This document shows, one piece after another, positions 1 through 64,000 of a stretch of 64,000 bases of DNA. Position 1 is the first letter of the stretch; every line of letters starts with the position of its first letter. Made by a program: the position numbers and the translations under genes. The stretch comes from Bradyrhizobium septentrionale (GTDB taxonomy: Bacteria; Pseudomonadota; Alphaproteobacteria; Rhizobiales; Xanthobacteraceae), in the NCBI RefSeq assembly GCF_011516645.4, contig NZ_CP088285.1, forward strand, positions 6,094,501 through 6,158,500. Direction: 5' to 3'. The notes below the pieces were generated by a model, which saw only the letters and a list, made by a program, of their open reading frames with translations, was not told where the DNA came from and searched no databases.

Positions 1-119
1 CCCGCGCCGACCGCACCAAAAACGGCATCCCCTTGCCTGACGACACCTGGGCGGCGATAGTGAACACCGCGCGCGAAGTCGGCGTCAGCGAAGTCTCGAT
101 CCAGCGGGCGACCAGCTGA
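1..119 (+). CDS. C-terminal end of an Ldh-family (malate/L-lactate dehydrogenase-like) oxidoreductase, partial
   Basis: The window opens inside a plus-strand reading frame (codons in phase with base 3) that ends at TGA 117-119. The visible 38 residues contain GIPLPDDTW and REVGV, the usual ending of the Ldh2/YlbC/YiaK family of NAD(P)-dependent 2-hydroxyacid dehydrogenases, where a GI-x-L stretch precedes the last helix. The gene lies 48 bp ahead of an HpcH/HpaI aldolase and a UxaA dehydratase, which suggests a sugar-acid or hydroxyacid breakdown operon. The assignment rests on a short tail only, and the substrate cannot be read from it. Confidence 0.6.
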   Translation, partial: RADRTKNGIPLPDDTWAAIVNTAREVGVSEVSIQRATS

Positions 120-167
120 GGTCCGCCCTCCAAGAAACCTGAAGAAACACAAAAGGAAACGTGATCA

Positions 168-944
168 ATGGCAAACAAGGTCAAGCAGGTCTGGGCATCG
201 GGTAAGGCGGTGGTGAACGCGTGGCTCGCGATCCCCTCCGGGTTTTCCGCCGAAGTGATCGCGCAGTGCGGCTTCGACAGCGTCACCGTCGACATGCAGC
301 ATGGCGTGCAGGATTACCAGTCAATGGTGCAGTGCTTCCAGTCGATGCATGCCCATCCGGTGACGCCGATGGTCCGCGTGCCCTGGAATGAGCCGGGCAT
401 CATCGGCAAGGTGCTGGACGGCGGCGCCTATGGCGTGATCTGTCCGATGGTCAACACGCCGCAGGAAGCCAAGAACCTTGTCTCCTACGCAAAATATCCG
501 CCGAAGGGCGTGCGTTCCAACGGGCCGATCCGCGCCGGCATGTATGGCTCGGCCGGCACCTATCAGCAGACGGCGAATGACGAGATCGTGCTGCTGCCGA
601 TGATGGAGACCAAGACCGCGGTCGAGAACATGGAAGCGATCCTCGATGTCGAAGGCATCGACGGCGTCTACATCGGTCCGTCCGATCTCGGCTTCTCCTA
701 TGGTCTGGTGCCGAAGCTCGACCGCGACGAGCCCGAGATCCTCAAGATCTACGAGAAGATCATCAAGGAGTGCGGCAAGCGCGGCCTCAACCCCGGCATC
801 CACTGCTCGGGCGCTGACGGCGCGGTGCGCGCGATCAACATGGGCTTCAAGCTCGTGACGCTGTCGAACGAAGTCGGGTTGATGCAGACTTACGCCAAGA
901 TGCAGGTCAACGCGACCCGCGAGAAGTCCGGCGGCAAGGCCTGA
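168..944 (+). CDS. HpcH/HpaI family aldolase (2-keto-3-deoxy sugar-acid aldolase type)
   Basis: This 258-residue protein has the length and fold pattern of class II metal-dependent pyruvate aldolases such as HpaI and GarL, which cleave 2-keto-3-deoxy acids to pyruvate plus an aldehyde. Visible signatures are the DMQHG stretch near residue 42, the V-R-V-PW segment that follows, GAYGVICPMV with the catalytic-loop neighbourhood, PPKGVRS, and the metal-ligand region MMETK ... GVYIGPSDL. The start ATG has AGGAAA upstream. It sits between the Ldh-family gene and a UxaA-family dehydratase, consistent with a dehydratase/aldolase/dehydrogenase pathway for a sugar acid. The exact substrate is not determinable from sequence. 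Confidence 0.85.
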   Translation: MANKVKQVWASGKAVVNAWLAIPSGFSAEVIAQCGFDSVTVDMQHGVQDYQSMVQCFQSMHAHPVTPMVRVPWNEPGIIGKVLDGGAYGVICPMVNTPQEAKNLVSYAKYPPKGVRSNGPIRAGMYGSAGTYQQTANDEIVLLPMMETKTAVENMEAILDVEGIDGVYIGPSDLGFSYGLVPKLDRDEPEILKIYEKIIKECGKRGLNPGIHCSGADGAVRAINMGFKLVTLSNEVGLMQTYAKMQVNATREKSGGKA

Positions 945-951
945 TTGTCAC

Positions 952-1104
952 TTCTCCCTCGGCCCCGCTCTTGCGGGAAGAGGGTTGGGATGAGGGGCCT
1001 CCATCCGGCGAGCACCATCGTTGGAATTGACATTGTGCCTTGCCCCTCACCCGGATCGCTGACGCGATCCGACCTCTCCCCGTAAAGGACGGGGAGAGGT
1101 GAAG
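952..1104. repeat. Palindromic intergenic repeat region (Bradyrhizobium-type)
   Basis: The gap between the aldolase and the dehydratase is filled with hairpins. A perfect 8-bp stem (CGGATCGC/GCGATCCG) lies at 1052-1071. An 11-bp stem with CCTCTCCCCGT and its complement lies at 1073-1099, and a weaker CCCGC/GCGGG hairpin lies near 975. Such CTCTCCCC...GGGGAGAG elements are dispersed repeats in Bradyrhizobium genomes. Here the element lies inside an apparent operon and could act as an mRNA processing or attenuating structure. Confidence 0.6.
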
Positions 1105-1124
1105 AACTCCGAAGGAGAACTGCC

Positions 1125-2648
1125 ATGGCCTCGGCACAAGTGATCCGTCTGCACGCCGACGACAGCGTCCTGATCGCACGCGCGAGCCTGCCGCCGGGGC
1201 TTGAGGTGGCTGACGGCGTCACCACGGTCGACCGCATTCCGGCCGGCCACAAGGTCGCGATCAAGCCGATCGCGACAGGTGAGCCGATCAGGCGCTACGG
1301 CCAGATCATCGGCTTTGCAACCCAGCCGATCGCGCCCGGCCAGCACGTGCATACACAGAATTGCGGCATGGGCGATTTCGCCAAGGACTATGCCTATGGC
1401 GTCGACGTCAAGCCGGTGCCGAACTTCGATCTGCCGGCGACGTTCGAGGGCATCCGCCGCGCCGACGGCCGCGTCGCCACCCGCAACTATATCGGCATCC
1501 TCACCTCGGTGAATTGCAGTGCGCATGTTGCCGGCATTGTCGCCGACATGTTCAAGAAAAATCCGTTCACCGGCGATAACCCGCTCGCCGACTATCCGAA
1601 TGTCGATGGCGTCGTCGCGCTGACCCACAAGACCGGCTGCGGCATGACCCAGGACGAGCCCTTGGCGCTGCTCCGCCGCACGCTCGGCGGCTATGCCCGG
1701 CATGTCAATTTCTCCAACGTCATCGTGCTCGGTCTCGGCTGCGAGGTGAACCAGATCGGCGGGTTGATGGCCGAGCAGAAGCTCGCCGGCCGGCTGCGCG
1801 CGATGGACATCCAGGAGGTCGGCGGCACCCGGAAGACCGTGGAAGCCGGCGTTGCCTTCGTGAAGGAGGCGCTCACCGATGCCAACAAGGTCAAGCGCGA
1901 GGCCGTGCCGGCGAGCGAGCTCACCGTGGCGCTGCAATGCGGCGGCTCGGATGGTTACTCCGGTGTGTCGGCCAATCCGGCGCTCGGCGCGGCGAGCGAC
2001 CTGCTCGTGCGTCACGGCGGCACCGTGATCCTCTCGGAAACACCCGAGACCTATGGCGCCGAGCATCTGCTGACCCGCCGCGCCGTCAGCCGCGAGGTTG
2101 GCGAGAAGCTGGTCGGCTTGATGCGCTGGTGGGAGGAATACACCCAGCGCGAGGGCGCCGAGATGAATGCCAATCCGAGCCCCGGCAACAAGGCCGGCGG
2201 CCTCACCACCATTCTGGAGAAGTCGCTCGGTGCGATGGCGAAGGCCGGCAGCACCAACCTCGTCGACGTCCTGCACTATGCCGAGCCCGTCACCAAGAAG
2301 GGTTTTGTGTTCATGGACACGCCCGGTTACGACCCGGTCGCCGCGACCGGGCAGGTCGCCGGCGGCGCCAATCTCGTCTGCTTCACCACCGGCCGCGGCA
2401 GCGTGTTCGGCTGCAAGCCCGCGCCGTCGATCAAGCTTGCGACCAACACGCCGATGTACAAGCGGATGCAAGACGACATGGACGTCAATTGCGGCACCAT
2501 CCTCGACGGCGAGGAGAGCGTGCAGGAATGCGGCCAGCGCATCTTCGACCTCATCCTCAAGACCGCTTCGGGCCAGCCGACCAAGAGCGAGAGTTTTGAT
2601 TTCGGCGGCGCCGAGTTCGCGCCCTGGGTACTCGGCGCGACGATGTAG
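1125..2648 (+). CDS. UxaA family hydrolase (altronate/galactarate-type dehydratase)
   Basis: A 507-residue protein with the two-part layout of altronate and galactarate dehydratases. An N-terminal SAF-like domain (about residues 1-95) precedes a large catalytic domain. Recognisable stretches are ATRNYIGILTSVNCS, VVALTHKTGCGM, VLGLGCEVNQI, LQCGGSDGYSG, FMDTPGYDP and FTTGRGSVFGCKPAPSIK, the last being the conserved core of the family, whose Cys residues would bind iron. It dehydrates a sugar acid to a 2-keto-3-deoxy acid, the substrate type of the upstream aldolase. The ATG follows GAAGGAGAA. Which sugar acid is used is not known. Confidence 0.9.
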   Translation: MASAQVIRLHADDSVLIARASLPPGLEVADGVTTVDRIPAGHKVAIKPIATGEPIRRYGQIIGFATQPIAPGQHVHTQNCGMGDFAKDYAYGVDVKPVPNFDLPATFEGIRRADGRVATRNYIGILTSVNCSAHVAGIVADMFKKNPFTGDNPLADYPNVDGVVALTHKTGCGMTQDEPLALLRRTLGGYARHVNFSNVIVLGLGCEVNQIGGLMAEQKLAGRLRAMDIQEVGGTRKTVEAGVAFVKEALTDANKVKREAVPASELTVALQCGGSDGYSGVSANPALGAASDLLVRHGGTVILSETPETYGAEHLLTRRAVSREVGEKLVGLMRWWEEYTQREGAEMNANPSPGNKAGGLTTILEKSLGAMAKAGSTNLVDVLHYAEPVTKKGFVFMDTPGYDPVAATGQVAGGANLVCFTTGRGSVFGCKPAPSIKLATNTPMYKRMQDDMDVNCGTILDGEESVQECGQRIFDLILKTASGQPTKSESFDFGGAEFAPWVLGATM

Positions 2649-2661
2649 GAGCGGAGGAAGC

Positions 2662-3165
2662 ATGCGCGGGCGTCGGTTCGGAACGATTGGATGCCTCGCA
2701 TTTCTGGCCGCCTTCAGTCTTGGCGTCGGTTCGGCTGACGCAGCAAACATTGTCGCGCTTGGCGCGAGCAATACCTACGGCAAGGGCGTGGCGCGCAACC
2801 AGGCCTATCCCGCGCAGCTCGAAGCGATCTTGCGGGCAAAGGGATTGAACGTCCATGTCGTGAACGCCGGCATCAATGGCGACACCACGGAAGGGATGCT
2901 GCAACGCCTGGACCGGGCTGTCCCGAACGGAACCCGTGCAGTTATCTTGCAGCCGGGCGGCAATGATCGGCGCAAGGGCAGCCCTGACCGGACAGCCGAT
3001 ATTCAAAGTCGCCTCAGTGCCCGTGGCATCGCGGTGATCATGCTGCCTAACGGGATGTTGGGCGGACTCCCCCATCAGCCCGACGGCCAGCATTTGACCC
3101 CCGAGGGCTATCATATGCTCGCCCAGTCGCTCGCTTCGCAGGTGTCTGGGGCGATCGGCCGCTAG
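2662..3165 (+). CDS. Secreted SGNH/GDSL hydrolase (arylesterase or lysophospholipase type), short
   Basis: The ATG at 2662 is chosen because GGAGG lies just upstream and an N-terminal signal peptide follows (basic start, hydrophobic residues 10-23, cleavage near AANI). The 167-residue product has block I GASNTYG with the nucleophile Ser36, the block III motif GGND at 99-102, and the block V pair Asp141/His144 in DGQHL. Together these form the SGNH serine-esterase active site. It is shorter than typical TesA-like proteins. It begins 13 bp after the dehydratase gene and may be co-transcribed, although a periplasmic esterase has no obvious place in sugar-acid breakdown. The substrate is unknown. 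Confidence 0.8.
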   Translation: MRGRRFGTIGCLAFLAAFSLGVGSADAANIVALGASNTYGKGVARNQAYPAQLEAILRAKGLNVHVVNAGINGDTTEGMLQRLDRAVPNGTRAVILQPGGNDRRKGSPDRTADIQSRLSARGIAVIMLPNGMLGGLPHQPDGQHLTPEGYHMLAQSLASQVSGAIGR

Positions 3166-3307
3166 CCGGTGAGGGTCGGCAGCCGCGCCAATCGCTGACA
3201 TCGGGACCACGCGCGGATATTTCCTGGGCAATCGCTGCCCGTTGTTAGTGCTTGATGTCGACCGGCAGCAGTGTTCTGCTCAAAAAAGCTGCTGGAGTCC
3301 TCGGTCC

Positions 3308-6300
3308 GTGTCGATCTTCGTCGCACTGCATCACGTCACGCACTACAAATACGACCGGCCGATCGATCTCGGGCCCCAGACCATTCGGCTCCGGCCCGCG
3401 CCGCATACCCGCACGCCGATCCTGAGCTACTCGCTCAAGGTCACGCCCGCCAATCACTTCGTGAACTGGCAGCAAGACCCGCAGGGCAACTGGTTGGCGC
3501 GCTACGTCTTCCCGGACAAGACGACCGAGCTCAAGGTCGAGGTCGACTTCACCGCCCAGATGACCGTGGTCAATCCGTTCGACTTCTTTGTCGAGCCCTA
3601 CGCCAACGCCTTTCCGTTCGAATATCCCGGCGATCTCAAGATCGAGCTCGCGCCCTATCTGGAAACGGACGAGCCCGGGCCGTTGCTCGCCGCTTACCTG
3701 AAGGACATTCCGCGCAACGCCGACAGCACGGTCAATTTCCTGGTTGAGCTGAACGCGCAGTTGCAGAAGAAAATCAGCTACGTGATCCGGATGGAGGCCG
3801 GCATCCAGACGCCGGAGGAGACGCTTGCCGCTGGCTCCGGCTCCTGCCGCGATTCGGCATGGCTCTTCATCCAGGCGCTGCGCCATCTCGGGCTCGCCGC
3901 GCGTTTCGTCTCCGGCTATCTCATCCAGATCCGGCCGGACATCGATCCGATCGAGGGGCCACGCGAGGTCGAGAGCGATTTCACCGATCTCCATGCCTGG
4001 GCCGAGGTCTATCTGCCGGGCGCGGGCTGGATCGGCTTCGACGTCACCTCCGGCATGCTGACCGGCGAGGGACATATTCCGGTCTGTGCCACGCCGCATT
4101 ACCGCTCGGCCGCGCCGGTGACAGGCACCGCGGGTATTGCCAATACCGAGTTCGGCTTCGAGATGACCGTCAAGCGGATCCGCGAGGCGCCACGGATCAC
4201 AAGGCCGTTTTCGGATGAGTCCTGGGCGCGGCTCGACCGGGTCGGCGAGCAGGTCGATGCCGACCTGACGAAGGACGATGTGCGGCTGACGATGGGCGGC
4301 GAGCCGACTTTTGTTTCGGTCGACGATCCGGAAGCGCCGGAGTGGAATGTCGCCGCGGTCGGTCCGACCAAGCGTACGCTTGCCGACGAGTTGATCCGCA
4401 AGCTGCGCACCCGGTTCGCGCCGGGCGGCCTGCTGCATTACGGCCAGGGCAAATGGTATCCCGGCGAGAGCCTGCCGCGTTGGGCGTTCGGCCTCTACTG
4501 GCGCAAGGACGGCAAGCCGATCTGGAACAATGCCGACCTGATCGCTTCAGTCGAAAATCCGCGCAAGGCTGAGATCGCAGATGCGGAGCGCTTCGCAATC
4601 TGCATCGCCGCGCGGCTTGGCCTGAAGGCGGACTACGTCATGCCGGCCTTTGAGGACACTGCGTTCTGGCTCGAGCGCGAGGCAGGCCTGCCGGACAATG
4701 TCAGCCCGGCCAACTCCAAATTGGCCGATCCGGAAGAGCGCGCACGGATCGCGCGGGTGTTTGACGAGGGGCTGACTTCACCGAAGGGCTTTGCGCTGCC
4801 GATCCAGCGCTGGTCTCCGCTCGGCGATCGCGTACCGGCGCGCTGGCGCAGCGAGCGCTGGAAGATCCGGCGCAGCCACCTGTTCCTGTTTCCGGGCGAT
4901 TCCCCGCTCGGCTTGCGGCTTCCGATCGGCTCGCTCGAACACGTCCCGCCCGACGATTTTCCCTATGTCGTCGAGCAGGACCCGATGGCACCACGCGATA
5001 CACTGGGGGAGATCGATCCGGAGCTGAAGCAGGCGCTCAAGGACATTGAAGAGCCGCTGCCGGTGCGCACCGCGATGTCGATCGAAGTGCGCGACGGCGT
5101 GCTGTGCGCCTTCATGCCGCCGGTCGAGAAGGTCGACGATTATCTCGAGCTGATCTCGGCGATCGAAGCCGCCGCCGAGGAACTGCAACTGCAAGTCCAC
5201 GTCGAAGGCTACGCGCCGCCATTCGATCCGCGCGTCGAGGTGATCAAGGTGACGCCGGACCCCGGCGTGATCGAGATCAACGTGCAGCCGGCGCAAAGCT
5301 GGCGCGATGCCGTCGATATCACCCTCGGCCTTTACGAAGACTCCGCGAAGACGCGGCTCGGGGCCAACCGTTTCCTGATCGACGGCCGCCACACCGGCAC
5401 CGGCGGCGGCAACCACATCGTGGTCGGCGGCAGCAAGCCTGAGGACTCGCCGTTCCTGCGCCGGCCGGATCTGCTGAAGAGCCTCGTGCTGTACTGGCAG
5501 CGGCATCCGTCGCTGTCCTATTTGTTCTCCGGCATGTTCATCGGCCCGACCAGCCAGGCGCCGCGCATCGACGAGGCGCGGCATGATGGGCTCTATGAGC
5601 TCGAGATCGCGCTGTCGCACGTGCCGCCCGCGGGCATGGACGCGCCGCTGTGGCTGGTCGACCGGCTGTTCCGGCACATCCTCGTCGATATCACCGGCAA
5701 TACCCATCGCGCGGAAATCTGCATCGACAAGCTCTACTCGCCCGACGGTCCGACCGGCCGGCTCGGCCTGGTCGAATTCCGCGCGCTCGAAATGCCGCCC
5801 GATCCGCGGATGTCGCTGGCCCAGCAGCTATTGATCCGCGCGCTGATCGCCAAGCTGTGGCGCGAGCCGCAGCAGGGCAAATTCGTGCGCTGGGGCACCG
5901 CGCTGCATGACCGCTTCATGCTGCCGCATTTTCTCTGGGAGGATTTCCTCGGCGTGCTCGCCGAGCTCAAGCAGTCCGGCTACGACGTCGAACCGGAATG
6001 GTATCAGGCCCAGCTCGAATTCCGTTTCCCCGTCTTCGGTCGCGTCCATCACGGCGGCGTCGGCCTGGAGTTGCGGCAGGCGCTCGAGCCCTGGCACGTG
6101 CTCGGCGAGGAGGGCACTGCGGGCGGCACCGTGCGCTACGTCGATTCCTCCGTCGAGCGTCTGCAGGTGAAGGCGACCGGATTCGTCGAGGGTCGCCACG
6201 TCATCACCTGCAACGGCAGGCGGATGCCGATGACCGAGACCGGCCGCGCCGGCGAGGCGGTCGCCGGCGTCCGCTTCAAGGCCTGGCAGCCGGCCTCCGG

Positions 6301-6574
6301 GTTGCATCCGACCATTCCGGTGCACGCGCCGCTGACGTTTGATCTGATCGATACCTGGAACGGCCGCTCGCTCGGCGGCTGCGTCTATCACGTCGCCCAT
6401 CCTGGCGGCCGCAACTACGAGACCAAGCCGGTCAATTCCTACGAGGCCGAGGCGCGGCGGCTGGCGCGCTTCCAGGATCATGGCCACACCCCCGGCAGGA
6501 TCGAGACACCGCCGGAGGAACGCACAATTGAGTTTCCCTTGACCCTCGACTTGCGGTCGCTGCTCCTGCACTAA
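3308..6574 (+). CDS. Transglutaminase-like protein fused to DUF2126
   Basis: GTG at 3308 is preferred because the product then begins directly with the conserved [14 protein letters not shown] of the bacterial transglutaminase N-terminal domain and GGAG lies upstream. The 1088-residue protein has a transglutaminase-like domain (about 1-290) with catalytic Cys180 in GSCRDSAW, His229 in LHAWAEVY and Asp245 in FDVTSG. DUF2126 follows (about 300-1088) with [25 protein letters not shown] and [16 protein letters not shown]. Comparative genomics has proposed this family as part of a predicted amidoligase/peptidase system with ATP-grasp and alpha-E proteins, which are exactly the next genes. The biochemical product is unknown, and the protein is probably cytoplasmic since no signal peptide is seen. 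Confidence 0.9.
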
Positions 6575-6594
6575 TTGTGTCAAGGGGAAGTGGA

Positions 6595-9126
6595 ATGACC
6601 GCATCGGGTGGGCAAGGCAGCAGTCAGGAGAGCAGGGCCCGTCCCGGTCAGCGCCGGATGGCGCAGTGGACCCGCGACTATGTCCGGCTGCCCGGCATTC
6701 CCGACGAATATATTGCTCAGGACGGCGCACCGCGGCCGGTCTGGGCCCGCTTCTTCGACGCCTTTGCCGCGCTGTCGCCGGCCGACATCGAGCGCCGCTT
6801 TGCCTCCGCCGATCGTCATCTGCGCGAGGCCGGTGTCACCTATCGCGCGCCCGGCGACACTTCCGACCGGATCTGGCCACTCAGCCATCTGCCGCTGATC
6901 ATCGACGCGGCCGACTGGCGGCAGCTCGCCGCCGGCGTCGCACAGCGCGCACAGCTTCTGGAAATGGTGCTGCGGGATCTCTACGGCGACGGCCGCCTCG
7001 TCGCCGATGGCGCGATTCCTGCGGCGGCGATCGCCGGCAGCAGCGAGTATCTGCGCGCGGTCAGCGGCATCAAGCCGCCCGGTGGCCGCTACCTGCATCT
7101 CTATGCCGCCGACATCGGCCGCGGGCCTGACGGCCGCTGGTGGGTGCTCGGCGATCGTACCCAGGCGCCGTCGGGCGCCGGCTATGCGCTGGAAAATCGC
7201 CTGGTGCTGTCGCGCGCCTTTTCCAATCTCTACAAGTCGATGAATGTCGAGCGCGTCGCGCCGTTCTTCGAGGCCTTTCGCGATTCGCTTCGCGCCAGCG
7301 CCGATCGTGACGAGCCGCGGATCGGCCTGCTGACGCCGGGAGCGTTCAGCGAGACCTATTTCGAGCATGCCACGCTCGCGCGCTATCTCGGCTTCCTGCT
7401 GGTCGAGGGCGACGATCTCGCGGTCTCTGGCGACCGCATCCACATCCGCACCGTCGCCGGGCTGAAGCGGCTCGACGTGCTGCTCCGCCGCGTCGATTCC
7501 AACATGCTCGATCCGCTCGAGCTCGACGCATCCTCTTATCTCGGCGTGCCCGGCCTCGTCGAGGTCCTGCGCAAGGGCGGCGTCGTGGTCGCCAACATGC
7601 CGGGCTCCGGCGTGCTGGAAGCGCGGGCGCTGCTCGGCTTCCTGCCCAATCTCTGCCGGCGCCTGCTCTCCGAAGACCTGATGATGCCGCACATCGCGAC
7701 CTGGTGGTGCGGCCAGAAGTCCGCCCGCGAAGAGGTGCTGTCGCGGCTCGACGAGTTCGCGATCGAGGGCGCCTATGGCCGCGGCGTTCCGGATTTTCCG
7801 GGCCACGGGCCGGTGCTTCCAGGCGAATTGTCGGCGGCGGACCGCGATCGCCTGAGGGACGCGATCAGCCATCGCGGCATCGACTATGCCGGCCAGGAAC
7901 TGGTGCGGCTGTCGACCACGCCGGTGTGGGAAAACGGCCGCATCGCGCCGCGCCCGTTCGTGCTGCGGGTGTTCGCGGCAGCGACGCCGAACGGCTGGAC
8001 CGTGCTGCCCGGCGGCTTCTGCCGGATCGCCGACCGAGCGGATGCGCGCGCGGTGTCGATGGGCGATGGCGCGGTGTCCGCCGATGTCTGGGTGGTCTCC
8101 GACAAGGCGGTTGCGACTTCGACCTTGCTGCCGGCGGTCGACACCGTGCGTATCCGCCGCATCGCCGGCGTGCTGCCGAGCCGCGCCGCCGACAATCTGT
8201 TCTGGCTCGGCCGCTACCTGGAGCGTGCCGAGGCCACCATCCGGCTGATCCGCGCGCTGTGCACGCCGCTGCGCGATCCGGCGCGGGCGAATTCGACCGG
8301 CGCTACGCCGACAATGCATTCGACCGAACGCATCCAGCGCATGCTGGTCGCCTGGGGCGCGGCCTCGCAGACCGCGCGCGCCAATCCCGCGAAGGTCGCG
8401 CTCGAGGCGTTGCAGAACGAGGAGAAGTTCGGCTCGGCGCTGTCGCTGGTGCGATCGGCGCAACGCACCGCGACCTCGCTCCGCGAGCGGCTGTCGCCGG
8501 ATGCCTGGCAGGTCATCACCGAGATGGCCGAGCGGCTCGCGATCGAGGTGCATGACGACGACGGCGTCGTCAGCGCCGCCGAGCTGACCTTGCAGGAACT
8601 CGCAAGCTTCGCCGGCCTCGCGCAGGAGAACATGAACCGCGCCGCCGGCTGGCGCTTCCTCGAGATGGGCCGGCGCGCCGAGCGCGCCATCAACACCACG
8701 CGCTTTGCCCGCCAGTTCGCCTATGACGAAGCCGGCGACGAGGATCTCGACGTCCTGCTCACGCTGGTCGACTGCCAGATCACCTATCGCTCGCGCTATC
8801 TGGTGCAGCCGCTGCTCACGCCGGTGCGCGATCTCGCGGTGCTCGACCCCTACAATCCGCGCTCGGTCGCATTCCAGGTCGCCGCGCTGAACGAGCATAT
8901 CGCGGCGCTGCCGAGCCTCAAGGAGCACGGCCTGATCGAGCGGCCGCAGCGGCTTGCGGTCGCGGTCGAGGCGATGTTGACGACGGCCGAAGCGGCCAGC
9001 CTCGACGTCAAGACGCTGTTCGCGCTGGAGCAGGACCTGCTCAACATCGCCGATGCGGTCGGGCTGCATTATTTCCCGCATGGACCGAACGCCAGCCGGC
9101 CGGAGAAGCTCACGGGGCTGGCGTGA
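6595..9126 (+). CDS. Circularly permuted ATP-grasp domain fused to alpha-E domain
   Basis: ATG 6595 is chosen over the in-frame GTG at 6577 because AAGGGGA lies at the right distance. The 843-residue protein has a circularly permuted type-2 ATP-grasp region (about 60-500) with the signatures LRDLYGDG, GGRYLHLYAADIGRGPDGRWW and DRTQAPSGAGYALENR. The helical alpha-E domain follows (about 510-835) and starts at PSRAADNLFWLGRYLERAE. The two domains are separate proteins in many bacteria and are fused here. They are predicted to ligate amino acids or peptides, but no product has been shown to my knowledge. It lies 20 bp after the DUF2126 gene and overlaps the next gene by 4 bp. Confidence 0.9.
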   Translation: MTASGGQGSSQESRARPGQRRMAQWTRDYVRLPGIPDEYIAQDGAPRPVWARFFDAFAALSPADIERRFASADRHLREAGVTYRAPGDTSDRIWPLSHLPLIIDAADWRQLAAGVAQRAQLLEMVLRDLYGDGRLVADGAIPAAAIAGSSEYLRAVSGIKPPGGRYLHLYAADIGRGPDGRWWVLGDRTQAPSGAGYALENRLVLSRAFSNLYKSMNVERVAPFFEAFRDSLRASADRDEPRIGLLTPGAFSETYFEHATLARYLGFLLVEGDDLAVSGDRIHIRTVAGLKRLDVLLRRVDSNMLDPLELDASSYLGVPGLVEVLRKGGVVVANMPGSGVLEARALLGFLPNLCRRLLSEDLMMPHIATWWCGQKSAREEVLSRLDEFAIEGAYGRGVPDFPGHGPVLPGELSAADRDRLRDAISHRGIDYAGQELVRLSTTPVWENGRIAPRPFVLRVFAAATPNGWTVLPGGFCRIADRADARAVSMGDGAVSADVWVVSDKAVATSTLLPAVDTVRIRRIAGVLPSRAADNLFWLGRYLERAEATIRLIRALCTPLRDPARANSTGATPTMHSTERIQRMLVAWGAASQTARANPAKVALEALQNEEKFGSALSLVRSAQRTATSLRERLSPDAWQVITEMAERLAIEVHDDDGVVSAAELTLQELASFAGLAQENMNRAAGWRFLEMGRRAERAINTTRFARQFAYDEAGDEDLDVLLTLVDCQITYRSRYLVQPLLTPVRDLAVLDPYNPRSVAFQVAALNEHIAALPSLKEHGLIERPQRLAVAVEAMLTTAEAASLDVKTLFALEQDLLNIADAVGLHYFPHGPNASRPEKLTGLA

Positions 9127-10001
9127 TCTACGACATACGTCACGTCACGACCTACAGCTACGAGACCCAGGTCAGCTTCGCGCGCTGCTCGCTGCGGCTG
9201 GAGCCGATCAGCGGCGACGGGCAACAGCTGATCTCGCATTCGGTCGATATCCGCCCCAAGCCCGCGGAGCGCACCGCGCGGCGCGACTTCTTCGGCACGT
9301 TGACCGATAGCGTCCTGATCGAGGCCGCGCATCGCAGCCTTCGGATCGATTCCCGCTCGCGGGTCTCGGTGGCGCGGCAGCCGCCGACGCGTGACGCGGC
9401 GAGCCCGCCCTGGGAGAGCGTGCGCGATCACGCGTTCGAAGGGTTGAGCCTCGATGCGGCCTCGCCGGTCGGCTACGTCTTTGCCAGCGCGCTGGTGCCG
9501 GTGCTGCGGCCGGCGACGGCCTACGCCTCCGCGAGCTTCTTGCCCGGAGGCGGCATCCTCGCCGGGGCGTCGGACCTGATGCGCCGCATCCGCAGCGACT
9601 TCAAATACGATCCCAAGGCGACCGTGATCTCGACGCCGCTTCGCGACGTGTTCGAGAAACGCCACGGCGTCTGCCAGGATTTTGCCCATGTGATGATCGC
9701 AGGCCTGCGCGGTCTCGGCCTGCCCGCGGCCTATGTCTCAGGCTATCTGCGCACAATTCCGCCGCCGGGCCAGCCGCGGCTGCAGGGCGCGGACGCAACC
9801 CATGCCTGGGTGTCGGTCTGGTGCGGCAGCGAACTCGGCTGGGTCGGGTTCGATCCGACCAACGATCTCATGGTCGCCAACGACCACATCATTCTCGCCA
9901 TCGGCCGCGACTTCGCCGACGTCTCGCCGGTCGACGGCGTCATCGTCGGCGCGCGCAAGCAAAAGCTCAGCGTCGCGGTCGACGTGCTGCCGGTGGAGTG
10001 A
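9123..10001 (+). CDS. Transglutaminase-like protein (bacterial transglutaminase N-terminal domain)
   Basis: It starts at GTG 9123 inside the stop region of the preceding gene (GTGA overlap), a sign of translational coupling. The 292-residue protein begins with IYDIRHVTTYSYETQV, the N-terminal beta domain of this family. The catalytic triad is visible as Cys184 in HGVCQDFAHV, His227 in THAWVSVW and Asp244 in GFDPTND. Family members act as proteases or amidases on peptide amide bonds. With the upstream transglutaminase-DUF2126 protein, this operon holds two such enzymes and one ATP-grasp/alpha-E protein, the standard set of this uncharacterised system. Confidence 0.9.
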   Translation: MIYDIRHVTTYSYETQVSFARCSLRLEPISGDGQQLISHSVDIRPKPAERTARRDFFGTLTDSVLIEAAHRSLRIDSRSRVSVARQPPTRDAASPPWESVRDHAFEGLSLDAASPVGYVFASALVPVLRPATAYASASFLPGGGILAGASDLMRRIRSDFKYDPKATVISTPLRDVFEKRHGVCQDFAHVMIAGLRGLGLPAAYVSGYLRTIPPPGQPRLQGADATHAWVSVWCGSELGWVGFDPTNDLMVANDHIILAIGRDFADVSPVDGVIVGARKQKLSVAVDVLPVE

Positions 10002-10029
10002 GCGGGGGGCAGGCGCGCGTTCGACCGCG

Positions 10030-10135
10030 CTAGAGCCTTTTCCGTTCCGATGGAATCGGAACGGGGCTCTAGATTCTTGTTTTGACGCGTTTTCTTAACG
10101 CGAACCGGTATCCACTTCGCTCGAAAACGCTCTAG
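10030..10135 (+). repeat. MITE-like palindromic repeat, copy A (left of diguanylate cyclase gene)
   Basis: A 106-bp element bounded by CTAGAGC and its complement GCTCTAG as terminal inverted repeats. Inside is a palindrome (GTTCCGATGGAATCGGAAC) and a second hairpin around GACGCG...CGCG. A clearly related copy lies in the opposite orientation at 11766-11872, so the two flank the diguanylate cyclase gene as inverted repeats. The element could also act as a transcript-end hairpin for the convergent genes on either side. Confidence 0.75.
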
Positions 10136-10146
10136 CGTGATCTCTT

Positions 10147-11649
10147 TCAGGCGACGTGCCGCTTGCCCGATTTATCCCACCCGATCGGGCTGACGACGAC
10201 GCGGTCGCGGCCTTCATGCTTGGCTTGATAGAGCGCGAGGTCCGCGGCCTTGAGCAGATCGCGCGATGTGCGCTCGTGATCAGGGACGAGGCAGGACAAT
10301 CCGATGCTGACGGTCGGTAACTCATGCTCGGATTCGCGCGCGGCCGTCAGCTTCGCCCGAATCTGCTCGGCAACTTCCAAGGCGCCTGCCTTGCCGATGC
10401 CGGGCAGCAGCACCGAGAACTCCTCACCGCCATAACGCGCGCCGAGATCGGTTGCGCGCTTGGTGCTGGCTGCGATGCAGCGCCCCACGGTGGCGAGCAC
10501 GGCATCGCCGGCCTGATGTCCGTACGTGTCGTTGAACGCCTTGAAATGATCGACGTCGATCATCAGAAGCGAGACCGGCGCCTTTGCGCGCATGCCGCGA
10601 CGCCATTCGACGTCAAGGGTATCGTCGAGGCGGCGGCGGTTGGCGAGGCCGGTCAGCGCATCGGTGCTGGCGAGGTGTGCGAGCCGGTCTTCCGCGGCGG
10701 CGCGTCGTTTGAGCGCGGCCAGCAGATAGAACATCAGGATGATCGCGAAGCCGCCGAGCGCGGCCACCACGCCGCCGATCAGCCACAACTGCTGCCACCA
10801 GTCGGCATAGATGCCGTCGAGCGAGAGACCCTCGGCGATGATCAGGCGGCGGTGTCCGACCTCCTGGAAGACATAGAGCCGGTTGACATGATCGACGATC
10901 GATTTCGTCATGTAGGAGCCGGATTGCCGTGCAGGATACTGCTTGAAGACCAGGGAGTCCCTGATGCTTTGCCCGATCTTGCTGATGTCGAACGGTGCCC
11001 GCATCAGTATGGCGCCGTCGGCGTTGAACAGCGCCATGCTGTCACCGGAGCCGAAATTCAGCTTGCGAAACAGATTGTGGAAGTAGCTGAGCCGCATGCT
11101 GCCGGCGACCACGCCAGCGAAAGACCTGTCGTCATTGCTGATGCGGCGGCTCAGGCTGATCAAATATTCGCCGTCCGAGGTGACCCACGGAGAACTGATG
11201 AACAGTCCGCTGTCCGCTCGCGTCCGATGCGCCCTGAAGAAGTCCCGATCGGCGAAATTTGCGGTCCGCGGCGTCAATGTTCTGGAATCGCGCGTGACGT
11301 CTCCTGCTGCATTCAGCACGAGGATCGAGCCGAGATCCTTGGCGGTGGAGGTGCGGTCGAACAGCACGACCTGGCGAAGCTCGGGACTGATCTTTCCGAG
11401 GTCCGGCAGCTTGACGCCATCGGCGACGGCTTGCAGCGAGAGGTCATAAAGCTCGATGGTGCGGTCGATCTCGCTGGCGATGGAGGCGATGAGGTTGGTC
11501 GCGCCTTCCTTTGCGTGCCGGTAGTCCTTGTCCGCCATCTCCCAGAGAATGGCGGCGCAGATCGCCGAAAAGCACAGGATGAGGCCTATTCCGAGCGCGA
11601 GCAGCCGTTTGGTCGGCACCGCCTTCGGCTTTTGCACAAGCCCGTTCAT
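10147..11649 (-). CDS. Membrane diguanylate cyclase with periplasmic dCache-like sensor
   Basis: This 500-residue protein makes cyclic di-GMP from two GTP. A membrane segment near residues 18-37 precedes a periplasmic sensor of about 240 residues with dCache features (VLNAAGDVTRDSR, DRDFFRAHR, SRRISNDDRSFAGVV). A second membrane segment lies near 285-315 and the GGDEF domain covers about 325-490. The active-site motif is GGEEF at 407-411. The inhibitory I-site RxxD (RATD) sits five residues before it, so product inhibition is expected. No EAL domain is present. The gene stands alone between two inverted repeats. The ligand of the sensor is unknown. Confidence 0.93.
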   Translation of the reverse strand: MNGLVQKPKAVPTKRLLALGIGLILCFSAICAAILWEMADKDYRHAKEGATNLIASIASEIDRTIELYDLSLQAVADGVKLPDLGKISPELRQVVLFDRTSTAKDLGSILVLNAAGDVTRDSRTLTPRTANFADRDFFRAHRTRADSGLFISSPWVTSDGEYLISLSRRISNDDRSFAGVVAGSMRLSYFHNLFRKLNFGSGDSMALFNADGAILMRAPFDISKIGQSIRDSLVFKQYPARQSGSYMTKSIVDHVNRLYVFQEVGHRRLIIAEGLSLDGIYADWWQQLWLIGGVVAALGGFAIILMFYLLAALKRRAAAEDRLAHLASTDALTGLANRRRLDDTLDVEWRRGMRAKAPVSLLMIDVDHFKAFNDTYGHQAGDAVLATVGRCIAASTKRATDLGARYGGEEFSVLLPGIGKAGALEVAEQIRAKLTAARESEHELPTVSIGLSCLVPDHERTSRDLLKAADLALYQAKHEGRDRVVVSPIGWDKSGKRHVA

Positions 11650-11765
11650 TGCTCGCTTCCAATTCCCCGCGCCCCCGCGCTCCGGGACTTTTCATAGGGA
11701 GATCAAATTGAGAAAGCCGACCTGAAGCGCGTGCAATTTGGGCCCGTGCGTTGGGAGAATCTTTA

Positions 11766-11872
11766 CTAGAGCGTTTTCGAGCGAAGTGGACGCCGGTTCG
11801 CGTGAAGAACACGCGTCAAAACAGGAATCTAGAGCTTCGGTTCTGATTCAATCAGAACCGAAAATGCTCTAG
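11766..11872 (-). repeat. MITE-like palindromic repeat, copy B (right of diguanylate cyclase gene)
   Basis: A 107-bp element with CTAGAGC/GCTCTAG ends and the inner palindrome GGTTCTGATTCAATCAGAACC. Its reverse complement aligns over its whole length with copy A at 10030-10135, with scattered substitutions only. It lies in the gap upstream of the diguanylate cyclase start and downstream of the chemotaxis receptor gene stop. Confidence 0.75.
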
Positions 11873-11937
11873 CCGGGACTGCCCGCAGGGTTCCGGCGCA
11901 TCGCGTGATCCGTTCAGGTTCCCGTCCGCCGCAGGTC

Positions 11938-13665
11938 CTAGGCGGCGTCGCTGCGCAGGTTGCGGAAGAACTGCTCGACCTCGCGCGACAGCGTCGCGGC
12001 GGTTGCGGTCAGATCGTTCGAGGCCGCGAGCACCGATTCCGCCGCCTTGCTGGTCTGGTCCATATCGTCGCGGAGCGAGCCGACATTGGTCACCAGGGTC
12101 TCGTTGCCCTGGGCGGCCATGTGCGCGTTGGCGGAGATTTCGCGCGTGGCGGCGTCCTGCTGGCCGATCGCGCTTGCGATGTTGGCGGTGACGTTGCTGA
12201 TCTCGCGCACCGCCTGGCCGATCTCGCGCACGGCGGCCACCGAGTTGCGGGTCGAAGCCTGGATCAGGCCGACATTCTCGCTGATCTCGGCGGTTGCCTT
12301 CGCGGTCTGCCCGGCCAGCGCCTTGACCTCGTGCGCGACGACGGCGAAGCCGCGGCCGGCATCGCCGGCGCGGGCGGCCTCGATGGTGGCGTTCAGCGCG
12401 AGCAGGTTGGTCTGCTCGGCGATCGCCTGGATCAGGTTCAGCACGCCGTCGATGCGCTGGGTGGTGGCCGCAAGCCCCTCGATCTCGGTGATCGAGCGGT
12501 CGGTGCGCGCACCGGCCTGATCGACCGCGCCGGACGACTGCTTGACCTGACGGCCGATCTCCTCGACCGAGGCGGAGAGTTCTTCGGCCGCGCCCGCCAC
12601 CGCGGCAACGTTGCTCGAGGCCTGTTCGGTCGCGCCTGCCGCCGCCACCGCGCGGCCGCTGGCGCCTGCCGCGACGTTTGCGATGGTCTGCGCGGTGTCG
12701 CGCATCGTGGTTGCGTTGTCCTGCACCGCGCGGAGCACCGATCCGATGGTGCTGCGGAACGTTTCGAGCGAGGTCTCGATATGCCGGCCGCGTGCATCGC
12801 GCGCCTCGGAGTCCTGCGCGACCTGGGCGTTCAGGCTGCGGTTGCGGTCCATCGCCTCCTGGAAGACCTTGATGGCGCCGGCCAGCGCACCGATCTCGTC
12901 GCGGCGGCCGACATGCGGCACTTCAACATGGTCGGCGCCCTCGGCGACGCGCTTGATGGTCGTGGTGATCTGCGACAGCGGGCGGGCCACCGAGCGGGCG
13001 ATGATCAGCACGCCCAGCACCACCACGATCAGGGCCGCCGCGCCGAGCCCGGTCAGCAGCAGCGCCATTGCGCGGTTGGTGTCGGTCTGCTGCGCCAGCT
13101 TCTTGCTGCGCTCGGCGTAGACCTTGGAAAGTGCCTCGAGATCCTTGTTCAGCGCAGTGCGCACGTTGCGGTTGGCGTCGTTGTCGCCCCATTCACGCCC
13201 GGCTGCGGCGCCGATCTCGATGCCGCGGCGGACCAGCTCCTTGCGGAATTCGACGAATTGCTCGATGCGCTGCTTGAACACCGCGAACTGGCTGGCGTCG
13301 TCGGCTTGCACCAGGGTTTCCCAGTTCCTCACCACGCCGAGGATGCGCTCGTTGAACGCCAGCAGTCCGTCGCCGTATTTCTTCACCGCCGCCGGATCGG
13401 TCGACATGTAGATGCCGCGGGATTCCATCACCACGGCATAGACCAGCGAATTGACCCGCTCGACATTGAGCGCGGCACGGCTGGCGAGGTCGACGGCCTC
13501 GGTCAGCTCGGCGTTGCGCCGCGCGTTGTAGTCGGACAGCACGGTGATGGCCGCGGTCAGCGCCGCGATCAGCGCAAACGTCGAGTACAGCCTGGCAGCA
13601 AGCGAGAATCGGGATGCCATTGGAGGCCCGGATGTGGAGACGGGAGATGTGATGGGGGCGGGCAT
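11938..13665 (-). CDS. Methyl-accepting chemotaxis protein
   Basis: The start at ATG 13665 is chosen because TGGAG lies eight bases upstream; an internal ATG at 13620 is the alternative. The 575-residue receptor has a membrane segment near residues 25-45, a periplasmic four-helix-bundle type domain ([19 protein letters not shown] onward), and a second membrane segment ([19 protein letters not shown]). A HAMP domain follows, then a cytoplasmic signalling domain with the conserved hairpin tip [19 protein letters not shown] and [11 protein letters not shown]. No C-terminal pentapeptide tether for CheR/CheB is seen. No che genes are nearby, so it works with a system encoded elsewhere. The ligand is unknown. 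Confidence 0.93.
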
Positions 13666-13959
13666 TGCGGGCACTCCAGGAGGCCGGGGAGCACCTTCGG
13701 CCGATTAAAGCTTATGCAAAACCTTCATGGACAATTTCTTAACGCGTGCGTTTTTTGCAGCCGCAACCCTTAAAATCTCTAAATAATCCCAATGTCTTAT
13801 AGGGCGTTCTGAGCCCGCCGGGGGCCGGCCGCCTGCCGCGGTGACGATGACGGGACGCCATCACCATCAACACCTCCGGCGCGGAGGGCGAAGCTGGTGG
13901 CACGACTTTCGCAAAGTGGTGCTAGGCTATGCCGTCCCAGCCCGCGACGCGAATTCCCC

Positions 13960-15342
13960 ATGCTCTATCGTCACACCATCGATGCCACCAACTATGCATT
14001 CGACGATCTGCGCATCCTGCTTGCCAAGGCCTCGCCGCCGCGTTCCGGCGACCGATTGGCCGGCATTGCAGCCGACAGTGCGGAGGAGATGATCGCCGCG
14101 CGGCTTGCGCTTGCCAACGTTCCGCTCAAGCAATTCCTCGATGAGCCTGTGATCCCCTATGAGGACGACGAAGTCACCCGGTTGATCCTCGACAGCCACG
14201 ACGTGGCCGGCTTCCTGCCGGTGTCGTCGCTCACCGTCGGCGGCTTCCGCGACTGGTTGCTGTCGGATGCCGCCACCGGTGATGCGTTAAAGAGGATCTC
14301 GCGCGGCATCACGCCGGAGATGGTGGCGGCGGTGTCGAAGCTGATGCGCAACCAGGACCTGATCCTGGTCGCGAAGAAATGCGAGGTGACGACCCGCTTC
14401 CGCAATACCATCGGTTTGCGCGGGCGAATGAGCACGCGGCTGCAGCCGAACCATCCCTTCGACGACGCCAGGGGCATCACCGCCTCGATCCTGGACGGCC
14501 TGCTGCTGGGATCGGGCGATGCCTGCATCGGCATCAATCCGGCGAGCGACGATCCGAACGTCATCGGCACCCTGCTGCGGCTCTTGGACGACATCATCAC
14601 GCGGCTGGAGATTCCGACGCAGGGTTGCGTGCTGACCCATGTCACGACCACGCTCGGATTGATCGGGCAGGGGCTGCCGGTCGATCTCGTATTCCAGTCG
14701 ATCGCCGGCACCGAGGCAGCCAACCGCAGCTTCGGCGTCGACCTGTCGCTGCTGCGGGAGGCCCGCGAAGCCGGGCTGTCGCTGCGCCGCGGCACGGTCG
14801 GCGATAATGTGATGTATTTCGAGACCGGGCAGGGTTCGGCGCTGTCGGCCAACGCCCATCACCAGGTCGACCAGCAGACCTGTGAGGCGCGGGCCTATGC
14901 GGTGGCGCGCGCGTTCGATCCGCTGCTCGTCAACAGCGTGGTCGGCTTCATCGGTCCCGAATACCTCTATGACGGCAAGGAAATCATCCGCGCCGGGCTC
15001 GAGGATCATTTCTGCGGCAAGCTGCTCGGCCTGCCGCTCGGCGTCGACGTCTGCTACACCAACCACGCCGAGGCCGATCAGGACGACATGGACAATCTCC
15101 TGACGCTGCTGGCGGCCGCTGGTGTGAACTTCATCATTTGCGTGCCGGGCGCAGATGACGTTATGCTGAACTATCAGTCGACATCGTTTCACGACGCGCT
15201 CTACATCCGCGACCTGTTCGGCCTGAGGCGGGCGCCCGAATTCGACGACTGGCTGCTGCGCGCAGGCCTTGCCGGGCCGGACTTTCGCCTCGTTGCCGAT
15301 GCGGAGCGGCTGCCCGACCTCACTGCCAGGCTCTTGACCTGA
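13960..15342 (+). CDS. eutB: Ethanolamine ammonia-lyase large subunit EutB
   Basis: The 460-residue product matches EutB in length. EutB is the TIM-barrel catalytic subunit of the adenosylcobalamin-dependent enzyme that converts ethanolamine to acetaldehyde and ammonia. Family stretches include RISRGITPEMVAAVSKLM, KCEVTTRFRNTIG, SRLQPNHP-like STRLQPNHP, FQSIAGTEAANRSFGV, YFETGQGSALSANAHH and INFIxxVPGADDVMLNYQ-type text near the end. ATG 13960 gives the normal N-terminus (LYRHTID). The small-subunit gene is not adjacent: a hopanoid methylase gene (hpnP) lies between them at 15471. No eut microcompartment genes are present, so this is the short, non-compartment form of the pathway. Confidence 0.95.
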   Translation: MLYRHTIDATNYAFDDLRILLAKASPPRSGDRLAGIAADSAEEMIAARLALANVPLKQFLDEPVIPYEDDEVTRLILDSHDVAGFLPVSSLTVGGFRDWLLSDAATGDALKRISRGITPEMVAAVSKLMRNQDLILVAKKCEVTTRFRNTIGLRGRMSTRLQPNHPFDDARGITASILDGLLLGSGDACIGINPASDDPNVIGTLLRLLDDIITRLEIPTQGCVLTHVTTTLGLIGQGLPVDLVFQSIAGTEAANRSFGVDLSLLREAREAGLSLRRGTVGDNVMYFETGQGSALSANAHHQVDQQTCEARAYAVARAFDPLLVNSVVGFIGPEYLYDGKEIIRAGLEDHFCGKLLGLPLGVDVCYTNHAEADQDDMDNLLTLLAAAGVNFIICVPGADDVMLNYQSTSFHDALYIRDLFGLRRAPEFDDWLLRAGLAGPDFRLVADAERLPDLTARLLT

Positions 15343-15364
15343 GGGGATAGCTAAATTCTGCAGA

Positions 15365-15389
15365 GCAACTATCTCGGCAGTGTGACGTT
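15365..15389 (+). promoter_or_regulatory. Possible degenerate EcfG (general stress sigma) promoter before hpnP
   Basis: GCAAC at 15365-15369 and CGTT at 15386-15389 are separated by 16 bases. This is the EcfG layout GGAAC-N16/17-CGTT with one mismatch. It lies 81 bp before the hpnP start. EcfG control of hpnP is known from Rhodopseudomonas palustris, which supports the reading, but the mismatch in the -35 keeps confidence low. Confidence 0.35.
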
Positions 15390-15470
15390 GGTAAGTGCCA
15401 CAATGTTGAAGAATTTCTGGCCCAGCGTTCCGCGCTATGGTTAGATTTGCGGGTGCTTCGGGGTCATTCA

Positions 15471-17057
15471 ATGAGAGCTGAGGGCATAAAGACAGCACGG
15501 CGTATCCTCTGCGTCTTTCCGCGCTATACGTCGTCGTTTGGGACCTTCGAGCACTCCTATCCCCTCACGGACGGTGTCAAGGCGTTCATGCCACCGCAGG
15601 GACTGCTGCTGATCGCGGCATACCTCCCCGAGAACTGGCTGGTTCGCTTCGTCGACGAGAACCTGCGTCCGGCGACGGCGGAGGATTTCGAGTGGGCAGA
15701 AGCCGTGTTCGTCAGCGGTATGCACATCCAGCGCCAGCAGATGAACGACATCTGCCACCGCGCGCATGACTATGGCCTGGCGGTCGCGATCGGGGGGCCG
15801 TCGGTCAGTGCCTGTCCGGACTACTATCCCTCGTTCGACTACCTTCATGTCGGTGAACTCGGGGACGCGACCAACGAACTGATCAAGCGCCTCGCGGAGG
15901 ACACCAGCCGTCCTGCCGAGCAGGTGGTGCTCAAGACCCTCGATCGCCTGCCGATGACGGAATTCCCGCTGCCGGCCTACGAGCTCGCCGAAACCAAGAA
16001 GTACTTTCTCGGCAGCATCCAGTTCTCCTCGGGCTGCCCCTATCAGTGCGAGTTCTGCGACATCCCCGGGCTCTATGGCCGCAATCCGCGCCTGAAATCG
16101 CCGCAGCAGATCATCGCCGAGCTCGACAAGCTGCGTGCATGCGGCGCGACCGACACCGTCTATTTCGTCGACGACAATTTCATCGGCAACCGCAAGGCGG
16201 CAGCCGAACTGCTGCCGCATCTGATCGAGTGGCAGAAGCGGACCGGCTATGTCACACGCCTCGCCTGCGAGGCGACGCTCAACATCGCCAAGCGGCCCGA
16301 GATCCTGGAGAAGATGCGCGAAGCCTTCTTCGTGACGATCTTCGTCGGCATCGAGACGCCGGATCCCGACGCGCTGAAGGCGATGCACAAGGATCAGAAC
16401 ATGATGGTTCCGATCCTGGAAGGCGTGCGCACCATCAATTCCTTCGGCATGGAGGTCGTCTCCGGCATCATCATGGGGCTCGATACCGACAAGCCGCAGA
16501 CCGGTGACGCGCTGCTCTCCTTTGTCGAGGAGTCCCGGATTCCGCTCCTCACCATCAACCTGCTGCAGGCGCTGCCGAAGACGCCGCTGTGGGATCGCCT
16601 CGAAAAGGCGGGACGGCTGATCGATGACGACAGCCGCGACTCCAACGTGCAGTTTCTGCTGCCCTACGAGGACGTGGTCAGTTCCTGGCGCAAATGCATG
16701 GAGCTCGCCTACGAGCCCGAGACGCTGTTTAAGCGCTACCAGCACCAATGCGAATATACCTATGCCAACCGCATCAAGGTGCCGGTCAGCCCGGAGATGA
16801 AGAGCTGGGCCAATATCCGGCGCGGGCTGATCATGCTGCGCAACATCTTCTGGAAGGTCGGCGTGCTCGGCGACTACAAGCGCGTGTTCTGGAAGTTTGC
16901 GCTCGGCCGGCTCAAGCGCGGCGACATCGAGGGGCTGATCTCGGCGACCCTGGTGGCACATCACTTGATCACGTTTGCGCGTGCAGCCTCCAGCGGCCGA
17001 CAGAACGCCTCGAACTACTCGCTCCGGCTGCGCGAGGCTTCCGTTCCCGCTGAATAG
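15471..17057 (+). CDS. hpnP: Hopanoid C-2 methylase HpnP (B12-binding radical SAM protein)
   Basis: ATG 15471 gives a 528-residue protein, close to the length of HpnP from Rhodopseudomonas palustris. The N-terminal half is a B12-binding-like Rossmann domain ([21 protein letters not shown], then [10 protein letters not shown] and [14 protein letters not shown]). The radical SAM cluster Cys189, Cys193 and Cys196 lies in [12 protein letters not shown], and the C-terminal region is DUF4070-like ([14 protein letters not shown]). The enzyme adds the C-2 methyl group to hopanoids with S-adenosylmethionine and cobalamin. Its position between eutB and eutC, 4 bp before eutC, is unusual and ties two B12-dependent activities together. 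The rest of the hopanoid cluster follows downstream, which supports HpnP over another B12-radical SAM enzyme. Confidence 0.9.
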
Positions 17058-17061
17058 CAGC

Positions 17062-17871
17062 ATGACAACACCGCCGGCGCCATCGTCCCCTTCGCCAATG
17101 TCCGCTTCGCTTGCTGATCTGCGCGAACTCACGCCGGCGCGCGTCGGTCTCGGCCGGTCCGGGGCCAGCCTACCGACCAATGCGCTGCTCGCATTCACGC
17201 TCGATCACGCCCGCGCCCGCGATGCCGTCCACGCGGCCTTCGATCTCGGCGGGATTGCCGCCGGTCTTGCCGGCCTCGGCATCACACCGCTCGAAGTGTC
17301 GAGCCAGGCGCAGAGCCGGCGCGACTATCTGCGCCGGCCCGATCTCGGACGCATGCTGGATTCCGCTTCGAGGCGGTCGCTCGAGAGCAGCGGCGTCACC
17401 GCGTGCTCCTGCGCCATCGTGATCGGCGACGGCCTGTCGCCGACCGCGGTCAATGTGCACGCCGTCGAACTGATCCGGCATCTCGCGCCGCGGCTTAAGG
17501 CCGACGGGATCGACGCCGGCGCGGTGATCGCAGCATCGGGCGCGCGGGTCGCGCTGGGTGACGAGATCGGCACGATCCTCGGCGCGCGCATGCTGGTGAT
17601 GCTGATCGGCGAACGGCCCGGCCTGTCCGCGCCGGACAGTCTGGGCGCCTATCTCACCTTCGCGCCGCGAATCGGCCTCACCGATGCCGACCGCAACTGC
17701 ATCTCCAACATCCACCGCGCCGGGCTGAGCTATGCGGAAGCCGCATTCAGGATCGCCTGGCTTGTGCGTGAGGGCCTGGCACGCCAGATCACCGGGGTCG
17801 CGTTGAAAGATGAAAGCGGCGGTGGATCGTCCAGGAATGCGCTACCGGGGTGTGGCAAATCAGATACTTGA
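17062..17871 (+). CDS. eutC: Ethanolamine ammonia-lyase small subunit EutC
   Basis: The 269-residue product has EutC features: [15 protein letters not shown] at the start of the domain, [60 protein letters not shown] and [15 protein letters not shown]. EutC binds the adenosylcobalamin cofactor together with EutB. The ATG lies 4 bp after the hpnP stop, so translation of eutC is probably coupled to hpnP rather than to eutB. No other eut genes are seen. The separation of the two subunit genes by hpnP means subunit balance would pass through the methylase gene. Confidence 0.95.
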
Positions 17872-17907
17872 CGGCGGTTTTCGGCAGTTCCCGGCCGATT
17901 TAACGTG

Positions 17908-17927
17908 TTGCTCGCGCTTGCGAGCAA
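17908..17927. terminator. Hairpin after eutC, possible terminator or processing site
   Basis: A perfect 8-bp stem, TTGCTCGC and GCGAGCAA, encloses a four-base loop 36 bp after the eutC stop and 140 bp before the next gene. No T-run follows, so intrinsic termination is uncertain. Confidence 0.35.
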
Positions 17928-18066
17928 GGGGGCGGACCTGTAAAACCGCGCCGGTCAATATTCGCGTGTTTTCAAGGACTAGCGCCGATCAGTCGCGCTC
18001 GCGAGCCTCATTCGCGCCCCATAACCCAAGCTAGACAGATCGCGCCGCTTCAGAACTGGACAGGGC

Positions 18067-20451
18067 ATGCTCGAGAAGAATTCCGAAAGTCGGGTCCACG
18101 TCGAGAAGATCGAGGAGCCGCGGCCGGGGACTAGCATCGCATTCGGGTTGGAGCGTATCGGCCTGATCGCGATCAAGGCGCCGGTCCTGTCTGTCATCAT
18201 TCTGCTGGCGCTGATGGTCGCGGCCGTTTTCGGCATCGAGCGGATCAAGATCGACGACTCGCTCAGCCAGTTGTTCCGTTCCAATTCCAAGGACTACAAG
18301 CAGTACGAAGCGGTCACCAAGCGCTTCCCGGCAACCGAGTTCGACGTGCTGGTCGTGGTCGAGGGCAAGACGCTGCTTGCTCGCGAGAACCTCGAAAAGA
18401 TCCGCGACATGGTCACCGACCTGCAGCTGGTCGAGGGCGTGCGCGGCTTGGTCTCGCTTTTTTCGGCGCGCCAGGCGCCCGAGCCCGGCAAATTGCCGGC
18501 CGCACTGTTCCCGTCGGAACTGCCGCAAGGCGCCGCCTACGATAAATTCGTCGAGACCGTCAAATCCAACGAGATCATTCGCGGCAAGCTGCTGTCCGAG
18601 GATGGAACGCTCGCACTGATCGTGTTGTCGCTCGAGCCTGAGGTTGTCGGCAGCAACAAGCTCAGCAAGGTCGTCGCGGACATGAGAAAGATCATGGCCG
18701 ATGATCTCGGCGGTAGCGGGCTCAACGCCCAGCTCTCCGGCGTTCCGGTCATGCAGCTCGAGATCCGCAACGCGGTCAAGCGCGACGGGCTGACCTACAA
18801 TATCCTCGGCATTCTGGCCGGCTGCATCATCGCCATCATCTTCTTCCGCAAGATATCGTTCATGGTGGTCGCCGCGTTCCCGCCGATCATTGCGATCCTG
18901 CTCGCGCTCGGCGGCCTCGGCTGGGCCGGCTTCAATCTCAACATGTTCCTGAACGTGATGACGCCGCTCATCATGGTGATCAGCTTCTCCGACTCGATGC
19001 AGCTGACGTTTGCGGCACGCGACCGCCTGATCGCCGGCCAGGACAAGTACACCGCGTTCAAGAACGCGGTGATGGTGGTCGGTCCGGCTTGCGTGCTCAC
19101 TCATGGCACCGCCGGCATCTCGTTCATCGCGCTGCAATTCTCGAATTCCGAACTGATCCGCAAATTCGGCGAGGCCGGGCTCGCAGCTACCATCATCGCG
19201 CTGATCGCGGTGCTGTCGCTGGTGCCTGCGTTCGGAGTGCTTCTGGTACGCAACGAAAAGGTGTTCGCGGTCAAATTCCAGGGCGCCGACGCCGGTGTCC
19301 AGGCGCTGCGCAATTTCTGCTACTGGATCGCGGTGCGCATGGTGGGCCGTCCCGGGCTGTTCAGCCTGCTCGCGCTGATCCTGGTCGGTGGCCTCGGCAT
19401 CATCTACGCCAATCTCGAGCCGCGCTACCGGCTCGCCGATCAGGTGCCGGACAAGCGGCAGGCCGTGGCGGCCTCGAGCCGGCTCGACGCCAAGCTGACC
19501 GGCGCCAATCCGGTCGACGTGCTGATCGAATTCCCCAAGGGCCAATCGCTGTACTCGCCGGAGACCTTGAAGACGATCGCCGACGTCCACGCGATGGTCG
19601 AAACAGCGGCGGGCGTCGGCAACGTCTGGTCGCTGGAAACCTTGCGGCGCTGGCTCGCCGAAAAGGCCGGCAGTAATGACGTCGCGACGCTGAAGGAATA
19701 TGTTGGCGTGATTCCCGAGCATCTGGTCCGCCGCTTCATCTCCGCGGATCAGGATGCGGTCGTGGTGTCGGGACGGGTTCCGGATCTCGACTCGAGCCAG
19801 CTGCTTCCGGTGGTGAACAAGCTTGATAGCTCGCTGGACAAGGTGCGCGCCGAGCACCCCGGTTACGAGATCGCAGTCACCGGCCTGTCGGTGATCGCCG
19901 CGCGCAACAGCGCCAACATGATCGAAAAATTGAACCGCGGCCTGACCGTCGAATTTCTGCTGGTGGCGGTTTTCATCGGGCTGGCATTCCGCTCCGTCGT
20001 GGTGATGTTCTCCTGCATCCTGCCCGGCATCTTCCCCGTGGTGCTGTCAGGCACCGTGCTGTGGCTGCTCGGGGAGGGGCTGCAATTCGCCAGCGTGGTG
20101 GCATTGACGGTGTCGTTCGGCCTCGGGCTGAGCGCCACCATCCACTTCCTCAACCGGTTGCGGCTCGAGACCAAGCCGGGCGTCTCGCCGGAGCTTGCGG
20201 TGGAGCGTGCCACCGTGCTGGTCGGCCCCGCACTGATCCTCACTACGGTGGTGCTGGCCTGCGGCCTCGTCGTCACCGTGTTCTCCGACCTGCCGTCGCT
20301 GCGCCTGTTCGGCTGGCTCAGCGCCTTCTCGATGGTCGCAGCGCTGGTCGCAGACCTTTTCATCCTGCGGCCGACCTCGATGTTCCTAATCAACCTGTCG
20401 CAGAAGCTCCGCGGCAAGGGCGGGCAACCGGCGCCGATCGAAAAGGCCTGA
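18067..20451 (+). CDS. RND superfamily (MMPL-type) exporter
   Basis: A 794-residue membrane protein with the RND layout. A first membrane segment near residues 40-58 (APVLSVIILLALMVAAVFGI) is followed by a large periplasmic loop beginning IDDSLSQLFRSNSKDY. Then come a block of membrane helices around 245-390, a second periplasmic loop, and a last helix block around 620-780. The layout equals that of HpnN, which is encoded separately at 34682 in this window. No adaptor or outer membrane factor gene is adjacent. It lies between eutC and hpnC, so transport of a lipid or hopanoid-related compound is a fair guess but not shown. A terminator follows. Confidence 0.85.
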   Translation: MLEKNSESRVHVEKIEEPRPGTSIAFGLERIGLIAIKAPVLSVIILLALMVAAVFGIERIKIDDSLSQLFRSNSKDYKQYEAVTKRFPATEFDVLVVVEGKTLLARENLEKIRDMVTDLQLVEGVRGLVSLFSARQAPEPGKLPAALFPSELPQGAAYDKFVETVKSNEIIRGKLLSEDGTLALIVLSLEPEVVGSNKLSKVVADMRKIMADDLGGSGLNAQLSGVPVMQLEIRNAVKRDGLTYNILGILAGCIIAIIFFRKISFMVVAAFPPIIAILLALGGLGWAGFNLNMFLNVMTPLIMVISFSDSMQLTFAARDRLIAGQDKYTAFKNAVMVVGPACVLTHGTAGISFIALQFSNSELIRKFGEAGLAATIIALIAVLSLVPAFGVLLVRNEKVFAVKFQGADAGVQALRNFCYWIAVRMVGRPGLFSLLALILVGGLGIIYANLEPRYRLADQVPDKRQAVAASSRLDAKLTGANPVDVLIEFPKGQSLYSPETLKTIADVHAMVETAAGVGNVWSLETLRRWLAEKAGSNDVATLKEYVGVIPEHLVRRFISADQDAVVVSGRVPDLDSSQLLPVVNKLDSSLDKVRAEHPGYEIAVTGLSVIAARNSANMIEKLNRGLTVEFLLVAVFIGLAFRSVVVMFSCILPGIFPVVLSGTVLWLLGEGLQFASVVALTVSFGLGLSATIHFLNRLRLETKPGVSPELAVERATVLVGPALILTTVVLACGLVVTVFSDLPSLRLFGWLSAFSMVAALVADLFILRPTSMFLINLSQKLRGKGGQPAPIEKA

Positions 20452-20484
20452 TCGGCGGACAATAAAAGGCCGCGCAAAATAAAG

Positions 20485-20519
20485 GCCCGGTTCCGAAGTC
20501 GTCGGAACCGGGCTTTTTT
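20485..20519 (+). terminator. Rho-independent terminator after the RND gene
   Basis: An 11-bp stem (GCCCGGTTCCG and its complement) with a seven-base loop is followed by TTTTTT. It lies 33 bp after the RND exporter stop and just before the convergent gene that ends at 20548, so it may serve both. Confidence 0.9.
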
Positions 20520-20547
20520 GTTCGCCGGAGAAATCGGTCGGGGAGCG

Positions 20548-21066
20548 TCAGCTCTTCGTCATCGTGATCGAGACGCCGCGAATCTCACCCTTGGAGTCGA
20601 TCTGCACGACCTGCTTGGAGCCGTTGGTCTGCAGGTTCAGGTTTGCGGCAAAGCCGGACGCCTCGACGAACACGTCGATCCGCCCGCCGCCGGCGGTGCC
20701 CTGCAAATTGCCGAAGATGTTGCGGCTGGCCTCGCTCCAATTGCCGGAGATCCGGTCGCCCTGGCTGGTGACGTCGCTGGAAAGGTCGAACTTGTAGCTG
20801 TCGCTCGCGCAATGCAGGCTCTGCTTCAGGCTCAGGCCCGAGGGCGCGACCTTGTAATCCGCCTTGCAACGAATGCGTTCGGTGGTGCCGTTGGACAACG
20901 CCACCGTGCCGGTTCCGGTCCAGGAGCCGGCAAAACCGGCGAACGGGCCGCTGGCCTGGGCATGGACTGCGGAGGCGGACATCATGAGCGCGGCGCCGAC
21001 GCCCACAGCCCTGAGAGCCTGCCCAGAAAGGCTGGAACCAAACAGTGTCATTGTGAATTTTCCCAT
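20548..21066 (-). CDS. Secreted protein of unknown function
   Basis: The start at 21066 gives a signal peptide with a hydrophobic stretch (LRAVGVGAALMMSASAVHA) cleaved near AQA; a start at 21051 is also possible. The mature part of about 130 residues begins SGPFAGFAGSWTGTGTV. It looks like a beta-rich, lipocalin-like domain with two Cys (RCKADYK and LHCASD) that could form a disulfide. A similar pattern is common in hypothetical proteins of Bradyrhizobium. I do not recognise a function. It lies on the minus strand inside the hopanoid region between the RND gene and hpnC, so an envelope role is possible but not supported further. Confidence 0.7.
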   Translation of the reverse strand: MGKFTMTLFGSSLSGQALRAVGVGAALMMSASAVHAQASGPFAGFAGSWTGTGTVALSNGTTERIRCKADYKVAPSGLSLKQSLHCASDSYKFDLSSDVTSQGDRISGNWSEASRNIFGNLQGTAGGGRIDVFVEASGFAANLNLQTNGSKQVVQIDSKGEIRGVSITMTKS

Positions 21067-21459
21067 CAAAATCAACGCTTCCTTCGCAAGAAAGCGTCTC
21101 GCCGCATCGAAGTTTAGTGTCACCGAAGAATGTTAGGTTCAAACGACAGAACGGCGTGCGCGACGCCGATATTGTCATCGAACAGAATCAGAAACCTCCG
21201 GCTCGCATGGCATCTAGCCTAGCTACGCGCAAGCGCGATCCGCAATCGCCAAACGCGACAAAGTGATGGCGCGAATCGTCTTTTAGATTCAATAGCTTAT
21301 GCGGGGGTTTACAGCGCCGTAAATTTAGCCGCATTTAACAGTGCTTGTCGTCAATCCATTGCCGCGTTACGTGGCGTCTGCAATCCCAAAAATCCGTCCC
21401 GGCCATGCCGAACCGCTTTTCGGGAACAGATTTTCTGCTGTCGGAAATGAAGGAATACG
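21067..21459. other. Gene-free stretch between two divergent secreted-protein genes
   Basis: About 390 bp, visibly more AT-rich than its surroundings (for example around 21280-21345). It must hold the promoters of the two divergent small secreted-protein genes. No clear -35/-10 pair, EcfG site or repeat family was recognised. Confidence 0.5.
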
Positions 21460-21696
21460 ATGCGTAAATTTCTCCTGGCACTTGCCCTGTTGTCGATCCC
21501 GCTCTCATCCGGCGCCTTCGCCCAGCAGCAGCAGCGCGGTACGCCCGATGAGCAGAAGGCCTGCACGCGCGACGTGCAGCGTCACTGCCGCTCCGTGATC
21601 GATCAAGGCGATTTCACCATTCTCGCCTGCCTGCAGCAGAACCGCACCAAGATCAGCGCGGCCTGCGACCAGGTGCTGAAGACCCACGGCCAATAA
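21460..21696 (+). CDS. Small secreted cysteine-rich protein
   Basis: A 78-residue protein with a signal peptide (FLLALALLSIPLSSGAFA). The mature part carries four Cys in ACTRDVQRHCRSVI and LACLQQNRTKISAACDQ, the spacing seen in cysteine-rich GLG1-like repeats. AAGGAA precedes the ATG. Small proteins of this kind are common in Bradyrhizobium and are of unknown function. It lies about 195 bp ahead of hpnC and on the same strand. Confidence 0.75.
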   Translation: MRKFLLALALLSIPLSSGAFAQQQQRGTPDEQKACTRDVQRHCRSVIDQGDFTILACLQQNRTKISAACDQVLKTHGQ

Positions 21697-21890
21697 GGCC
21701 GCTTCAGGTCTCTTGGACCGCCGCAAGGCCCGTGAACGGCATTCCTGCCGGCCACGGGCCGGGTATGCTGGCGGTCACAGATAGCATTGGTTTTGGTGGC
21801 GTATTCCCCTATATGGGGCTCGCAAATCCCCGCATGCGCCTGACCATTCGCGCCTGCGTCGTGCCATGACCAGTGTAGCCCAAATTTCCC

Positions 21891-22769
21891 ATGACCACCG
21901 CGAGCGACCTGCGATCCGGAAAGACCCACCGCGACGAGAATTTCCCGGTCGCGTCGTGGATCATTCATCCGCGGCATCGCGCCCTGATCCTGGCCTTCTA
22001 TAACTTCGTCCGCACCGCCGACGATATCGCCGATCACGCGACGCTGCCGGCCGACGAGAAGCTGCGCTACCTCGACCTCATGGAGGCCGAGCTGCTCGGC
22101 AATGGCGATACCCAGAAGGAGGCGGTCAATCTGCGCCGGGCGCTTGCCGAGCGCGGTATGCCGCCGCGGCATGCGCTCGACGTGTTGGTGGCGTTCCGTC
22201 TCGATGTCACCAAGCTGCGTTACGAAAACTGGGATGATGTGATCGACTATTGCCGCTACTCGGCGATGCCGGTCGGGCGATTCATGCTCGACGTGCACGG
22301 CGAGGACATCTCGACCTGGGCGGCGTCGGATGCGCTCTGCGCCGGCCTGCAGATCAACAATCATCTGCAGGACTGCGGCAAGGACTACAGGAATCTGAAC
22401 CGCGTCTACCTGCCGCGCGATGCGCTGGCCGCGGTGGGCGCGACCGTCGAGATGCTCGGCGAGGCGAAATCGCCGCCGGCCTTGCTCGGATGCCTGCAGG
22501 CGCTCGCGGTGCGCACTGCGACGCTGCTCGACGAGAGCAAGTCGCTCGCCGCCGAGGTGAAGGATTTCAGGCTCGGCCTCGAGATCTCGGTGATCCAGGC
22601 CTTCGCCGACAAGATCGTCAACATGCTGAAGGTGCGCGATCCGCTGAGCGAGCGGGTGCATCTCGGCCCGGTCGAACTGCTGCTGCAGAGCCTTGGCGGC
22701 GTCGCCGGCGAGACCGCCCGGCGCGCGATCGGACGGCGTGCGGTCTCCAGGACGGCGGCAGGCGCATGA
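21891..22769 (+). CDS. hpnC: HpnC, hydroxysqualene synthase
   Basis: A 292-residue member of the trans-isoprenyl diphosphate synthase (squalene/phytoene synthase) family. The first Asp-rich motif is seen in VRTADDIADHA. The second is altered to LQDCGKDYRNLNRVYLP, as expected for HpnC. HpnC converts presqualene diphosphate, made by HpnD, to hydroxysqualene, which HpnE reduces to squalene. It is the first gene of a five-gene run, hpnC-hpnD-hpnE-hpnF-hpnG, with overlaps or short gaps. The ATG of hpnD overlaps its stop by 4 bp. Confidence 0.95.
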   Translation: MTTASDLRSGKTHRDENFPVASWIIHPRHRALILAFYNFVRTADDIADHATLPADEKLRYLDLMEAELLGNGDTQKEAVNLRRALAERGMPPRHALDVLVAFRLDVTKLRYENWDDVIDYCRYSAMPVGRFMLDVHGEDISTWAASDALCAGLQINNHLQDCGKDYRNLNRVYLPRDALAAVGATVEMLGEAKSPPALLGCLQALAVRTATLLDESKSLAAEVKDFRLGLEISVIQAFADKIVNMLKVRDPLSERVHLGPVELLLQSLGGVAGETARRAIGRRAVSRTAAGA

Positions 22770-23602
22770 GTGTCGAGGCGGCGGCCAACGCAAATTACGG
22801 AAGCACCGCATCGGGCAGCTCGTTCTATGCCGCGATGCGCGTCCTGCCGCGCGCGCAGCGCGAGGCGATGTTCCAGATCTACAGCTTCTGCCGGCAGGTC
22901 GACGACATCGCCGATTCCGACGGCCCGCGGCCGGAGCGGCTGGCCGCGCTGCAGCAGTGGCGCGACGATATCGACGCGCTCTATGCGGGGCATCCGCCGG
23001 AGCGGCTGAAGGATTACGTGGCCTCGGTGAAGACCTTCGGGCTGAAGCGCGAGGATTTCGTCGCGATCGTCGACGGCATGGAGATGGACGTGCCGCAGGA
23101 TATCCGCGCGCCGGATCTTGCGACGCTCGACCTGTATTGCGATCGCGTCGCGAGCGCGGTCGGCCGGCTGTCGGTGCGCGTGTTCGGCCTGCCCGAGGAC
23201 GACGGCATCGAACTCGCGTATCACCTCGGCCGCGCGCTGCAGCTCACCAACATCCTGCGCGACATCGACGAGGACGCCGGCCTCGGCCGCCTCTATCTGC
23301 CGCGCGAATGGCTCTGGCACGCCGGCATCACCAATAACGATCCGGCCCGCGTCACCGCCGACCGCGCGCTCCCGAAAGTGTGCGCGCCGCTGGCCGAGCG
23401 CGCCAAGATGCATTTCCAGAAGTCCGACGAGATCATGAAGCGCAATTCGCGCCGCGCGGTGCGCGCGCCGCGCATCATGTCGAAATACTACCGCGCGATC
23501 CTCGATCTCCTGATCGCGCGCGGCTTCACTGCGCCGCGCGCGCCGGTGCGTGTGTCCAAGGCGGCCAAGATCGGCATTCTTCTTCGTTACGCGATCATCT
23601 GA
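22766..23602 (+). CDS. hpnD: HpnD, presqualene diphosphate synthase
   Basis: A 278-residue squalene/phytoene synthase family enzyme. Both Asp-rich motifs are intact: RQVDDIADSD near residues 34-43 and NILRDIDEDAGLGRLYLP in the second half, with YFAM-like SSFYAAMRVLP at the start. It joins two farnesyl diphosphates to presqualene diphosphate. It begins with an ATGA overlap on hpnC and ends in a TGATG overlap with hpnE, so the three squalene-forming enzymes are translationally coupled. Confidence 0.95.
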   Translation: MSVEAAANANYGSTASGSSFYAAMRVLPRAQREAMFQIYSFCRQVDDIADSDGPRPERLAALQQWRDDIDALYAGHPPERLKDYVASVKTFGLKREDFVAIVDGMEMDVPQDIRAPDLATLDLYCDRVASAVGRLSVRVFGLPEDDGIELAYHLGRALQLTNILRDIDEDAGLGRLYLPREWLWHAGITNNDPARVTADRALPKVCAPLAERAKMHFQKSDEIMKRNSRRAVRAPRIMSKYYRAILDLLIARGFTAPRAPVRVSKAAKIGILLRYAII

Positions 23603-24852
23603 TGCAAAAGACCGTTCATATCATCGGTGCCGGCATTTCCGGCCTCTCCGCGGCCATGCGGCTTGCCAATGGCGGCTACAAAGTGTGCGTTCACGAGGCG
23701 ACGCAGCAGGCCGGCGGCCGCTGCCGTTCCTATTTCGACGCCGCCACCAATCTGACCATCGACAACGGCAATCATCTCTTGCTGTCGGGCAACCGCCATG
23801 CGCTGAACTACGCGCGCTCGATCGGCACCGAAGCCGGCCTGGTGGGACCCGCGCGCGCGCAGTTTCCGTTCGTCGATCTTGCCGGCGGCCAGCGCTGGCA
23901 GCTCGACCTTGGCGACTCCCGCTTACCGCTGTGGGTGTTCGACGAGGCGCGCCGCGTCCCGGACACCACCCTGCGCGATTATCTAGCATTGGCGCCGCTG
24001 GCCTGGGCCGGTACCGGAGCGCTGGTCGGCAACACCATTCCCTGCAAGGGCACGCTGTATGACCGCCTGGTGCAGCCGCTGCTGCTGGCTGCGCTGAACG
24101 TCGATCCGCCGGAGGGCTCGGCCGGGCTTGCCGGCGCCATCGTGCGCGAGACGCTGCTCGCCGGCGGGCAGGCCTGCCGTCCGCTGATCGCGCGCGACGG
24201 CCTGAGCTCGGTCCTGATCGAGCCGGCGGTGAAGCTGCTGCAGGAGCGGGGCAACAGCGTCCAGTTCAGTCACGAATTGCGTGCACTCGTCATGTCGGGT
24301 GATCGCGTCAGCGAGCTCGACTTCGGCGGTGGCGACAAGATCGCGCTGGCGGCCGGCGATGCCCTGGTGCTGGCGGTGCCGCCGCGCGCCGCGGCCACGC
24401 TGCTGCCCGGGCTGAAAACGCCGACCAAATTCCGCGCCATTGTGAATGCGCATTTCCGCGTCGATCCGCCGCGCGATGCCGCGCCCATTCTCGGCGTGGT
24501 CGGCGGGCTCGTGGAATGGCTGTTCGCCTTCCCGCAACGGCTGTCGGTGACGATCAGCAATGGCGACCGCCTGGTCGACATGCCGCGCGAGGAGCTCGCG
24601 CAGGCGATCTGGCGCGACATATGCAAGGCATCGGGCGTGTCCGGTGACCTGCCGCCGTGGCAGATCGTGCGCGAGCGCCGCGCCACATTCGAGGCGACGC
24701 CGGAGCAGAATGCCCTGCGTCCGGGGCCCGCGACGGCGCAAAAAAACCTGTTCCTTGCCGGCGACTGGACTGCTACCGGGTTGCCGGCAACCATCGAGGG
24801 ATCGGTGCGGTCGGGGGATCGCGCCGCCGATCTGGTTTTGGCCCGGCGCTAG
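23602..24852 (+). CDS. hpnE: HpnE, hydroxysqualene dehydroxylase (FAD-dependent)
   Basis: A 416-residue amine-oxidase-like flavoprotein. The N-terminal FAD-binding motif is IIGAGISGLSAAMRLA, followed by GGRCRSYFD and DNGNHLLL. The C-terminal FAD contact is seen in FLAGDWTATGLPATIEGSVRS. It reduces hydroxysqualene to squalene, the substrate of HpnF. ATG 23602 overlaps the hpnD stop by one base. No membrane segment is visible. Confidence 0.95.
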   Translation: MQKTVHIIGAGISGLSAAMRLANGGYKVCVHEATQQAGGRCRSYFDAATNLTIDNGNHLLLSGNRHALNYARSIGTEAGLVGPARAQFPFVDLAGGQRWQLDLGDSRLPLWVFDEARRVPDTTLRDYLALAPLAWAGTGALVGNTIPCKGTLYDRLVQPLLLAALNVDPPEGSAGLAGAIVRETLLAGGQACRPLIARDGLSSVLIEPAVKLLQERGNSVQFSHELRALVMSGDRVSELDFGGGDKIALAAGDALVLAVPPRAAATLLPGLKTPTKFRAIVNAHFRVDPPRDAAPILGVVGGLVEWLFAFPQRLSVTISNGDRLVDMPREELAQAIWRDICKASGVSGDLPPWQIVRERRATFEATPEQNALRPGPATAQKNLFLAGDWTATGLPATIEGSVRSGDRAADLVLARR

Positions 24853-24897
24853 ATTCGACCTATTGGAGCGACGCCGGCCAGCGTGGGCCGGCCCGCG

Positions 24898-26880
24898 ATG
24901 AAGAGGATATCGAGCGAAATGCTTTCGAGAGATCACAGCGTCGCAGTCGACCCGGTTGCGCTGGAGAACAGCATCTCCAAGGCAACCGAAGCACTGCTCG
25001 GCTATCGCCAGTCCGACGGACACTGGGTATTCGAGCTCGAGGCCGACAGCACCATTCCAGCCGAGTACGTCCTGCTGCGTCACTATCTCGCCGAGCCGGT
25101 CGACGCCGGGCTTGAGGCCAAGATCGCCAACTATCTGCGCCGCACCCAGGGTGCGCATGGCGGCTGGCCGTTGGTGCACGACGGCCCGTTCGACATGAGC
25201 GCCAGCGTGAAGTCGTACTTCGCGCTGAAGATGATAGGTGACTCCGTCGACGCGCCGCACATGATGCGTGCGCGCGAGGCAATCCGTTCGCGCGGCGGGG
25301 CGTCGGGCAGCAACGTGTTCACGCGCTTCCTGCTCGCGCTCTATGGCGTCGTGACCTGGCGCGCAACGCCGGTGCTGCCGATCGAGATCATGCTCCTGCC
25401 GATGTGGTCGCCGTTCCACATCAACAAGATCTCCTACTGGGCGCGCACCACCATGGTGCCGCTGATGGTGCTCGCTGCGTTGAAGCCGCGTGCGAAGAAT
25501 CCGAAGGGCGTCGGCATCGACGAACTGTTCCTGGAAGATCCGAAGTCGCTCCGGATGGCGCCGAAGGCGCCGCATCAGAGCGCTGGCTGGTTCTATCTGT
25601 TCCGCTCGCTCGATGCCGTGCTGCGCGCAATCGAGCCGATGTTTCCGAAGCGCCTGCGCCAGCGCGCCATCGACGCCGCGCTCGCCTTCACCGAAGAACG
25701 GTTGAACGGCGAAGACGGCATGGGCGCGATCTATCCGCCGATGGCCAACATCGTCATGATGTACGAGGCGCTCGGCAAGGACGAGAATTTTCCGCCGCGC
25801 GCCATCACCCGCCGCGGCATCGACAAACTGCTCGTGATCGGCGACGAAGAGGCCTATTGCCAGCCCTGCGTCTCGCCGGTGTGGGACACCGCGCTGGCTT
25901 GCCATGCGCTGCAGGAAGCCGGCGGCGAGGACACCCTTGCCAAGGCCAAGCAGGGCCTCGACTGGCTGAAGCCGCGCCAGGTGCTGGAGCTGAAGGGCGA
26001 TTGGGCGGTCAAGGCGCCGGACGTCCGTCCCGGCGGCTGGGCGTTCCAGTACAACAACGACCACTATCCCGATCTCGACGACACCGCTGTGGTCGCGATG
26101 GCGATGGATCGTGTGCGGCGGCACTCCGGGACCAGGGAATATGACGAGGCGATCGCGCGCGGCCGCGAGTGGATCGAAGGGCTGCAGAGCCGTGACGGCG
26201 GCTGGGCCGCGTTCGATGCCAACAACCTCGAATATTACCTCAACAACATCCCCTTCTCCGATCACGGCGCGTTGCTCGATCCGCCGACCGAAGATGTCAC
26301 CGCGCGCTGCATCTCGATGCTGGGCCAGCTCGGCGAGACCTCAGAGAGCAGCAAGGCGATGGCCGACGGCATCGCCTATCTGCGCCGCACCCAGCTGCCT
26401 GAGGGCTCCTGGTACGGCCGCTGGGGCCTGAACTACGTCTACGGCACCTGGTCGGTGCTCTCAGCGCTAAATGTCGCAGGGATCGATCGCAACGACCCGA
26501 TGGTTCGCAACGCAGTCGACTGGCTAGCGTCGGTCCAGAATCAGGACGGCGGCTGGGGCGAGGACGCCGTCAGTTACCGGCTGGATTACAAGGGTTATGA
26601 AGTTGCGCCATCGACTTCCTCGCAAACGGCATGGGCCTTGCTTGGATTGATGGCGGCGGGAGAGGTCGAAAATCCCGCAGTTGCACGGGGGGTGGAGTAC
26701 CTAAAGGCAACACAGTCGGAAAAAGGGCTGTGGGACGAGCAGCGATACACGGCTACGGGGTTTCCGCGGGTATTTTACTTGCGATATCATGGCTACTCGA
26801 AGTTCTTTCCGCTCTGGGCGCTGGCGCGGTATCGGAATTTGAGAAGCACCAATAGCAGGGTGGTAGGGGTCGGGATGTGA
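24898..26880 (+). CDS. shc: HpnF, squalene-hopene cyclase (Shc)
   Basis: ATG 24898 gives 660 residues, the normal size; 24883 (GTG) and 24919 (ATG) are alternatives. The catalytic DxDDTA motif is D392-L-D-D-T-A, which protonates squalene. QW repeats are visible (for example QGAHGGWPL, QSRDGGWAAFD, LPEGSWYGRWGLNYVYGT and QNQDGGWGED). The enzyme is a monotopic inner-membrane protein that cyclises squalene to hopene and hopanol. The last 100 codons or so use noticeably different codons (CTA, GTA, AGA, ACA, GGA) from the rest of the gene, and this continues into the start of hpnG. hpnG overlaps the stop by 4 bp. Confidence 0.96.
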   Translation: MKRISSEMLSRDHSVAVDPVALENSISKATEALLGYRQSDGHWVFELEADSTIPAEYVLLRHYLAEPVDAGLEAKIANYLRRTQGAHGGWPLVHDGPFDMSASVKSYFALKMIGDSVDAPHMMRAREAIRSRGGASGSNVFTRFLLALYGVVTWRATPVLPIEIMLLPMWSPFHINKISYWARTTMVPLMVLAALKPRAKNPKGVGIDELFLEDPKSLRMAPKAPHQSAGWFYLFRSLDAVLRAIEPMFPKRLRQRAIDAALAFTEERLNGEDGMGAIYPPMANIVMMYEALGKDENFPPRAITRRGIDKLLVIGDEEAYCQPCVSPVWDTALACHALQEAGGEDTLAKAKQGLDWLKPRQVLELKGDWAVKAPDVRPGGWAFQYNNDHYPDLDDTAVVAMAMDRVRRHSGTREYDEAIARGREWIEGLQSRDGGWAAFDANNLEYYLNNIPFSDHGALLDPPTEDVTARCISMLGQLGETSESSKAMADGIAYLRRTQLPEGSWYGRWGLNYVYGTWSVLSALNVAGIDRNDPMVRNAVDWLASVQNQDGGWGEDAVSYRLDYKGYEVAPSTSSQTAWALLGLMAAGEVENPAVARGVEYLKATQSEKGLWDEQRYTATGFPRVFYLRYHGYSKFFPLWALARYRNLRSTNSRVVGVGM

Positions 26881-27611
26881 TTGTTGAGGCGGGGGCCGCC
26901 GAGACCGTGGGCAATAGAATTGATCCTCGGCCGGTATTGATTGTGACTGGATTGGTGCAGGAGGCCCGCATCGCGGCAGGGCCCGGCATGATCGTGATCT
27001 GCAGTTCAAGCGATCCGCAGCAGCTGCGTGCATTGCTGGCGACGCTGGATCCCATGACGTTCCGCGGCGTGATCTCGTTCGGCGTGGCCGGCGGGCTCGA
27101 CCCGTCGCTGAAATCCGGCGATGTGGTGGTCGCGACCGAAGTGATGGCCGGCGATACCCGTTTCCTGGCGGCATCCGCGCTGAACGAGGAGATGATCGCC
27201 AGCGCCGCGCTGAAGCGCCGCAGGATCGTCCGTGGCGGTCTCGCCGGCGTGGAAGAGGTGATTGCGGCGAAGGCCTGCAAGGCCGCCCTGCGCTCGATCA
27301 CGGGCGCTGCTGCGGTCGACATGGAGAGCCATATCGCGGCAGCCTATGCCGCAAGGGCAGGCATTCCGTTCGCCGCGCTGCGCGTGATCAGCGATCCCGC
27401 GCACCGGGCGCTGCCCGAGCTTGCGAAATCCGCGGTGAAGCCGAACGGCGACATCGACCTGCGCAAGGTGCTGAGCGGCATCGCGCGCAATCCGCGGACG
27501 CTGCGGGCGCTGGTGTCGACCGGTATCGACTTCAACCGTGCGCTGCGCTCGCTGCGCAGCTGCCGCGGCTTCCTGCTCGGCAACGACGTGCTGGTGCCGG
27601 TGGAGGCCTGA
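26877..27611 (+). CDS. hpnG: HpnG, adenosylhopane nucleosidase/phosphorylase
   Basis: A 244-residue nucleoside-phosphorylase-fold protein. It starts at GTG 26877 within the hpnF stop (GTGA overlap). Visible features are VLIVTGLVQEARI at the start, SFGVAGGLDP, and the substrate-binding AVDMESHIAAAYA followed by ALRVISDPA. HpnG removes adenine from adenosylhopane, the product of HpnH, to give ribosylhopane (phospho-form), the precursor of bacteriohopanetetrol and of the HpnO product. A strong terminator follows at 27651. Confidence 0.93.
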   Translation: MIVEAGAAETVGNRIDPRPVLIVTGLVQEARIAAGPGMIVICSSSDPQQLRALLATLDPMTFRGVISFGVAGGLDPSLKSGDVVVATEVMAGDTRFLAASALNEEMIASAALKRRRIVRGGLAGVEEVIAAKACKAALRSITGAAAVDMESHIAAAYAARAGIPFAALRVISDPAHRALPELAKSAVKPNGDIDLRKVLSGIARNPRTLRALVSTGIDFNRALRSLRSCRGFLLGNDVLVPVEA

Positions 27612-27650
27612 CAGGCCACCGGCGAGGCGCTGACGCCGAGATACACCCTC

Positions 27651-27690
27651 AAAAAAAGGCCCGGTCGCATCGCGATCGGGCCTTTTGTTT
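27651..27690 (+). terminator. Rho-independent terminator after hpnG
   Basis: A run of seven A residues leads into a stem made by GGCCCG-g-TCG and its complement (one G-T pair) with a five-base loop, followed by TTTTGTTTT. It closes the hpnC-hpnG transcript. Confidence 0.9.
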
Positions 27691-27914
27691 TGGTCGCTCA
27701 TGAGCCGGCTTGATGCCGCCCCGTCCGGCTCCGCGCGTTGCTCGGCGGGGGACTTGTCCAGCCGGATAGGGATACCGCGGTTCCCGTTCCCGCCGCCTCA
27801 GGGCGTGGCGCTGGTCTCCACCGGCCACGCCCGGCGGCCTCCGGGGCGCCTGGTGCCGTGCTGCGACCTCAAGGCTCCGCCGAATGCTTGACAAGCACGG
27901 GCATTCGAACGAGT
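27691..27914. other. Gene-free leader of the TetR gene
   Basis: With the terminator, this forms a gene-free gap of about 340 bp. Apart from TTGACA at 27888-27893, a possible -35 for the TetR gene without a convincing -10 at 17 bases, no coding or repeat signal was recognised. Confidence 0.4.
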
Positions 27915-27937
27915 ATGAACTATGATCCTGTGTTCAT
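27915..27937. promoter_or_regulatory. Inverted repeat ATGAAC-N11-GTTCAT, likely TetR operator
   Basis: Two perfect 6-bp half-sites lie 11 bases apart, 15 bp upstream of the TetR-family start codon and close to the expected -10 region. A dyad of this size is the usual TetR-family operator form. Autoregulation of the TetR gene and its co-transcribed downstream genes is the simplest reading. Confidence 0.5.
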
Positions 27938-27952
27938 GAATTAAGGTTCACG

Positions 27953-28597
27953 ATGGCACTCGCTGCGGTTCGCCTCAATCAGCTCGTCGAAACCAAGGCG
28001 CGCATCCTGGATGCCGCCAGGGAGGCCGTGGCGCTGAGTGGCTGGAAGGATGCCCAGATCGCCCTGATCGCCTCACGGGCCGGCGTGGCCACGGGCAGCG
28101 TGTACCGCTACTTCGACTCGAAGGCAGACCTCTACGCGCAGGTGCTGGGGCAGGTTTCCGAGCGCGAGGTGGCCGTGGTTGCCGCGATCGTCGAGGCCGA
28201 AGGATCTGCGTCGCAGTGTCTGGTGGACGCGATTTACACCTTCTCGGTCCGCGCGATGCGCGGCCGCCGTCTGGCCTACGCACTGATCGCCGAACCCTGT
28301 GAACCCGAGATCGACGCGGCGCGCCTGAAATACCGCGCGGCGCTGGCCGACCAGATCGCAAGGCTGGTCCGGCGCGGCATCGCCAGCGGTGAATTCGTCG
28401 AGATCGACGCCAACGTCGCGGCCTCCTGCGTGACCGGCGCTTTCATGGAGGCGCTGGTTGGTCCTCTGGCGCCCGAAGCGGACCCGGATTCCGACGCGGC
28501 CAAGGCGATCGCACAATCGATCGCCGGGCTTTCCGCGCGCATGCTGTTTCGCCACGCCACGCCTGAATTGACCCCTGTATCGAGAGTGTCCGCATGA
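27953..28597 (+). CDS. TetR family transcriptional regulator
   Basis: A 214-residue regulator. The N-terminal helix-turn-helix covers about residues 12-58, with KARILDAAREAVALSGWKD and the recognition part IASRAGVATGSVYRYFDSKADLY. The C-terminal ligand domain carries no identifiable motif. The gene overlaps the next gene, an AidB-like acyl-CoA dehydrogenase, by 4 bp (ATGA), so it probably controls that operon. A dyad immediately upstream is a candidate operator. Fatty acyl-CoA is a common ligand for regulators in this setting, but that is inference. Confidence 0.9.
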   Translation: MALAAVRLNQLVETKARILDAAREAVALSGWKDAQIALIASRAGVATGSVYRYFDSKADLYAQVLGQVSEREVAVVAAIVEAEGSASQCLVDAIYTFSVRAMRGRRLAYALIAEPCEPEIDAARLKYRAALADQIARLVRRGIASGEFVEIDANVAASCVTGAFMEALVGPLAPEADPDSDAAKAIAQSIAGLSARMLFRHATPELTPVSRVSA

Positions 28598-30282
28598 ATG
28601 CGCGTGTCCAGCCGGTTGCCGTCGCGGCAACGAAAGCCAGTCCGTTTGCGACCCACGAAGTCCGCAATCAGGCGCGGCCGGCGACAGGCTTCAACGCGTT
28701 CGACGATGATCGCGCGTTGAGCGGCCTGATCGCAAAGCTCGCGCCGTGGGCGAAGGACAAGCTCTCCGCGCTCGGGGCCCATGCCGGCAGCGAACCCGTG
28801 CAGGACGCGGCGCGGCTTGCCAACGAGCACGAACCAAAACTCTTGACCCACGACCGGTATGGCAACCGGAATGATTGGGTCGAATTTCATCCGGCCTGGC
28901 ATCAATTGATGGCGCTGGCGTTCCAGAGCGAAGTCCACAGCCTGGCCTGGTCGACGCGCGAACCGCACGGACATCTGGCCCGCGCGGCGCTGAGCTATCT
29001 CTGGAATCAAATCGAGAACGGCGTCGGTTGCCCCACGGGAATGGCTTACGCTGCGATCGCGGGGTTTACCGGCAAGCCGCAATTCAGCCTGTGGCGGGAA
29101 CGCACGCTGGCTGCCGACTACGATCCGCGGCGGCTCCCGATCGAGGAGAAGCGCGCGGCGGTCATCGGTTATGCGATGACCGAGAAGCAGGGCGGCTCCG
29201 ATCTGCGCGAAACCCAGACCACCGCGCGCTTCGTCGAGCGCGGCGCGCATGGCGAGATCTATGCGATCACCGGCCACAAATGGTTCTTCTCGGTGCCGGT
29301 CGCCGATGGGTTCTACACCCTGGCGCAGACCCAATCCGGCGTCAGCTGCCTGTTCGTGCCGCGCCTGCTGCCCGACGGCAGCGCCAACCGCGTCCACATC
29401 CAGCGCCTGAAGGACAAATGCGGCAACCGCTCGAACGCCTCGAGCGAGATCGAGTATCACGACACCTGGTCGATCCTGGTCGGCGAAGAAGGGCGCGGCA
29501 TCCGGGAAATCCTTTCTCATGCGCATCTGACCAGGCTGGACTTCGCGGTCGGCTCCGCCGGCCTGATGCGGCAGGCGTTGAGCCTGGCCTTGAACCACGC
29601 GCAGACGCGAACGGCGTTCGGCAAGCCGATGTCCGAGCTTCCGATGCAGCGCAATGTGCTCGCCGACCTCGCGCTCGAGAGCGAGGCGGCGATGCTTGGC
29701 GCATTTCGGGTCGCGCGTGCGACCGACGGCCTGCAAACGAGCGAGCACGAACGGCTGCTGGCGCGGGTCGCCACTCCAGTGATGAAGTTCTGGAATTGCC
29801 AGCGCGCCCCGGCGTTCACCTACGAGTGCCTGCAGGTGCACGGCGGCAACGGCTTCATCATGGAGAACCCGATGGCACGGCTTTATCGCGAGGCGCCGCT
29901 GAACTCGATCTGGGAAGGCACCTCGAACATGATGTGCATGGACGTGCTGCGGGCCATGCAACGCGATGCAAATTGCCGCGACGCATTCGTCGACGAACTG
30001 CGTGCGAGCAGGGGCCTCAACCCGATCTATGACAAGAGCACCGACGATCTCGCCGATCGACTGGCTGCGCGATATCCTGACGACGGGCATGCGCGGGCGC
30101 TGGTCACTCGCATGGCGCATGCGTTGCAGGCTGCCGAGATGCTGCGGCATGGCGACGCCGCTGCCGCCGATCTGTTCGTGCAATCCAGGCTTGGCGCGGG
30201 CGGCATGCACGTGTTCGGCACGCTGCCGACATCGGAAGGCCTCAGCCGTATCGTCGCGCGCGCCTCAGTCATCCGTCACTAG
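28594..30282 (+). CDS. AidB-like acyl-CoA dehydrogenase family protein
   Basis: A 562-residue flavoprotein of the acyl-CoA dehydrogenase superfamily with the AidB layout. The N-terminal THEVRNQARPATGFNAFDDD and DRYGNRNDWVEFHPAWH are AidB-specific. The FAD/substrate region is GYAMTEKQGGSDLRET and HKWFFSVPVADGF, and the C-terminal domain has VHGGNGFIMENPMARLYREAPLNSIWEGTSN. AidB binds DNA and is linked to alkylation responses in E. coli, while many homologs are simply acyl-CoA dehydrogenases. No Ada-type site is visible. It is translationally coupled to the TetR gene and followed by aldolase and DUF2520 genes, which suggests a small catabolic operon rather than a repair one. Confidence 0.85.
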   Translation: MNARVQPVAVAATKASPFATHEVRNQARPATGFNAFDDDRALSGLIAKLAPWAKDKLSALGAHAGSEPVQDAARLANEHEPKLLTHDRYGNRNDWVEFHPAWHQLMALAFQSEVHSLAWSTREPHGHLARAALSYLWNQIENGVGCPTGMAYAAIAGFTGKPQFSLWRERTLAADYDPRRLPIEEKRAAVIGYAMTEKQGGSDLRETQTTARFVERGAHGEIYAITGHKWFFSVPVADGFYTLAQTQSGVSCLFVPRLLPDGSANRVHIQRLKDKCGNRSNASSEIEYHDTWSILVGEEGRGIREILSHAHLTRLDFAVGSAGLMRQALSLALNHAQTRTAFGKPMSELPMQRNVLADLALESEAAMLGAFRVARATDGLQTSEHERLLARVATPVMKFWNCQRAPAFTYECLQVHGGNGFIMENPMARLYREAPLNSIWEGTSNMMCMDVLRAMQRDANCRDAFVDELRASRGLNPIYDKSTDDLADRLAARYPDDGHARALVTRMAHALQAAEMLRHGDAAAADLFVQSRLGAGGMHVFGTLPTSEGLSRIVARASVIRH

Positions 30283-30295
30283 GAAGCTCAGTCAT

Positions 30296-31138
30296 ATGCG
30301 TCAGAGCGAAGTTTGTGCCGTCAACGACATCAGAGCCGTTGTGGGCGAAGAGGAATGGGCAACCCGGGTCGATCTCGCGGCGTGCTATCGCCTGGTCGCG
30401 CTCTATGGAATGACCGACCTGATCTACAACCACATCAGTGCGCAAATCCCCGGGCATGACGACCAGTACCTGATCAATCCCTATGGCATGCTGTACGAGG
30501 AAATCACGGCGTCGAGCCTCGTCAAGATCGACATCGAGGGCCGCACCCTGCTGCAGCCCGACCACGGCTACAATGTCAACGTCGCCGGCTTCTATCTGCA
30601 CGCCCCGATCCATCGCGCGCGGCCCGACGTGAAGTGCGTCCTGCATACCCACACCAGGGCAGGCACGGCGGTCAGCACGCTGGCCGAAGGGCTGCTTCCA
30701 CTGTCGCAGACGGCGATGCGGTTTCACGGGCGGATCGGCTATCACGATTTCGAGGGGCCGGCGATCGATCGTGACGAATGCGATCGGGTCGTCGCCGATC
30801 TCGGCCGCAACAACGTGTTGGTGCTTCGCAATCATGGCCTCTTGGTCTGCGGCAACACGATCCCGCAGGCCTTCAACGCGATCTACTGGCTGGAGCAGGC
30901 GTGCCGGATCCAGGTCGATGCGCTCGGCTGCGGCCGGCCGCTGCACACCCCGACCGAACTCGCGATCGACAACACGGTGACCTGCTTTGCCGGCACTGAG
31001 ATCACGCTCGACAACGAGCGCGACACCAATCCAGTGTTGAATGAAACAGCGCAAAATCTGCAAGCCGGTTACGGCTTGCTGGAATGGCCGGCGCTGCGGC
31101 GCAGGCTCGACCGCATCGACGGGAGCTATGCGCAATGA
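30296..31138 (+). CDS. Class II aldolase/adducin family protein
   Basis: ATG 30296 is chosen with AGGAAG upstream; the product has 280 residues. It has the metal-binding features of class II sugar-phosphate aldolases and epimerases: YNHISAQIPG, INPYGMLYEEITASSLVKID, the His pair in VLHTHTRAGTAVS and the third His in LRNHGLLVCG. Family members cleave or epimerise small sugar phosphates or hydroxyacids. The substrate is unknown. It lies 13 bp after the AidB-like gene and overlaps the DUF2520 gene by 4 bp. Confidence 0.87.
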   Translation: MRQSEVCAVNDIRAVVGEEEWATRVDLAACYRLVALYGMTDLIYNHISAQIPGHDDQYLINPYGMLYEEITASSLVKIDIEGRTLLQPDHGYNVNVAGFYLHAPIHRARPDVKCVLHTHTRAGTAVSTLAEGLLPLSQTAMRFHGRIGYHDFEGPAIDRDECDRVVADLGRNNVLVLRNHGLLVCGNTIPQAFNAIYWLEQACRIQVDALGCGRPLHTPTELAIDNTVTCFAGTEITLDNERDTNPVLNETAQNLQAGYGLLEWPALRRRLDRIDGSYAQ

Positions 31139-32037
31139 GCGCGTCGCCGACGGCGTTGCGGATCGGCTTCATCGGCGCCGGCCGCGTCGCGCAAACGCTC
31201 GCGCCGGCGTTTGCCCGCACGGATCTGAACGTTGCGGCCTTCTACAACCGCGGCCGTGATGCCGCGCAGCAGCTCGGATCGCGCGTGCCGTCGGCGCGGC
31301 CGATGACGCACGCGCAGCAGGTCGTGGACAGCTGCGATGTGGTTTTCCTGACGGTGAGCGATGACGCGATCCTGCCGGTGTGCCGCGAACTGCGCTGGGA
31401 GCCGCGTCACCGCGTGGTCCATTGCAGCGGCGCGACCGAGCTTTCGGCACTCGATCATGCGAAAGCCGCGGGCGCAGCAACCGGCGGATTTCATCCAATG
31501 CAGATGTTTGCCAATCCCGACGTCGCGCTCGAGGGACTGCGCGGATGCACCGTCGGCATCGAGGCAGAGCCCGATTTCAGGCGCGACCTCGAACATCTCG
31601 CTGTCAGCATCGGCTGCGAACCGCTGGCGCTGCCGGCCGGCGTGCGAGCGCTCTATCATGCGTCGGCCTACTATGTCGGTCCGTTCCTGATCGCGCTGCT
31701 CAAGGAAGGCGTCGAGCTCTGGAAGAGTTTTGGCGCCAGCGAGGCCGACGCGCTGCGTGCGATGATGCCGCTGCTGCGCGGCACGGTCGCGGCTGTTCTG
31801 GACGGTGGCCTCGCCAACGGCATGGGCGGCTGCGTGGCGCGCGGCGACGTTGGAACGATCCTCAAGCACCTCCGAGCCCTGGACGAGCGCTTTCCTCCCT
31901 CGGGCGCGCTGTATCGCGAACTGGCCCTGCGCAATGTTCCGCTCGGGATCGAGCGCGGCACACTCAGCGCGCCGCGCGCGGCCGAAATCGAGAAGGTGCT
32001 TCGACGGAATAGCCGGGAAGAGCAGGCGGTCTCCTGA
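31135..32037 (+). CDS. Rossmann-fold protein with DUF2520 domain
   Basis: The 300-residue product starts with a dinucleotide-binding motif (IGFIGAGRVAQTLA) and the N-terminal half resembles F420/NADP oxidoreductase or ketopantoate-reductase folds (VVFLTVSDDAILPV, VVHCSGATELSAL). The C-terminal half, with GGFHPMQMFANPD and ALYHASAYYVGPFLIALL, is DUF2520. No function is established. The ATG overlaps the aldolase gene stop by 4 bp, so the two are co-translated. A dehydrogenase acting on the product of the neighbouring aldolase is plausible. Confidence 0.85.
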   Translation: MSASPTALRIGFIGAGRVAQTLAPAFARTDLNVAAFYNRGRDAAQQLGSRVPSARPMTHAQQVVDSCDVVFLTVSDDAILPVCRELRWEPRHRVVHCSGATELSALDHAKAAGAATGGFHPMQMFANPDVALEGLRGCTVGIEAEPDFRRDLEHLAVSIGCEPLALPAGVRALYHASAYYVGPFLIALLKEGVELWKSFGASEADALRAMMPLLRGTVAAVLDGGLANGMGGCVARGDVGTILKHLRALDERFPPSGALYRELALRNVPLGIERGTLSAPRAAEIEKVLRRNSREEQAVS

Positions 32038-32040
32038 TCG

Positions 32041-32076
32041 AAAAAAGGCCCCGGTTCGCTGAACCGAGGCCTTTCA
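32041..32076. terminator. Bidirectional terminator between the DUF2520 gene and hpnH
   Basis: GGCCCCGGTTC and GAACCGAGGCC form a stem with one mismatch and a three-base loop, preceded by AAAAAA and followed by CTTTC. It lies between two convergent genes. Confidence 0.8.
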
Positions 32077-32096
32077 TCATTCTGCTCACACAAAGC

Positions 32097-33257
32097 CTAG
32101 GCGGCGGTGGAAGCCTTCTGCTGCTTCTTGGCGGCGGCAGCCTCCGCCTCGTCACGGCGGATATCCGAGAGCTTCTTCTGGACCTGCTCGGCGAAGATGT
32201 ACTGCGCGGGACGCTGCTTCGACATGTCGATCTCGGGCGCCATCGGGCCGGTCGTCCTGATGCCGCGCAGCGCCACCCACATCGCCTTCAGCGGATTGTT
32301 GATCGCAGCGGTTGCGGCGGTCGGCTCGTAGCCGCAATGCGCCATGCAGTCGGCGCACTTCTCATACTTGCCGGTGCCGTAGGTCTCCCAATCGGTGGTG
32401 TCCATCAGCTCCTTGAAGGTCTTGGCGTAGCCTTCACCGAGCAGATAGCAGGGCTTCTGCCAGCCGAAGATGTTGCGCGCCGGCATGCCCCAGGGCGTGC
32501 ACTCGTATTCCTGGTTGCCGGCGAGGAAGTCGAGGAACAGGCCGGAATGCATGAAGTTCCACTTCTTGCCCTTGCCGAGCGCAAAGACGTCGCGGAACAG
32601 CTTCTTGGTCTTGGTGCGGTTGAGGAAGTGCTCCTGGTCGGGCGCACGCTCATAGGCGTAACCCGGCGACATCGAGACGCCGACGCCGAGCTCGGTGGTG
32701 AAGTCGAGGAACTTTGCGATCTCCTCGGCCGGATGGCCGTCGAAGATGGTGGCGTTGACGTTGACCGTGAAGCCGCGGGCCTTCGCTGCCTTGATCGCGG
32801 AGACGGCGCGATCGAACACGCCCTTCTGCGACACTGCCTTGTCGTGATGATCCTTCAGGCCGTCGAGATGCACGGAGAAGAACAGGTAGGGCGACGGCTC
32901 GAACAGATCGAGCTTCTTCTCGAGCAGCAGCGCATTGGTGCACAGCGAGACGAACTTCTTGCGCGCCACGAGGCCGCGCACGATCTCGCCGATCTCTTTG
33001 TGGATCAGCGGCTCGCCGCCGGGAATTGCCACCATCGGCGCGCCGCATTCATCGGCTGCGTCCCAGCATTCCTGCGCAGTCATGCGGCGATTGAGGATCG
33101 CATCCGGATAGTCGATCTTGCCACAGCCGACGCAGGCGAGGTTGCAACGGAACAACGGTTCCAGCATCAACACGAGCGGATAGCGTTTGCGGCCAAGCAG
33201 CTTCTGCTTGATCAGATAACCGCCGATACGCATTTCCTTGAAGAACGGTATAGCCAT
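32097..33257 (-). CDS. hpnH: HpnH, adenosylhopane synthase (radical SAM)
   Basis: The start at 33257 gives MAIPFFKEMRIGGYL, the conserved HpnH N-terminus; the protein has 386 residues. The radical SAM cluster is Cys38, Cys42 and Cys45 in FRCNLACVGCGK. A C-terminal Cys cluster (KCADCMAHCGYEP) resembles a SPASM-like extension. HpnH joins the 5'-deoxyadenosyl group to diploptene, making adenosylhopane, the first side-chain step. The tail after residue 360 is Lys/Ala-rich. It lies 45 bp downstream of ispH on the same strand, so precursor supply and side-chain addition may share a transcript. Confidence 0.95.
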   Translation of the reverse strand: MAIPFFKEMRIGGYLIKQKLLGRKRYPLVLMLEPLFRCNLACVGCGKIDYPDAILNRRMTAQECWDAADECGAPMVAIPGGEPLIHKEIGEIVRGLVARKKFVSLCTNALLLEKKLDLFEPSPYLFFSVHLDGLKDHHDKAVSQKGVFDRAVSAIKAAKARGFTVNVNATIFDGHPAEEIAKFLDFTTELGVGVSMSPGYAYERAPDQEHFLNRTKTKKLFRDVFALGKGKKWNFMHSGLFLDFLAGNQEYECTPWGMPARNIFGWQKPCYLLGEGYAKTFKELMDTTDWETYGTGKYEKCADCMAHCGYEPTAATAAINNPLKAMWVALRGIRTTGPMAPEIDMSKQRPAQYIFAEQVQKKLSDIRRDEAEAAAAKKQQKASTAA

Positions 33258-33302
33258 TAGACGATTTTCTTTCTGCACTTATCAAAGGGAAGTGGGTTCA
33301 GA

Positions 33303-34229
33303 TCAGCCCGCAGTCAGTTCGGCCGGCAGCCGGAATTCGATATTCTCTTCGCGGCCCGGAACAACCGAGACCGACACCGGTCCGATGCGCCGCAGGGCCT
33401 CGATCACATCGTCGACCAAAACTTCGGGCGCTGAAGCGCCCGCGGTAATGCCGACGGCCTTCGCATCCTTCAGCCAATCCGGGTTGAGCTCGCTCCCATC
33501 GGCAATCAGATAACTTGCGACGCCGACCTCGGTGCCGATTTCGCGAAGCCTGTTCGAGTTGGAACTATTGGCGGCCCCCACCACCAAAATGACGTCCACC
33601 AGCTTACTTAGGTCCCTTACCGCAGATTGGCGGTTCTGTGTCGCATAGCAGATATCCCTGATGTCCGGGCCTTGAATATCTGTAAATTTTGCCTGAAGAG
33701 CCGCGATTATGTCCCTGGTGTCGTCCACGGACAACGTGGTCTGGGTGATGTAGGCGACCGGGGCGTCGGTCGGCAGCCTCAGTTCTGCCACATCCTGAAC
33801 GCTCTGGACCAGCAGGACCGGCCCCGGAACCTGCCCCATGGTGCCCTCGACCTCGGGGTGGCCGGCATGCCCGATCAGGATCAGGGCGCGGCCCTTCGCG
33901 ATATAGCGTTTGCCCTGGTTGTGGACCTTGGTGACAAGCGGACAGGTGGCATTGAGCACGGGCAGGTCGCGCTCGGCAGCCTCCTGTTCGACGCTCCTCG
34001 CCACGCCATGGGCGCTGAAGACGGTCACCGCCTTGGCCGGCACTTCCGACAGGTCCTCGACGAAGATCGCGCCCTTCTTCTTCAGGCTTTCGACCACGTA
34101 TTTGTTGTGAACGATCTCGTGGCGGACATAGACCGGCGGGCCATATTTCTGCAGCGCGCGTTCGACGATCTCGATCGCGCGTACAACGCCCGCACAAAAG
34201 CCGCGAGGCTGAGCAAGAAAAACTTCCAT
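33303..34229 (-). CDS. ispH: IspH, 4-hydroxy-3-methylbut-2-enyl diphosphate reductase
   Basis: The start at 34229 ([14 protein letters not shown]) is preferred over 34247; the product has 308 residues. The 4Fe-4S ligands lie in [17 protein letters not shown] and [10 protein letters not shown], and [11 protein letters not shown] is the substrate-binding loop. IspH makes IPP and DMAPP in the last MEP-pathway step. It is placed directly upstream of hpnH within the hopanoid region, so it may be a cluster-dedicated copy. Whether another ispH exists elsewhere cannot be seen here. Confidence 0.95.
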
Positions 34230-34620
34230 CGGACTTTCGTTACGCAAATTGCACCAATCTCATTCAATGCCCTGCGGCCGTTTCGGCAACGCACTCCACA
34301 CGTCGGACGCCGCAACGTCAGTTGCAATGTCCGCACCATCACAGGTCCTGCATGGGATCCGCGCCCCAAGCGCATGGAAATACAGGCTTTTGTGGAAAAA
34401 AGGTAGCGCTTCGCGCGGGTGGGCGCTCAACCAGGAGGGGCGTATGAGGTAATATGGTGTTGATTTTGGGCCCTGCGACCCTCCGTCCCCCTCACTTGTT
34501 CGTCACTTTATCGCCCTCTGATGCGGTTTATACCGGCCACTCGTGGCCGTTCCCTGTCGTTTGGAACTTCCTCGCCATCGCGTCGAGGAAGGTAACCAAA
34601 ACAACATTAGATCGGTCCCG
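34230..34620. other. Gene-free stretch between divergent ispH and hpnN
   Basis: About 450 bp separates the two start codons, counting up to 34681. Apart from the EcfG-type promoter at 34621 no coding region, repeat or other known site was recognised. A long in-frame extension of hpnN through here (from 34454) lacks similarity to the known HpnN N-terminus. Confidence 0.5.
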
Positions 34621-34645
34621 GGAACTCCGCTACAGAGCGGGCGTT
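34621..34645 (+). promoter_or_regulatory. EcfG-type (general stress sigma factor) promoter of hpnN
   Basis: GGAAC at 34621-34625, a 16-base spacer and CGTT at 34642-34645 match the alphaproteobacterial EcfG consensus without mismatch. The -10 lies 36 bp before the hpnN GTG at 34682. The general stress response is therefore likely to raise hopanoid export. Confidence 0.65.
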
Positions 34646-34681
34646 TTCGGCCATGCTTCCCCGAGATTAGAAAGAAACGAA

Positions 34682-37297
34682 GTGCTGACAAATATTGTCG
34701 TCTCCGTTGTTCGAACTTGTACGCGTTTTGCCCTTCCGGTTGTGATTTTCGCTGTGCTGCTGTCGATCGGCGCCGGCTTCTATACGGCCCGCAACTTCTC
34801 GATCAACACCGACATCAACAAGCTGATCTCGCCCGATCTGGATTGGCGCAAGCGCGACAACCAGTTCGAGGAGGCGTTTGATCGCGAGCGGCTGATCCTG
34901 GCCGTGGTCGAGGCGGCGACGCCCGAGCTGACCAGCTCGGCCGCGAAGGCGCTCACCGAGAAGCTGCAAGGCGACAAGAAGAACTTCGAGGCGATCACCG
35001 CGCTCGGCTCCGGCGAGTTCTTCGAGAAGAACGGCTTGCTGTTCCTGCCCACCGAAGAGGTCGGCAAGGTCACGGGACAACTCGGATCGGCCGCGCCGCT
35101 GATCGAGATCATGGCGGGCGACCCCTCGATTCGCGGGCTGACCGGCGCGCTCGAGACCGGCCTTGCCGGTGTCAAGCGCGGACAGGTCAAGCTCGACAAT
35201 GCCGCTCCGCCCTTCAACCTGATTTCCCAGACCGTCGAGACCATCCTCGCCAAGGGCAACGCGACCTTCTCCTGGCGCGAGCTCACCAGCGACACGCCGC
35301 TGACCGATTCGGACAAGCGCGCCTTCATCGAGGTCAAGCCGATCATCGACTATTCGGCGCTGGAGCCGGGCAAGGCCGCAACCGACGCGATCCGGCAGGC
35401 GGCCGCCGATCTGAAATTCCCGACCGAATATCACGCCCGCGTCCGCCTGACCGGACCCGTGCCGATCGCCAACGAGGAATACGCCACCGTGCAGGACGGC
35501 GCGATCACCAACGGCATCGGCACCGTGGTGATCGTGCTGGTCATCCTCTGGCTGGCGCTGCATTCCGGCAAGATCATCTTCGCCGTGTTCGTGAACCTGT
35601 TCATCGGCCTTGCGCTCACCACGGCGGTCGGTCTGATGATGGTCGGATCGCTGAACCTGCTCTCGATTGCCTTCGCGGTCCTGTTCATCGGTCTCGGCGT
35701 CGACTTCGGTATCCAGTTCAGTGTTCGCTACCGCTCCGAGCGCTTCAAGAACGACAATCTCACGCTGGCACTTGAGAACGCAGCGCGCCGCTCGGCGGTG
35801 CCGCTGTCCCTTGCGGCGATGGCGACCGCCGCCGGCTTCCTGTGCTTCCTGCCGACCGACTACAGGGGCATCTCCGAGCTCGGCAAGATCGCCGGCGCCG
35901 GCATGCTGATCGCATTCCTCACCAGCATCACGGTGCTGCCGGCGCTGCTCGATCTGCTCAACCCGCCCGGCGAGAGGGAGCCGGTTGGCTATGCCTTCCT
36001 GGCGCCCCTCGACCATTTCCTTGAAAAGCACCGCATCCCGATCATCGTCGGCACGATCTTGATCTCCGTCGCTGGTCTGCCGCTGCTCCACTGGATGAAG
36101 TTCGACTTCAATCCGATCAACCTGCGCAGTGCGAAGGTGGAATCGATCGCGACCTTCCTCGACCTGCGCAAGGACCCGAACACCGGCGCCAACGCCATCA
36201 ATGTGATGACGCGCTCGGAAGCCGACGCCAAGAAGATCGAGGCCAAGCTCGAGAAGCTGCCGGAAGTGTCGCGCGTGATGTCGCTCGACAGCTTCGTGCC
36301 TGACGACCAGCCGGCCAAGCTGAAGCTGATCGCGCAGGCGGCCAAGACGCTCGGCCCCGCGCTCAACCCCGACTCGGTCGATCCGGCGCCGTCGGATCAG
36401 GAGAATGTCGAGTCGCTGAAGAGCTCGGTCGACAGCCTGCGCAGGACCGCGGGCGATGGCAAGGGGCCGGGTGCGGTTGCCGCGCGCCGGCTCGCCGACG
36501 CCCTGCAGAAGCTTGCCGATTCGAACCAGGCGACCCGCGACAAGGCGCAGGAGATCTTCGTTTCGCCGATGAAGATCGTGTTCGACCAGCTCAAGAACAC
36601 GCTGCAGGCCCAGACCGTCACGCTGCAGAACCTGCCGCCGGAACTGGTCGCGAGCTGGAAGACCAAGGATGGCCTGATGCGTGTCGAGGCGGAGCCGAAG
36701 GGCGATCCGAACGACAACGACAATCTGCGCCGCTTTGCCGACGCTGTGCTCGTTGCCGAGCCGACCGCGATCGGTGGACCGATTTCAATTCTGAAATCTG
36801 GCGATGTCGTCGTGGACGCCTTCATTCACGCCGGCATTCTGGCGCTTGTGGCGATCAGCGTGCTGCTGTGGCTGGCATTGCGCCGTGTCGTCGACGTGCT
36901 GCTGACGCTGGTGCCGCTCCTGGTCGCCGGCATCGTCACGCTGGAGATCTGCGTGCTGATCGGGCTGCCGCTCAACTTCGCCAACATCGTCGCGCTGCCG
37001 CTGCTGCTCGGCGTCGGCGTGGCGTTCAAGATCTACTATGTCACGGCGTGGCGCCAGGGCAGAACGAATCTGCTGCAGTCGAGCCTGACGCGCGCGATCT
37101 TTTTCAGCGCGCTGACCACGGCGACCGCGTTCGGCAGCCTGTGGCTGTCTAGCCATCCCGGCACTGCGAGCATGGGCAAGCTGCTTGCGCTGTCGCTGGT
37201 TACGACGCTGGCTGCGGTGTTGCTGTTCCAGCCCGCGCTGATGGGCAAGCCGCGCGAGGTTGGCAAGGAGGAAGATATAGCCAACGACGTCACCTGA
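34682..37297 (+). CDS. hpnN: HpnN, hopanoid transporter of the RND superfamily
   Basis: GTG 34682 (LTNIVVSVVRTCTRFALP) is chosen because it gives the normal length of 871 residues and directly precedes the first membrane helix. A large periplasmic domain begins TDINKLISPDLDWRKRDNQF, followed by membrane blocks near residues 270-430 and 720-850 with GVDFGIQFSVRYRSERF. A second periplasmic domain lies between them. HpnN moves hopanoids from the inner to the outer membrane. It is placed between ispH and hpnO and has its own EcfG-type promoter. The start is supported more by homology than by a strong ribosome binding site. Confidence 0.93.
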   Translation: MLTNIVVSVVRTCTRFALPVVIFAVLLSIGAGFYTARNFSINTDINKLISPDLDWRKRDNQFEEAFDRERLILAVVEAATPELTSSAAKALTEKLQGDKKNFEAITALGSGEFFEKNGLLFLPTEEVGKVTGQLGSAAPLIEIMAGDPSIRGLTGALETGLAGVKRGQVKLDNAAPPFNLISQTVETILAKGNATFSWRELTSDTPLTDSDKRAFIEVKPIIDYSALEPGKAATDAIRQAAADLKFPTEYHARVRLTGPVPIANEEYATVQDGAITNGIGTVVIVLVILWLALHSGKIIFAVFVNLFIGLALTTAVGLMMVGSLNLLSIAFAVLFIGLGVDFGIQFSVRYRSERFKNDNLTLALENAARRSAVPLSLAAMATAAGFLCFLPTDYRGISELGKIAGAGMLIAFLTSITVLPALLDLLNPPGEREPVGYAFLAPLDHFLEKHRIPIIVGTILISVAGLPLLHWMKFDFNPINLRSAKVESIATFLDLRKDPNTGANAINVMTRSEADAKKIEAKLEKLPEVSRVMSLDSFVPDDQPAKLKLIAQAAKTLGPALNPDSVDPAPSDQENVESLKSSVDSLRRTAGDGKGPGAVAARRLADALQKLADSNQATRDKAQEIFVSPMKIVFDQLKNTLQAQTVTLQNLPPELVASWKTKDGLMRVEAEPKGDPNDNDNLRRFADAVLVAEPTAIGGPISILKSGDVVVDAFIHAGILALVAISVLLWLALRRVVDVLLTLVPLLVAGIVTLEICVLIGLPLNFANIVALPLLLGVGVAFKIYYVTAWRQGRTNLLQSSLTRAIFFSALTTATAFGSLWLSSHPGTASMGKLLALSLVTTLAAVLLFQPALMGKPREVGKEEDIANDVT

Positions 37298-37343
37298 CGT
37301 CTTCGGCGCCTGACGCCCTGGCGGCCTGCGATTTTAGAGTTGA

Positions 37344-37366
37344 GCGCGCCAGTGATGCTGGCGCGC
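37344..37366. terminator. Hairpin after hpnN
   Basis: A perfect 9-bp stem (GCGCGCCAG and CTGGCGCGC) with a five-base loop lies 46 bp after the hpnN stop, between convergent genes. There is no T-run, so its strength as a terminator is unclear. Confidence 0.45.
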
Positions 37367-37405
37367 GCGGCTTCTCCGCTTGACGGTGCGGTCAGCGCGC
37401 CGCCG

Positions 37406-38053
37406 CTAACGCGTCGGCTTTGCGATGTCCGGGAGCAGGCAGATATCGCCCACGAGATCGGCCGACGCATTGGCGTTGGCTGGCGGGTTGACCGCCTGCT
37501 TTTGAGCCGGCGGCTTGGTAGCTGGCGCCACTGCGCCGGTGGTTTTCGGAGTCTGCGGTGCTGCCGTTTTGGGCAGGGCGCCCTTCGCAGCAGGGTTGCC
37601 GGCGACGCTCAGGGGGATCGGCGGACTGACGCGGGTCCAGGTCTCGCCGCCGCACAGGAAGCCGAGCACGCAGCCCTGGATCTCGAGTTGATCGGTGCCG
37701 ACGGGCTTGATGGTCGAGCTGTAGAGCTGGCCGTCCTTCGCGTTGTAGACTTGGCCTTCCCACGCATCTGCGCCGGCCTTCTTCTTCATGTCGATCAGGA
37801 TCGGCATGCCGAGCGTCGGCCGGCTCTGCTTCGCAGCATCAGGGTTGTTCTTATCCTTGCCGCCGGGGGTTTTTTCCCAGGACACCGCACCCCACATGCT
37901 GCCATTACACTGGGCGACGCGGATGGTGGCGACACCGTCTGCGACCTTCCAGTCGCCCGTGGGGTCCGCAGCGAATGCCGGTGATAATACGGTGGCCAAA
38001 AATAAACCTGAAAAGGCTATTGTACGCGCGAAAGTTCTTGGGCAGTGCAACAT
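37406..38053 (-). CDS. Secreted DUF2147 protein
   Basis: A 215-residue protein with a signal peptide (TIAFSGLFLATVLSPAFAA). A DUF2147 domain follows (about 27-135) with GDWKVADGVATIRVAQC, GSMWGAVSW, DAWEGQVYNAKDGQLYSS and LEIQGCVLGFLCGGETWTRV. The C-terminal 70 residues are Pro/Ala/Lys-rich and probably disordered. DUF2147 proteins are small beta-barrel periplasmic proteins of unknown role. It lies between hpnN and hpnO on the opposite strand, divergent from hpnO, and an envelope role is only suggested by this context. Confidence 0.85.
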   Translation of the reverse strand: MLHCPRTFARTIAFSGLFLATVLSPAFAADPTGDWKVADGVATIRVAQCNGSMWGAVSWEKTPGGKDKNNPDAAKQSRPTLGMPILIDMKKKAGADAWEGQVYNAKDGQLYSSTIKPVGTDQLEIQGCVLGFLCGGETWTRVSPPIPLSVAGNPAAKGALPKTAAPQTPKTTGAVAPATKPPAQKQAVNPPANANASADLVGDICLLPDIAKPTR

Positions 38054-38155
38054 GGTCCAAACCTGTGCTTAACTTGATGATCCGAGCAGGGGTCAAAACG
38101 CCGCTCTTGGGCGTTTTAAGTTGACGAGATGGCCATCAACCGACGTATGTAACGA

Positions 38156-39547
38156 ATGGTAAGTTCCAATTTAGACGTTTCCGAGATTTTTGTGGAGCGG
38201 GAGGGGCAGCGCGGTGCCATGCACACGCGTCACCTCAACGAGCAGCTCGTTCGCGTCCTCAAGACCATCGGCTACGACGTCGGCTTCAAGAAGGGGCAAG
38301 GCCAATACCTCTTCGATCGTCAGGGGGCTCGTTACCTCGATCTACTGAGCGGATTTGGCGTTTTTGCGATCGGCCGTAATCATCCGGACCTGCGCAAGGC
38401 GCTGAAGAGCGTGCTCGACGCCGATCTGCCGAATCTGGTGCAGCTCGACGTCTCCACGCTCGCCGGCGTGCTCGCGGAACGGCTTCTGGAACACGTTCCA
38501 TATTTGGACAAGGTGTTTTTCGCTAATTCCGGCGCCGAAACCGTCGAAGCCGCGATCAAGTTCGCGCGCGGCGCCACCGGCCGTCCCGGCATCGTCTATT
38601 GCGGGCACTCGTTTCACGGCCTGTCCTACGGCGCGCTCTCGCTGACCGATGATTCGAATTTCCGCAGCGGCTTCGAGCCGCTGCTGCCGGGCTGCACCCC
38701 GATACCCTACAACGATCTCGAGGCGCTGGAGAAAGCGCTGTCGTCGCGCCAGGTCGGCGCGTTCATCGTCGAGCCGATCCAGGGCAAGGGCGTCAATATG
38801 CCCACCGACGAGTTCCTGCCCGGCGCGCTGGCGCTATGCCGCAAATACGGCACGCTGTTCATCGCCGACGAGATCCAGACCGGCATCGGCCGCACCGGAA
38901 AGTTCCTCGCAGTCGAGCACTGGGGCATCGAGCCCGACATGGTGCTGCTGGCGAAGGCGCTGTCCGGTGGTCACGTGCCGATCGGCGCGCTGCTGACGCG
39001 CAAGAGCATCTTCGACAAGATCTTCAACCAGATGGACCGCGCGGTCGTGCACGGTTCGACCTTCGCCAAGAACGATCTGGCGATGGCCGCCGGCATCGCC
39101 ACGCTCGACGTCATCAAGGCCGAGAAGCTCGTCGAGAACGCCGCCAAGCGCGGCGCCGAGCTCCGCCTTGCGCTGACCCGCATGGTGCCGGGCTATGAAT
39201 TGATGAAGGAAGTCCGCGGCAAGGGTCTGATGATCGGCGTCGAGTTCGGTCCGCCGAAATCGCTGCGCCTGAAGGCATCGTGGAACCTGCTGGAGACCGC
39301 CAACAAGGGACTGTTCTGCCAGCTCATCACGGTGCCGCTGTTCAAGGATCACAAGATCCTGACCCAGGTCGCCGGCCATGGCCTCCACACCATCAAGCTG
39401 CTGCCGCCGCTCGTCATCACCGAACAGGACTGCGCCTGGATCGAGAAGTCGTTCGACGAGGTGATCGCCGGCAGCCACAAGGTGCCGGGCGCGATCTGGT
39501 CGCTCGGCAAGACGCTGGTCGACAACGCGGTGCGCAAGTCGGCGTAA
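38156..39547 (+). CDS. hpnO: HpnO, hopanoid aminotransferase (PLP, class III)
   Basis: A 463-residue class III (ornithine/acetylornithine type) aminotransferase. Visible are FFANSGAETVEAAIKFAR, YCGHSFHGLSYGALSL, FIADEIQTGIGRTGK with the PLP-phosphate region, and the Schiff-base Lys in LLAKALSGGHVPIGA. In R. palustris HpnO makes aminobacteriohopanetriol from the ribosylhopane-derived aldehyde. The placement next to hpnN and hpnH supports HpnO over a general acetylornithine aminotransferase. The ATG at 38156 lacks a strong ribosome binding site; an internal ATG at 38219 (MHTRHLNEQL) is an alternative. Confidence 0.87.
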   Translation: MVSSNLDVSEIFVEREGQRGAMHTRHLNEQLVRVLKTIGYDVGFKKGQGQYLFDRQGARYLDLLSGFGVFAIGRNHPDLRKALKSVLDADLPNLVQLDVSTLAGVLAERLLEHVPYLDKVFFANSGAETVEAAIKFARGATGRPGIVYCGHSFHGLSYGALSLTDDSNFRSGFEPLLPGCTPIPYNDLEALEKALSSRQVGAFIVEPIQGKGVNMPTDEFLPGALALCRKYGTLFIADEIQTGIGRTGKFLAVEHWGIEPDMVLLAKALSGGHVPIGALLTRKSIFDKIFNQMDRAVVHGSTFAKNDLAMAAGIATLDVIKAEKLVENAAKRGAELRLALTRMVPGYELMKEVRGKGLMIGVEFGPPKSLRLKASWNLLETANKGLFCQLITVPLFKDHKILTQVAGHGLHTIKLLPPLVITEQDCAWIEKSFDEVIAGSHKVPGAIWSLGKTLVDNAVRKSA

Positions 39548-39555
39548 GCTCAAAT

Positions 39556-39644
39556 CTGTAGCCCAGATGCAGCGAAGCGAAATCCGGGGTTCTCACAGCG
39601 GTAAGACCGTTCCCGGATTGCGCTGCGCTCCATCCGGGCTACAG
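39556..39644. repeat. Long imperfect palindrome (dispersed Bradyrhizobium-type repeat) between convergent genes
   Basis: The left arm starting CTGTAGCCC and the reverse complement of the right arm match at 29 of 33 positions, enclosing about 23 bases. It sits exactly between the convergent hpnO and anti-sigma genes and would fold into a long hairpin on either strand, so it may serve as a two-way terminator. Confidence 0.75.
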
Positions 39645-39651
39645 ATCGAAT

Positions 39652-40422
39652 TCATCCCTCCTTGTTCGCGCGCATCGCGCTCTCGAACTTGTCGCCGAAT
39701 TCGGTCAGCTCGTCGGCGCCGAGGTCGCTGACCGCCCAGTAGTTCAGGCCGCGGTCGCTCCAGCGGCGGATGTTGAAGCCTTGCAAGGTCGAGATCTTCG
39801 CCGGGTGCCGCTCGGTGTTCGCCGTCTGCGCCACGAACAGGTTGATGACGTGCTGGCGCCGCTTGTAGACCACGGCGCCGATCTCGCGGGTGTTGACGTA
39901 GTCGAGCCGGCCGCCGATCAGGGTGAAGCCCTGCGCGGTGAGGTCGATCACTGGTGGCGAGACATCGAGCTTGCCGTTGAACCAGGGCTTGACCGTGTGC
40001 TGATCGGTCGAGATCACGTCGGTGAGGTGGCCGGCCTGCAGCGAGCGCAGATGCGCCGACACCACCTCGCTCTCGATGCGCTGCTCGTCGTCATTGCGCA
40101 GCACGACCGCGACAAGGCCGGTCGCGGCCATCGCCGATACCGCGGAGCCGAGCGCGAAGCCGCGCAGCACCGAGCGCCGGCTCGGCGCCGCCTGCACCTG
40201 CGGCAGCGGCAATGCCTTCTCGATCTTGCGGCGCAGCTCGAGCGGCGCCTTGTAGCGCACGTCGCTCTCGGCGATCGCCTGGCGAATCTCCTGATACTCC
40301 TTCATCAGGGCGGCGCAATGCGCGCAACCCTCGATATGGGCTTCCACTTCGCGTGCATGGCCGGCGTCGAGTTCGCCGTCGATCAGCGCGTGGACCAGCA
40401 CTTCGGCTTCCTCGCAGGTCAT
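39652..40422 (-). CDS. Zinc-binding anti-sigma factor with one membrane helix
   Basis: A 256-residue protein. The N-terminus has the zinc anti-sigma motif HxxxCxxC in EAHIEGCAHCAALMKEY (near residues 30-37). A single membrane segment lies near 95-115 (RGFALGSAVSAMAATGLVAVVL), and the remaining periplasmic part ends in a beta-rich domain. It would hold the ECF sigma factor encoded directly upstream, since the two genes overlap by ATGA. The inducing signal is not visible. The upstream cupredoxin and metallophosphoesterase may be targets or modulators. Confidence 0.9.
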   Translation of the reverse strand: MTCEEAEVLVHALIDGELDAGHAREVEAHIEGCAHCAALMKEYQEIRQAIAESDVRYKAPLELRRKIEKALPLPQVQAAPSRRSVLRGFALGSAVSAMAATGLVAVVLRNDDEQRIESEVVSAHLRSLQAGHLTDVISTDQHTVKPWFNGKLDVSPPVIDLTAQGFTLIGGRLDYVNTREIGAVVYKRRQHVINLFVAQTANTERHPAKISTLQGFNIRRWSDRGLNYWAVSDLGADELTEFGDKFESAMRANKEG

Positions 40423-40976
40423 TTCACTTGCTCCTGTTCCGCAAGCCAGGCCGATCGCAGCATGGCGCGGGCGCGCGCGAGGCGCGACATCACGGTGCCG
40501 ACCGGCACCGCGGCGACATCGGCGATCTCGCGGTATGAAAGATTCTGGATTTCCCTGAGCACGAAGGTCTCGCGGAACGGCTCGGCGAGCGCCGCGACCA
40601 GCTTGCGCACGGTGTCGCCGTCGAAACGGCGCAGCAGCTGCTTTTCCGGCGTCTCCGGGGCTTCGTTCCACAGCGGGGTCTGCTCGCCGCCTTCGGGCAG
40701 CTCCTCGACCGCGGTGGGGGCGGTCTTGCGCCGTGCATATTCGGCGCGGCAGACATTGCGCAGGATCGCGAACAGCCACGGCTTCATGGCAGGTCCCCGG
40801 TAGCTGTCGAAATGCTTGTAGGCGCGCAGATAGCATTCCTGCACCGCATCCTCGGCGTCGGCGGCATCGCGCAGCAGGTAGCGCGCCAGCGTGTAGGCGT
40901 CGTCGAGATACGGCAGCGCTGCCTCGCGGAAGCGCCGCGCCTTCTCGGGATCGTCTTGCGACGCTTTGACAACCAT
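40419..40976 (-). CDS. ECF (extracytoplasmic function) RNA polymerase sigma factor
   Basis: The start at 40976 (MVVKASQDDPEKARRF) gives 185 residues, typical of ECF sigma factors; an upstream in-frame start at 41078 would overlap the cupredoxin gene. Region 2 is seen in LPYLDDAYTLARYLLRDAADAEDAVQ-type text with MKPWLFAILRNVCR. Region 4 has FRETFVLREIQNLSYREIADV and PVGTVMSRLARARAMLRSAW, a standard helix-turn-helix. The pairing with a zinc anti-sigma and the nearby cupredoxin resembles the ECF26-type groups of rhizobia, but that subgroup call is by memory only. It lies 95 bp after the cupredoxin gene. Confidence 0.93.
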   Translation of the reverse strand: MVVKASQDDPEKARRFREAALPYLDDAYTLARYLLRDAADAEDAVQECYLRAYKHFDSYRGPAMKPWLFAILRNVCRAEYARRKTAPTAVEELPEGGEQTPLWNEAPETPEKQLLRRFDGDTVRKLVAALAEPFRETFVLREIQNLSYREIADVAAVPVGTVMSRLARARAMLRSAWLAEQEQVK

Positions 40977-41070
40977 CGTGTCCTGTCCGGCTGGTCGAGA
41001 GACGGCTTGCGCCCGGCCGGGGGCGGAGGGCCACCGGCCAGGCATGGCTGTGATTGTATGGGTGGTCACG

Positions 41071-41394
41071 TTACCCAACCTTGATACTGCCTGTCATGTG
41101 CGGATGCAGCGAACAGAAATACTTGTACTCGCCGGCTTCCGTGAAGGTGAACGAGAAGGTGCCGTCGGTATCCATGGTCTTGGAGCGGAATTTGCCCGCA
41201 CACACCACGGTGTGCGGGATGTCGTCGCGGTTGGTCCAGGTCACGGTGGTGCCGACCTTCACGTCGAGCGGGTTCGGCGTGAACGAAAAGTTGTCGATAT
41301 GGACCGCGGTGTCTTCGGCGCGGGCCGCCGTGACCGGCAGCAGCATGGTCGCGACCACGGCTATACCGAAGTCGCGTCGATTGATCGAACTCAT
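41071..41394 (-). CDS. Cupredoxin (type 1 copper) protein
   Basis: A 107-residue exported protein. The N-terminus SSINRRDFGIAVVATMLLP has a twin-Arg-like RR followed by a hydrophobic stretch cleaved near ARA. The mature cupredoxin domain has the copper ligands His in DDIPHTVV and Cys, His and Met in YFCSLHPHMTG, as in plastocyanin or pseudoazurin. It should carry electrons in the periplasm. It lies 12 bp after the metallophosphoesterase gene and ahead of the sigma gene, all on one strand. Confidence 0.92.
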   Translation of the reverse strand: MSSINRRDFGIAVVATMLLPVTAARAEDTAVHIDNFSFTPNPLDVKVGTTVTWTNRDDIPHTVVCAGKFRSKTMDTDGTFSFTFTEAGEYKYFCSLHPHMTGSIKVG

Positions 41395-41406
41395 CGCTCT
41401 CTTCCC

Positions 41407-42366
41407 TCAACCCTGCAGCGGCGTGTCGATGATCGCCAGCGGCTGGCTGTTCTGCTTGAAGTTGATGCTGGCGACACCGAGCATGCTGCGCAGCTTGGCA
41501 TCCTCGACCTTCATCGGGCCGGGCGAGGGCGCGGAACCGGGCGCCGGCTGCGGGAAGGCGGTCGAACGCGCGGTGTGGAAGGTGACGTTGCCCTCGACCT
41601 TCTGCATCACCTGGTGGATGTGGCCGTTGAGCACGGTGACCGAGCCGAAGCCCTTGACGTATTCGAGCGCGCGGGCGCCATCCTCGGTGCCCCAGCCCCA
41701 TTGCGGATAGACCGTCCACAGCGGGATGTGGGCGAACAGCACGATCGGCGTCGACTTCGAGCGGCCCTTGAGGTCGTTCTCCAGCCATTCCAGCTGCTCG
41801 TTGCCGAGATTGCCGAGGCCGCCGCCCTTGAGGTCGACGACGTTGACGAGGCCGATGAAATGCACGCCGCCGGCGTCGAACGAATAGTAGCCCGGACCCT
41901 TGGTGCCGCGGCCGTAGCGCTCCTTGTAGAGCTTGATCTCCTCGTCGATGAAGTCGTGCTCGCCCGGCACGTAATGCACGTCGAGCTTGGCCTGCGAGAT
42001 GATGCGATCGGCGTCATCGAATTCGGACGCCTTCGACAGATGCGTGATGTCGCCGGTGTGGATCATGAAGGACGGCTTGACCGGCATCGCGCGGACCTTG
42101 TTGATGGCCTCTTCCAAGGTGCCGATCGCGTTCGGGTTGGCCGGCTTGTCGAAGCCGACATGGCTGTCGCTGATCTGCATGAAGGTCATGCCGGTCGCAG
42201 CCTCCGCGGCCTGTGCCGAGCCGACGATGCCGAGCGAATGCGGCACGCCGCCGGTGACAGTCCACAGCACGCCGGTGCCGGCCCAGGTCATGCATTCCAG
42301 CACCTTGCGTCGGCTGACGCCCTTTTCCTCATCGTGGTGATCGTGATCGTGATCGTGTCCGCTCAT
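41407..42366 (-). CDS. Tat-exported metallophosphoesterase with His-rich N-terminus
   Basis: ATG 42366 gives 319 residues. The N-terminus GHDHDHDHHDEEKG is a metal-binding-like His/Asp run, followed by SRRKVLECM and a hydrophobic stretch, a twin-Arg signal. The calcineurin-like domain has metal ligands in DSHVGFD, HTGDITHL, GEHD (the usual GNHD with Glu in place of Asn), HIPLW and NGHIHQVM. Such enzymes hydrolyse phosphoesters with two metal ions. The substrate is unknown. It heads a run of four same-strand genes (phosphoesterase, cupredoxin, ECF sigma, anti-sigma). Confidence 0.88.
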   Translation of the reverse strand: MSGHDHDHDHHDEEKGVSRRKVLECMTWAGTGVLWTVTGGVPHSLGIVGSAQAAEAATGMTFMQISDSHVGFDKPANPNAIGTLEEAINKVRAMPVKPSFMIHTGDITHLSKASEFDDADRIISQAKLDVHYVPGEHDFIDEEIKLYKERYGRGTKGPGYYSFDAGGVHFIGLVNVVDLKGGGLGNLGNEQLEWLENDLKGRSKSTPIVLFAHIPLWTVYPQWGWGTEDGARALEYVKGFGSVTVLNGHIHQVMQKVEGNVTFHTARSTAFPQPAPGSAPSPGPMKVEDAKLRSMLGVASINFKQNSQPLAIIDTPLQG

Positions 42367-42429
42367 GACATTGTCTCCCGTGGGCCCCAGGGATTGGGTT
42401 TCCGGGTAGGTGATCAGCGGTGCCGGGGC

Positions 42430-42438
42430 TTTATTCCC
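42430..42438 (-). promoter_or_regulatory. Possible ECF -35 element before the metallophosphoesterase gene
   Basis: On the minus strand GGGAATAAA lies 64 bp upstream of the metallophosphoesterase start. Purine-rich GGAAT-type -35 elements are used by some ECF sigma factors, so this could be the autoregulated promoter of the cluster. A matching -10 was not recognised, so it stays a weak candidate. Confidence 0.25.
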
Positions 42439-42582
42439 GGGGCTGCGGCGGTGCGTCGGGACGCGATGACGATTTCGTGAGGGCCCGCGCGACAGGTGGA
42501 CGCAAGGGCAAGATGCGTCATTGCCGCTCAACGGCTTGCGGCGTTATCGACCCATCAAACCACTGATCGGCCGGAGGAAATC

Positions 42583-42990
42583 ATGGGCGACGTAACCGGC
42601 GGCTGTCACTGCGGCGCGATTCGTTATGAGGTGATCGGGGAACCGATCGTCCATGCGCTGTGTCATTGCAGCGATTGCCGGCGCCATGCCGGCGCGCCGA
42701 TGGTCGGTTGGGTGATGGTCGCCGAGGACATGGTCAAGCTGACCAAGGGGCAGCCCAGGATCTACCGGTCCTCGGAGCACGGCCGGCGGCACTTCTGCGC
42801 GGATTGCGGCACCGGGCTTTTCTACACCAATGGCAATCTGTTGCCCGGGTTCATCGACATTCAGAGCGGCACCTATGACGACCCCGGCGCGGTGCCGGCC
42901 GTCGTGCATATCCAGGTCGCCGAGCGGCTGCGCTGGATGGAAAATGCGCATGAGCTGCCGACCTTCGACCGTTTTCCGCCGCCGGCATGA
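42583..42990 (+). CDS. GFA family (glutathione-dependent formaldehyde-activating enzyme-like) zinc protein
   Basis: The ATG at 42583 follows GGAGGAA and gives 135 residues. The conserved zinc ligands are GGCHCGAIRYEV, CHCSDCRRHAGAP and FCADCGTGLFY. The fold is the Mss4-like GFA/CENP-V domain. Members of this family bind glutathione adducts or other small thiols; most have no proven substrate. The gene stands alone, divergent from the metallophosphoesterase gene. Confidence 0.9.
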   Translation: MGDVTGGCHCGAIRYEVIGEPIVHALCHCSDCRRHAGAPMVGWVMVAEDMVKLTKGQPRIYRSSEHGRRHFCADCGTGLFYTNGNLLPGFIDIQSGTYDDPGAVPAVVHIQVAERLRWMENAHELPTFDRFPPPA

Positions 42991-43014
42991 CCGGCGACCG
43001 GCGATGATGCGCGT

Positions 43015-43059
43015 CGCAACATGGAAACGTTGCGCAACATAGATGAACAGCCGCAACAA
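43015..43059. promoter_or_regulatory. Three direct repeats CGCAACA upstream of the His-rich gene
   Basis: CGCAACAT at 43015-43022 and 43033-43040 and CGCAACAA at 43052-43059 are spaced 18 and 19 bases apart, about two helical turns. They lie 80-125 bp upstream of the His-rich start. The first also forms a hexamer dyad with GTTGCG at 43029. A regulator-binding array is possible. Confidence 0.3.
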
Positions 43060-43140
43060 AGCTGTCTTGCAGCCGTCAGCATAATGTCAGCGCTCCTGCA
43101 TAAGAATGGCGGACTTCATTCGCCACACCGGGAGATCACC

Positions 43141-43356
43141 ATGAGCGACCACGCAGGCGTTGAGCATCACCACAAGGCAGCTGAGCATCACGAGCACGCG
43201 GCACGTCATCACCGCGAAGCCGCCAAGCACCACGAAGCCGGCGACCATCACAAGGCGGCGCATCACGCCCACACCGCCCACGGTCACGCCAGCCATGCCC
43301 AGCATCACCACACCGAGGCGAGCCGGCATCACGCCGAGCACCACGGCAAGCACTAA
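43141..43356 (+). CDS. Small histidine-rich protein
   Basis: A 71-residue protein made almost only of His, Ala, Lys, Glu and Gly, with repeated HHEHA, KHHEAGDHH and HHAHTAHGHASHAQHHH units; about 27 residues are His. It has no signal peptide or membrane helix. It should bind nickel, cobalt, zinc or copper, like Hpn-type storage peptides. The start at 43141 follows GGGAG. A terminator follows at 43388, so it is a single-gene transcript. The function is inferred from composition only. Confidence 0.7.
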   Translation: MSDHAGVEHHHKAAEHHEHAARHHREAAKHHEAGDHHKAAHHAHTAHGHASHAQHHHTEASRHHAEHHGKH

Positions 43357-43387
43357 CAATCATTCCAGTACTGCGTGCGTGGCTTCC

Positions 43388-43422
43388 GCCGTCCCCGCCA
43401 GGGGACGGCGCTTTTCTTTTTG
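43388..43422 (+). terminator. Rho-independent terminator after the His-rich gene
   Basis: A perfect 9-bp stem, GCCGTCCCC and GGGGACGGC, with a four-base loop is followed by GCTTTTCTTTTT. The hydrolase gene on the other strand ends immediately after it. Confidence 0.9.
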
Positions 43423-43424
43423 AC

Positions 43425-44327
43425 CTAGTCCGCGCGTCTTGCAAACGTCCTGACCGCCGCAACCTTCAACTCCGGCGCTTCCTGCGCGACGCAATGCCCG
43501 ACGCCGTCGAACGTCCAGCGGCTCGCGTGCGGGATCAGCGCCGCGGCGCGGTCGGCCATCAACTTATAGACCGATCCTGACTGCTCGGTGGTGGCGATGC
43601 AGACCGGGCAGGTGATCTCGGAGAGCCACGGGAATGGATTGCCGCGGGCATCGCCGGTGTAGATCTGTTCCATCGCCTGGACGATCGGCAGCAGCAGCGC
43701 GGACTCGATCTCGGGCGTGCAGCGCAGCCGCACGCGGCCGTCGTCGAGTATTGCAAACCCGTGATGGACATAGGCCCAAAGCGATCGCTCGGTCCATGGC
43801 GCGAACGCGGGCGCGGTGCGCAGCCGCTGGAACAGCGCATCGGCGCTGTCGAACTCGGCCCGGCGGCGCAGCGCGCCCTGCACGGACGCGCTCGACATCT
43901 CGCTCAAGCCACCGGTCCGCGGCGCGTGCGGGTCCATCACGGTCGGCTCCGTCACGAACAGCCGTGCGAAGCGGTCCGGCATCAGCTTCGTGGCAAGCAG
44001 CAGGTCGGTCGCGCCGGCGCTGTGGCCGATGCCGTAGATGTCATGCAGGTCGAGGCGCTCGACCACCATGCAGAGGTCTTCGGCGAAATCCTGGAAGTGG
44101 TAGCAATCGGCCGCCGGCTTGTGGCTTAGGCCATGGCCGCGACGGTCGAGCGCATAGACGGTGTGGTCGGCGGCCAGCGCCTCGGCCACTTCGGTCCAGA
44201 CCTCGGCGACAAAGCCGGTGCCGTGCAGCAGCAGCGCGGGCGGCTTGCCGGAAACCGGCTCGCCCCATCGCACTACCGCGATCGGCGCATCGGCATCGCC
44301 GACCAGAAAGCGCTGCGGCTGCGTCAT
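43425..44327 (-). CDS. Alpha/beta hydrolase
   Basis: The start at 44327 (MTQPQRFLVGD) is preferred over 44345, which would overlap the upstream gene; the product has 300 residues. Alpha/beta-hydrolase signs are LLLHGTGFVAEVW with the oxyanion region, the nucleophile Ser in GIGHSAGATDLL, and the C-terminal His in DGVGHCVAQE. The acid is probably in the region around VCIATTEQSG. The substrate is unknown. It lies 7 bp after the GMC oxidoreductase gene, so the two form an operon. Confidence 0.88.
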   Translation of the reverse strand: MTQPQRFLVGDADAPIAVVRWGEPVSGKPPALLLHGTGFVAEVWTEVAEALAADHTVYALDRRGHGLSHKPAADCYHFQDFAEDLCMVVERLDLHDIYGIGHSAGATDLLLATKLMPDRFARLFVTEPTVMDPHAPRTGGLSEMSSASVQGALRRRAEFDSADALFQRLRTAPAFAPWTERSLWAYVHHGFAILDDGRVRLRCTPEIESALLLPIVQAMEQIYTGDARGNPFPWLSEITCPVCIATTEQSGSVYKLMADRAAALIPHASRWTFDGVGHCVAQEAPELKVAAVRTFARRAD

Positions 44328-44334
44328 CGTCGCC

Positions 44335-45966
44335 CTATCGCGCATCCTGCAAAATCATCGCCGCGGCCTGCTCGGCGATCATCGCGGTCGGCGTGTTGGT
44401 GTTTCCCGAGGTTATGGTCGGCATCACGGAGGCATCCGCGATGCGCAGGCCGTGCAGGCCGTAGAAGCGCAGCCGCTCGTCGACGACGGCCATCGGATCG
44501 TTGGCCATTCCCATCTTCGCGGTGCCGACGGGGTGGAAGATCGTGGTGCCGATATCGCCGGCGGCCTTGGCGAGCGACGCGTCGTCGTCGCCGACCGCGG
44601 GGCCGGGCAGGAATTCCTCGGGGTGATATTTCGCCAGCGCCGTCTGCTTCATCAATTTGCGTGTGGTGCGGATCGCGTCGGCTGCGACCTGGCGGTCATC
44701 TTCGGTCGACAGATAGTTCGGCGCGATCGACGGCTTGTCGTCGGGCGCGGTCGATTTGATGCGCACGGTGCCGCGCGAGGTCGGCTGCAGATTGCAGGCG
44801 CTCACCGTGATCGCCGGGAAGCGGTGCAGCGGATCGCCGAACTTGTCGAGCGACAGCGGCTGCACGTGGAACTGGATGTTGGCGCGCGAGCGCGTCGCGT
44901 CCGAGCGGGTGAAGATGCCGAGCTGCGACGGCGCCATGGTCAGCGGCCCGCGGCGGCGGAACGCATAGTCGAGGCCCATCAGGCCGCGGCGGACCAGGTT
45001 GTAATAGGTCTCGTTCAACGTGCGCACGCCCGACACCTTGTAGATCGCGCGCTGCTGCAGATGGTCCTGCAGATTATGGCCGATGCCCTGCACGTCAGCC
45101 ACGATGTCGACGCCGAGCGGCGACAGCCATTCGGCCGGGCCGATGCCGGAGCGTTGCAGCACCTGCGTGGTGCCGATCGAGCCGGCGCAAAGAATCACTT
45201 CGCCCTTGGCGCGCGCTTCCACGGTCTCATTGCCTTGCTCATTTCCCTGGCGGAACAGCACGCCGGCGGCGCGGCCGCTCTCGATGATCAGGCGGTCGAC
45301 CAGCACGTTGGTCTCGAGCCGCAGATTGCTGCGGTTCAGCACCGGCTTGAGGAAGCCGCGTGCCGACGACCAGCGCCGGCCGCGCTTCTGGTTGACGTGG
45401 AAATAGCTGGTGCCCTCATTGTCGCCGGTGTTGAAATCGGGAATGCGCTTGATTCCCATCTCTTCCGCGGCATCGCCGACCGCGTCGAGGATCTGCCATG
45501 ACAGCCGCGGCGCCTCGATGCGCCAGCCGCCGCCGACACCGTGATGCTCGCTTTCCCCGAGGAAGTGATCCTCCAGCCGCTTGAACGCCGGCAGCACGTC
45601 GCTGTAGCTCCACCCGGTGAGGCCGAGCTGCCGCCAATGATCGTAATCCGCGGCCTGGCCGCGCATCGAGATCATGGCGTTGATCGCCGAGGACCCGCCG
45701 ATCACCTTGCCGCGCGGATAGGCGAGCGCGCGGCCGTTGAGGCCCGGCTCGGCCTCGGTCTTGAACATCCAGTCCGAGCGCGGATTGCCGATCGCGAAGA
45801 GATAGCCGACCGGGATGTGAAACCATATCCAGTTGTCCTTGCCACCGGCTTCCAGCAGCAGCACGCGCTTCTTCGGATCGGCCGACAGGCGGTTGGCCAT
45901 GATGCAGCCCGCCGTGCCTGCGCCGACGATAATGTAATCGTAGTCACCCTCGAGCCTTCGCGGCAT
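44335..45966 (-). CDS. GMC family FAD-dependent oxidoreductase (choline/alcohol dehydrogenase type)
   Basis: A 543-residue flavoprotein. The FAD-binding motif IIVGAGTAGCIMANRLS begins near residue 11. The GMC signature RGKVIGGSSAINAM and the second signature GSIGTTQVLQRSGIGP are present. The C-terminal active-site region has HPVGTAKMG, and the last part IADASVMPTITSGNTNTPTAMIAE is typical. It oxidises an alcohol to an aldehyde. The substrate is not identifiable. GAGGAC precedes the ATG. It is followed by an alpha/beta hydrolase gene in the same direction. Confidence 0.93.
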   Translation of the reverse strand: MPRRLEGDYDYIIVGAGTAGCIMANRLSADPKKRVLLLEAGGKDNWIWFHIPVGYLFAIGNPRSDWMFKTEAEPGLNGRALAYPRGKVIGGSSAINAMISMRGQAADYDHWRQLGLTGWSYSDVLPAFKRLEDHFLGESEHHGVGGGWRIEAPRLSWQILDAVGDAAEEMGIKRIPDFNTGDNEGTSYFHVNQKRGRRWSSARGFLKPVLNRSNLRLETNVLVDRLIIESGRAAGVLFRQGNEQGNETVEARAKGEVILCAGSIGTTQVLQRSGIGPAEWLSPLGVDIVADVQGIGHNLQDHLQQRAIYKVSGVRTLNETYYNLVRRGLMGLDYAFRRRGPLTMAPSQLGIFTRSDATRSRANIQFHVQPLSLDKFGDPLHRFPAITVSACNLQPTSRGTVRIKSTAPDDKPSIAPNYLSTEDDRQVAADAIRTTRKLMKQTALAKYHPEEFLPGPAVGDDDASLAKAAGDIGTTIFHPVGTAKMGMANDPMAVVDERLRFYGLHGLRIADASVMPTITSGNTNTPTAMIAEQAAAMILQDAR

Positions 45967-46064
45967 GTCCTCGTTCCCGGCAAGCGTCTATTGTTGGTCC
46001 CTATTAGTCAGACGCAGCCGGTCGAGACAAGCCCGGCGGAGGACGCGGGGCTTGCGCTGGATGA

Positions 46065-46229
46065 TCAGGGACGGCTGGGTTCGGCGAGTGTGACCTCGGG
46101 GCCGGGCCGCGGCACACAGAGGATGAGGTTCAGCATACCGATCGCGAGCAGCGCGCCGACGAGCGCGAGCGGTGCGTAGATGCTCCGCCTTTTCAGCCGA
46201 TTCGGACCTGGATGGCTTTTCACGCCCAT
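46065..46229 (-). CDS. Short predicted single-span membrane protein
   Basis: A 54-residue open frame reads GVKSHPGPNRLKRRSIYAP, then a hydrophobic stretch LALVGALLAIGMLNLILCV, and ends in a Pro-rich tail. The basic stretch before the helix favours an inside N-terminus. It lies alone in an otherwise gene-free 350-bp gap between the divergent GMC oxidoreductase and PPOX-type genes. The ribosome binding site is weak. It may be a real small membrane protein, but conservation is untested. Confidence 0.4.
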   Translation of the reverse strand: MGVKSHPGPNRLKRRSIYAPLALVGALLAIGMLNLILCVPRPGPEVTLAEPSRP

Positions 46230-46321
46230 GCCGAATGAATAGGCTTTCTTTATTGGCCGGCTACATTGCCCGGAAATATTCCGGCCGCGTCAAACGTTGC
46301 TCAACTTGCTGGAGGATTACT

Positions 46322-46945
46322 GTGGCTGACCCGGTCCGCACCCCTTTCTACCACGACGGAATGCGTGAGTTGCAGGACCGCTTCGACGGTCGTCGCGTCG
46401 CCGACGGCCTCGAGAAGCATCGCCTCCACTTCGAATTCTGGGAACAGGACCGCAAGCTCATCGAAGAGGCGCGGTTCTTTTTCATTGCGACGAGCTATCA
46501 GGATAACGTCGATTGTTCGATGCGTTCCGGCGATCCCGGCTTCGTGAAGATCACTGGGCCCGACACGCTTGAGTTCCCTGAGTACGACGGCAACAACATG
46601 TACCGCACGCTCGGCAATATCCACCGCAACCCGAACATCGGCTTGCTGTTTGTACGCCTCGACGGCAAGACGTTTCGTACGCGCGTCCGGGGCAAGGCAA
46701 CGATCCACGACAGCGCTGAAGCGCTTGCCGGGCATCATGGCGCGAAGGTTGTCGTGCGCGTCACATGCGAAATCTTTCCAAATTGCCCGCGCTACGTTCC
46801 GGACCTGATGGGCGCTTCCGCGGATGTGCCGGCGAATCTGTTCGTTCCTCGGCCTGGGTACGAGCCACCTGCGCCGGAATGGAAAAGCCGGGATTACCTC
46901 AAAGACGTCCTATCGAAATACGATCCGCATCGGAAACGTGAATAG
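46322..46945 (+). CDS. Pyridoxamine 5'-phosphate oxidase-fold family protein
   Basis: GTG 46322 is chosen because GGAGGA lies at the right distance; the 207-residue product starts ADPVRTPFYHDG. The flavin split-barrel region is visible as FFFIATSYQDNVDCSMRSG, GFVKITGPDTLEFPEYDGNNM, LGNIHRNPNIGLLFV and KTFRTRVRGKATI. Members bind FMN or related cofactors; enzyme activity is not assured in this subgroup. The gene stands alone. Upstream in-frame codons from 46172 lack family similarity. Confidence 0.85.
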   Translation: MADPVRTPFYHDGMRELQDRFDGRRVADGLEKHRLHFEFWEQDRKLIEEARFFFIATSYQDNVDCSMRSGDPGFVKITGPDTLEFPEYDGNNMYRTLGNIHRNPNIGLLFVRLDGKTFRTRVRGKATIHDSAEALAGHHGAKVVVRVTCEIFPNCPRYVPDLMGASADVPANLFVPRPGYEPPAPEWKSRDYLKDVLSKYDPHRKRE

Positions 46946-46960
46946 GGGAGTAACCCGCGA

Positions 46961-47386
46961 TCAGGGCAGCGGCGCCATGTAGGGGATGCTGGCGACCAGT
47001 GCGAACACCTGGACCGCATTGCACAGCATGCCGCCCCAATGCAGCCGGCGCAGCCGCCGCACCGCGGTGGGATCACCTGAGTCCCGCGCGTTCGCCTCGG
47101 CATCGAGCCGCTGCAGAAACCAGCGGCGCGCCAGCACCGCAAACCCCGCGATCAACGCGATGCCAAGCGCGACGGCCGGCCGGCCAGCCGCAGCAAAGGC
47201 CAGTGTCCCGATCACACCCGAGACCGTGAGCACGAGGAAGTAGGCATTGAACATGCCGCGCAGCAGGCGGGTCACGGGTGGGACGTCGAGCTTCACAAGC
47301 AGGAACGCCGGCGCCGCCAGCAGGAAATAGCCCATCGGCACCAGCAGGATGATGGTGGAGAACAAGACCGCCTGATCCGGCGTCAT
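46961..47386 (-). CDS. Predicted four-helix membrane protein of unknown function
   Basis: A 141-residue protein with about four hydrophobic segments (AVLFSTIILLVPMGYFLLAAPAFL, FLVLTVSGVIGTLAFAA, ALGIALIAGFAVL, AVQVFALVASIPYMAP) and a charged loop between the third and fourth (RRWFLQRLDAEANARDSGD). I do not recognise the family. It is convergent with the PPOX-type gene. Confidence 0.65.
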   Translation of the reverse strand: MTPDQAVLFSTIILLVPMGYFLLAAPAFLLVKLDVPPVTRLLRGMFNAYFLVLTVSGVIGTLAFAAAGRPAVALGIALIAGFAVLARRWFLQRLDAEANARDSGDPTAVRRLRRLHWGGMLCNAVQVFALVASIPYMAPLP

Positions 47387-47588
47387 GCAGCCGCCCCTTT
47401 TTTGAAGGCCTGAGGATTCTCGATGCGGAAACCTGAGGTAGTATCCGCGCGAGATTTCTCCGGCACTATTAGGCTTTGGTCGGATGCGATCGTATCAGGC
47501 CTGACGTCCGCGCAAAGTGCCGCGAGAAGCATTCTGCCTCCCGTTTGCGAATGCAGGCCCCAGCTGCAGGCATGCCACATCTGTTGGG

Positions 47589-47604
47589 TGGACCGGCTCT
47601 TGCA
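47589..47604 (+). promoter_or_regulatory. Candidate sigma-54 promoter of the M20 amidohydrolase gene
   Basis: TGGACCGGCTCTTGCA matches the sigma-54 consensus TGGCACG-N4-TTGCA at the key GG and GC positions, with the exact 10-base spacing. It is 45 bp upstream of the start codon. Two central bases deviate, and no enhancer-binding protein gene is nearby. Confidence 0.4.
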
Positions 47605-47649
47605 TGCTAAACAGGCACAAGTCGTGCAACCTTCGAGGCCAGAATTCTC

Positions 47650-48822
47650 ATGCCCATCGTCAACCGCGTCGCCGATCTGCAACCCGATATCCAGGCCTGG
47701 CGTCGCAACATCCATGAAAACCCCGAGCTGCTCTATGATGTACATCGCACTGCATCATTCGTGGCCGACCGTCTCAGGGAGTTCGGCTGCGACGAGGTCG
47801 CCACCGGCCTCGGCAAGACCGGCGTGGTCGGGGTCATCAAGGGCAAGAAGGGGCCGGCCAAGGGCGACGTCAAGGTGATCGGCTTGCGCGCCGACATGGA
47901 CGCGCTGCCGATCCATGAACAGACCAACCTGCCTTACGCCTCGAAGACGCCGGGCAAGATGCACGCCTGCGGCCATGACGGCCACACCGCGATGCTGCTA
48001 GGCGCGGCGCGCTATCTCGCCGAGACGCGCAATTTCGCCGGCGATGCTGTGGTGATCTTCCAGCCGGCCGAGGAGGGCGGCGCGGGAGCCGCCGCGATGA
48101 TCAAGGACGGCCTGATGGATCGCTTCGGGGTCGAGCAGGTCTACGGCATGCACAATGGCCCGGGGATTCCGATCGGCTCGTTCGCGATCCGCTCCGGCCC
48201 GATCATGGCCGCAACCAACGCGATCGACATCAAGATCGAGGGCCTTGGCGGACATGCCGCCCGGCCGCACAAATGCATCGATACCGTGCTGGTCGGTGCG
48301 CAGCTGATCACGGCGCTGCAGCAGATCGTCTCGCGCACCGTCGATCCGCTGGATTCCGCTGTCATCTCGATATGCGAATTCCACGCCGGCAACGCCCACA
48401 ATGTGATCCCGCAGACTGCGGAATTGCGCGGCACCGTGCGCACGCTGACCAATGAGGTCCGCCAGCTCGTCGAGAAGCGCGTGCGTGAAGTCGTGGATGG
48501 CGTCGCCAAAATGACCGGCGCCAAAATCGATCTCAATTACGAGCGCGGCTATCCCGTCACCGTCAATCACGGGCCGCAGACCGAATTTGCCACCCGCGTC
48601 GCGCGCGAGGTCGCGGGCGAGGCCAATGTGCACGAGATGCCGCCGTTGATGGGCGCCGAAGATTTTTCCTACATGCTGGAGGCGCGGCCCGGCGCCTTCA
48701 TCTTCTGCGGCAACGGCGACAGCGCCGGGCTGCATCACCCCGCCTACAATTTCAACGACGAGGCGATCGTCTATGGCACCTCGTATTTCGTGAAGATCGT
48801 GGAGAACGCGCTGGCGGCGTGA
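47650..48822 (+). CDS. M20 family metallopeptidase/amidohydrolase (hippuricase type)
   Basis: A 390-residue enzyme of the M20D group. The catalytic metal region has GLRADMDALPIHEQ and CGHDGHTAML, the catalytic Glu lies in QPAEEGGAGAAAM, and the dimerisation domain follows from ATNAIDIKIEGLGGHAARPH. A late metal ligand is seen in PPLMGAEDFSYM. Members hydrolyse N-acyl amino acids such as hippurate. The product could equally be an IAA-amino acid or N-acetyl amino acid hydrolase. It is preceded by a possible sigma-54 promoter, which would suggest nitrogen control. Confidence 0.9.
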   Translation: MPIVNRVADLQPDIQAWRRNIHENPELLYDVHRTASFVADRLREFGCDEVATGLGKTGVVGVIKGKKGPAKGDVKVIGLRADMDALPIHEQTNLPYASKTPGKMHACGHDGHTAMLLGAARYLAETRNFAGDAVVIFQPAEEGGAGAAAMIKDGLMDRFGVEQVYGMHNGPGIPIGSFAIRSGPIMAATNAIDIKIEGLGGHAARPHKCIDTVLVGAQLITALQQIVSRTVDPLDSAVISICEFHAGNAHNVIPQTAELRGTVRTLTNEVRQLVEKRVREVVDGVAKMTGAKIDLNYERGYPVTVNHGPQTEFATRVAREVAGEANVHEMPPLMGAEDFSYMLEARPGAFIFCGNGDSAGLHHPAYNFNDEAIVYGTSYFVKIVENALAA

Positions 48823-48879
48823 TCCGGAAACTGCCGCCAGAAGCGACGCGCATGAGCCGAAGCGCACATGCGCGTCGTT

Positions 48880-49569
48880 CTAGTCCGACGGGAGCCGCGA
48901 GAATCGGAAATTGCAGTGGCTCGCGCCGCCAGCCAAGGTTTGGGTCCTCTGTAGGTGGATGCCTCGGGTTGCATAGGCGTCGAAGTCAAGCCCGCAAATG
49001 TTCGGCAAGATGTCTTTGTCGCCATGGCGAGCCGCGAATTTGCAGAAGCCGCAAGCCTTGTAGTCGATGCCGAATTCGAAGTTGTCACCCGGGCCCGGCT
49101 CGACGAAATCGTAGACGAAATCTTCCGGAAATACCTTCTGATGGCTTTTTGTAGCGCTTTGTGTCGCCTGCGCGCGCAGCAAAGCCCGATTCTCTGACGA
49201 CATGAATTGACGCCCCGAGGCGAGACGTTCCGCTTCGGGCACCGTGAGCAATTGCGCCTTGTAGGTTTCTCGCTCGATTTCGCCGATCACCGACAGCGAC
49301 ACGCCGTGTCGCCGGAGCACGCGGCTGATCGCCATGAAGCCCATCAAACGCATGAAGAAATCGCTCATGCGACTTGCCGCGCCTCCGACATAGGGCATTT
49401 GGGTGAGCACGATTTCGAATTCGTCCATCACCTCCTGCCTGATCCCGGCAATTTCGGATAGATGCGCGCGCTCGCGCAACATCCCCTCCGCAAGGTCGAG
49501 GCGATGGCGCATGGCGGCCTCCATTGCACCGCGATGCGACTCGTAAAACGGATGGATGATCTCAGCCAT
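48880..49569 (-). CDS. L-2-amino-thiazoline-4-carboxylic acid hydrolase-like protein
   Basis: A 229-residue protein of the ATC hydrolase family, which opens 2-amino-thiazoline-4-carboxylate to N-carbamoyl-L-cysteine. The conserved C-terminal half is seen in FVYDFVEPGPGDNFEFGIDYKACGFCKF-type text and ends with LAGGASHCNFRFSR. Three Cys in the pattern ACGFC and HCNF may be catalytic. It is the last gene of a VOC-RidA-ATC hydrolase operon. Most members are uncharacterised and may act on other ring amides. Confidence 0.8.
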   Translation of the reverse strand: MAEIIHPFYESHRGAMEAAMRHRLDLAEGMLRERAHLSEIAGIRQEVMDEFEIVLTQMPYVGGAASRMSDFFMRLMGFMAISRVLRRHGVSLSVIGEIERETYKAQLLTVPEAERLASGRQFMSSENRALLRAQATQSATKSHQKVFPEDFVYDFVEPGPGDNFEFGIDYKACGFCKFAARHGDKDILPNICGLDFDAYATRGIHLQRTQTLAGGASHCNFRFSRLPSD

Positions 49570-49611
49570 TGGACATCCTCTCTCATCAAACCCTGGTGCG
49601 GCAGCCGCGCT

Positions 49612-49998
49612 TCACTCGGCAGCGATCGCTTCGATCTCCAGCAACCATTTGCTTTCGACGGTTTCGGCAATCATGACCGTCGATGCGGGTTCGTTTCCAT
49701 CGAGCATCTTGCGGCGAATGGCGCGGTTGGGGGCCAGCTGGCTCTTGTCAGTCAGGAACGTGTTGATCTTGACCAAATGCTCGACGCCGAGGCCGGCGGA
49801 GGTGAGCACTTCGATGACATTGCGCCAGGACTGCTCGCATTGCGCATCGAACCCTTCGGGCACGCTGCCGTCGGAATTCTCCGGCACCTGGCCGCTGATG
49901 AACAGCAGCCGCCGATGCTGGCCAATTTCCAGCCCCATGCTGTAGCCGCTGGAGGGGGCGTGGACGGCAGCGGGATTATGACGGACGATATGAGCCAT
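49612..49998 (-). CDS. RidA family protein (reactive imine/enamine deaminase type)
   Basis: The start at 49998 gives 128 residues (MAHIVRHNPAAVHAP). The RidA/YjgF fold is seen in LLFISGQVPENSDG, QSWRNVIEVLTSAGLGVEHLVKINTFLTD and the end WLLEIEAIAAE. The conserved catalytic Arg of classical RidA (R105 in the IEV-type end) is not obvious here, so the protein may belong to an outlying subgroup. It lies 1 bp after the VOC gene stop and 42 bp before the ATC hydrolase gene. Confidence 0.85.
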   Translation of the reverse strand: MAHIVRHNPAAVHAPSSGYSMGLEIGQHRRLLFISGQVPENSDGSVPEGFDAQCEQSWRNVIEVLTSAGLGVEHLVKINTFLTDKSQLAPNRAIRRKMLDGNEPASTVMIAETVESKWLLEIEAIAAE

Positions 49999-49999
49999 G

Positions 50000-50869
50000 T
50001 CAGATTTCCTCCTGTTCAACGAATTCCAGAGCCAGGCCATGCGACGCGGCGGGCGCGATCAGTAACGCATTGTCGATCAGCTGGAACGCGACGCCGTTAT
50101 TCTTCAAGACCCGCCTGGTCGCATCCAGATCGGTGACCGCCAGGCGCGCCGCGCAAAAGCGTGGCGAGCCATCGGTGGCGACACCAGGTAGCCGGCGCGC
50201 GAGCTCGGGCGGACCGAGCACGGTGATCCGATTGCCCCTCTCACCGACCGTCAGTTGTCCGGGCGCGTGCCCGGCCGCACTCTCCGTCAGGCGTTCGAGG
50301 AACGCGCGATGTTGCTCAGGCTCCGGCGCCGAGATGACGACCTCGGTCACGCGCAGGGCGCCGTTGGAATGGTGCTGGTATTCCGCCTTCCAGAACAGTT
50401 CCGGCGGATGGCGTTGCTGGCAGGTGAAGAACGCGATTCCTGGCATCGCAGCATCGGTGGCAAAGGCCAGTGAGAATGCGACACGGGCAGTGCCGCCGCC
50501 CGGCAGCACCGCGTCGCGGCCGAAATCGAATGGTGCATAAGCGCCGATGCGCATCGCGCGGAAGCGTGCTGCGTCGGCGTGCGCGTCGGTGCTGTGCAAG
50601 GCCAGCATCGACATCCCTTCAGCGTTCCTGAGAAAATCCCGCTGATGTGCGGCAAAGTTGAAGTGGCCGCTCTCGGCCGGCGGTATCGCTGCGACATTGG
50701 TGACGGCCAGCAATTCCAGAAAATTATTGCCAAACATCGCCAGGCGGTTGCTGGTTCCGAAGGGATGGACACCGGTTGGCGTCAGGCTGAAGCCGAGCGT
50801 CTGCCAGTCCAGCGCGGCCTGCGCCAAATCGTGAACACAGATAACGAGATGATCGAGGCGGTGAGGCAT
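50000..50869 (-). CDS. VOC superfamily (glyoxalase-like) protein
   Basis: The start at 50869 (MPHRLDHLVICVHDLAQAA) gives 289 residues. Two beta-alpha-beta halves are seen. The first has HPFGTSNRLAMFGNNFLELLAV; the second, after about residue 160, contains RVTEVVISAPEPEQHRAFLERL and ends AASHGLALEFVEQEE. The glyoxalase-like domain (type PF13468) suits this length. Substrate and metal are unknown. It is the first gene of a VOC-RidA-ATC hydrolase operon, divergent from a shortened LysR gene. Confidence 0.85.
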   Translation of the reverse strand: MPHRLDHLVICVHDLAQAALDWQTLGFSLTPTGVHPFGTSNRLAMFGNNFLELLAVTNVAAIPPAESGHFNFAAHQRDFLRNAEGMSMLALHSTDAHADAARFRAMRIGAYAPFDFGRDAVLPGGGTARVAFSLAFATDAAMPGIAFFTCQQRHPPELFWKAEYQHHSNGALRVTEVVISAPEPEQHRAFLERLTESAAGHAPGQLTVGERGNRITVLGPPELARRLPGVATDGSPRFCAARLAVTDLDATRRVLKNNGVAFQLIDNALLIAPAASHGLALEFVEQEEI

Positions 50870-50999
50870 GGGATCTCCGCAAATGCTGCAACCCAACCGT
50901 AGCTGCGGCCACCAAGCCGGCGCAAACCATGTTTCCTTCGGTCCAGCACAAGAAAATCTATTGCAAGGCCACGGCCCATCAATGTCAAACTGCCGCGCG

Positions 51000-51629
51000 A
51001 TGACCTACGCCCTTCCACCACTCAACGCGCTCCGCGCATTCGAAGCCGCCGCGCGGCATCTCAGCTTCAAGCTGGCCGCGCATGAGTTGCATGTGACGCC
51101 CGCCGCCGTGGGGCAGCAGGTGAAAGCGCTGGAGGTGCGTCTCGGCGTGCGCCTGTTCGAGCGGCTGCATAAGCAGCTCATCCTGACGGCGGCCGGCCAG
51201 GCCTACCTGCCCGGGATATCCGATGGTTTCCGTCGCATTGCGGAAGCGACCTCGCAATTGAAACCGGCAGGTGCGGTGCTGCTGCAGTTGGGGGTCCATG
51301 GCAGCTTCGACCTGCGTCGCCTCGAATTGGCGGAGTTTCGCAGCGCGCATGCGGAAATCGGCTTGCGGGTGCTGCAGCCCGCCGGCTTGCACGAGTTGGT
51401 CGAGGGCAAGGTCGACCTGCTGATAGCCCGCGGTCTTGGCCACCATCCGGGCTATCGCTGCGACCGGCTCAATGAGGGATCCGGTTTGGGTGATTGGCTG
51501 ATTGCGCCCGAAGGCACAGCGGACTGTCCCGAGGTCATCAGCTTCCGCGAATGGCTGCGCGCCCTGGCGGCCGAGAAGGCGCTCGCAAACCACCGTCGCC
51601 CTCGTCTGGTCGGCATCATCGGGAGTTGA
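51000..51629 (+). CDS. Shortened LysR-type regulator (GcvA-like) with a truncated effector domain
   Basis: ATG 51000 gives 209 residues, against about 300 for normal family members. The N-terminal winged helix-turn-helix is intact (PPLNALRAFEAAARHLSFKLAA, HVTPAAVGQQVKALE, LFERLHKQLILTAAGQAYLP). The effector domain starts normally (LLQLGVHGSFDLRRLELAEF, VDLLIARGLG). It then jumps after CDRLNEGSG to a stretch, DWLIAPEGTADCPEVISFREWL, that in GcvA-like proteins lies near the C-terminus. About 90 residues seem deleted in frame. It is divergent from the VOC operon, its likely former target. It may still bind DNA but probably has lost ligand response. Confidence 0.75.
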   Translation: MTYALPPLNALRAFEAAARHLSFKLAAHELHVTPAAVGQQVKALEVRLGVRLFERLHKQLILTAAGQAYLPGISDGFRRIAEATSQLKPAGAVLLQLGVHGSFDLRRLELAEFRSAHAEIGLRVLQPAGLHELVEGKVDLLIARGLGHHPGYRCDRLNEGSGLGDWLIAPEGTADCPEVISFREWLRALAAEKALANHRRPRLVGIIGS

Positions 51630-51679
51630 GGCGACCGCGAGAGCGCGGTCGCAGCGCTACGCTGGCGCAGACGCGTTCG

Positions 51680-52861
51680 TCACGAATCCCACCGCACCGG
51701 CAACGACACCGGACCGCGGAACACCCAGCCGCGCACGACCGGCGGCGCCTCCTCGCGGAGGCGCAGGTTGCGCAGGCGTTCGAACAGCATCGGCGCCACG
51801 ATCTTGCCGACGGTGAGCCGCGACACCCAGGTGCCGGCGCAGAAATGCGGTCCGGCGCCGAACGCCAGATGCGATTGCTTTGGCCGTGTCACGTCGAAAC
51901 GATCGGGATCGGCGAAGCGGCTGCCGTCGCGGTTCGCGGCGCCGACGCAGAGGCCGATCTGAAGGCGCTCGGGCAGCGTGATGCCGGAGAGATCGACGCT
52001 GCGGGTGACGCGGCGCGGATACATGCCGATCGGCGAGATCCAGCGCACCGCCTCCTCGAGCGCGGACGGCCATAGCTCCGGCTTCTCCAGTACGCTGTCC
52101 TTCTGTGCCGGATTTTCCAGCAGGCCGAGCACAAGGGTCAGGATCGCGTCGCGCGGCTCGTTCAGTCCGCCGCCGATGATCACCTTGATGTTGGCGCGGA
52201 TGCCCTCGATCGGCATCGGCGGGTTGGCATTGACCATCGAGGACAGGATCGAGGGATTGGGGTGGCTGCGGTGATCATCGAGCACCGCCTCAATTGCGGC
52301 ATCGACGTCGGCGCTCGCCTGCATCGCCTTCCGCTCGACCTCGGCATCGGCGGCGTAATTGCCCGCGCCGTCGATCAGCGCCTGCGACCACTCGGCCAGG
52401 GTCTGCCACGGCATCGCGCGAAAGCCGATCATCGCCATCAGGCTGAGCGAGGCCATCGGCGCGGCAAGCGCGGCGAACAAATCGGCCTCGCCAGTCGCGG
52501 ACAGATCATCGATCAGCTCTTGCGCGATCGCGGTGAATTTGGGCGCCCAATGCTCCTTGATGGTGGCAGGACGAAACGAGGGCTCGATCGCCTTGCGGCC
52601 GATCGCGTGCTCCGCGCCGTCCTTGCGCATGAAGGTCGGCCCCATCACTCTGTTGACCAGCGAGGCGGGATTGTCGGCCGAGTAGGTCGCGGGATCGCGC
52701 TCGATCCGCGTGATGTCGTCGAAGCGCGTCACCAGCGTCAGGCGGGCGGATTCGACGAAGACCGCCGGCGCCATCTCGCGCAGGCGGCGGAAGACCGGAT
52801 AGGGGTCGTCGAGCAGGTCCTGATACGCGATGTCGGTGACGACAGGCACGGTGCTGGTCAT
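51680..52861 (-). CDS. Cytochrome P450
   Basis: ATG 52861 follows GGGAGGATC and gives 393 residues; a longer reading upstream is not real. The haem Cys lies in HLAFGAGPHFCAGTWVSRLTVGK. The ExxR helix is in ALEEAVRWISP, and the oxygen-binding helix has VIIGGGLNEPRDAILT in place of the usual AGxDTT. This is a soluble, bacterial-type P450 needing separate ferredoxin and reductase, which are not nearby. Substrate unknown. It is divergent from a LysR gene and shares with it a 138-bp region holding a dyad. Confidence 0.95.
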   Translation of the reverse strand: MTSTVPVVTDIAYQDLLDDPYPVFRRLREMAPAVFVESARLTLVTRFDDITRIERDPATYSADNPASLVNRVMGPTFMRKDGAEHAIGRKAIEPSFRPATIKEHWAPKFTAIAQELIDDLSATGEADLFAALAAPMASLSLMAMIGFRAMPWQTLAEWSQALIDGAGNYAADAEVERKAMQASADVDAAIEAVLDDHRSHPNPSILSSMVNANPPMPIEGIRANIKVIIGGGLNEPRDAILTLVLGLLENPAQKDSVLEKPELWPSALEEAVRWISPIGMYPRRVTRSVDLSGITLPERLQIGLCVGAANRDGSRFADPDRFDVTRPKQSHLAFGAGPHFCAGTWVSRLTVGKIVAPMLFERLRNLRLREEAPPVVRGWVFRGPVSLPVRWDS

Positions 52862-52918
52862 TGATCCTCCCGGGAGCGTCTTTTCGCCAAAGCTAGCGCC
52901 GGGCGCGCAATCACTCAA

Positions 52919-52946
52919 TTCGATGGGGCCAATCTGCTCCATCGAA
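52919..52946. promoter_or_regulatory. Inverted repeat TTCGATGG-N12-CCATCGAA between the P450 and LysR genes
   Basis: Perfect 8-bp arms separated by 12 bases lie midway between two divergent start codons, the typical position of a LysR-family operator. The LysR product at 53000 is the likely binder and the P450 gene the likely target. Confidence 0.55.
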
Positions 52947-52999
52947 ATCCTGCATGACCTTGTGATAGGCTGGGCCGCCAGCAATGCGGGAGGTGCAGC

Positions 53000-53905
53000 G
53001 TGGCGGTCAATTCGATCGATCCGATCGACATCGGGACGTTGCGGACGCTGGTGCTGGTGTACGATTTGCAGTCGTTCTCCGCGGCAGCGAAGCGGCTCGA
53101 CGTCAACCAGTCCACGATCAGCTATGCGATCGAGCGGCTGCGCGGCGCGCTCCATGACCCGCTGTTCGTCCGCAACGGCAACGGCGTGACCGCCACCGAG
53201 CGCTGTGCGGCGCTGGTCGGCTGGGCGCGGGACATGATCGGCGAGATCGACGGGCTCGCCGCGCCGGCAGAATTCGATCCGGCGACGGCCGAGGGCAGCG
53301 TGACGATCTCCTGCAACTACCACGAACGTCAGACCCTGATCCCGCGATTCACTGCGCGGCTGCGGGCCGGCGCGCCGCTGGTTCGTCTTGTCCTGCTCGA
53401 CGCCGCCGGCCACGGCGACGTCCATCTCAAGCAGAACCAATGCGACATCGTGCTCGGTCCGGTCGGCATCGTCGGCGACAACTTCTTTAGACGCCACATC
53501 CTCACCGACCACTATGTCTGCGTGATGGATCCGGCCAATCCGCTGGCGCGCGGCCGGATCGCGCTGTCGGCCTATGCGAAGGCCGAGCATGTCTTCATCA
53601 CCCACAGCGGCGAGTGGGAGCCGCTTTATCTCGAGGCGCTGAGGGTGAAGCAGATCGAGATCGAGCCGGTGGTCAGCCTCCCTAACCACGACAGCCTGGA
53701 GCGCATCATCGCGGGCACCAGGCTGGTCGCGACGATCCCGCATCATCTGGCGCGGGCGATGCGCGGCGGCCTGCATGTCGCTGCGCTGCCGTTCCGCGTG
53801 CCGATCTCGATCGACATGTACTGGAGCGCCAGGACGGCCAAATCCGGCCTGCACAAATGGGCGCGCGGCCTGCTCGCCGAGGAGGCCAGGGCATACGCCG
53901 CCTGA
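53000..53905 (+). CDS. LysR-type transcriptional regulator
   Basis: GTG 53000 with GGGAGG upstream gives 301 residues. The N-terminal helix-turn-helix is DIGTLRTLVLVYDLQSFSAAAKRLDVNQSTISYAIERLRG, written here only in parts: SFSAAAKRL and NQSTISYAIERL. DPLFVRNGNGVTATE follows. The effector domain covers about 95-295 and is of normal length, with VHLKQNQCDIVLGPVGI and HYVCVMDPANPLA. Divergence from the P450 gene and the dyad between them suggest it controls that gene and itself. The inducer is unknown. Confidence 0.92.
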   Translation: MAVNSIDPIDIGTLRTLVLVYDLQSFSAAAKRLDVNQSTISYAIERLRGALHDPLFVRNGNGVTATERCAALVGWARDMIGEIDGLAAPAEFDPATAEGSVTISCNYHERQTLIPRFTARLRAGAPLVRLVLLDAAGHGDVHLKQNQCDIVLGPVGIVGDNFFRRHILTDHYVCVMDPANPLARGRIALSAYAKAEHVFITHSGEWEPLYLEALRVKQIEIEPVVSLPNHDSLERIIAGTRLVATIPHHLARAMRGGLHVAALPFRVPISIDMYWSARTAKSGLHKWARGLLAEEARAYAA

Positions 53906-53953
53906 GCCGCAGACTTTGAAGACGGCCGTCGCGAAACGTCCTCCATCACGCAG

Positions 53954-54024
53954 CAAGGCCCGCGCTGGCGGCGCGGGCCTTGCGTATTTCTTGCGTGTCT
54001 TGCGAGAGCCGCCGCGGCTCTCGC
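53954..54024. terminator. Terminator and inverted repeat between convergent LysR and PiT genes
   Basis: A perfect 12-bp stem (CAAGGCCCGCGC and complement, loop five bases) lies at 53954-53982 and is followed by a weak T-rich tract. A second near-perfect palindrome of 11-bp arms (GCGAGAGCCGC) lies at 54002-54024, just after the PiT stop. Each would end one of the two convergent transcripts. Confidence 0.75.
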
Positions 54025-54027
54025 GGG

Positions 54028-55656
54028 TCAGAACACCCGCGAGAAGATCACGTAGAGGCAGCCCGACAGCAGGATCGCGGCGGGGAGCGTCAGCACCCAG
54101 GCCATCACCATGTTTCTGATGGTGGCGACCTGGAGGCCGGAGCCGTTGGCCGCCATCGCGCCGGCGACGCCTGACGACAGCACGTGTGTGGTCGAGACCG
54201 GCAGGCCGAACATGTCGGCGGCGCCGATGGTGGCGGCGGCAACGAGTTCGGCCGATGCACCCTGTGCGTAGGTGAGATGGGTCTTGCCGATCTTCTCGCC
54301 GACCGTGACGACGATGCGCTTCCAGCCGATCATGGTGCCGAGGCCGAGCGCGATCGCGACCGCAACCTTCACCCAGGTTGGGATGAATTTGGTGGCGCTG
54401 TCGAGCGAGGCCTTGTAGGCGTTCAGGGTCGCGACCTCTTCCTTGCTGAGGTCGTTTTCCTTGTCCTTCATCAGGAAGCGGATCGCCTCCGAGGTCAGGT
54501 ACATGTCGTTACGGGTGTTGCCGACGACTTCCGCCGGCACCTTGTTCAGCGAACCGTACTTCTGCACCTGGTCGCCGACGTCCTTCACCAGCACCGACAG
54601 CGAGGGATAGGTGCCTTCGCTGATGTGGTGCGACGAGACGTATTGGGTCACCGCCGGGCGGGGATCGCCGATGATGCTGTGGCCGGCGCCCTTGGCCGCG
54701 ACCACCTTGGAGGCTGCCTCCGAGGTCTTCTGGAACTGGGCCACCTGGCTCTCCGGCAGCGCGCGGTTCAGCGCGTAGGCGGTCGGCACGGTGCCGATCA
54801 GGATCAGCATGATCAGGCCCATGCCCTTCTGGCCGTCGTTCGAGCCGTGGGCGAAGCTGACGCCGGTGCAGGTCAGGATCAGCAGGCCGCGGATCCAGAG
54901 CGGCGGCGCCTTGTTGCCTTCCGGCGCGGCGTAGAGCGCCGGGTTCCTGACGATCACCTTCAGCAGCAGCAGCAGCCCGGCGGCGCAGATAAAGCCGACC
55001 AGCGGCGACAGCAGAAGCGCGTAGCCGATCTCGGTGGCCTTGCCCCAGTCCACGCCCGAGGTGCCGTCACGGCCGCGCAACAGCGCGTTGGCGACGCCGA
55101 CGCCGATGATTGAGCCGATCAGCGTGTGCGAGGAGGAGGCGGGCAGGCCGAAATACCAGGTGCCGAGATTCCACAGGATCGCGGCGATCAACAGCGCGAA
55201 CACCATGGCAAAGCCGGCGCTGGAGCCAACCTGCAGGATCAATTCCACCGGCAGCAGCGAGACGATGCCGAACGCCACCGCGCCCGTCGAGGTCAAGACG
55301 CCGAGGAAGTTGAACAGGCCGGACCACATCACCGCAGCTTCCGCCGGCAGCGAGTGGGTGTAGATCACGGTGGCCACCGCGTTGGCGGTGTCGTGGAAGC
55401 CGTTCACGAACTCGAAGCCGAGCGCGATCAACAGCGCGACCAGCAGCAGCATGTAGGGCAGGTAGGAGGTGACCTTGGTGCCGGTGGCGTCAACGTCCGA
55501 ATAGATGCTGTAGGCAACGTACAAAAGTCCCGCGGCAAGGATGCCGAAGAAGATGATCATCGTGAGCGGGTTAAAGCCCTTGTCGAGATTGGGCCGCGAC
55601 GCCGGCTGTATCGGCGCTCCATCGGCCAGCGATGAATTGAGTGTAATATCGGTCAT
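54028..55656 (-). CDS. Inorganic phosphate transporter, PiT family
   Basis: A 542-residue membrane protein with about ten helices in two halves separated by a large cytoplasmic-type loop of about 145 residues. The PiT signatures are GFEFVNGFHDTANAVAT (residues 75-95) and GVSFAHGSNDGQKGMGL in the first half, with GLPVSTTHVLSSGVAGAMA near the end. PiT proteins take up metal-phosphate with protons at low affinity. GAGGGG precedes the ATG. No PhoU-like gene is adjacent, which is common for PiT in other species but not seen here. Confidence 0.93.
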   Translation of the reverse strand: MTDITLNSSLADGAPIQPASRPNLDKGFNPLTMIIFFGILAAGLLYVAYSIYSDVDATGTKVTSYLPYMLLLVALLIALGFEFVNGFHDTANAVATVIYTHSLPAEAAVMWSGLFNFLGVLTSTGAVAFGIVSLLPVELILQVGSSAGFAMVFALLIAAILWNLGTWYFGLPASSSHTLIGSIIGVGVANALLRGRDGTSGVDWGKATEIGYALLLSPLVGFICAAGLLLLLKVIVRNPALYAAPEGNKAPPLWIRGLLILTCTGVSFAHGSNDGQKGMGLIMLILIGTVPTAYALNRALPESQVAQFQKTSEAASKVVAAKGAGHSIIGDPRPAVTQYVSSHHISEGTYPSLSVLVKDVGDQVQKYGSLNKVPAEVVGNTRNDMYLTSEAIRFLMKDKENDLSKEEVATLNAYKASLDSATKFIPTWVKVAVAIALGLGTMIGWKRIVVTVGEKIGKTHLTYAQGASAELVAAATIGAADMFGLPVSTTHVLSSGVAGAMAANGSGLQVATIRNMVMAWVLTLPAAILLSGCLYVIFSRVF

Positions 55657-56108
55657 TCTGACGCCCCTCGTAGTTTGAGGCCCATTTTTGACTGATGGAG
55701 TTGAAGGTTAGATGACAAGCTCAACGTTGTTTTGCGCAGCGCAAGCAGGTGCTTGAATCCGCGCCATGCTTCATGCGCAGAATCTTCGTGCTTCTCCTTG
55801 AAATCGTTCGAACAGTCCCGCGAATACGGACACGACGGGACTGGCGCGGGTGGTGGATATCGCACGATCATTCGTGCGCATCGTCGGTCCAGGACGGCTG
55901 TTTCGGGAGTGAGGATGAGGTGGCGCGCCGCACGATCGGGGCTAGCAAATCGCGCAGCGCGCCCGCCTCAGGGTACGTCATGGCGTGAACATGACGCCCG
56001 ATGCCCGTAGACACGTGAGGCTATCACGGATCAATTCAAGGTTGTAGGGATTTATCAGCGTTTTGAACAATTTCACGTTGAAGTGTGATCCTGCAGTTCC
56101 CCCGGAAC
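55657..56108. other. Gene-free stretch between PiT and DUF4130-UdgX genes
   Basis: About 450 bp upstream of the PiT gene and after the DUF4130-UdgX stop. It should hold the PiT promoter. No Pho box, repeat family member, RNA gene or convincing open frame was recognised. Confidence 0.5.
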
Positions 56109-57572
56109 TCAAGCCGCGTGGGCTGAATTGCGCAGCTGACCTGCCGCGATTTTCAGATCGTCGATAAAGCGCTGATATTCCAGCGCCTTGGCTTTCTCGT
56201 CGGGCAGCCGCAACAGATAGGACGGGTGCACGGTGACCAGCACCCTGGTTCCGTCATGGTCGATCAGACGGCCGCGGTTCCTGTTGATCGGCGTGATCTT
56301 GCCGAGCACGCTCTGCGCGGCCGTGGCGCCGAGCACCACCACGAGCTCCGGCTTGATGGCGGCGAGCTCGCGCTCATACCACTGCCGGCAGGCGCGGATC
56401 TCCGGCGTGCCCGGCTTCTGGTGCAGGCGGATCTTGCCGCGCGGCACGAACTTGAAGTGTTTCACCGCATTGGTGATGTAGACCTTGGCGCGCGCGATGC
56501 CGGCTTCCTCGAGCGCGCGATCGAGCATCTGCCCGGCGGGACCGACGAAGGGATGGCCGGCGAGATCTTCCTTGTCGCCGGGCTGTTCGCCCACCAGCAT
56601 CAGCGTCGCGCCTTGCGGCCCTTCGCCGAACACGGTTTGCGTCGCGTCCTTCCACAGCGGGCAGGCGCGGCAAGCGGCGGCCTCGTCGCGCAAGGCCGCG
56701 ATCGCGTCACGAGTGTGCTTGTCGTGAGTTTGCTTGTCCTGGGTATGCATGTCGCGAGCTTGCTTGCGGGGCATCGGCGTATCCTGCCGCTGCTGCGGCT
56801 CGGCGGCCTTGCGTGCGATGAAGGGGCCGCTGGTCATGCGCATGGCGTCTTCGATCAGAGGTTTAATGATCGAGTCCTCGGGCAGGTTCCTCCAATAGGC
56901 TTGCGGCATCTCCATCACTTTCAGCCGCGCCGGATTGAAGCGGCCGTTGTCATGACGCCGCCAGGCCTCCTCGAGCCGGTCCTCGCTCGGCACCTCGGAT
57001 TTGGCAACGCCCGGCGTGATCGAGATCGCGTGCCCGTCCCAATGTGCGCAGGCGTCGGGGGTCAGGATCGACCACGGCATGTCGGCGAAGCGGCCGGCGA
57101 AGAACGGCGCGGCATGCTCGACGATGCGATGCTCCGGCTCGAACCAGGCGACGTAATGTGCCTTCTGCTCGCGGCCGATCTCGCGGAAGCGCAGATGCGC
57201 GTGCATCCTGTCGATATCGCGATAGACCGCGCGCGCCATCGCGTGGGCCTCGGCGACGTCAGGATCATCGGTCGCGCTGAGCAGATCGTGATGGCTGCGC
57301 AGTCGCCACAGCAGGCGATAGAGCAGGGCGAAGCGCTCGTCATTGCGATGCAGGATCGCGGTCCTTGCCAGCTCGATGAATTTGGCTGTGACGTTGAACT
57401 GCGCCTGCGGCGTATCAGGCAATTCATTCACGCAGGATGCCGACAACAGTTCGTCGTCGCTACGTACCGTCCAGGTGACATCCGACGGCTTCACATCATT
57501 CAGCGCCAATCGCCGCGCGGCCTTGCGCCAGCCTTCGAAATCGGTGTCGTTGTCGAGCACGATGATACGCAT
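56109..57572 (-). CDS. DUF4130 domain fused to UdgX-family uracil-DNA-binding protein
   Basis: The start at 57572 (MRIIVLDNDTDFEGW) gives 487 residues. Residues about 1-265 are a DUF4130 (TIGR03915-type) domain, with LLYRLLWRLRSHHDLLS and the region around HYVAWFEPEHRIVEHAAPFF. A low-complexity linker (about 285-325, MPRKQARDMHTQDKQTHDKH) leads to the UdgX domain. This has CRACPLW for the 4Fe-4S cluster, GEQPGDKEDLAGHPFVGPAG, ITNAVKHFKF and KIRLHQKPGTPEI, with His384 at the place of the His that in UdgX bonds covalently to uracil-DNA. UdgX binds uracil in DNA irreversibly. It lies divergent from imuA across a LexA box, so SOS control is likely. Confidence 0.9.
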   Translation of the reverse strand: MRIIVLDNDTDFEGWRKAARRLALNDVKPSDVTWTVRSDDELLSASCVNELPDTPQAQFNVTAKFIELARTAILHRNDERFALLYRLLWRLRSHHDLLSATDDPDVAEAHAMARAVYRDIDRMHAHLRFREIGREQKAHYVAWFEPEHRIVEHAAPFFAGRFADMPWSILTPDACAHWDGHAISITPGVAKSEVPSEDRLEEAWRRHDNGRFNPARLKVMEMPQAYWRNLPEDSIIKPLIEDAMRMTSGPFIARKAAEPQQRQDTPMPRKQARDMHTQDKQTHDKHTRDAIAALRDEAAACRACPLWKDATQTVFGEGPQGATLMLVGEQPGDKEDLAGHPFVGPAGQMLDRALEEAGIARAKVYITNAVKHFKFVPRGKIRLHQKPGTPEIRACRQWYERELAAIKPELVVVLGATAAQSVLGKITPINRNRGRLIDHDGTRVLVTVHPSYLLRLPDEKAKALEYQRFIDDLKIAAGQLRNSAHAA

Positions 57573-57742
57573 GCGATTGCTCCGTTTCCCGTCACGCCGC
57601 CAGTTTCCGGGCTGTCGCGCCTGACGCCGCGGGCGAACCGGCGGCGTCCAGTTCGGCCGCTCCTGAATCCCATTGATTCCGCTCATGAATCACGGAGCTC
57701 ACCAATCCGATTGACTCTGCCGGCCCTGTTAGCTTTATATTA

Positions 57743-57757
57743 GAACATATCATGAAC
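57743..57757. promoter_or_regulatory. LexA (SOS) box, GAAC-N7-GAAC
   Basis: GAAC at 57743-57746 and 57754-57757 with a seven-base spacer is the exact reverse complement of GTTC-N7-GTTC, the direct-repeat LexA site of Alphaproteobacteria. It lies 74 bp before imuA and 171 bp before the divergent DUF4130-UdgX gene. It most probably represses imuA-imuB-dnaE2 and perhaps the other gene too. Confidence 0.9.
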
Positions 57758-57830
57758 AACTGAGCCTGTCCCTGGTTCTCTGTTCGGATCAGTGACGGCC
57801 TCAAATTTTGGACGGGAAGGAGCGGCGCAT

Positions 57831-58625
57831 ATGAACGGCGCACGCACGGGTACGCTTGCGTCTCTGCGCGGCAGCATCGCGCGCATCGAGGCGCCATCGG
57901 AGGCGGCGATGCCGAACTGCATTGCGCTCGGTCACACCAGCGCGGACGCGATGCTGCGCGGCGGGCTTGCGGCGGCCGCGCTGCACGAGGTGTTCGCGGC
58001 CGGCCATCAAAGCGGAGCGGCGACCGGTTTCATCGCGGGGCTTGCCGGACGGCTCTCAGCGCGCAAGCCGCTGGTCTGGGTGCGGCAGGATTTTTCCGAT
58101 CGCGAAAACGGCGCGCTGTCGATGCGCGGGCTCGCCGAGCTCGGCCTCGATCCGCGCCTGCTGGTCACGGTGCGCGCCGCCGATGTCGACAGCGCTCTGC
58201 GCACCGCGGCCGACGCGCTCGCTTGCGATGCGCTCGGCGCCGTCGTGCTCGAGGTCTGGGGCCATGCGCGCCAGCTCGATCTCGTCGCCAGCCGCAAATT
58301 GACCCTGGCCGCGCAAGCCTCCGGCGTTACCGCGCTGGTGCTGCGGATCGCGGCGACGGCGATCCCCTCGACCGCGGAGACGCGCTGGATCGTGCGCGCG
58401 GCGCATTCGCCGCCCGGCAATGCCGCAAGCGCCTGGGGCGCGCCGCGCTTCGACGCCGAACTCGTGCGCAATCGTCATGGCCCGGTCGGGCGATGGATCA
58501 TGGAATGGAAGTGTGATGAGTGCCAATTCAGTGAACCGTCGGCGTATCCTCAGCCTGTGGCTGCCACGCCTGCCCATCGACCGCATCAAGCGCAAGCTCG
58601 CGCAGGACATCGCCTCGCAAGCTGA
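57831..58625 (+). CDS. imuA: ImuA, SOS mutagenesis accessory protein
   Basis: ATG 57831 with GAAGGAG upstream gives 264 residues. The RecA/SulA-like core includes CIALGHTSADAMLRGGLAAAALHEVFA, PLVWVRQDFSDRENG and ALGAVVLEVWGHARQLDL. ImuA acts with ImuB and DnaE2 in error-prone repair of DNA damage. The conserved ending VRNRHGPVGRWIMEWKCDECQF lies before a tail that overlaps imuB by 110 bp in another frame, as in related cassettes. It is the first gene after the LexA box. Confidence 0.9.
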   Translation: MNGARTGTLASLRGSIARIEAPSEAAMPNCIALGHTSADAMLRGGLAAAALHEVFAAGHQSGAATGFIAGLAGRLSARKPLVWVRQDFSDRENGALSMRGLAELGLDPRLLVTVRAADVDSALRTAADALACDALGAVVLEVWGHARQLDLVASRKLTLAAQASGVTALVLRIAATAIPSTAETRWIVRAAHSPPGNAASAWGAPRFDAELVRNRHGPVGRWIMEWKCDECQFSEPSAYPQPVAATPAHRPHQAQARAGHRLAS

Positions 58626-60300
58626 TGCTCGGGACCACGTCTCGCAGAACGACACACGGGCGGTGGTAGGGCTCTCTCCCCCCTTGTGGGGGAGAGTTGG
58701 AGAGGGGGGTAGCCACGAGCACCGCCCGTGGGGCTCACCCCCCTCCCTAGCCCTCCCCCGCAAGGGGGGAGGGAACCGATCCGCTGATGCGTCCCTCACG
58801 AATGGGTTAGGCAGCAACGCGCCCAGCGTCGTCGTCGCAAAAGACCACAACGCGATCCTGCTGCAAGCGATCGACGACGCGGCGGTGCGGGCTGGGCTGT
58901 CGATCGGGCTGCCGCTCGCCAATGCGCGGGCGATCTGTCCGGAGCTCACGGTCTACGACGCCGATCCCGCCGCCGATCTGAAGACGCTGAACGACATCGC
59001 CGACTGGTGCGACCGCTTCACGCCGCTGGTCGCGCTCGATCCGCCTTACGGGCTGTTCCTCGACATCACCGGCTGCGCGCATCTGTTCGGCGGCGAGCGC
59101 ACGCTGCTGCAGATCGTGACCAATGCGCTGAGCCGGCGCGGCTTTGCTGTCAGCGCCGCCATTGCCGGCACCTCGATCGCGGCGCGCACGCTGACGCGTT
59201 ATACTTCCGGGCAGATCGTCGCCAGCGGCGCGGAAGCAGAGGCGGTCGGCCCGCTGCCGGTGTCGGCGCTCGGCGCCGATGGTGCTGTGACCACCGGCCT
59301 GCGCCGCGCCGGCTTGAAGACCATCGGCGATGTCGCCTCGCGCGCGCCGCACGAGATTTCTGCGCGGTTCGGCGCAGCCTTCACGACCTTGCTCGGTCAC
59401 GCGCTCGGGCAGGGCGATGCCCCGATCAGCCCGCGCAAGCCGCTGCCCGATTACATCGTCGAGAAGCGTTTCCCCGAGCCGGTCGTGACCGACACCGTGA
59501 TCGCGCTGACGTTACAAAGCCTCGCCAAGATGCTGGTGACGGCGATGGACAAGCAGGGCAAGGGCGCCCGGCAGCTGGAGGCGAGCTTCTTCCGCACCGA
59601 CGGCGCGGTGCGTGCGATCATGGTCGAGACCGGGCGGCCGGTGACGCGGCCCGAGATGATCGACCGCCTGTTCTGCGAGCGGCTCGATGCGCTCAATGAT
59701 CCCCTCGATCCCGGCTTCGGCTTCGATCTCATCCGCCTTGCCGCAGGGCGTACCGAGATCGTGGTGCAGCAGCAGCGCGATCTCGATACCACCGTGCACG
59801 ACAATGACGAGGTCTCGGCGCTGATCGACCGCATCGCCGCCCGCATCGGCGGAAAACGCGTCGTCGTGCATCTGCCGCTGGAGAGCCACATCCCCGAACG
59901 ATCCGCGCTCGCGCTGCCGGCGCAGCATCATTTGGCCGCGGCCAGCGCCGCCGCCTGGCCGGAACGCGCCGTCGGCGAGCCGCCGCTGCGGCCCTTAAGA
60001 CTATTCGAGCGGCCCGAACCCATCAAGGTGCCGTTCGCGAGTGTGCCCGACGGTCCGCCGCATCAATTCACTTGGCGGCGCGCGCAGCACGACGTGGTGC
60101 GGGTCGAAGGCCCCGAGCGCATCGCGATGGAATGGTGGAAGCAGGACGGCATGTCGCTGACGCGCGATTACTTCCGCGTCGAGGACGCCGAAGGCCAGCG
60201 CTTCTGGATCTTCCGCGACGGTCTCTACGAGAGTGAGCTGCGGGACGACAAGGGCAAGCCGCTGCCCGCCACCTGGTATGTGCACGGGCTGTTCGCATGA
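58516..60300 (+). CDS. imuB: ImuB, Y-family polymerase-like SOS protein with an in-frame repeat insertion
   Basis: ATG 58516 gives 594 residues, longer than the usual ImuB of about 500-530. The start RRRILSLWLPRLPIDRIKR is typical. The normal sequence resumes at APSVVVAKDHNAILLQAID and runs through LFLDITGCAHLFGGE and AIAGTSIAARTL. Between these parts, residues about 53-87 are encoded by a palindromic repeat (PPLWGRVGEGGSHEHRPWG and PRKGGGN). ImuB lacks polymerase activity and links ImuA and DnaE2 to the beta clamp. The C-terminal region ends LPATWYVHGLFA. The stop overlaps dnaE2 by 4 bp. Confidence 0.92.
   Translation: MSANSVNRRRILSLWLPRLPIDRIKRKLAQDIASQADARDHVSQNDTRAVVGLSPPLWGRVGEGGSHEHRPWGSPPSLALPRKGGGNRSADASLTNGLGSNAPSVVVAKDHNAILLQAIDDAAVRAGLSIGLPLANARAICPELTVYDADPAADLKTLNDIADWCDRFTPLVALDPPYGLFLDITGCAHLFGGERTLLQIVTNALSRRGFAVSAAIAGTSIAARTLTRYTSGQIVASGAEAEAVGPLPVSALGADGAVTTGLRRAGLKTIGDVASRAPHEISARFGAAFTTLLGHALGQGDAPISPRKPLPDYIVEKRFPEPVVTDTVIALTLQSLAKMLVTAMDKQGKGARQLEASFFRTDGAVRAIMVETGRPVTRPEMIDRLFCERLDALNDPLDPGFGFDLIRLAAGRTEIVVQQQRDLDTTVHDNDEVSALIDRIAARIGGKRVVVHLPLESHIPERSALALPAQHHLAAASAAAWPERAVGEPPLRPLRLFERPEPIKVPFASVPDGPPHQFTWRRAQHDVVRVEGPERIAMEWWKQDGMSLTRDYFRVEDAEGQRFWIFRDGLYESELRDDKGKPLPATWYVHGLFA
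58672..58776 (+). repeat. Palindromic repeat inserted in frame in imuB
   Basis: About 105 bp of C-rich and G-rich hairpins (CTCTCTCCCCCC...GGGGGAGAG, ACCCCCCTCC, CCTCCCCC...GGGGGGAGGG). The element is the same family as that in dnaE2 at 62886 and aligns with it over most of its length. It keeps the imuB reading frame open. Confidence 0.8.
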
Positions 60301-63300
60301 ATACGCCAACGCCTGATTATGCCGAGATCGGCATCACCAGCAATTTCTCCTTCCTGCGCGGCGGCTCCGATCCGCGCGCCTATGTGCATCAGGCGAGTGA
60401 ACTCGGGATTCCCGTGATCGGGCTTGCCGATCACAACACGCTGGCCGGCGTGGTGCGCGCCTGGAAGGAGCTCAACAGCGAGAAGGTCGCCCATCCGCCA
60501 AAACTTTTGATCGGCGCCCGCATCGTCTTCATCGACGGCACGCCCGACATCCTGGTCTATCCGCGCGACCGCGCCGCCTACGGCCGGCTGTGCCAGTTGC
60601 TGACCCGCGGCAAGCGCGGCGGCGGCATCGAGCGCATCGAGAAGGGGGATTGCCGGCTCGCTCTGTCCGATCTGCTCGACTTTGCAGAGGGCCAGCTTCT
60701 GGTGCTGGCGCTGCCGCATCGTTTCGACGCGGCTGACGCGCTCGATCTGCTCGCGCAACTCAAGGCAAGCGCCGCCGATGGCGTCTGGCTCGCCGCAAGC
60801 CTGCTCTATCGCGGTGACGACAGGCGCCGCCTGGCGCGGCTGCATGGTCTCGCCACTGATGCCGGTGTGTCGCTGCTCGCCACCAACGAGGTGCTCTATC
60901 ATCATCCCGCGCGCCGTCCGTTGCAGGACGTGCTGACCTGCATCCGCGAAAAGACCACGATCGAGGCTGTTGGCCGCAGGCTCGAGGCCAATGCCGAGCG
61001 GCATCTCAAGCCGGCGCATGAGATGATCAGGCTGTTCCGCGATCTCCCTGATGCGATCGCGGAAACCATGCGCTTCGCTGCACGCATCTCCTTCGCGCTC
61101 GACCAGCTCAAATATCAATATCCCGACGAGCCGGTGCCGCCGGGCAAGACCGCGCAGCAGCATCTGGAGGACCTCACCTGGGCCGGCGTCGACAAATATT
61201 TCGGCGGCGAGATCGACGAAAAACTTCGCACCACCCTGAACAAGGAGCTCGCGCTGATCGCCGAGCTGAAATACGCGCATTACTTCCTCACCGTGCATGA
61301 CATCGTGCACTATGCGCGCAGCCAGAACATCCTGTGCCAGGGGCGGGGGTCGGCGGCGAATTCGGCGGTCTGTTATGTGCTCGGCGTCACCTCGGTCGAT
61401 CCGACCAAGGTCGATCTGCTGTTCGAGCGCTTCATCTCCAAGGAGCGGCTGGAGCCGCCCGACATCGACGTCGATTTCGAGCATTCGCGGCGCGAGGAGG
61501 TGATGCAATATGTCTACCGCCGCTACGGACGGCATCGCGCGGCGATCATCGCCACCATCATCCATTATCGTCCGCGCAGCGCGATCCGCGACGTCGGCAA
61601 GGCGCTCGGGCTGACCGAGGACGTCACCGCGGCGCTCGCCGACACCGTGTGGGGCAGCTGGGGCAAGGGCCTCAACGACATGCAGGTGCGCCAGGCCGGG
61701 CTCGATCCCAAGAATGCGATGATCAACCTCGCGGTCGAGCTCGCCACCGAGCTGATCGAGTTTCCGCGCCATCTCTCGCAGCATGTCGGCGGCTATGTGC
61801 TGACCCAGGACCGGCTCGACACCTATGTGCCGATCGGCAACGCCGCGATGGACGACCGCACCTTCATCGAGTGGGACAAGGACGACGTCGACGCGCTTCA
61901 CATGATGAAGGTCGACGTGCTGGCGCTGGGCATGCTGACCTGCATCCGCAAATGCTTCGACCTGATCGCCGACCACAAGGGCGAACACTGGGAGCTCGCT
62001 TCGGTCCCGCAGGACGAAAAGGAAGTCTACGACATGCTGTGCCGCGGCGAGTCGCTCGGCGTGTTCCAGGTCGAGAGCCGCGCCCAGATGAACATGCTGC
62101 CGCGGTTGAGGCCGCGCACCTTCTACGATCTCGTCATCGAGGTCGCGATCGTCCGCCCCGGTCCGATCCAGGGCGACATGGTGCATCCCTATCTCAGGCG
62201 GCGGAACGGCCAGGAAAAGGTCAGCTATCCATCGCCGTCGCCGGACAAGGGCGACAAGGACGAACTCTACAATGTGCTGCACAAGACGCTCGGCGTGCCG
62301 CTATTCCAGGAGCAGGCGATGCGGATCGCGATCGAGGCGGCCCATTTCACCTCGGAGGAGGCCAACGGCCTGCGCCGCTCGATGGCGACCTTCCGCAACC
62401 TCGGCACCATCGGCAGCTATGAGGAGAAGCTGGTCGGCAACATGGTGGCGCGCGGCTACGATCCAGACTTCGCCCGCAGCTGCTTCGACCAGATCAAGGG
62501 TTTTGGCAGTTACGGCTTCCCGGAAAGCCATGCCGCGAGCTTTGCCCAGTTGGTCTACATCTCCTCATGGCTAAAGCACCATCATCCCGATGCGTTCTGC
62601 TGCGGCCTGCTCAACTCGCAGCCGATGGGCTTCTATGCCCCGGCGCAGATCGTCGGCGACGCCCGCAACAACGGCGTCACGGTGCGCGAGGTCGATGTCT
62701 CCCATAGCTTTGCGCAGAACACGCTGGAGGAGCGCGACGGGGAGCATTGCGCGGTACGGCTGGGCTTCCGCCAGATCGACGGGTTTCATTGGCTCGATGA
62801 GGATGAGGAGAGGTTGAAGGCCCAGCAGGCGCTGCGGAGTGCGCGAAGCGTAAACGTGTATGAGTCAGGGAAGCACGAATGGATGGGCTCTCTCCCCCCT
62901 TGTGGGGGAGAGTTGGAGAGAGGGGTAAGCCACGACCACCGCCCGTGCGGCTTACCCCTCTCCCTAACCTCGAGAGCGAGCTTCGCTCGCCTCGGACCCC
63001 ACAAGGGGGGAGGGAACCCGCCCACCTCCCGCGCGGCCTTGGACGGGGAGAAAGACTGGGCCGACCGCATCGTCGCCGCGCGCAACCGCCGGCCCTTCAC
63101 CTCGCTGGAAGATTTTGCCCGCGACACCGCTCTGCCCAAGCGCGCGCTGATCCTGCTCGCGGATGCCGATGCGTTCCGCTCGCTCGGGCTCGACCGCCGC
63201 GAGGCGCTGTGGGCGGTGCGGCGGCTACCCGACGACGTGCCGCTGCCGCTGTTCGAGGCCGCCACCGCGCGCGAGCAGCCGGATGAAGGCGCAAAACCGC

Positions 63301-63866
63301 TGCCGGAGATGCCGCGCCCCGAGCAGGTGGTCGCCGACTATCAGACCATCCGCCTGTCGCTGAAGGGCCATCCGATGGAATTTTTGCGCGAGATGTTCAC
63401 CAGGGAGCGCGTGGTCGCCTGCCACACCATCAACCAAAGCAACGACCGCCGCCGCGTCAGCTGCGCCGGCGTCGTGCTGGTGCGGCAGCGGCCGGGCAGC
63501 GCCAAGGGCGTCGTGTTCATGACGCTGGAGGACGAGAGTGGCATCGCCAACATCGTGGTGTGGCCGAAGGTGATGGAGCAATATCGGAAAGAAGTAATGG
63601 GCGCGCGCCTGATCCTGGTCGAGGGCTACATCCAGAGCAGCCCGGAGGGCGTCACGCATCTGGTGGCGCAGCGCATGACCGACCGCTCCCACGATCTGAT
63701 CGGCCTCGCCAACGAATCCCTCAGTCGCAAGCATCCGGTGCCGGCAGGCCCGGCGCTGATCGAGCCGCTCAACGACGACCGTCGCGACCACGGCGATAAC
63801 TCGCCGCAAAAGATCCGCCACCCCCGCAACGTCCGCATCCTGCCGCCGTCACGCGATTTTCATTGA
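60297..63866 (+). CDS. dnaE2: DnaE2, error-prone DNA polymerase III alpha subunit, with an in-frame repeat insertion
   Basis: A 1189-residue C-family polymerase, longer than the usual 1070-1120. The PHP domain begins SNFSFLRGGSDPRAYVHQA and GLADHNTLAGVV. The catalytic Asp residues are D389, D391 and D393 in PPDIDVDFEHSRREEV. The OB-fold at the C-terminus has VSCAGVVLVRQRPGSAKG. Residues about 864-908 come from the palindromic repeat (SLPPCGGELERGVSHDHRP and HKGGGN). The normal family text resumes at DRIVAARNRRPFTSLEDF. It copies across DNA damage with ImuA and ImuB. It starts in an ATGA overlap with imuB, so the three genes form one SOS operon. Confidence 0.94.
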   Translation: MNTPTPDYAEIGITSNFSFLRGGSDPRAYVHQASELGIPVIGLADHNTLAGVVRAWKELNSEKVAHPPKLLIGARIVFIDGTPDILVYPRDRAAYGRLCQLLTRGKRGGGIERIEKGDCRLALSDLLDFAEGQLLVLALPHRFDAADALDLLAQLKASAADGVWLAASLLYRGDDRRRLARLHGLATDAGVSLLATNEVLYHHPARRPLQDVLTCIREKTTIEAVGRRLEANAERHLKPAHEMIRLFRDLPDAIAETMRFAARISFALDQLKYQYPDEPVPPGKTAQQHLEDLTWAGVDKYFGGEIDEKLRTTLNKELALIAELKYAHYFLTVHDIVHYARSQNILCQGRGSAANSAVCYVLGVTSVDPTKVDLLFERFISKERLEPPDIDVDFEHSRREEVMQYVYRRYGRHRAAIIATIIHYRPRSAIRDVGKALGLTEDVTAALADTVWGSWGKGLNDMQVRQAGLDPKNAMINLAVELATELIEFPRHLSQHVGGYVLTQDRLDTYVPIGNAAMDDRTFIEWDKDDVDALHMMKVDVLALGMLTCIRKCFDLIADHKGEHWELASVPQDEKEVYDMLCRGESLGVFQVESRAQMNMLPRLRPRTFYDLVIEVAIVRPGPIQGDMVHPYLRRRNGQEKVSYPSPSPDKGDKDELYNVLHKTLGVPLFQEQAMRIAIEAAHFTSEEANGLRRSMATFRNLGTIGSYEEKLVGNMVARGYDPDFARSCFDQIKGFGSYGFPESHAASFAQLVYISSWLKHHHPDAFCCGLLNSQPMGFYAPAQIVGDARNNGVTVREVDVSHSFAQNTLEERDGEHCAVRLGFRQIDGFHWLDEDEERLKAQQALRSARSVNVYESGKHEWMGSLPPCGGELERGVSHDHRPCGLPLSLTSRASFARLGPHKGGGNPPTSRAALDGEKDWADRIVAARNRRPFTSLEDFARDTALPKRALILLADADAFRSLGLDRREALWAVRRLPDDVPLPLFEAATAREQPDEGAKPLPEMPRPEQVVADYQTIRLSLKGHPMEFLREMFTRERVVACHTINQSNDRRRVSCAGVVLVRQRPGSAKGVVFMTLEDESGIANIVVWPKVMEQYRKEVMGARLILVEGYIQSSPEGVTHLVAQRMTDRSHDLIGLANESLSRKHPVPAGPALIEPLNDDRRDHGDNSPQKIRHPRNVRILPPSRDFH
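62886..63018 (+). repeat. Palindromic repeat inserted in frame in dnaE2
   Basis: About 133 bp, same family as the imuB insertion. It has the same C-rich and G-rich hairpin arms, plus an extra hairpin (GCGAGC-TTC-GCTCGC near 62975) that the imuB copy lacks. It leaves the dnaE2 frame open. Confidence 0.8.
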
Positions 63867-63879
63867 GGGTCGAGCTACG

Positions 63880-64000
63880 GCGACGCTCTCTCACCGTCAC
63901 TCTGAGGAGGCCGCGGAGCGGCCGTCTCGAAGGGTCGACGGCCCCGACTTTCTCCGCGCGGTTGTAGGTGGGCCGCGCATCCTTCGAGACCCGCGCGATG
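63880..64000. repeat. Dispersed Bradyrhizobium-type repeat at the window edge, partial
   Basis: After the dnaE2 stop the sequence holds CCGCGGAGCGGCCG, GTCTCGAAGG and, further on, its complement CCTTCGAGAC within GGGCCGCGCATCCTTCGAGAC. This is a further dispersed repeat type of these genomes, with long inverted arms. The right end may continue outside the window. No gene is seen here. Confidence 0.6.

Follow-up and report, generated by a model that had tools for sequence, protein, structure and literature searches.

That genes can contain palindromic repeats has been known since the case of Rickettsia. When such repeats recur in DNA repair genes, are these genes targeted, or are they merely tolerant? 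This question was open before, although Di Nocera et al. 2013 (PMC3733652), in the part of the paper used here, describe in-frame REPs in DnaE2 and in other genes of replication and repair, and set a neutral role of REPs in loops against a mutator effect. We met the question in a 64,000-nucleotide stretch of the Bradyrhizobium septentrionale genome (hereafter, the window), where an earlier note described two copies of one palindromic repeat within two genes of an SOS operon. A site hit by several unrelated repeat families, together with an uninserted paralogue, empty relatives and flipped copies, makes the choice between targeting and tolerance testable.

The genes concerned lie in the order imuA-imuB-dnaE2 and the DnaE2 belongs to the error-prone subfamily, as in an ImuA-ImuB-DnaE2 mutasome, with the ImuA profile score below its cut-off (Table 1). 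A Pfam search of the imuA ORF gave no match, and the name ImuB is used because of the operon context, Pfam itself giving IMS. Upstream lies GTTC-N7-GTTC, which we take to be the LexA box form of alphaproteobacteria; as the window contains one match against 1.51 expected by chance, it is the position that speaks for it. Adjoining the operon and divergent from it, a gene at 56109-57686 (minus strand) encodes a UdgX-family uracil-DNA binding protein fused to a TIGR03915 repair domain.

Table 1. Operon genes and repeat elements in the window.
Feature	Position	Strand	Basis or remark
GTTC-N7-GTTC, putative LexA box	57743..57757	-	73 bases 5′ of imuA
imuA	57831..58625	+	NCBIfam NF033429 ImuA, 38.8 bits, under cut-off 150; place 5′ of imuB and dnaE2
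imuB, inactive Y-family polymerase subunit of mutasome	58516..60300	+	Pfam IMS, 37.6 bits, above cut-off 23.2
Family A element in frame in imuB	58670..58799	+	Palindrome 58670-58777; right outer end (ATGCGTCCCTCAC) to 58799
dnaE2, error-prone DNA polymerase	60297..63866	+	NCBIfam NF004225, 1568.8 bits, above cut-off 939
Former site of CGTC-type REP head, decayed beyond pattern	62829..62863	+	Left flank homologous to L044 and L046, which keep the head
Family A element in frame in dnaE2, forward orientation	62864..63018	+	Palindrome 62886-63018, outer end at left
Nested 27-base palindrome within A element of dnaE2	62970..62996	+	Found in other inserts too

The two elements, which we assign to family A, are both strong palindromes, with inverted arms 83-90% complementary and fold z-scores of -9.4 and -8.2, none of 200 shuffles being as stable. 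Much of the earlier description of them holds: the dnaE2 frame is open throughout and contains SLPPCGGELERG...KGGGN, the imuB copy is of the same DNA family (92% identity over query bases 1-84), a one-base difference separates the copies (the alignment gives GGTAAGCC versus GGT-AGCC), and their first halves are translated in different frames, a split that recurs across genomes. The 133-base dnaE2 palindrome also stands as described, but its left limit is not that of the element, which runs to about 62864. Specifically, an outer end resembling GTGAGGTGAGCAC lies 24 nt before the dnaE2 hairpin. Of 29 half-elements in this genome, 10 have such an end at a distance of 23-24 nt, compared with 4 of 580 shuffles. 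GTAG REPs have an unpaired GTAG at one end, and family A does not; because its GTAG is internal and paired in imuB, reads GTAAG in dnaE2, and its recurrent outer end is GTGAGGTGAGCAC, we do not class it as a GTAG REP. A pattern scan for one hairpin form was too narrow, matching the genome just three times. An Rfam search of 57000-64000 returned five matches at E up to 0.1, all to animal microRNA hairpins far under gathering scores, which we regard as chance palindrome matches, and we set aside an RNA reading of the element (terminator or attenuator), which lies within two long open frames.

To see how the DnaE2 site varies, DnaE2 residues 789-1067 were compared with 265 genomes of the genus; 262 matched, and the best 120 of these plus the window make up the 121 genomes referred to below as the best-match set. 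Between fixed anchors the DnaE2 segment is 24 amino acids long in 5 of the 121 and 30-104 in 116, a count that is possibly an overestimate, as choosing the best 120 of 262 matches favours occupied sites. In a less selected check by family-wide search, nine of ten further genus members gave a split match at this site and one (G076) an unbroken match. By rough pattern classes, a few of them weak (for example L112), the inserts of the best-match set fall into family C (60), A (26), B (20) and D (10), with five genomes having none. The nested 27-base palindrome of the window's dnaE2 element is present in five of the best-match dnaE2 inserts, the window's included, and, in either orientation, in 6 of 98 extracted imuB segments.

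Family C has the CGTC tag and a stem beginning AT that define CGTC REPs. Such REPs also have stems of 8-9 bp, loops of 4-5 bases and head-to-head dimers. In the family C insert of L119, ATTCCGGG and CCCGGAAT are 8 bp and a second unit faces the first; the loop is longer, which PMC3733652, as far as consulted, allows for Bradyrhizobium CGTC-1. The CGTC head TCGTCATTCCGGG sits at one same base in 81 of the 121 best-match inserts and at another base in three, against random hits to the pattern in 19 of 2420 shuffles, and the same-base head is retained in 17 of 20 B, 6 of 10 D and 6 of 26 A inserts of this set. Because the head occupies one base across families, we take the CGTC REP to be the earliest layer still visible, with A, B and D added later. 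This alters the idea that the window's two copies are two rare events in one operon: they did not enter two empty genes, since in most of the genus the dnaE2 site was already occupied by the older REP.

Could one old insertion, inherited by the genus and changed by sequence drift, account for everything? The shared base of the CGTC head is what it would produce, and for the oldest layer it is true. However, A, B and D differ from one another as DNA, sister genomes do not carry the same family (L042 has A where L108 has C; L043 has A where L105 has B), five genomes of the best-match set are empty, and other genera of the family have A-like elements, mostly in the opposite orientation, or other repeats at the same site. 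As a full account the single insertion is already refuted, and we consider it extremely improbable.

A second possibility is that these are decaying genes or assembly artefacts. Individual cases fit: the imuB insert loses its frame in L103 and contains Ns in L065, and in L064 (genome G125) one base is deleted from the dnaE2 insert, which also contains a stop, and imuB goes out of frame in its insert, so that either both genes are broken inside their repeats or the assembly is in error at the palindromes. Yet the frame is open in 120 of the 121 dnaE2 inserts of the best-match set, and the cores of both genes are under strong purifying selection, with dN/dS of 0.10 for dnaE2 (410 pairs) and 0.14 for imuB (41 pairs) and no loss of such selection seen in either core. 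Decay or artefact is the least credible of the explanations that we weighed.

The imuB loop is less often occupied. Among the 114 best-match genomes in which it could be classified, 49 have it filled and 65 have no repeat; the remaining seven of the 121 were left out because the stretch ends short of imuB (four), the frame is lost in the insert (L064 and L103) or Ns intervene (L065). The 49 repeats comprise A (15), B (15), E (11), A plus B (6), B plus D (1) and one other. The imuB loop of L087 holds a further repeat family (YPSPREAVGREGRSEAEARVGG).

Where else in these proteins do inserts occur? In full-length alignments of the best-match set, inserts of at least 20 amino acids are found at a single main site in 108 of 121 DnaE2 and in 51 of 119 ImuB, with a few more of the same DnaE2 segment falling in adjacent gaps of the alignment; elsewhere they occur in single genomes only. 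DnaE2 has a second, smaller site: family E, 47 bases long, lies in frame at one residue of the DnaE2 PHP domain in 4 of 80 named genomes (L167, L168, L183 and L212), and a copy ends just 5′ of the dnaE2 start in 4 of the 80 (L163, L168, L179 and L180); L168 has both, the other three pre-start genomes only the latter. In the essential paralogue DnaE1 the corresponding place is free of inserts in all 94 full-length matches, which measure 654-663 nt versus 660 (98 genomes were searched, two giving fragments and two nothing).

Outside the genus, the DnaE2 site of distant alphaproteobacteria is a plain short hairpin in all 29 loci read (L309-L337), and in other genera of the family (L338-L367) it is a short non-repeat loop apart from noted exceptions. 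Twelve other-genus loci picked for split matches (L368-L379) carry repeats at this same site: reverse family A scores best in seven (L368, L369, L371 and L375-L378) and forward family A in L372, another CGTC-like palindrome is present in L373 and L374, and another repeat in L370 and L379. A family F that we had set apart in two other genera was abandoned, family A in the opposite orientation accounting for most of its copies. L381, from another genus of the family, carries an insert about 15 residues further downstream in DnaE2 than usual.

The earlier note had suggested modelling DnaE2 to see if the insert is in a loop, and in the model it is: AlphaFold places residues 859-916, with pLDDT below 50, between helices 835-856 and 921-931. 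The model shows the insert as a predicted disordered excursion from the helix-hairpin-helix; the predicted ImuB structure (pTM 0.26) is too poor to place its loop. Pooled over inserts, dN/dS is 0.70 in dnaE2 and 0.94 in imuB, which is nearly neutral, bearing in mind that the pairs are not independent and that a palindrome constrains its own substitutions. With inserts concentrated at one site per gene and the DnaE2 insert modelled as disordered, the tolerance of loop insertions that had been proposed is supported; the proteins presumably still work. What is conserved is the DNA element rather than one peptide, again as proposed: the insert is nearly neutral and the cores conserved, frames differ between the two genes, and flipped copies encode another peptide.

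These data also bear on an adaptive explanation, in which inserts at the modelled meeting place of DnaE2 and ImuB tune the mutasome and selection for mutation rate acts on the variants. In a published model (PMC12926913, in the part consulted) the (HhH)2 region of DnaE2 forms an interface with the ImuB thumb, REP insertions have been speculated to make mutators (PMC3733652, likewise), both partners carry inserts, and the families turn over fast. On the other hand, the insert peptide is nearly neutral and predicted to be disordered; its sequence, length and orientation vary between close relatives; and five of the 121 best-match genomes do without it. We consider such tuning unlikely.

Frame and orientation are almost uniform within each family and site. 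Within the best-match set, 20 of the 26 A copies in dnaE2 have their first arm in one frame (one is in another frame and five are unmatched by the pattern), and 19 of the 21 A copies in imuB have it in a frame different from dnaE2's. The 24 full dnaE2 A copies of this set comprise 19 forward and five inverted (L054, L055, L061, L062 and L063), whereas the 21 imuB A copies are forward in 17 and unclear in four, none being inverted. Against the reverse complement, the inverted dnaE2 copies agree at 105-109 of 111 bases, and their flanks on both sides are like those of forward copies. When re-inverted, L054 is one base off L049, L056 and L057; its left flank most closely resembles that of the window. 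L061-L063 have the same right flank and may go back to one event, so that at least two in-place flips of the A element in dnaE2 are likely, judging from these sequences. Spanning 111 bases, a flip keeps the frame and changes the predicted peptide. The flipping invites a bolder idea, that the A element is a reversible coding switch: arm recombination would flip 37 codons of a mutator polymerase, in frame and near the modelled ImuB contact, and the population would hold DnaE2 forms of different mutagenic activity. We regard this as improbable.

On a core FastTree the insert family changes at least 41 times in dnaE2 and at least 32 times in imuB, parsimony figures that must not be taken as insertion counts. 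The near-uniformity of orientation and frame per family and site suggests few entries and exchange rather than many entries, and much of the family turnover is thus probably exchange of existing inserts, not new entry. The window's own imuB insert may be an instance: its left flank is typical of family B carriers whereas its body and right flank are those of A, as recombination between alleles would produce.

Is there, then, a special link to SOS genes, as the earlier note had raised? We sampled the window's own genome in 40 blocks of 20 kb, of which 39 were used (one lay inside the window), plus the window, giving 844,000 bases and 670 genes from a home-made caller whose calls and thresholds are rough. 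Among 44 repeat places, 29 are intergenic, one is at an edge and 14 are in or at ORFs, namely the window's dnaE2 and imuB, ten ORF starts, L268 and L280. In these 844 kb there is no secure in-gene copy besides dnaE2 and imuB, L280 being possible. In the same genome, the helicase gene hrpB (L307 505-3036, minus strand, near C2:2316958) contains an in-frame half A element. A DUF559 gene in L268 (6859-7329, minus strand) has an A element close to its 3′ end, which would lengthen the C-terminus.

The same scan was applied to the 80 named loci, which total 1.06 Mb with 702 called genes and many of which come from assemblies also among the 120. It found 135 repeat places: 83 labelled dnaE2, 34 labelled imuB, 14 intergenic, four at ORF ends and none inside any other called gene. 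The mutasome genes do stand out here, 117 of 135 places being labelled dnaE2 or imuB (four of these just before the dnaE2 start), in loci that share ancestry and were selected for holding dnaE2. A family B peptide searched against 60 genomes returned 30 loci, including four dnaE2, three imuB and one indolepyruvate ferredoxin oxidoreductase family protein (L408); three further genomes have an in-frame family B copy in an open frame of similar length (~1240 aa). We had taken these ~1240-aa frames for one gene in five genomes and dropped this, as that of G010 is dnaE2 (4.3 kb from imuB) and that of L408 the oxidoreductase. A family C peptide gave 27 readable loci. Ten of them are dnaE2, a proportion favoured by a query taken from dnaE2, and by the score used none of the others has coding flanks on both sides.

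That elements prefer mutasome genes, for instance by being drawn to the operon or its hairpins, would agree with the share of places falling in dnaE2 and imuB, with the family E copies in the PHP loop and before the dnaE2 start, and with nesting into existing palindromes. A gene-wide bias, however, leaves the near-single site per gene unexplained, and the in-frame copies in hrpB and in a relative's indolepyruvate ferredoxin oxidoreductase argue against an SOS-only link: they show that tolerance is not unique to mutasome genes. With these copies and the older REP at the dnaE2 site, a special link to SOS genes is not supported. We think that target bias is improbable as well.

The best-supported reading, to which we give a probability of about three in four, is that a tolerant loop serves as a landing pad on which palindromes nest, are exchanged and are flipped. 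Extra residues would do little harm in the first helix-hairpin-helix hairpin of DnaE2 or in the loop after the first helix of ImuB, so that at least four short palindromic repeat families (A, B, C, which is the CGTC REP, and D) could enter these loops, with E entering imuB and the DnaE2 PHP domain. Entered repeats would stay only if open and in frame, their predicted translation being a disordered, nearly neutral peptide. In the DnaE2 of most of the genus the CGTC REP would have come first, with A, B and D then nesting in it or replacing it; later, whole inserts would have been swapped between lineages by recombination, and the A element flipped in place through recombination of its two inverted arms. 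Of this, the data show the recurrence, the restriction to a site, the nesting, the near-neutrality and, as a state of the sequence, the inversion. Neutral inserts would make the loop a naturally permissive site, and non-neutral ones would mean that mobile repeats tune mutation. The DnaE2 and ImuB loops mark a spot where mobile DNA can live within a presumably working gene.

The kind of insertion is already known, REPs in DnaE2 having been described in 2013; for a multi-family hotspot in DnaE2 or ImuB, or for inversion of such an insert, we found no precedent in a limited literature search (one library, chosen terms). The nearest relatives are the CGTC- and GTAG-tagged REPs of PMC3733652, which share with our case in-frame palindromes in DnaE2, CGTC REPs in Bradyrhizobium and a proposed neutrality in loops or linkers. 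Families A, B and D, unlike those, are not tagged REPs, and the succession of several families at one DnaE2 site, the ImuB loop, the test of near-neutrality and in-place inversion are found only here, as far as the paper was compared. Br-REP2 of B. japonicum USDA 110 (PMC5082802) has the end CCGGAATGA in common with the family C core ATTCCGGG...CCCGGAAT, although Br-REP1 and Br-REP2 are described, in the part consulted, from intergenic regions, unlike family C in dnaE2. Rickettsia palindromic elements, as treated in the part of PMC3733652 used here, likewise place palindromic DNA in frame in many genes, a likeness in description; here, in contrast, one loop is reused by several families. Finally, bacterial MITEs are small non-autonomous inverted-repeat elements with defined ends (PMC10969869, from the part consulted). 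A related transposase and target-site duplication would mark them as well; family A, with its recurrent outer end, may resemble them in its ends.
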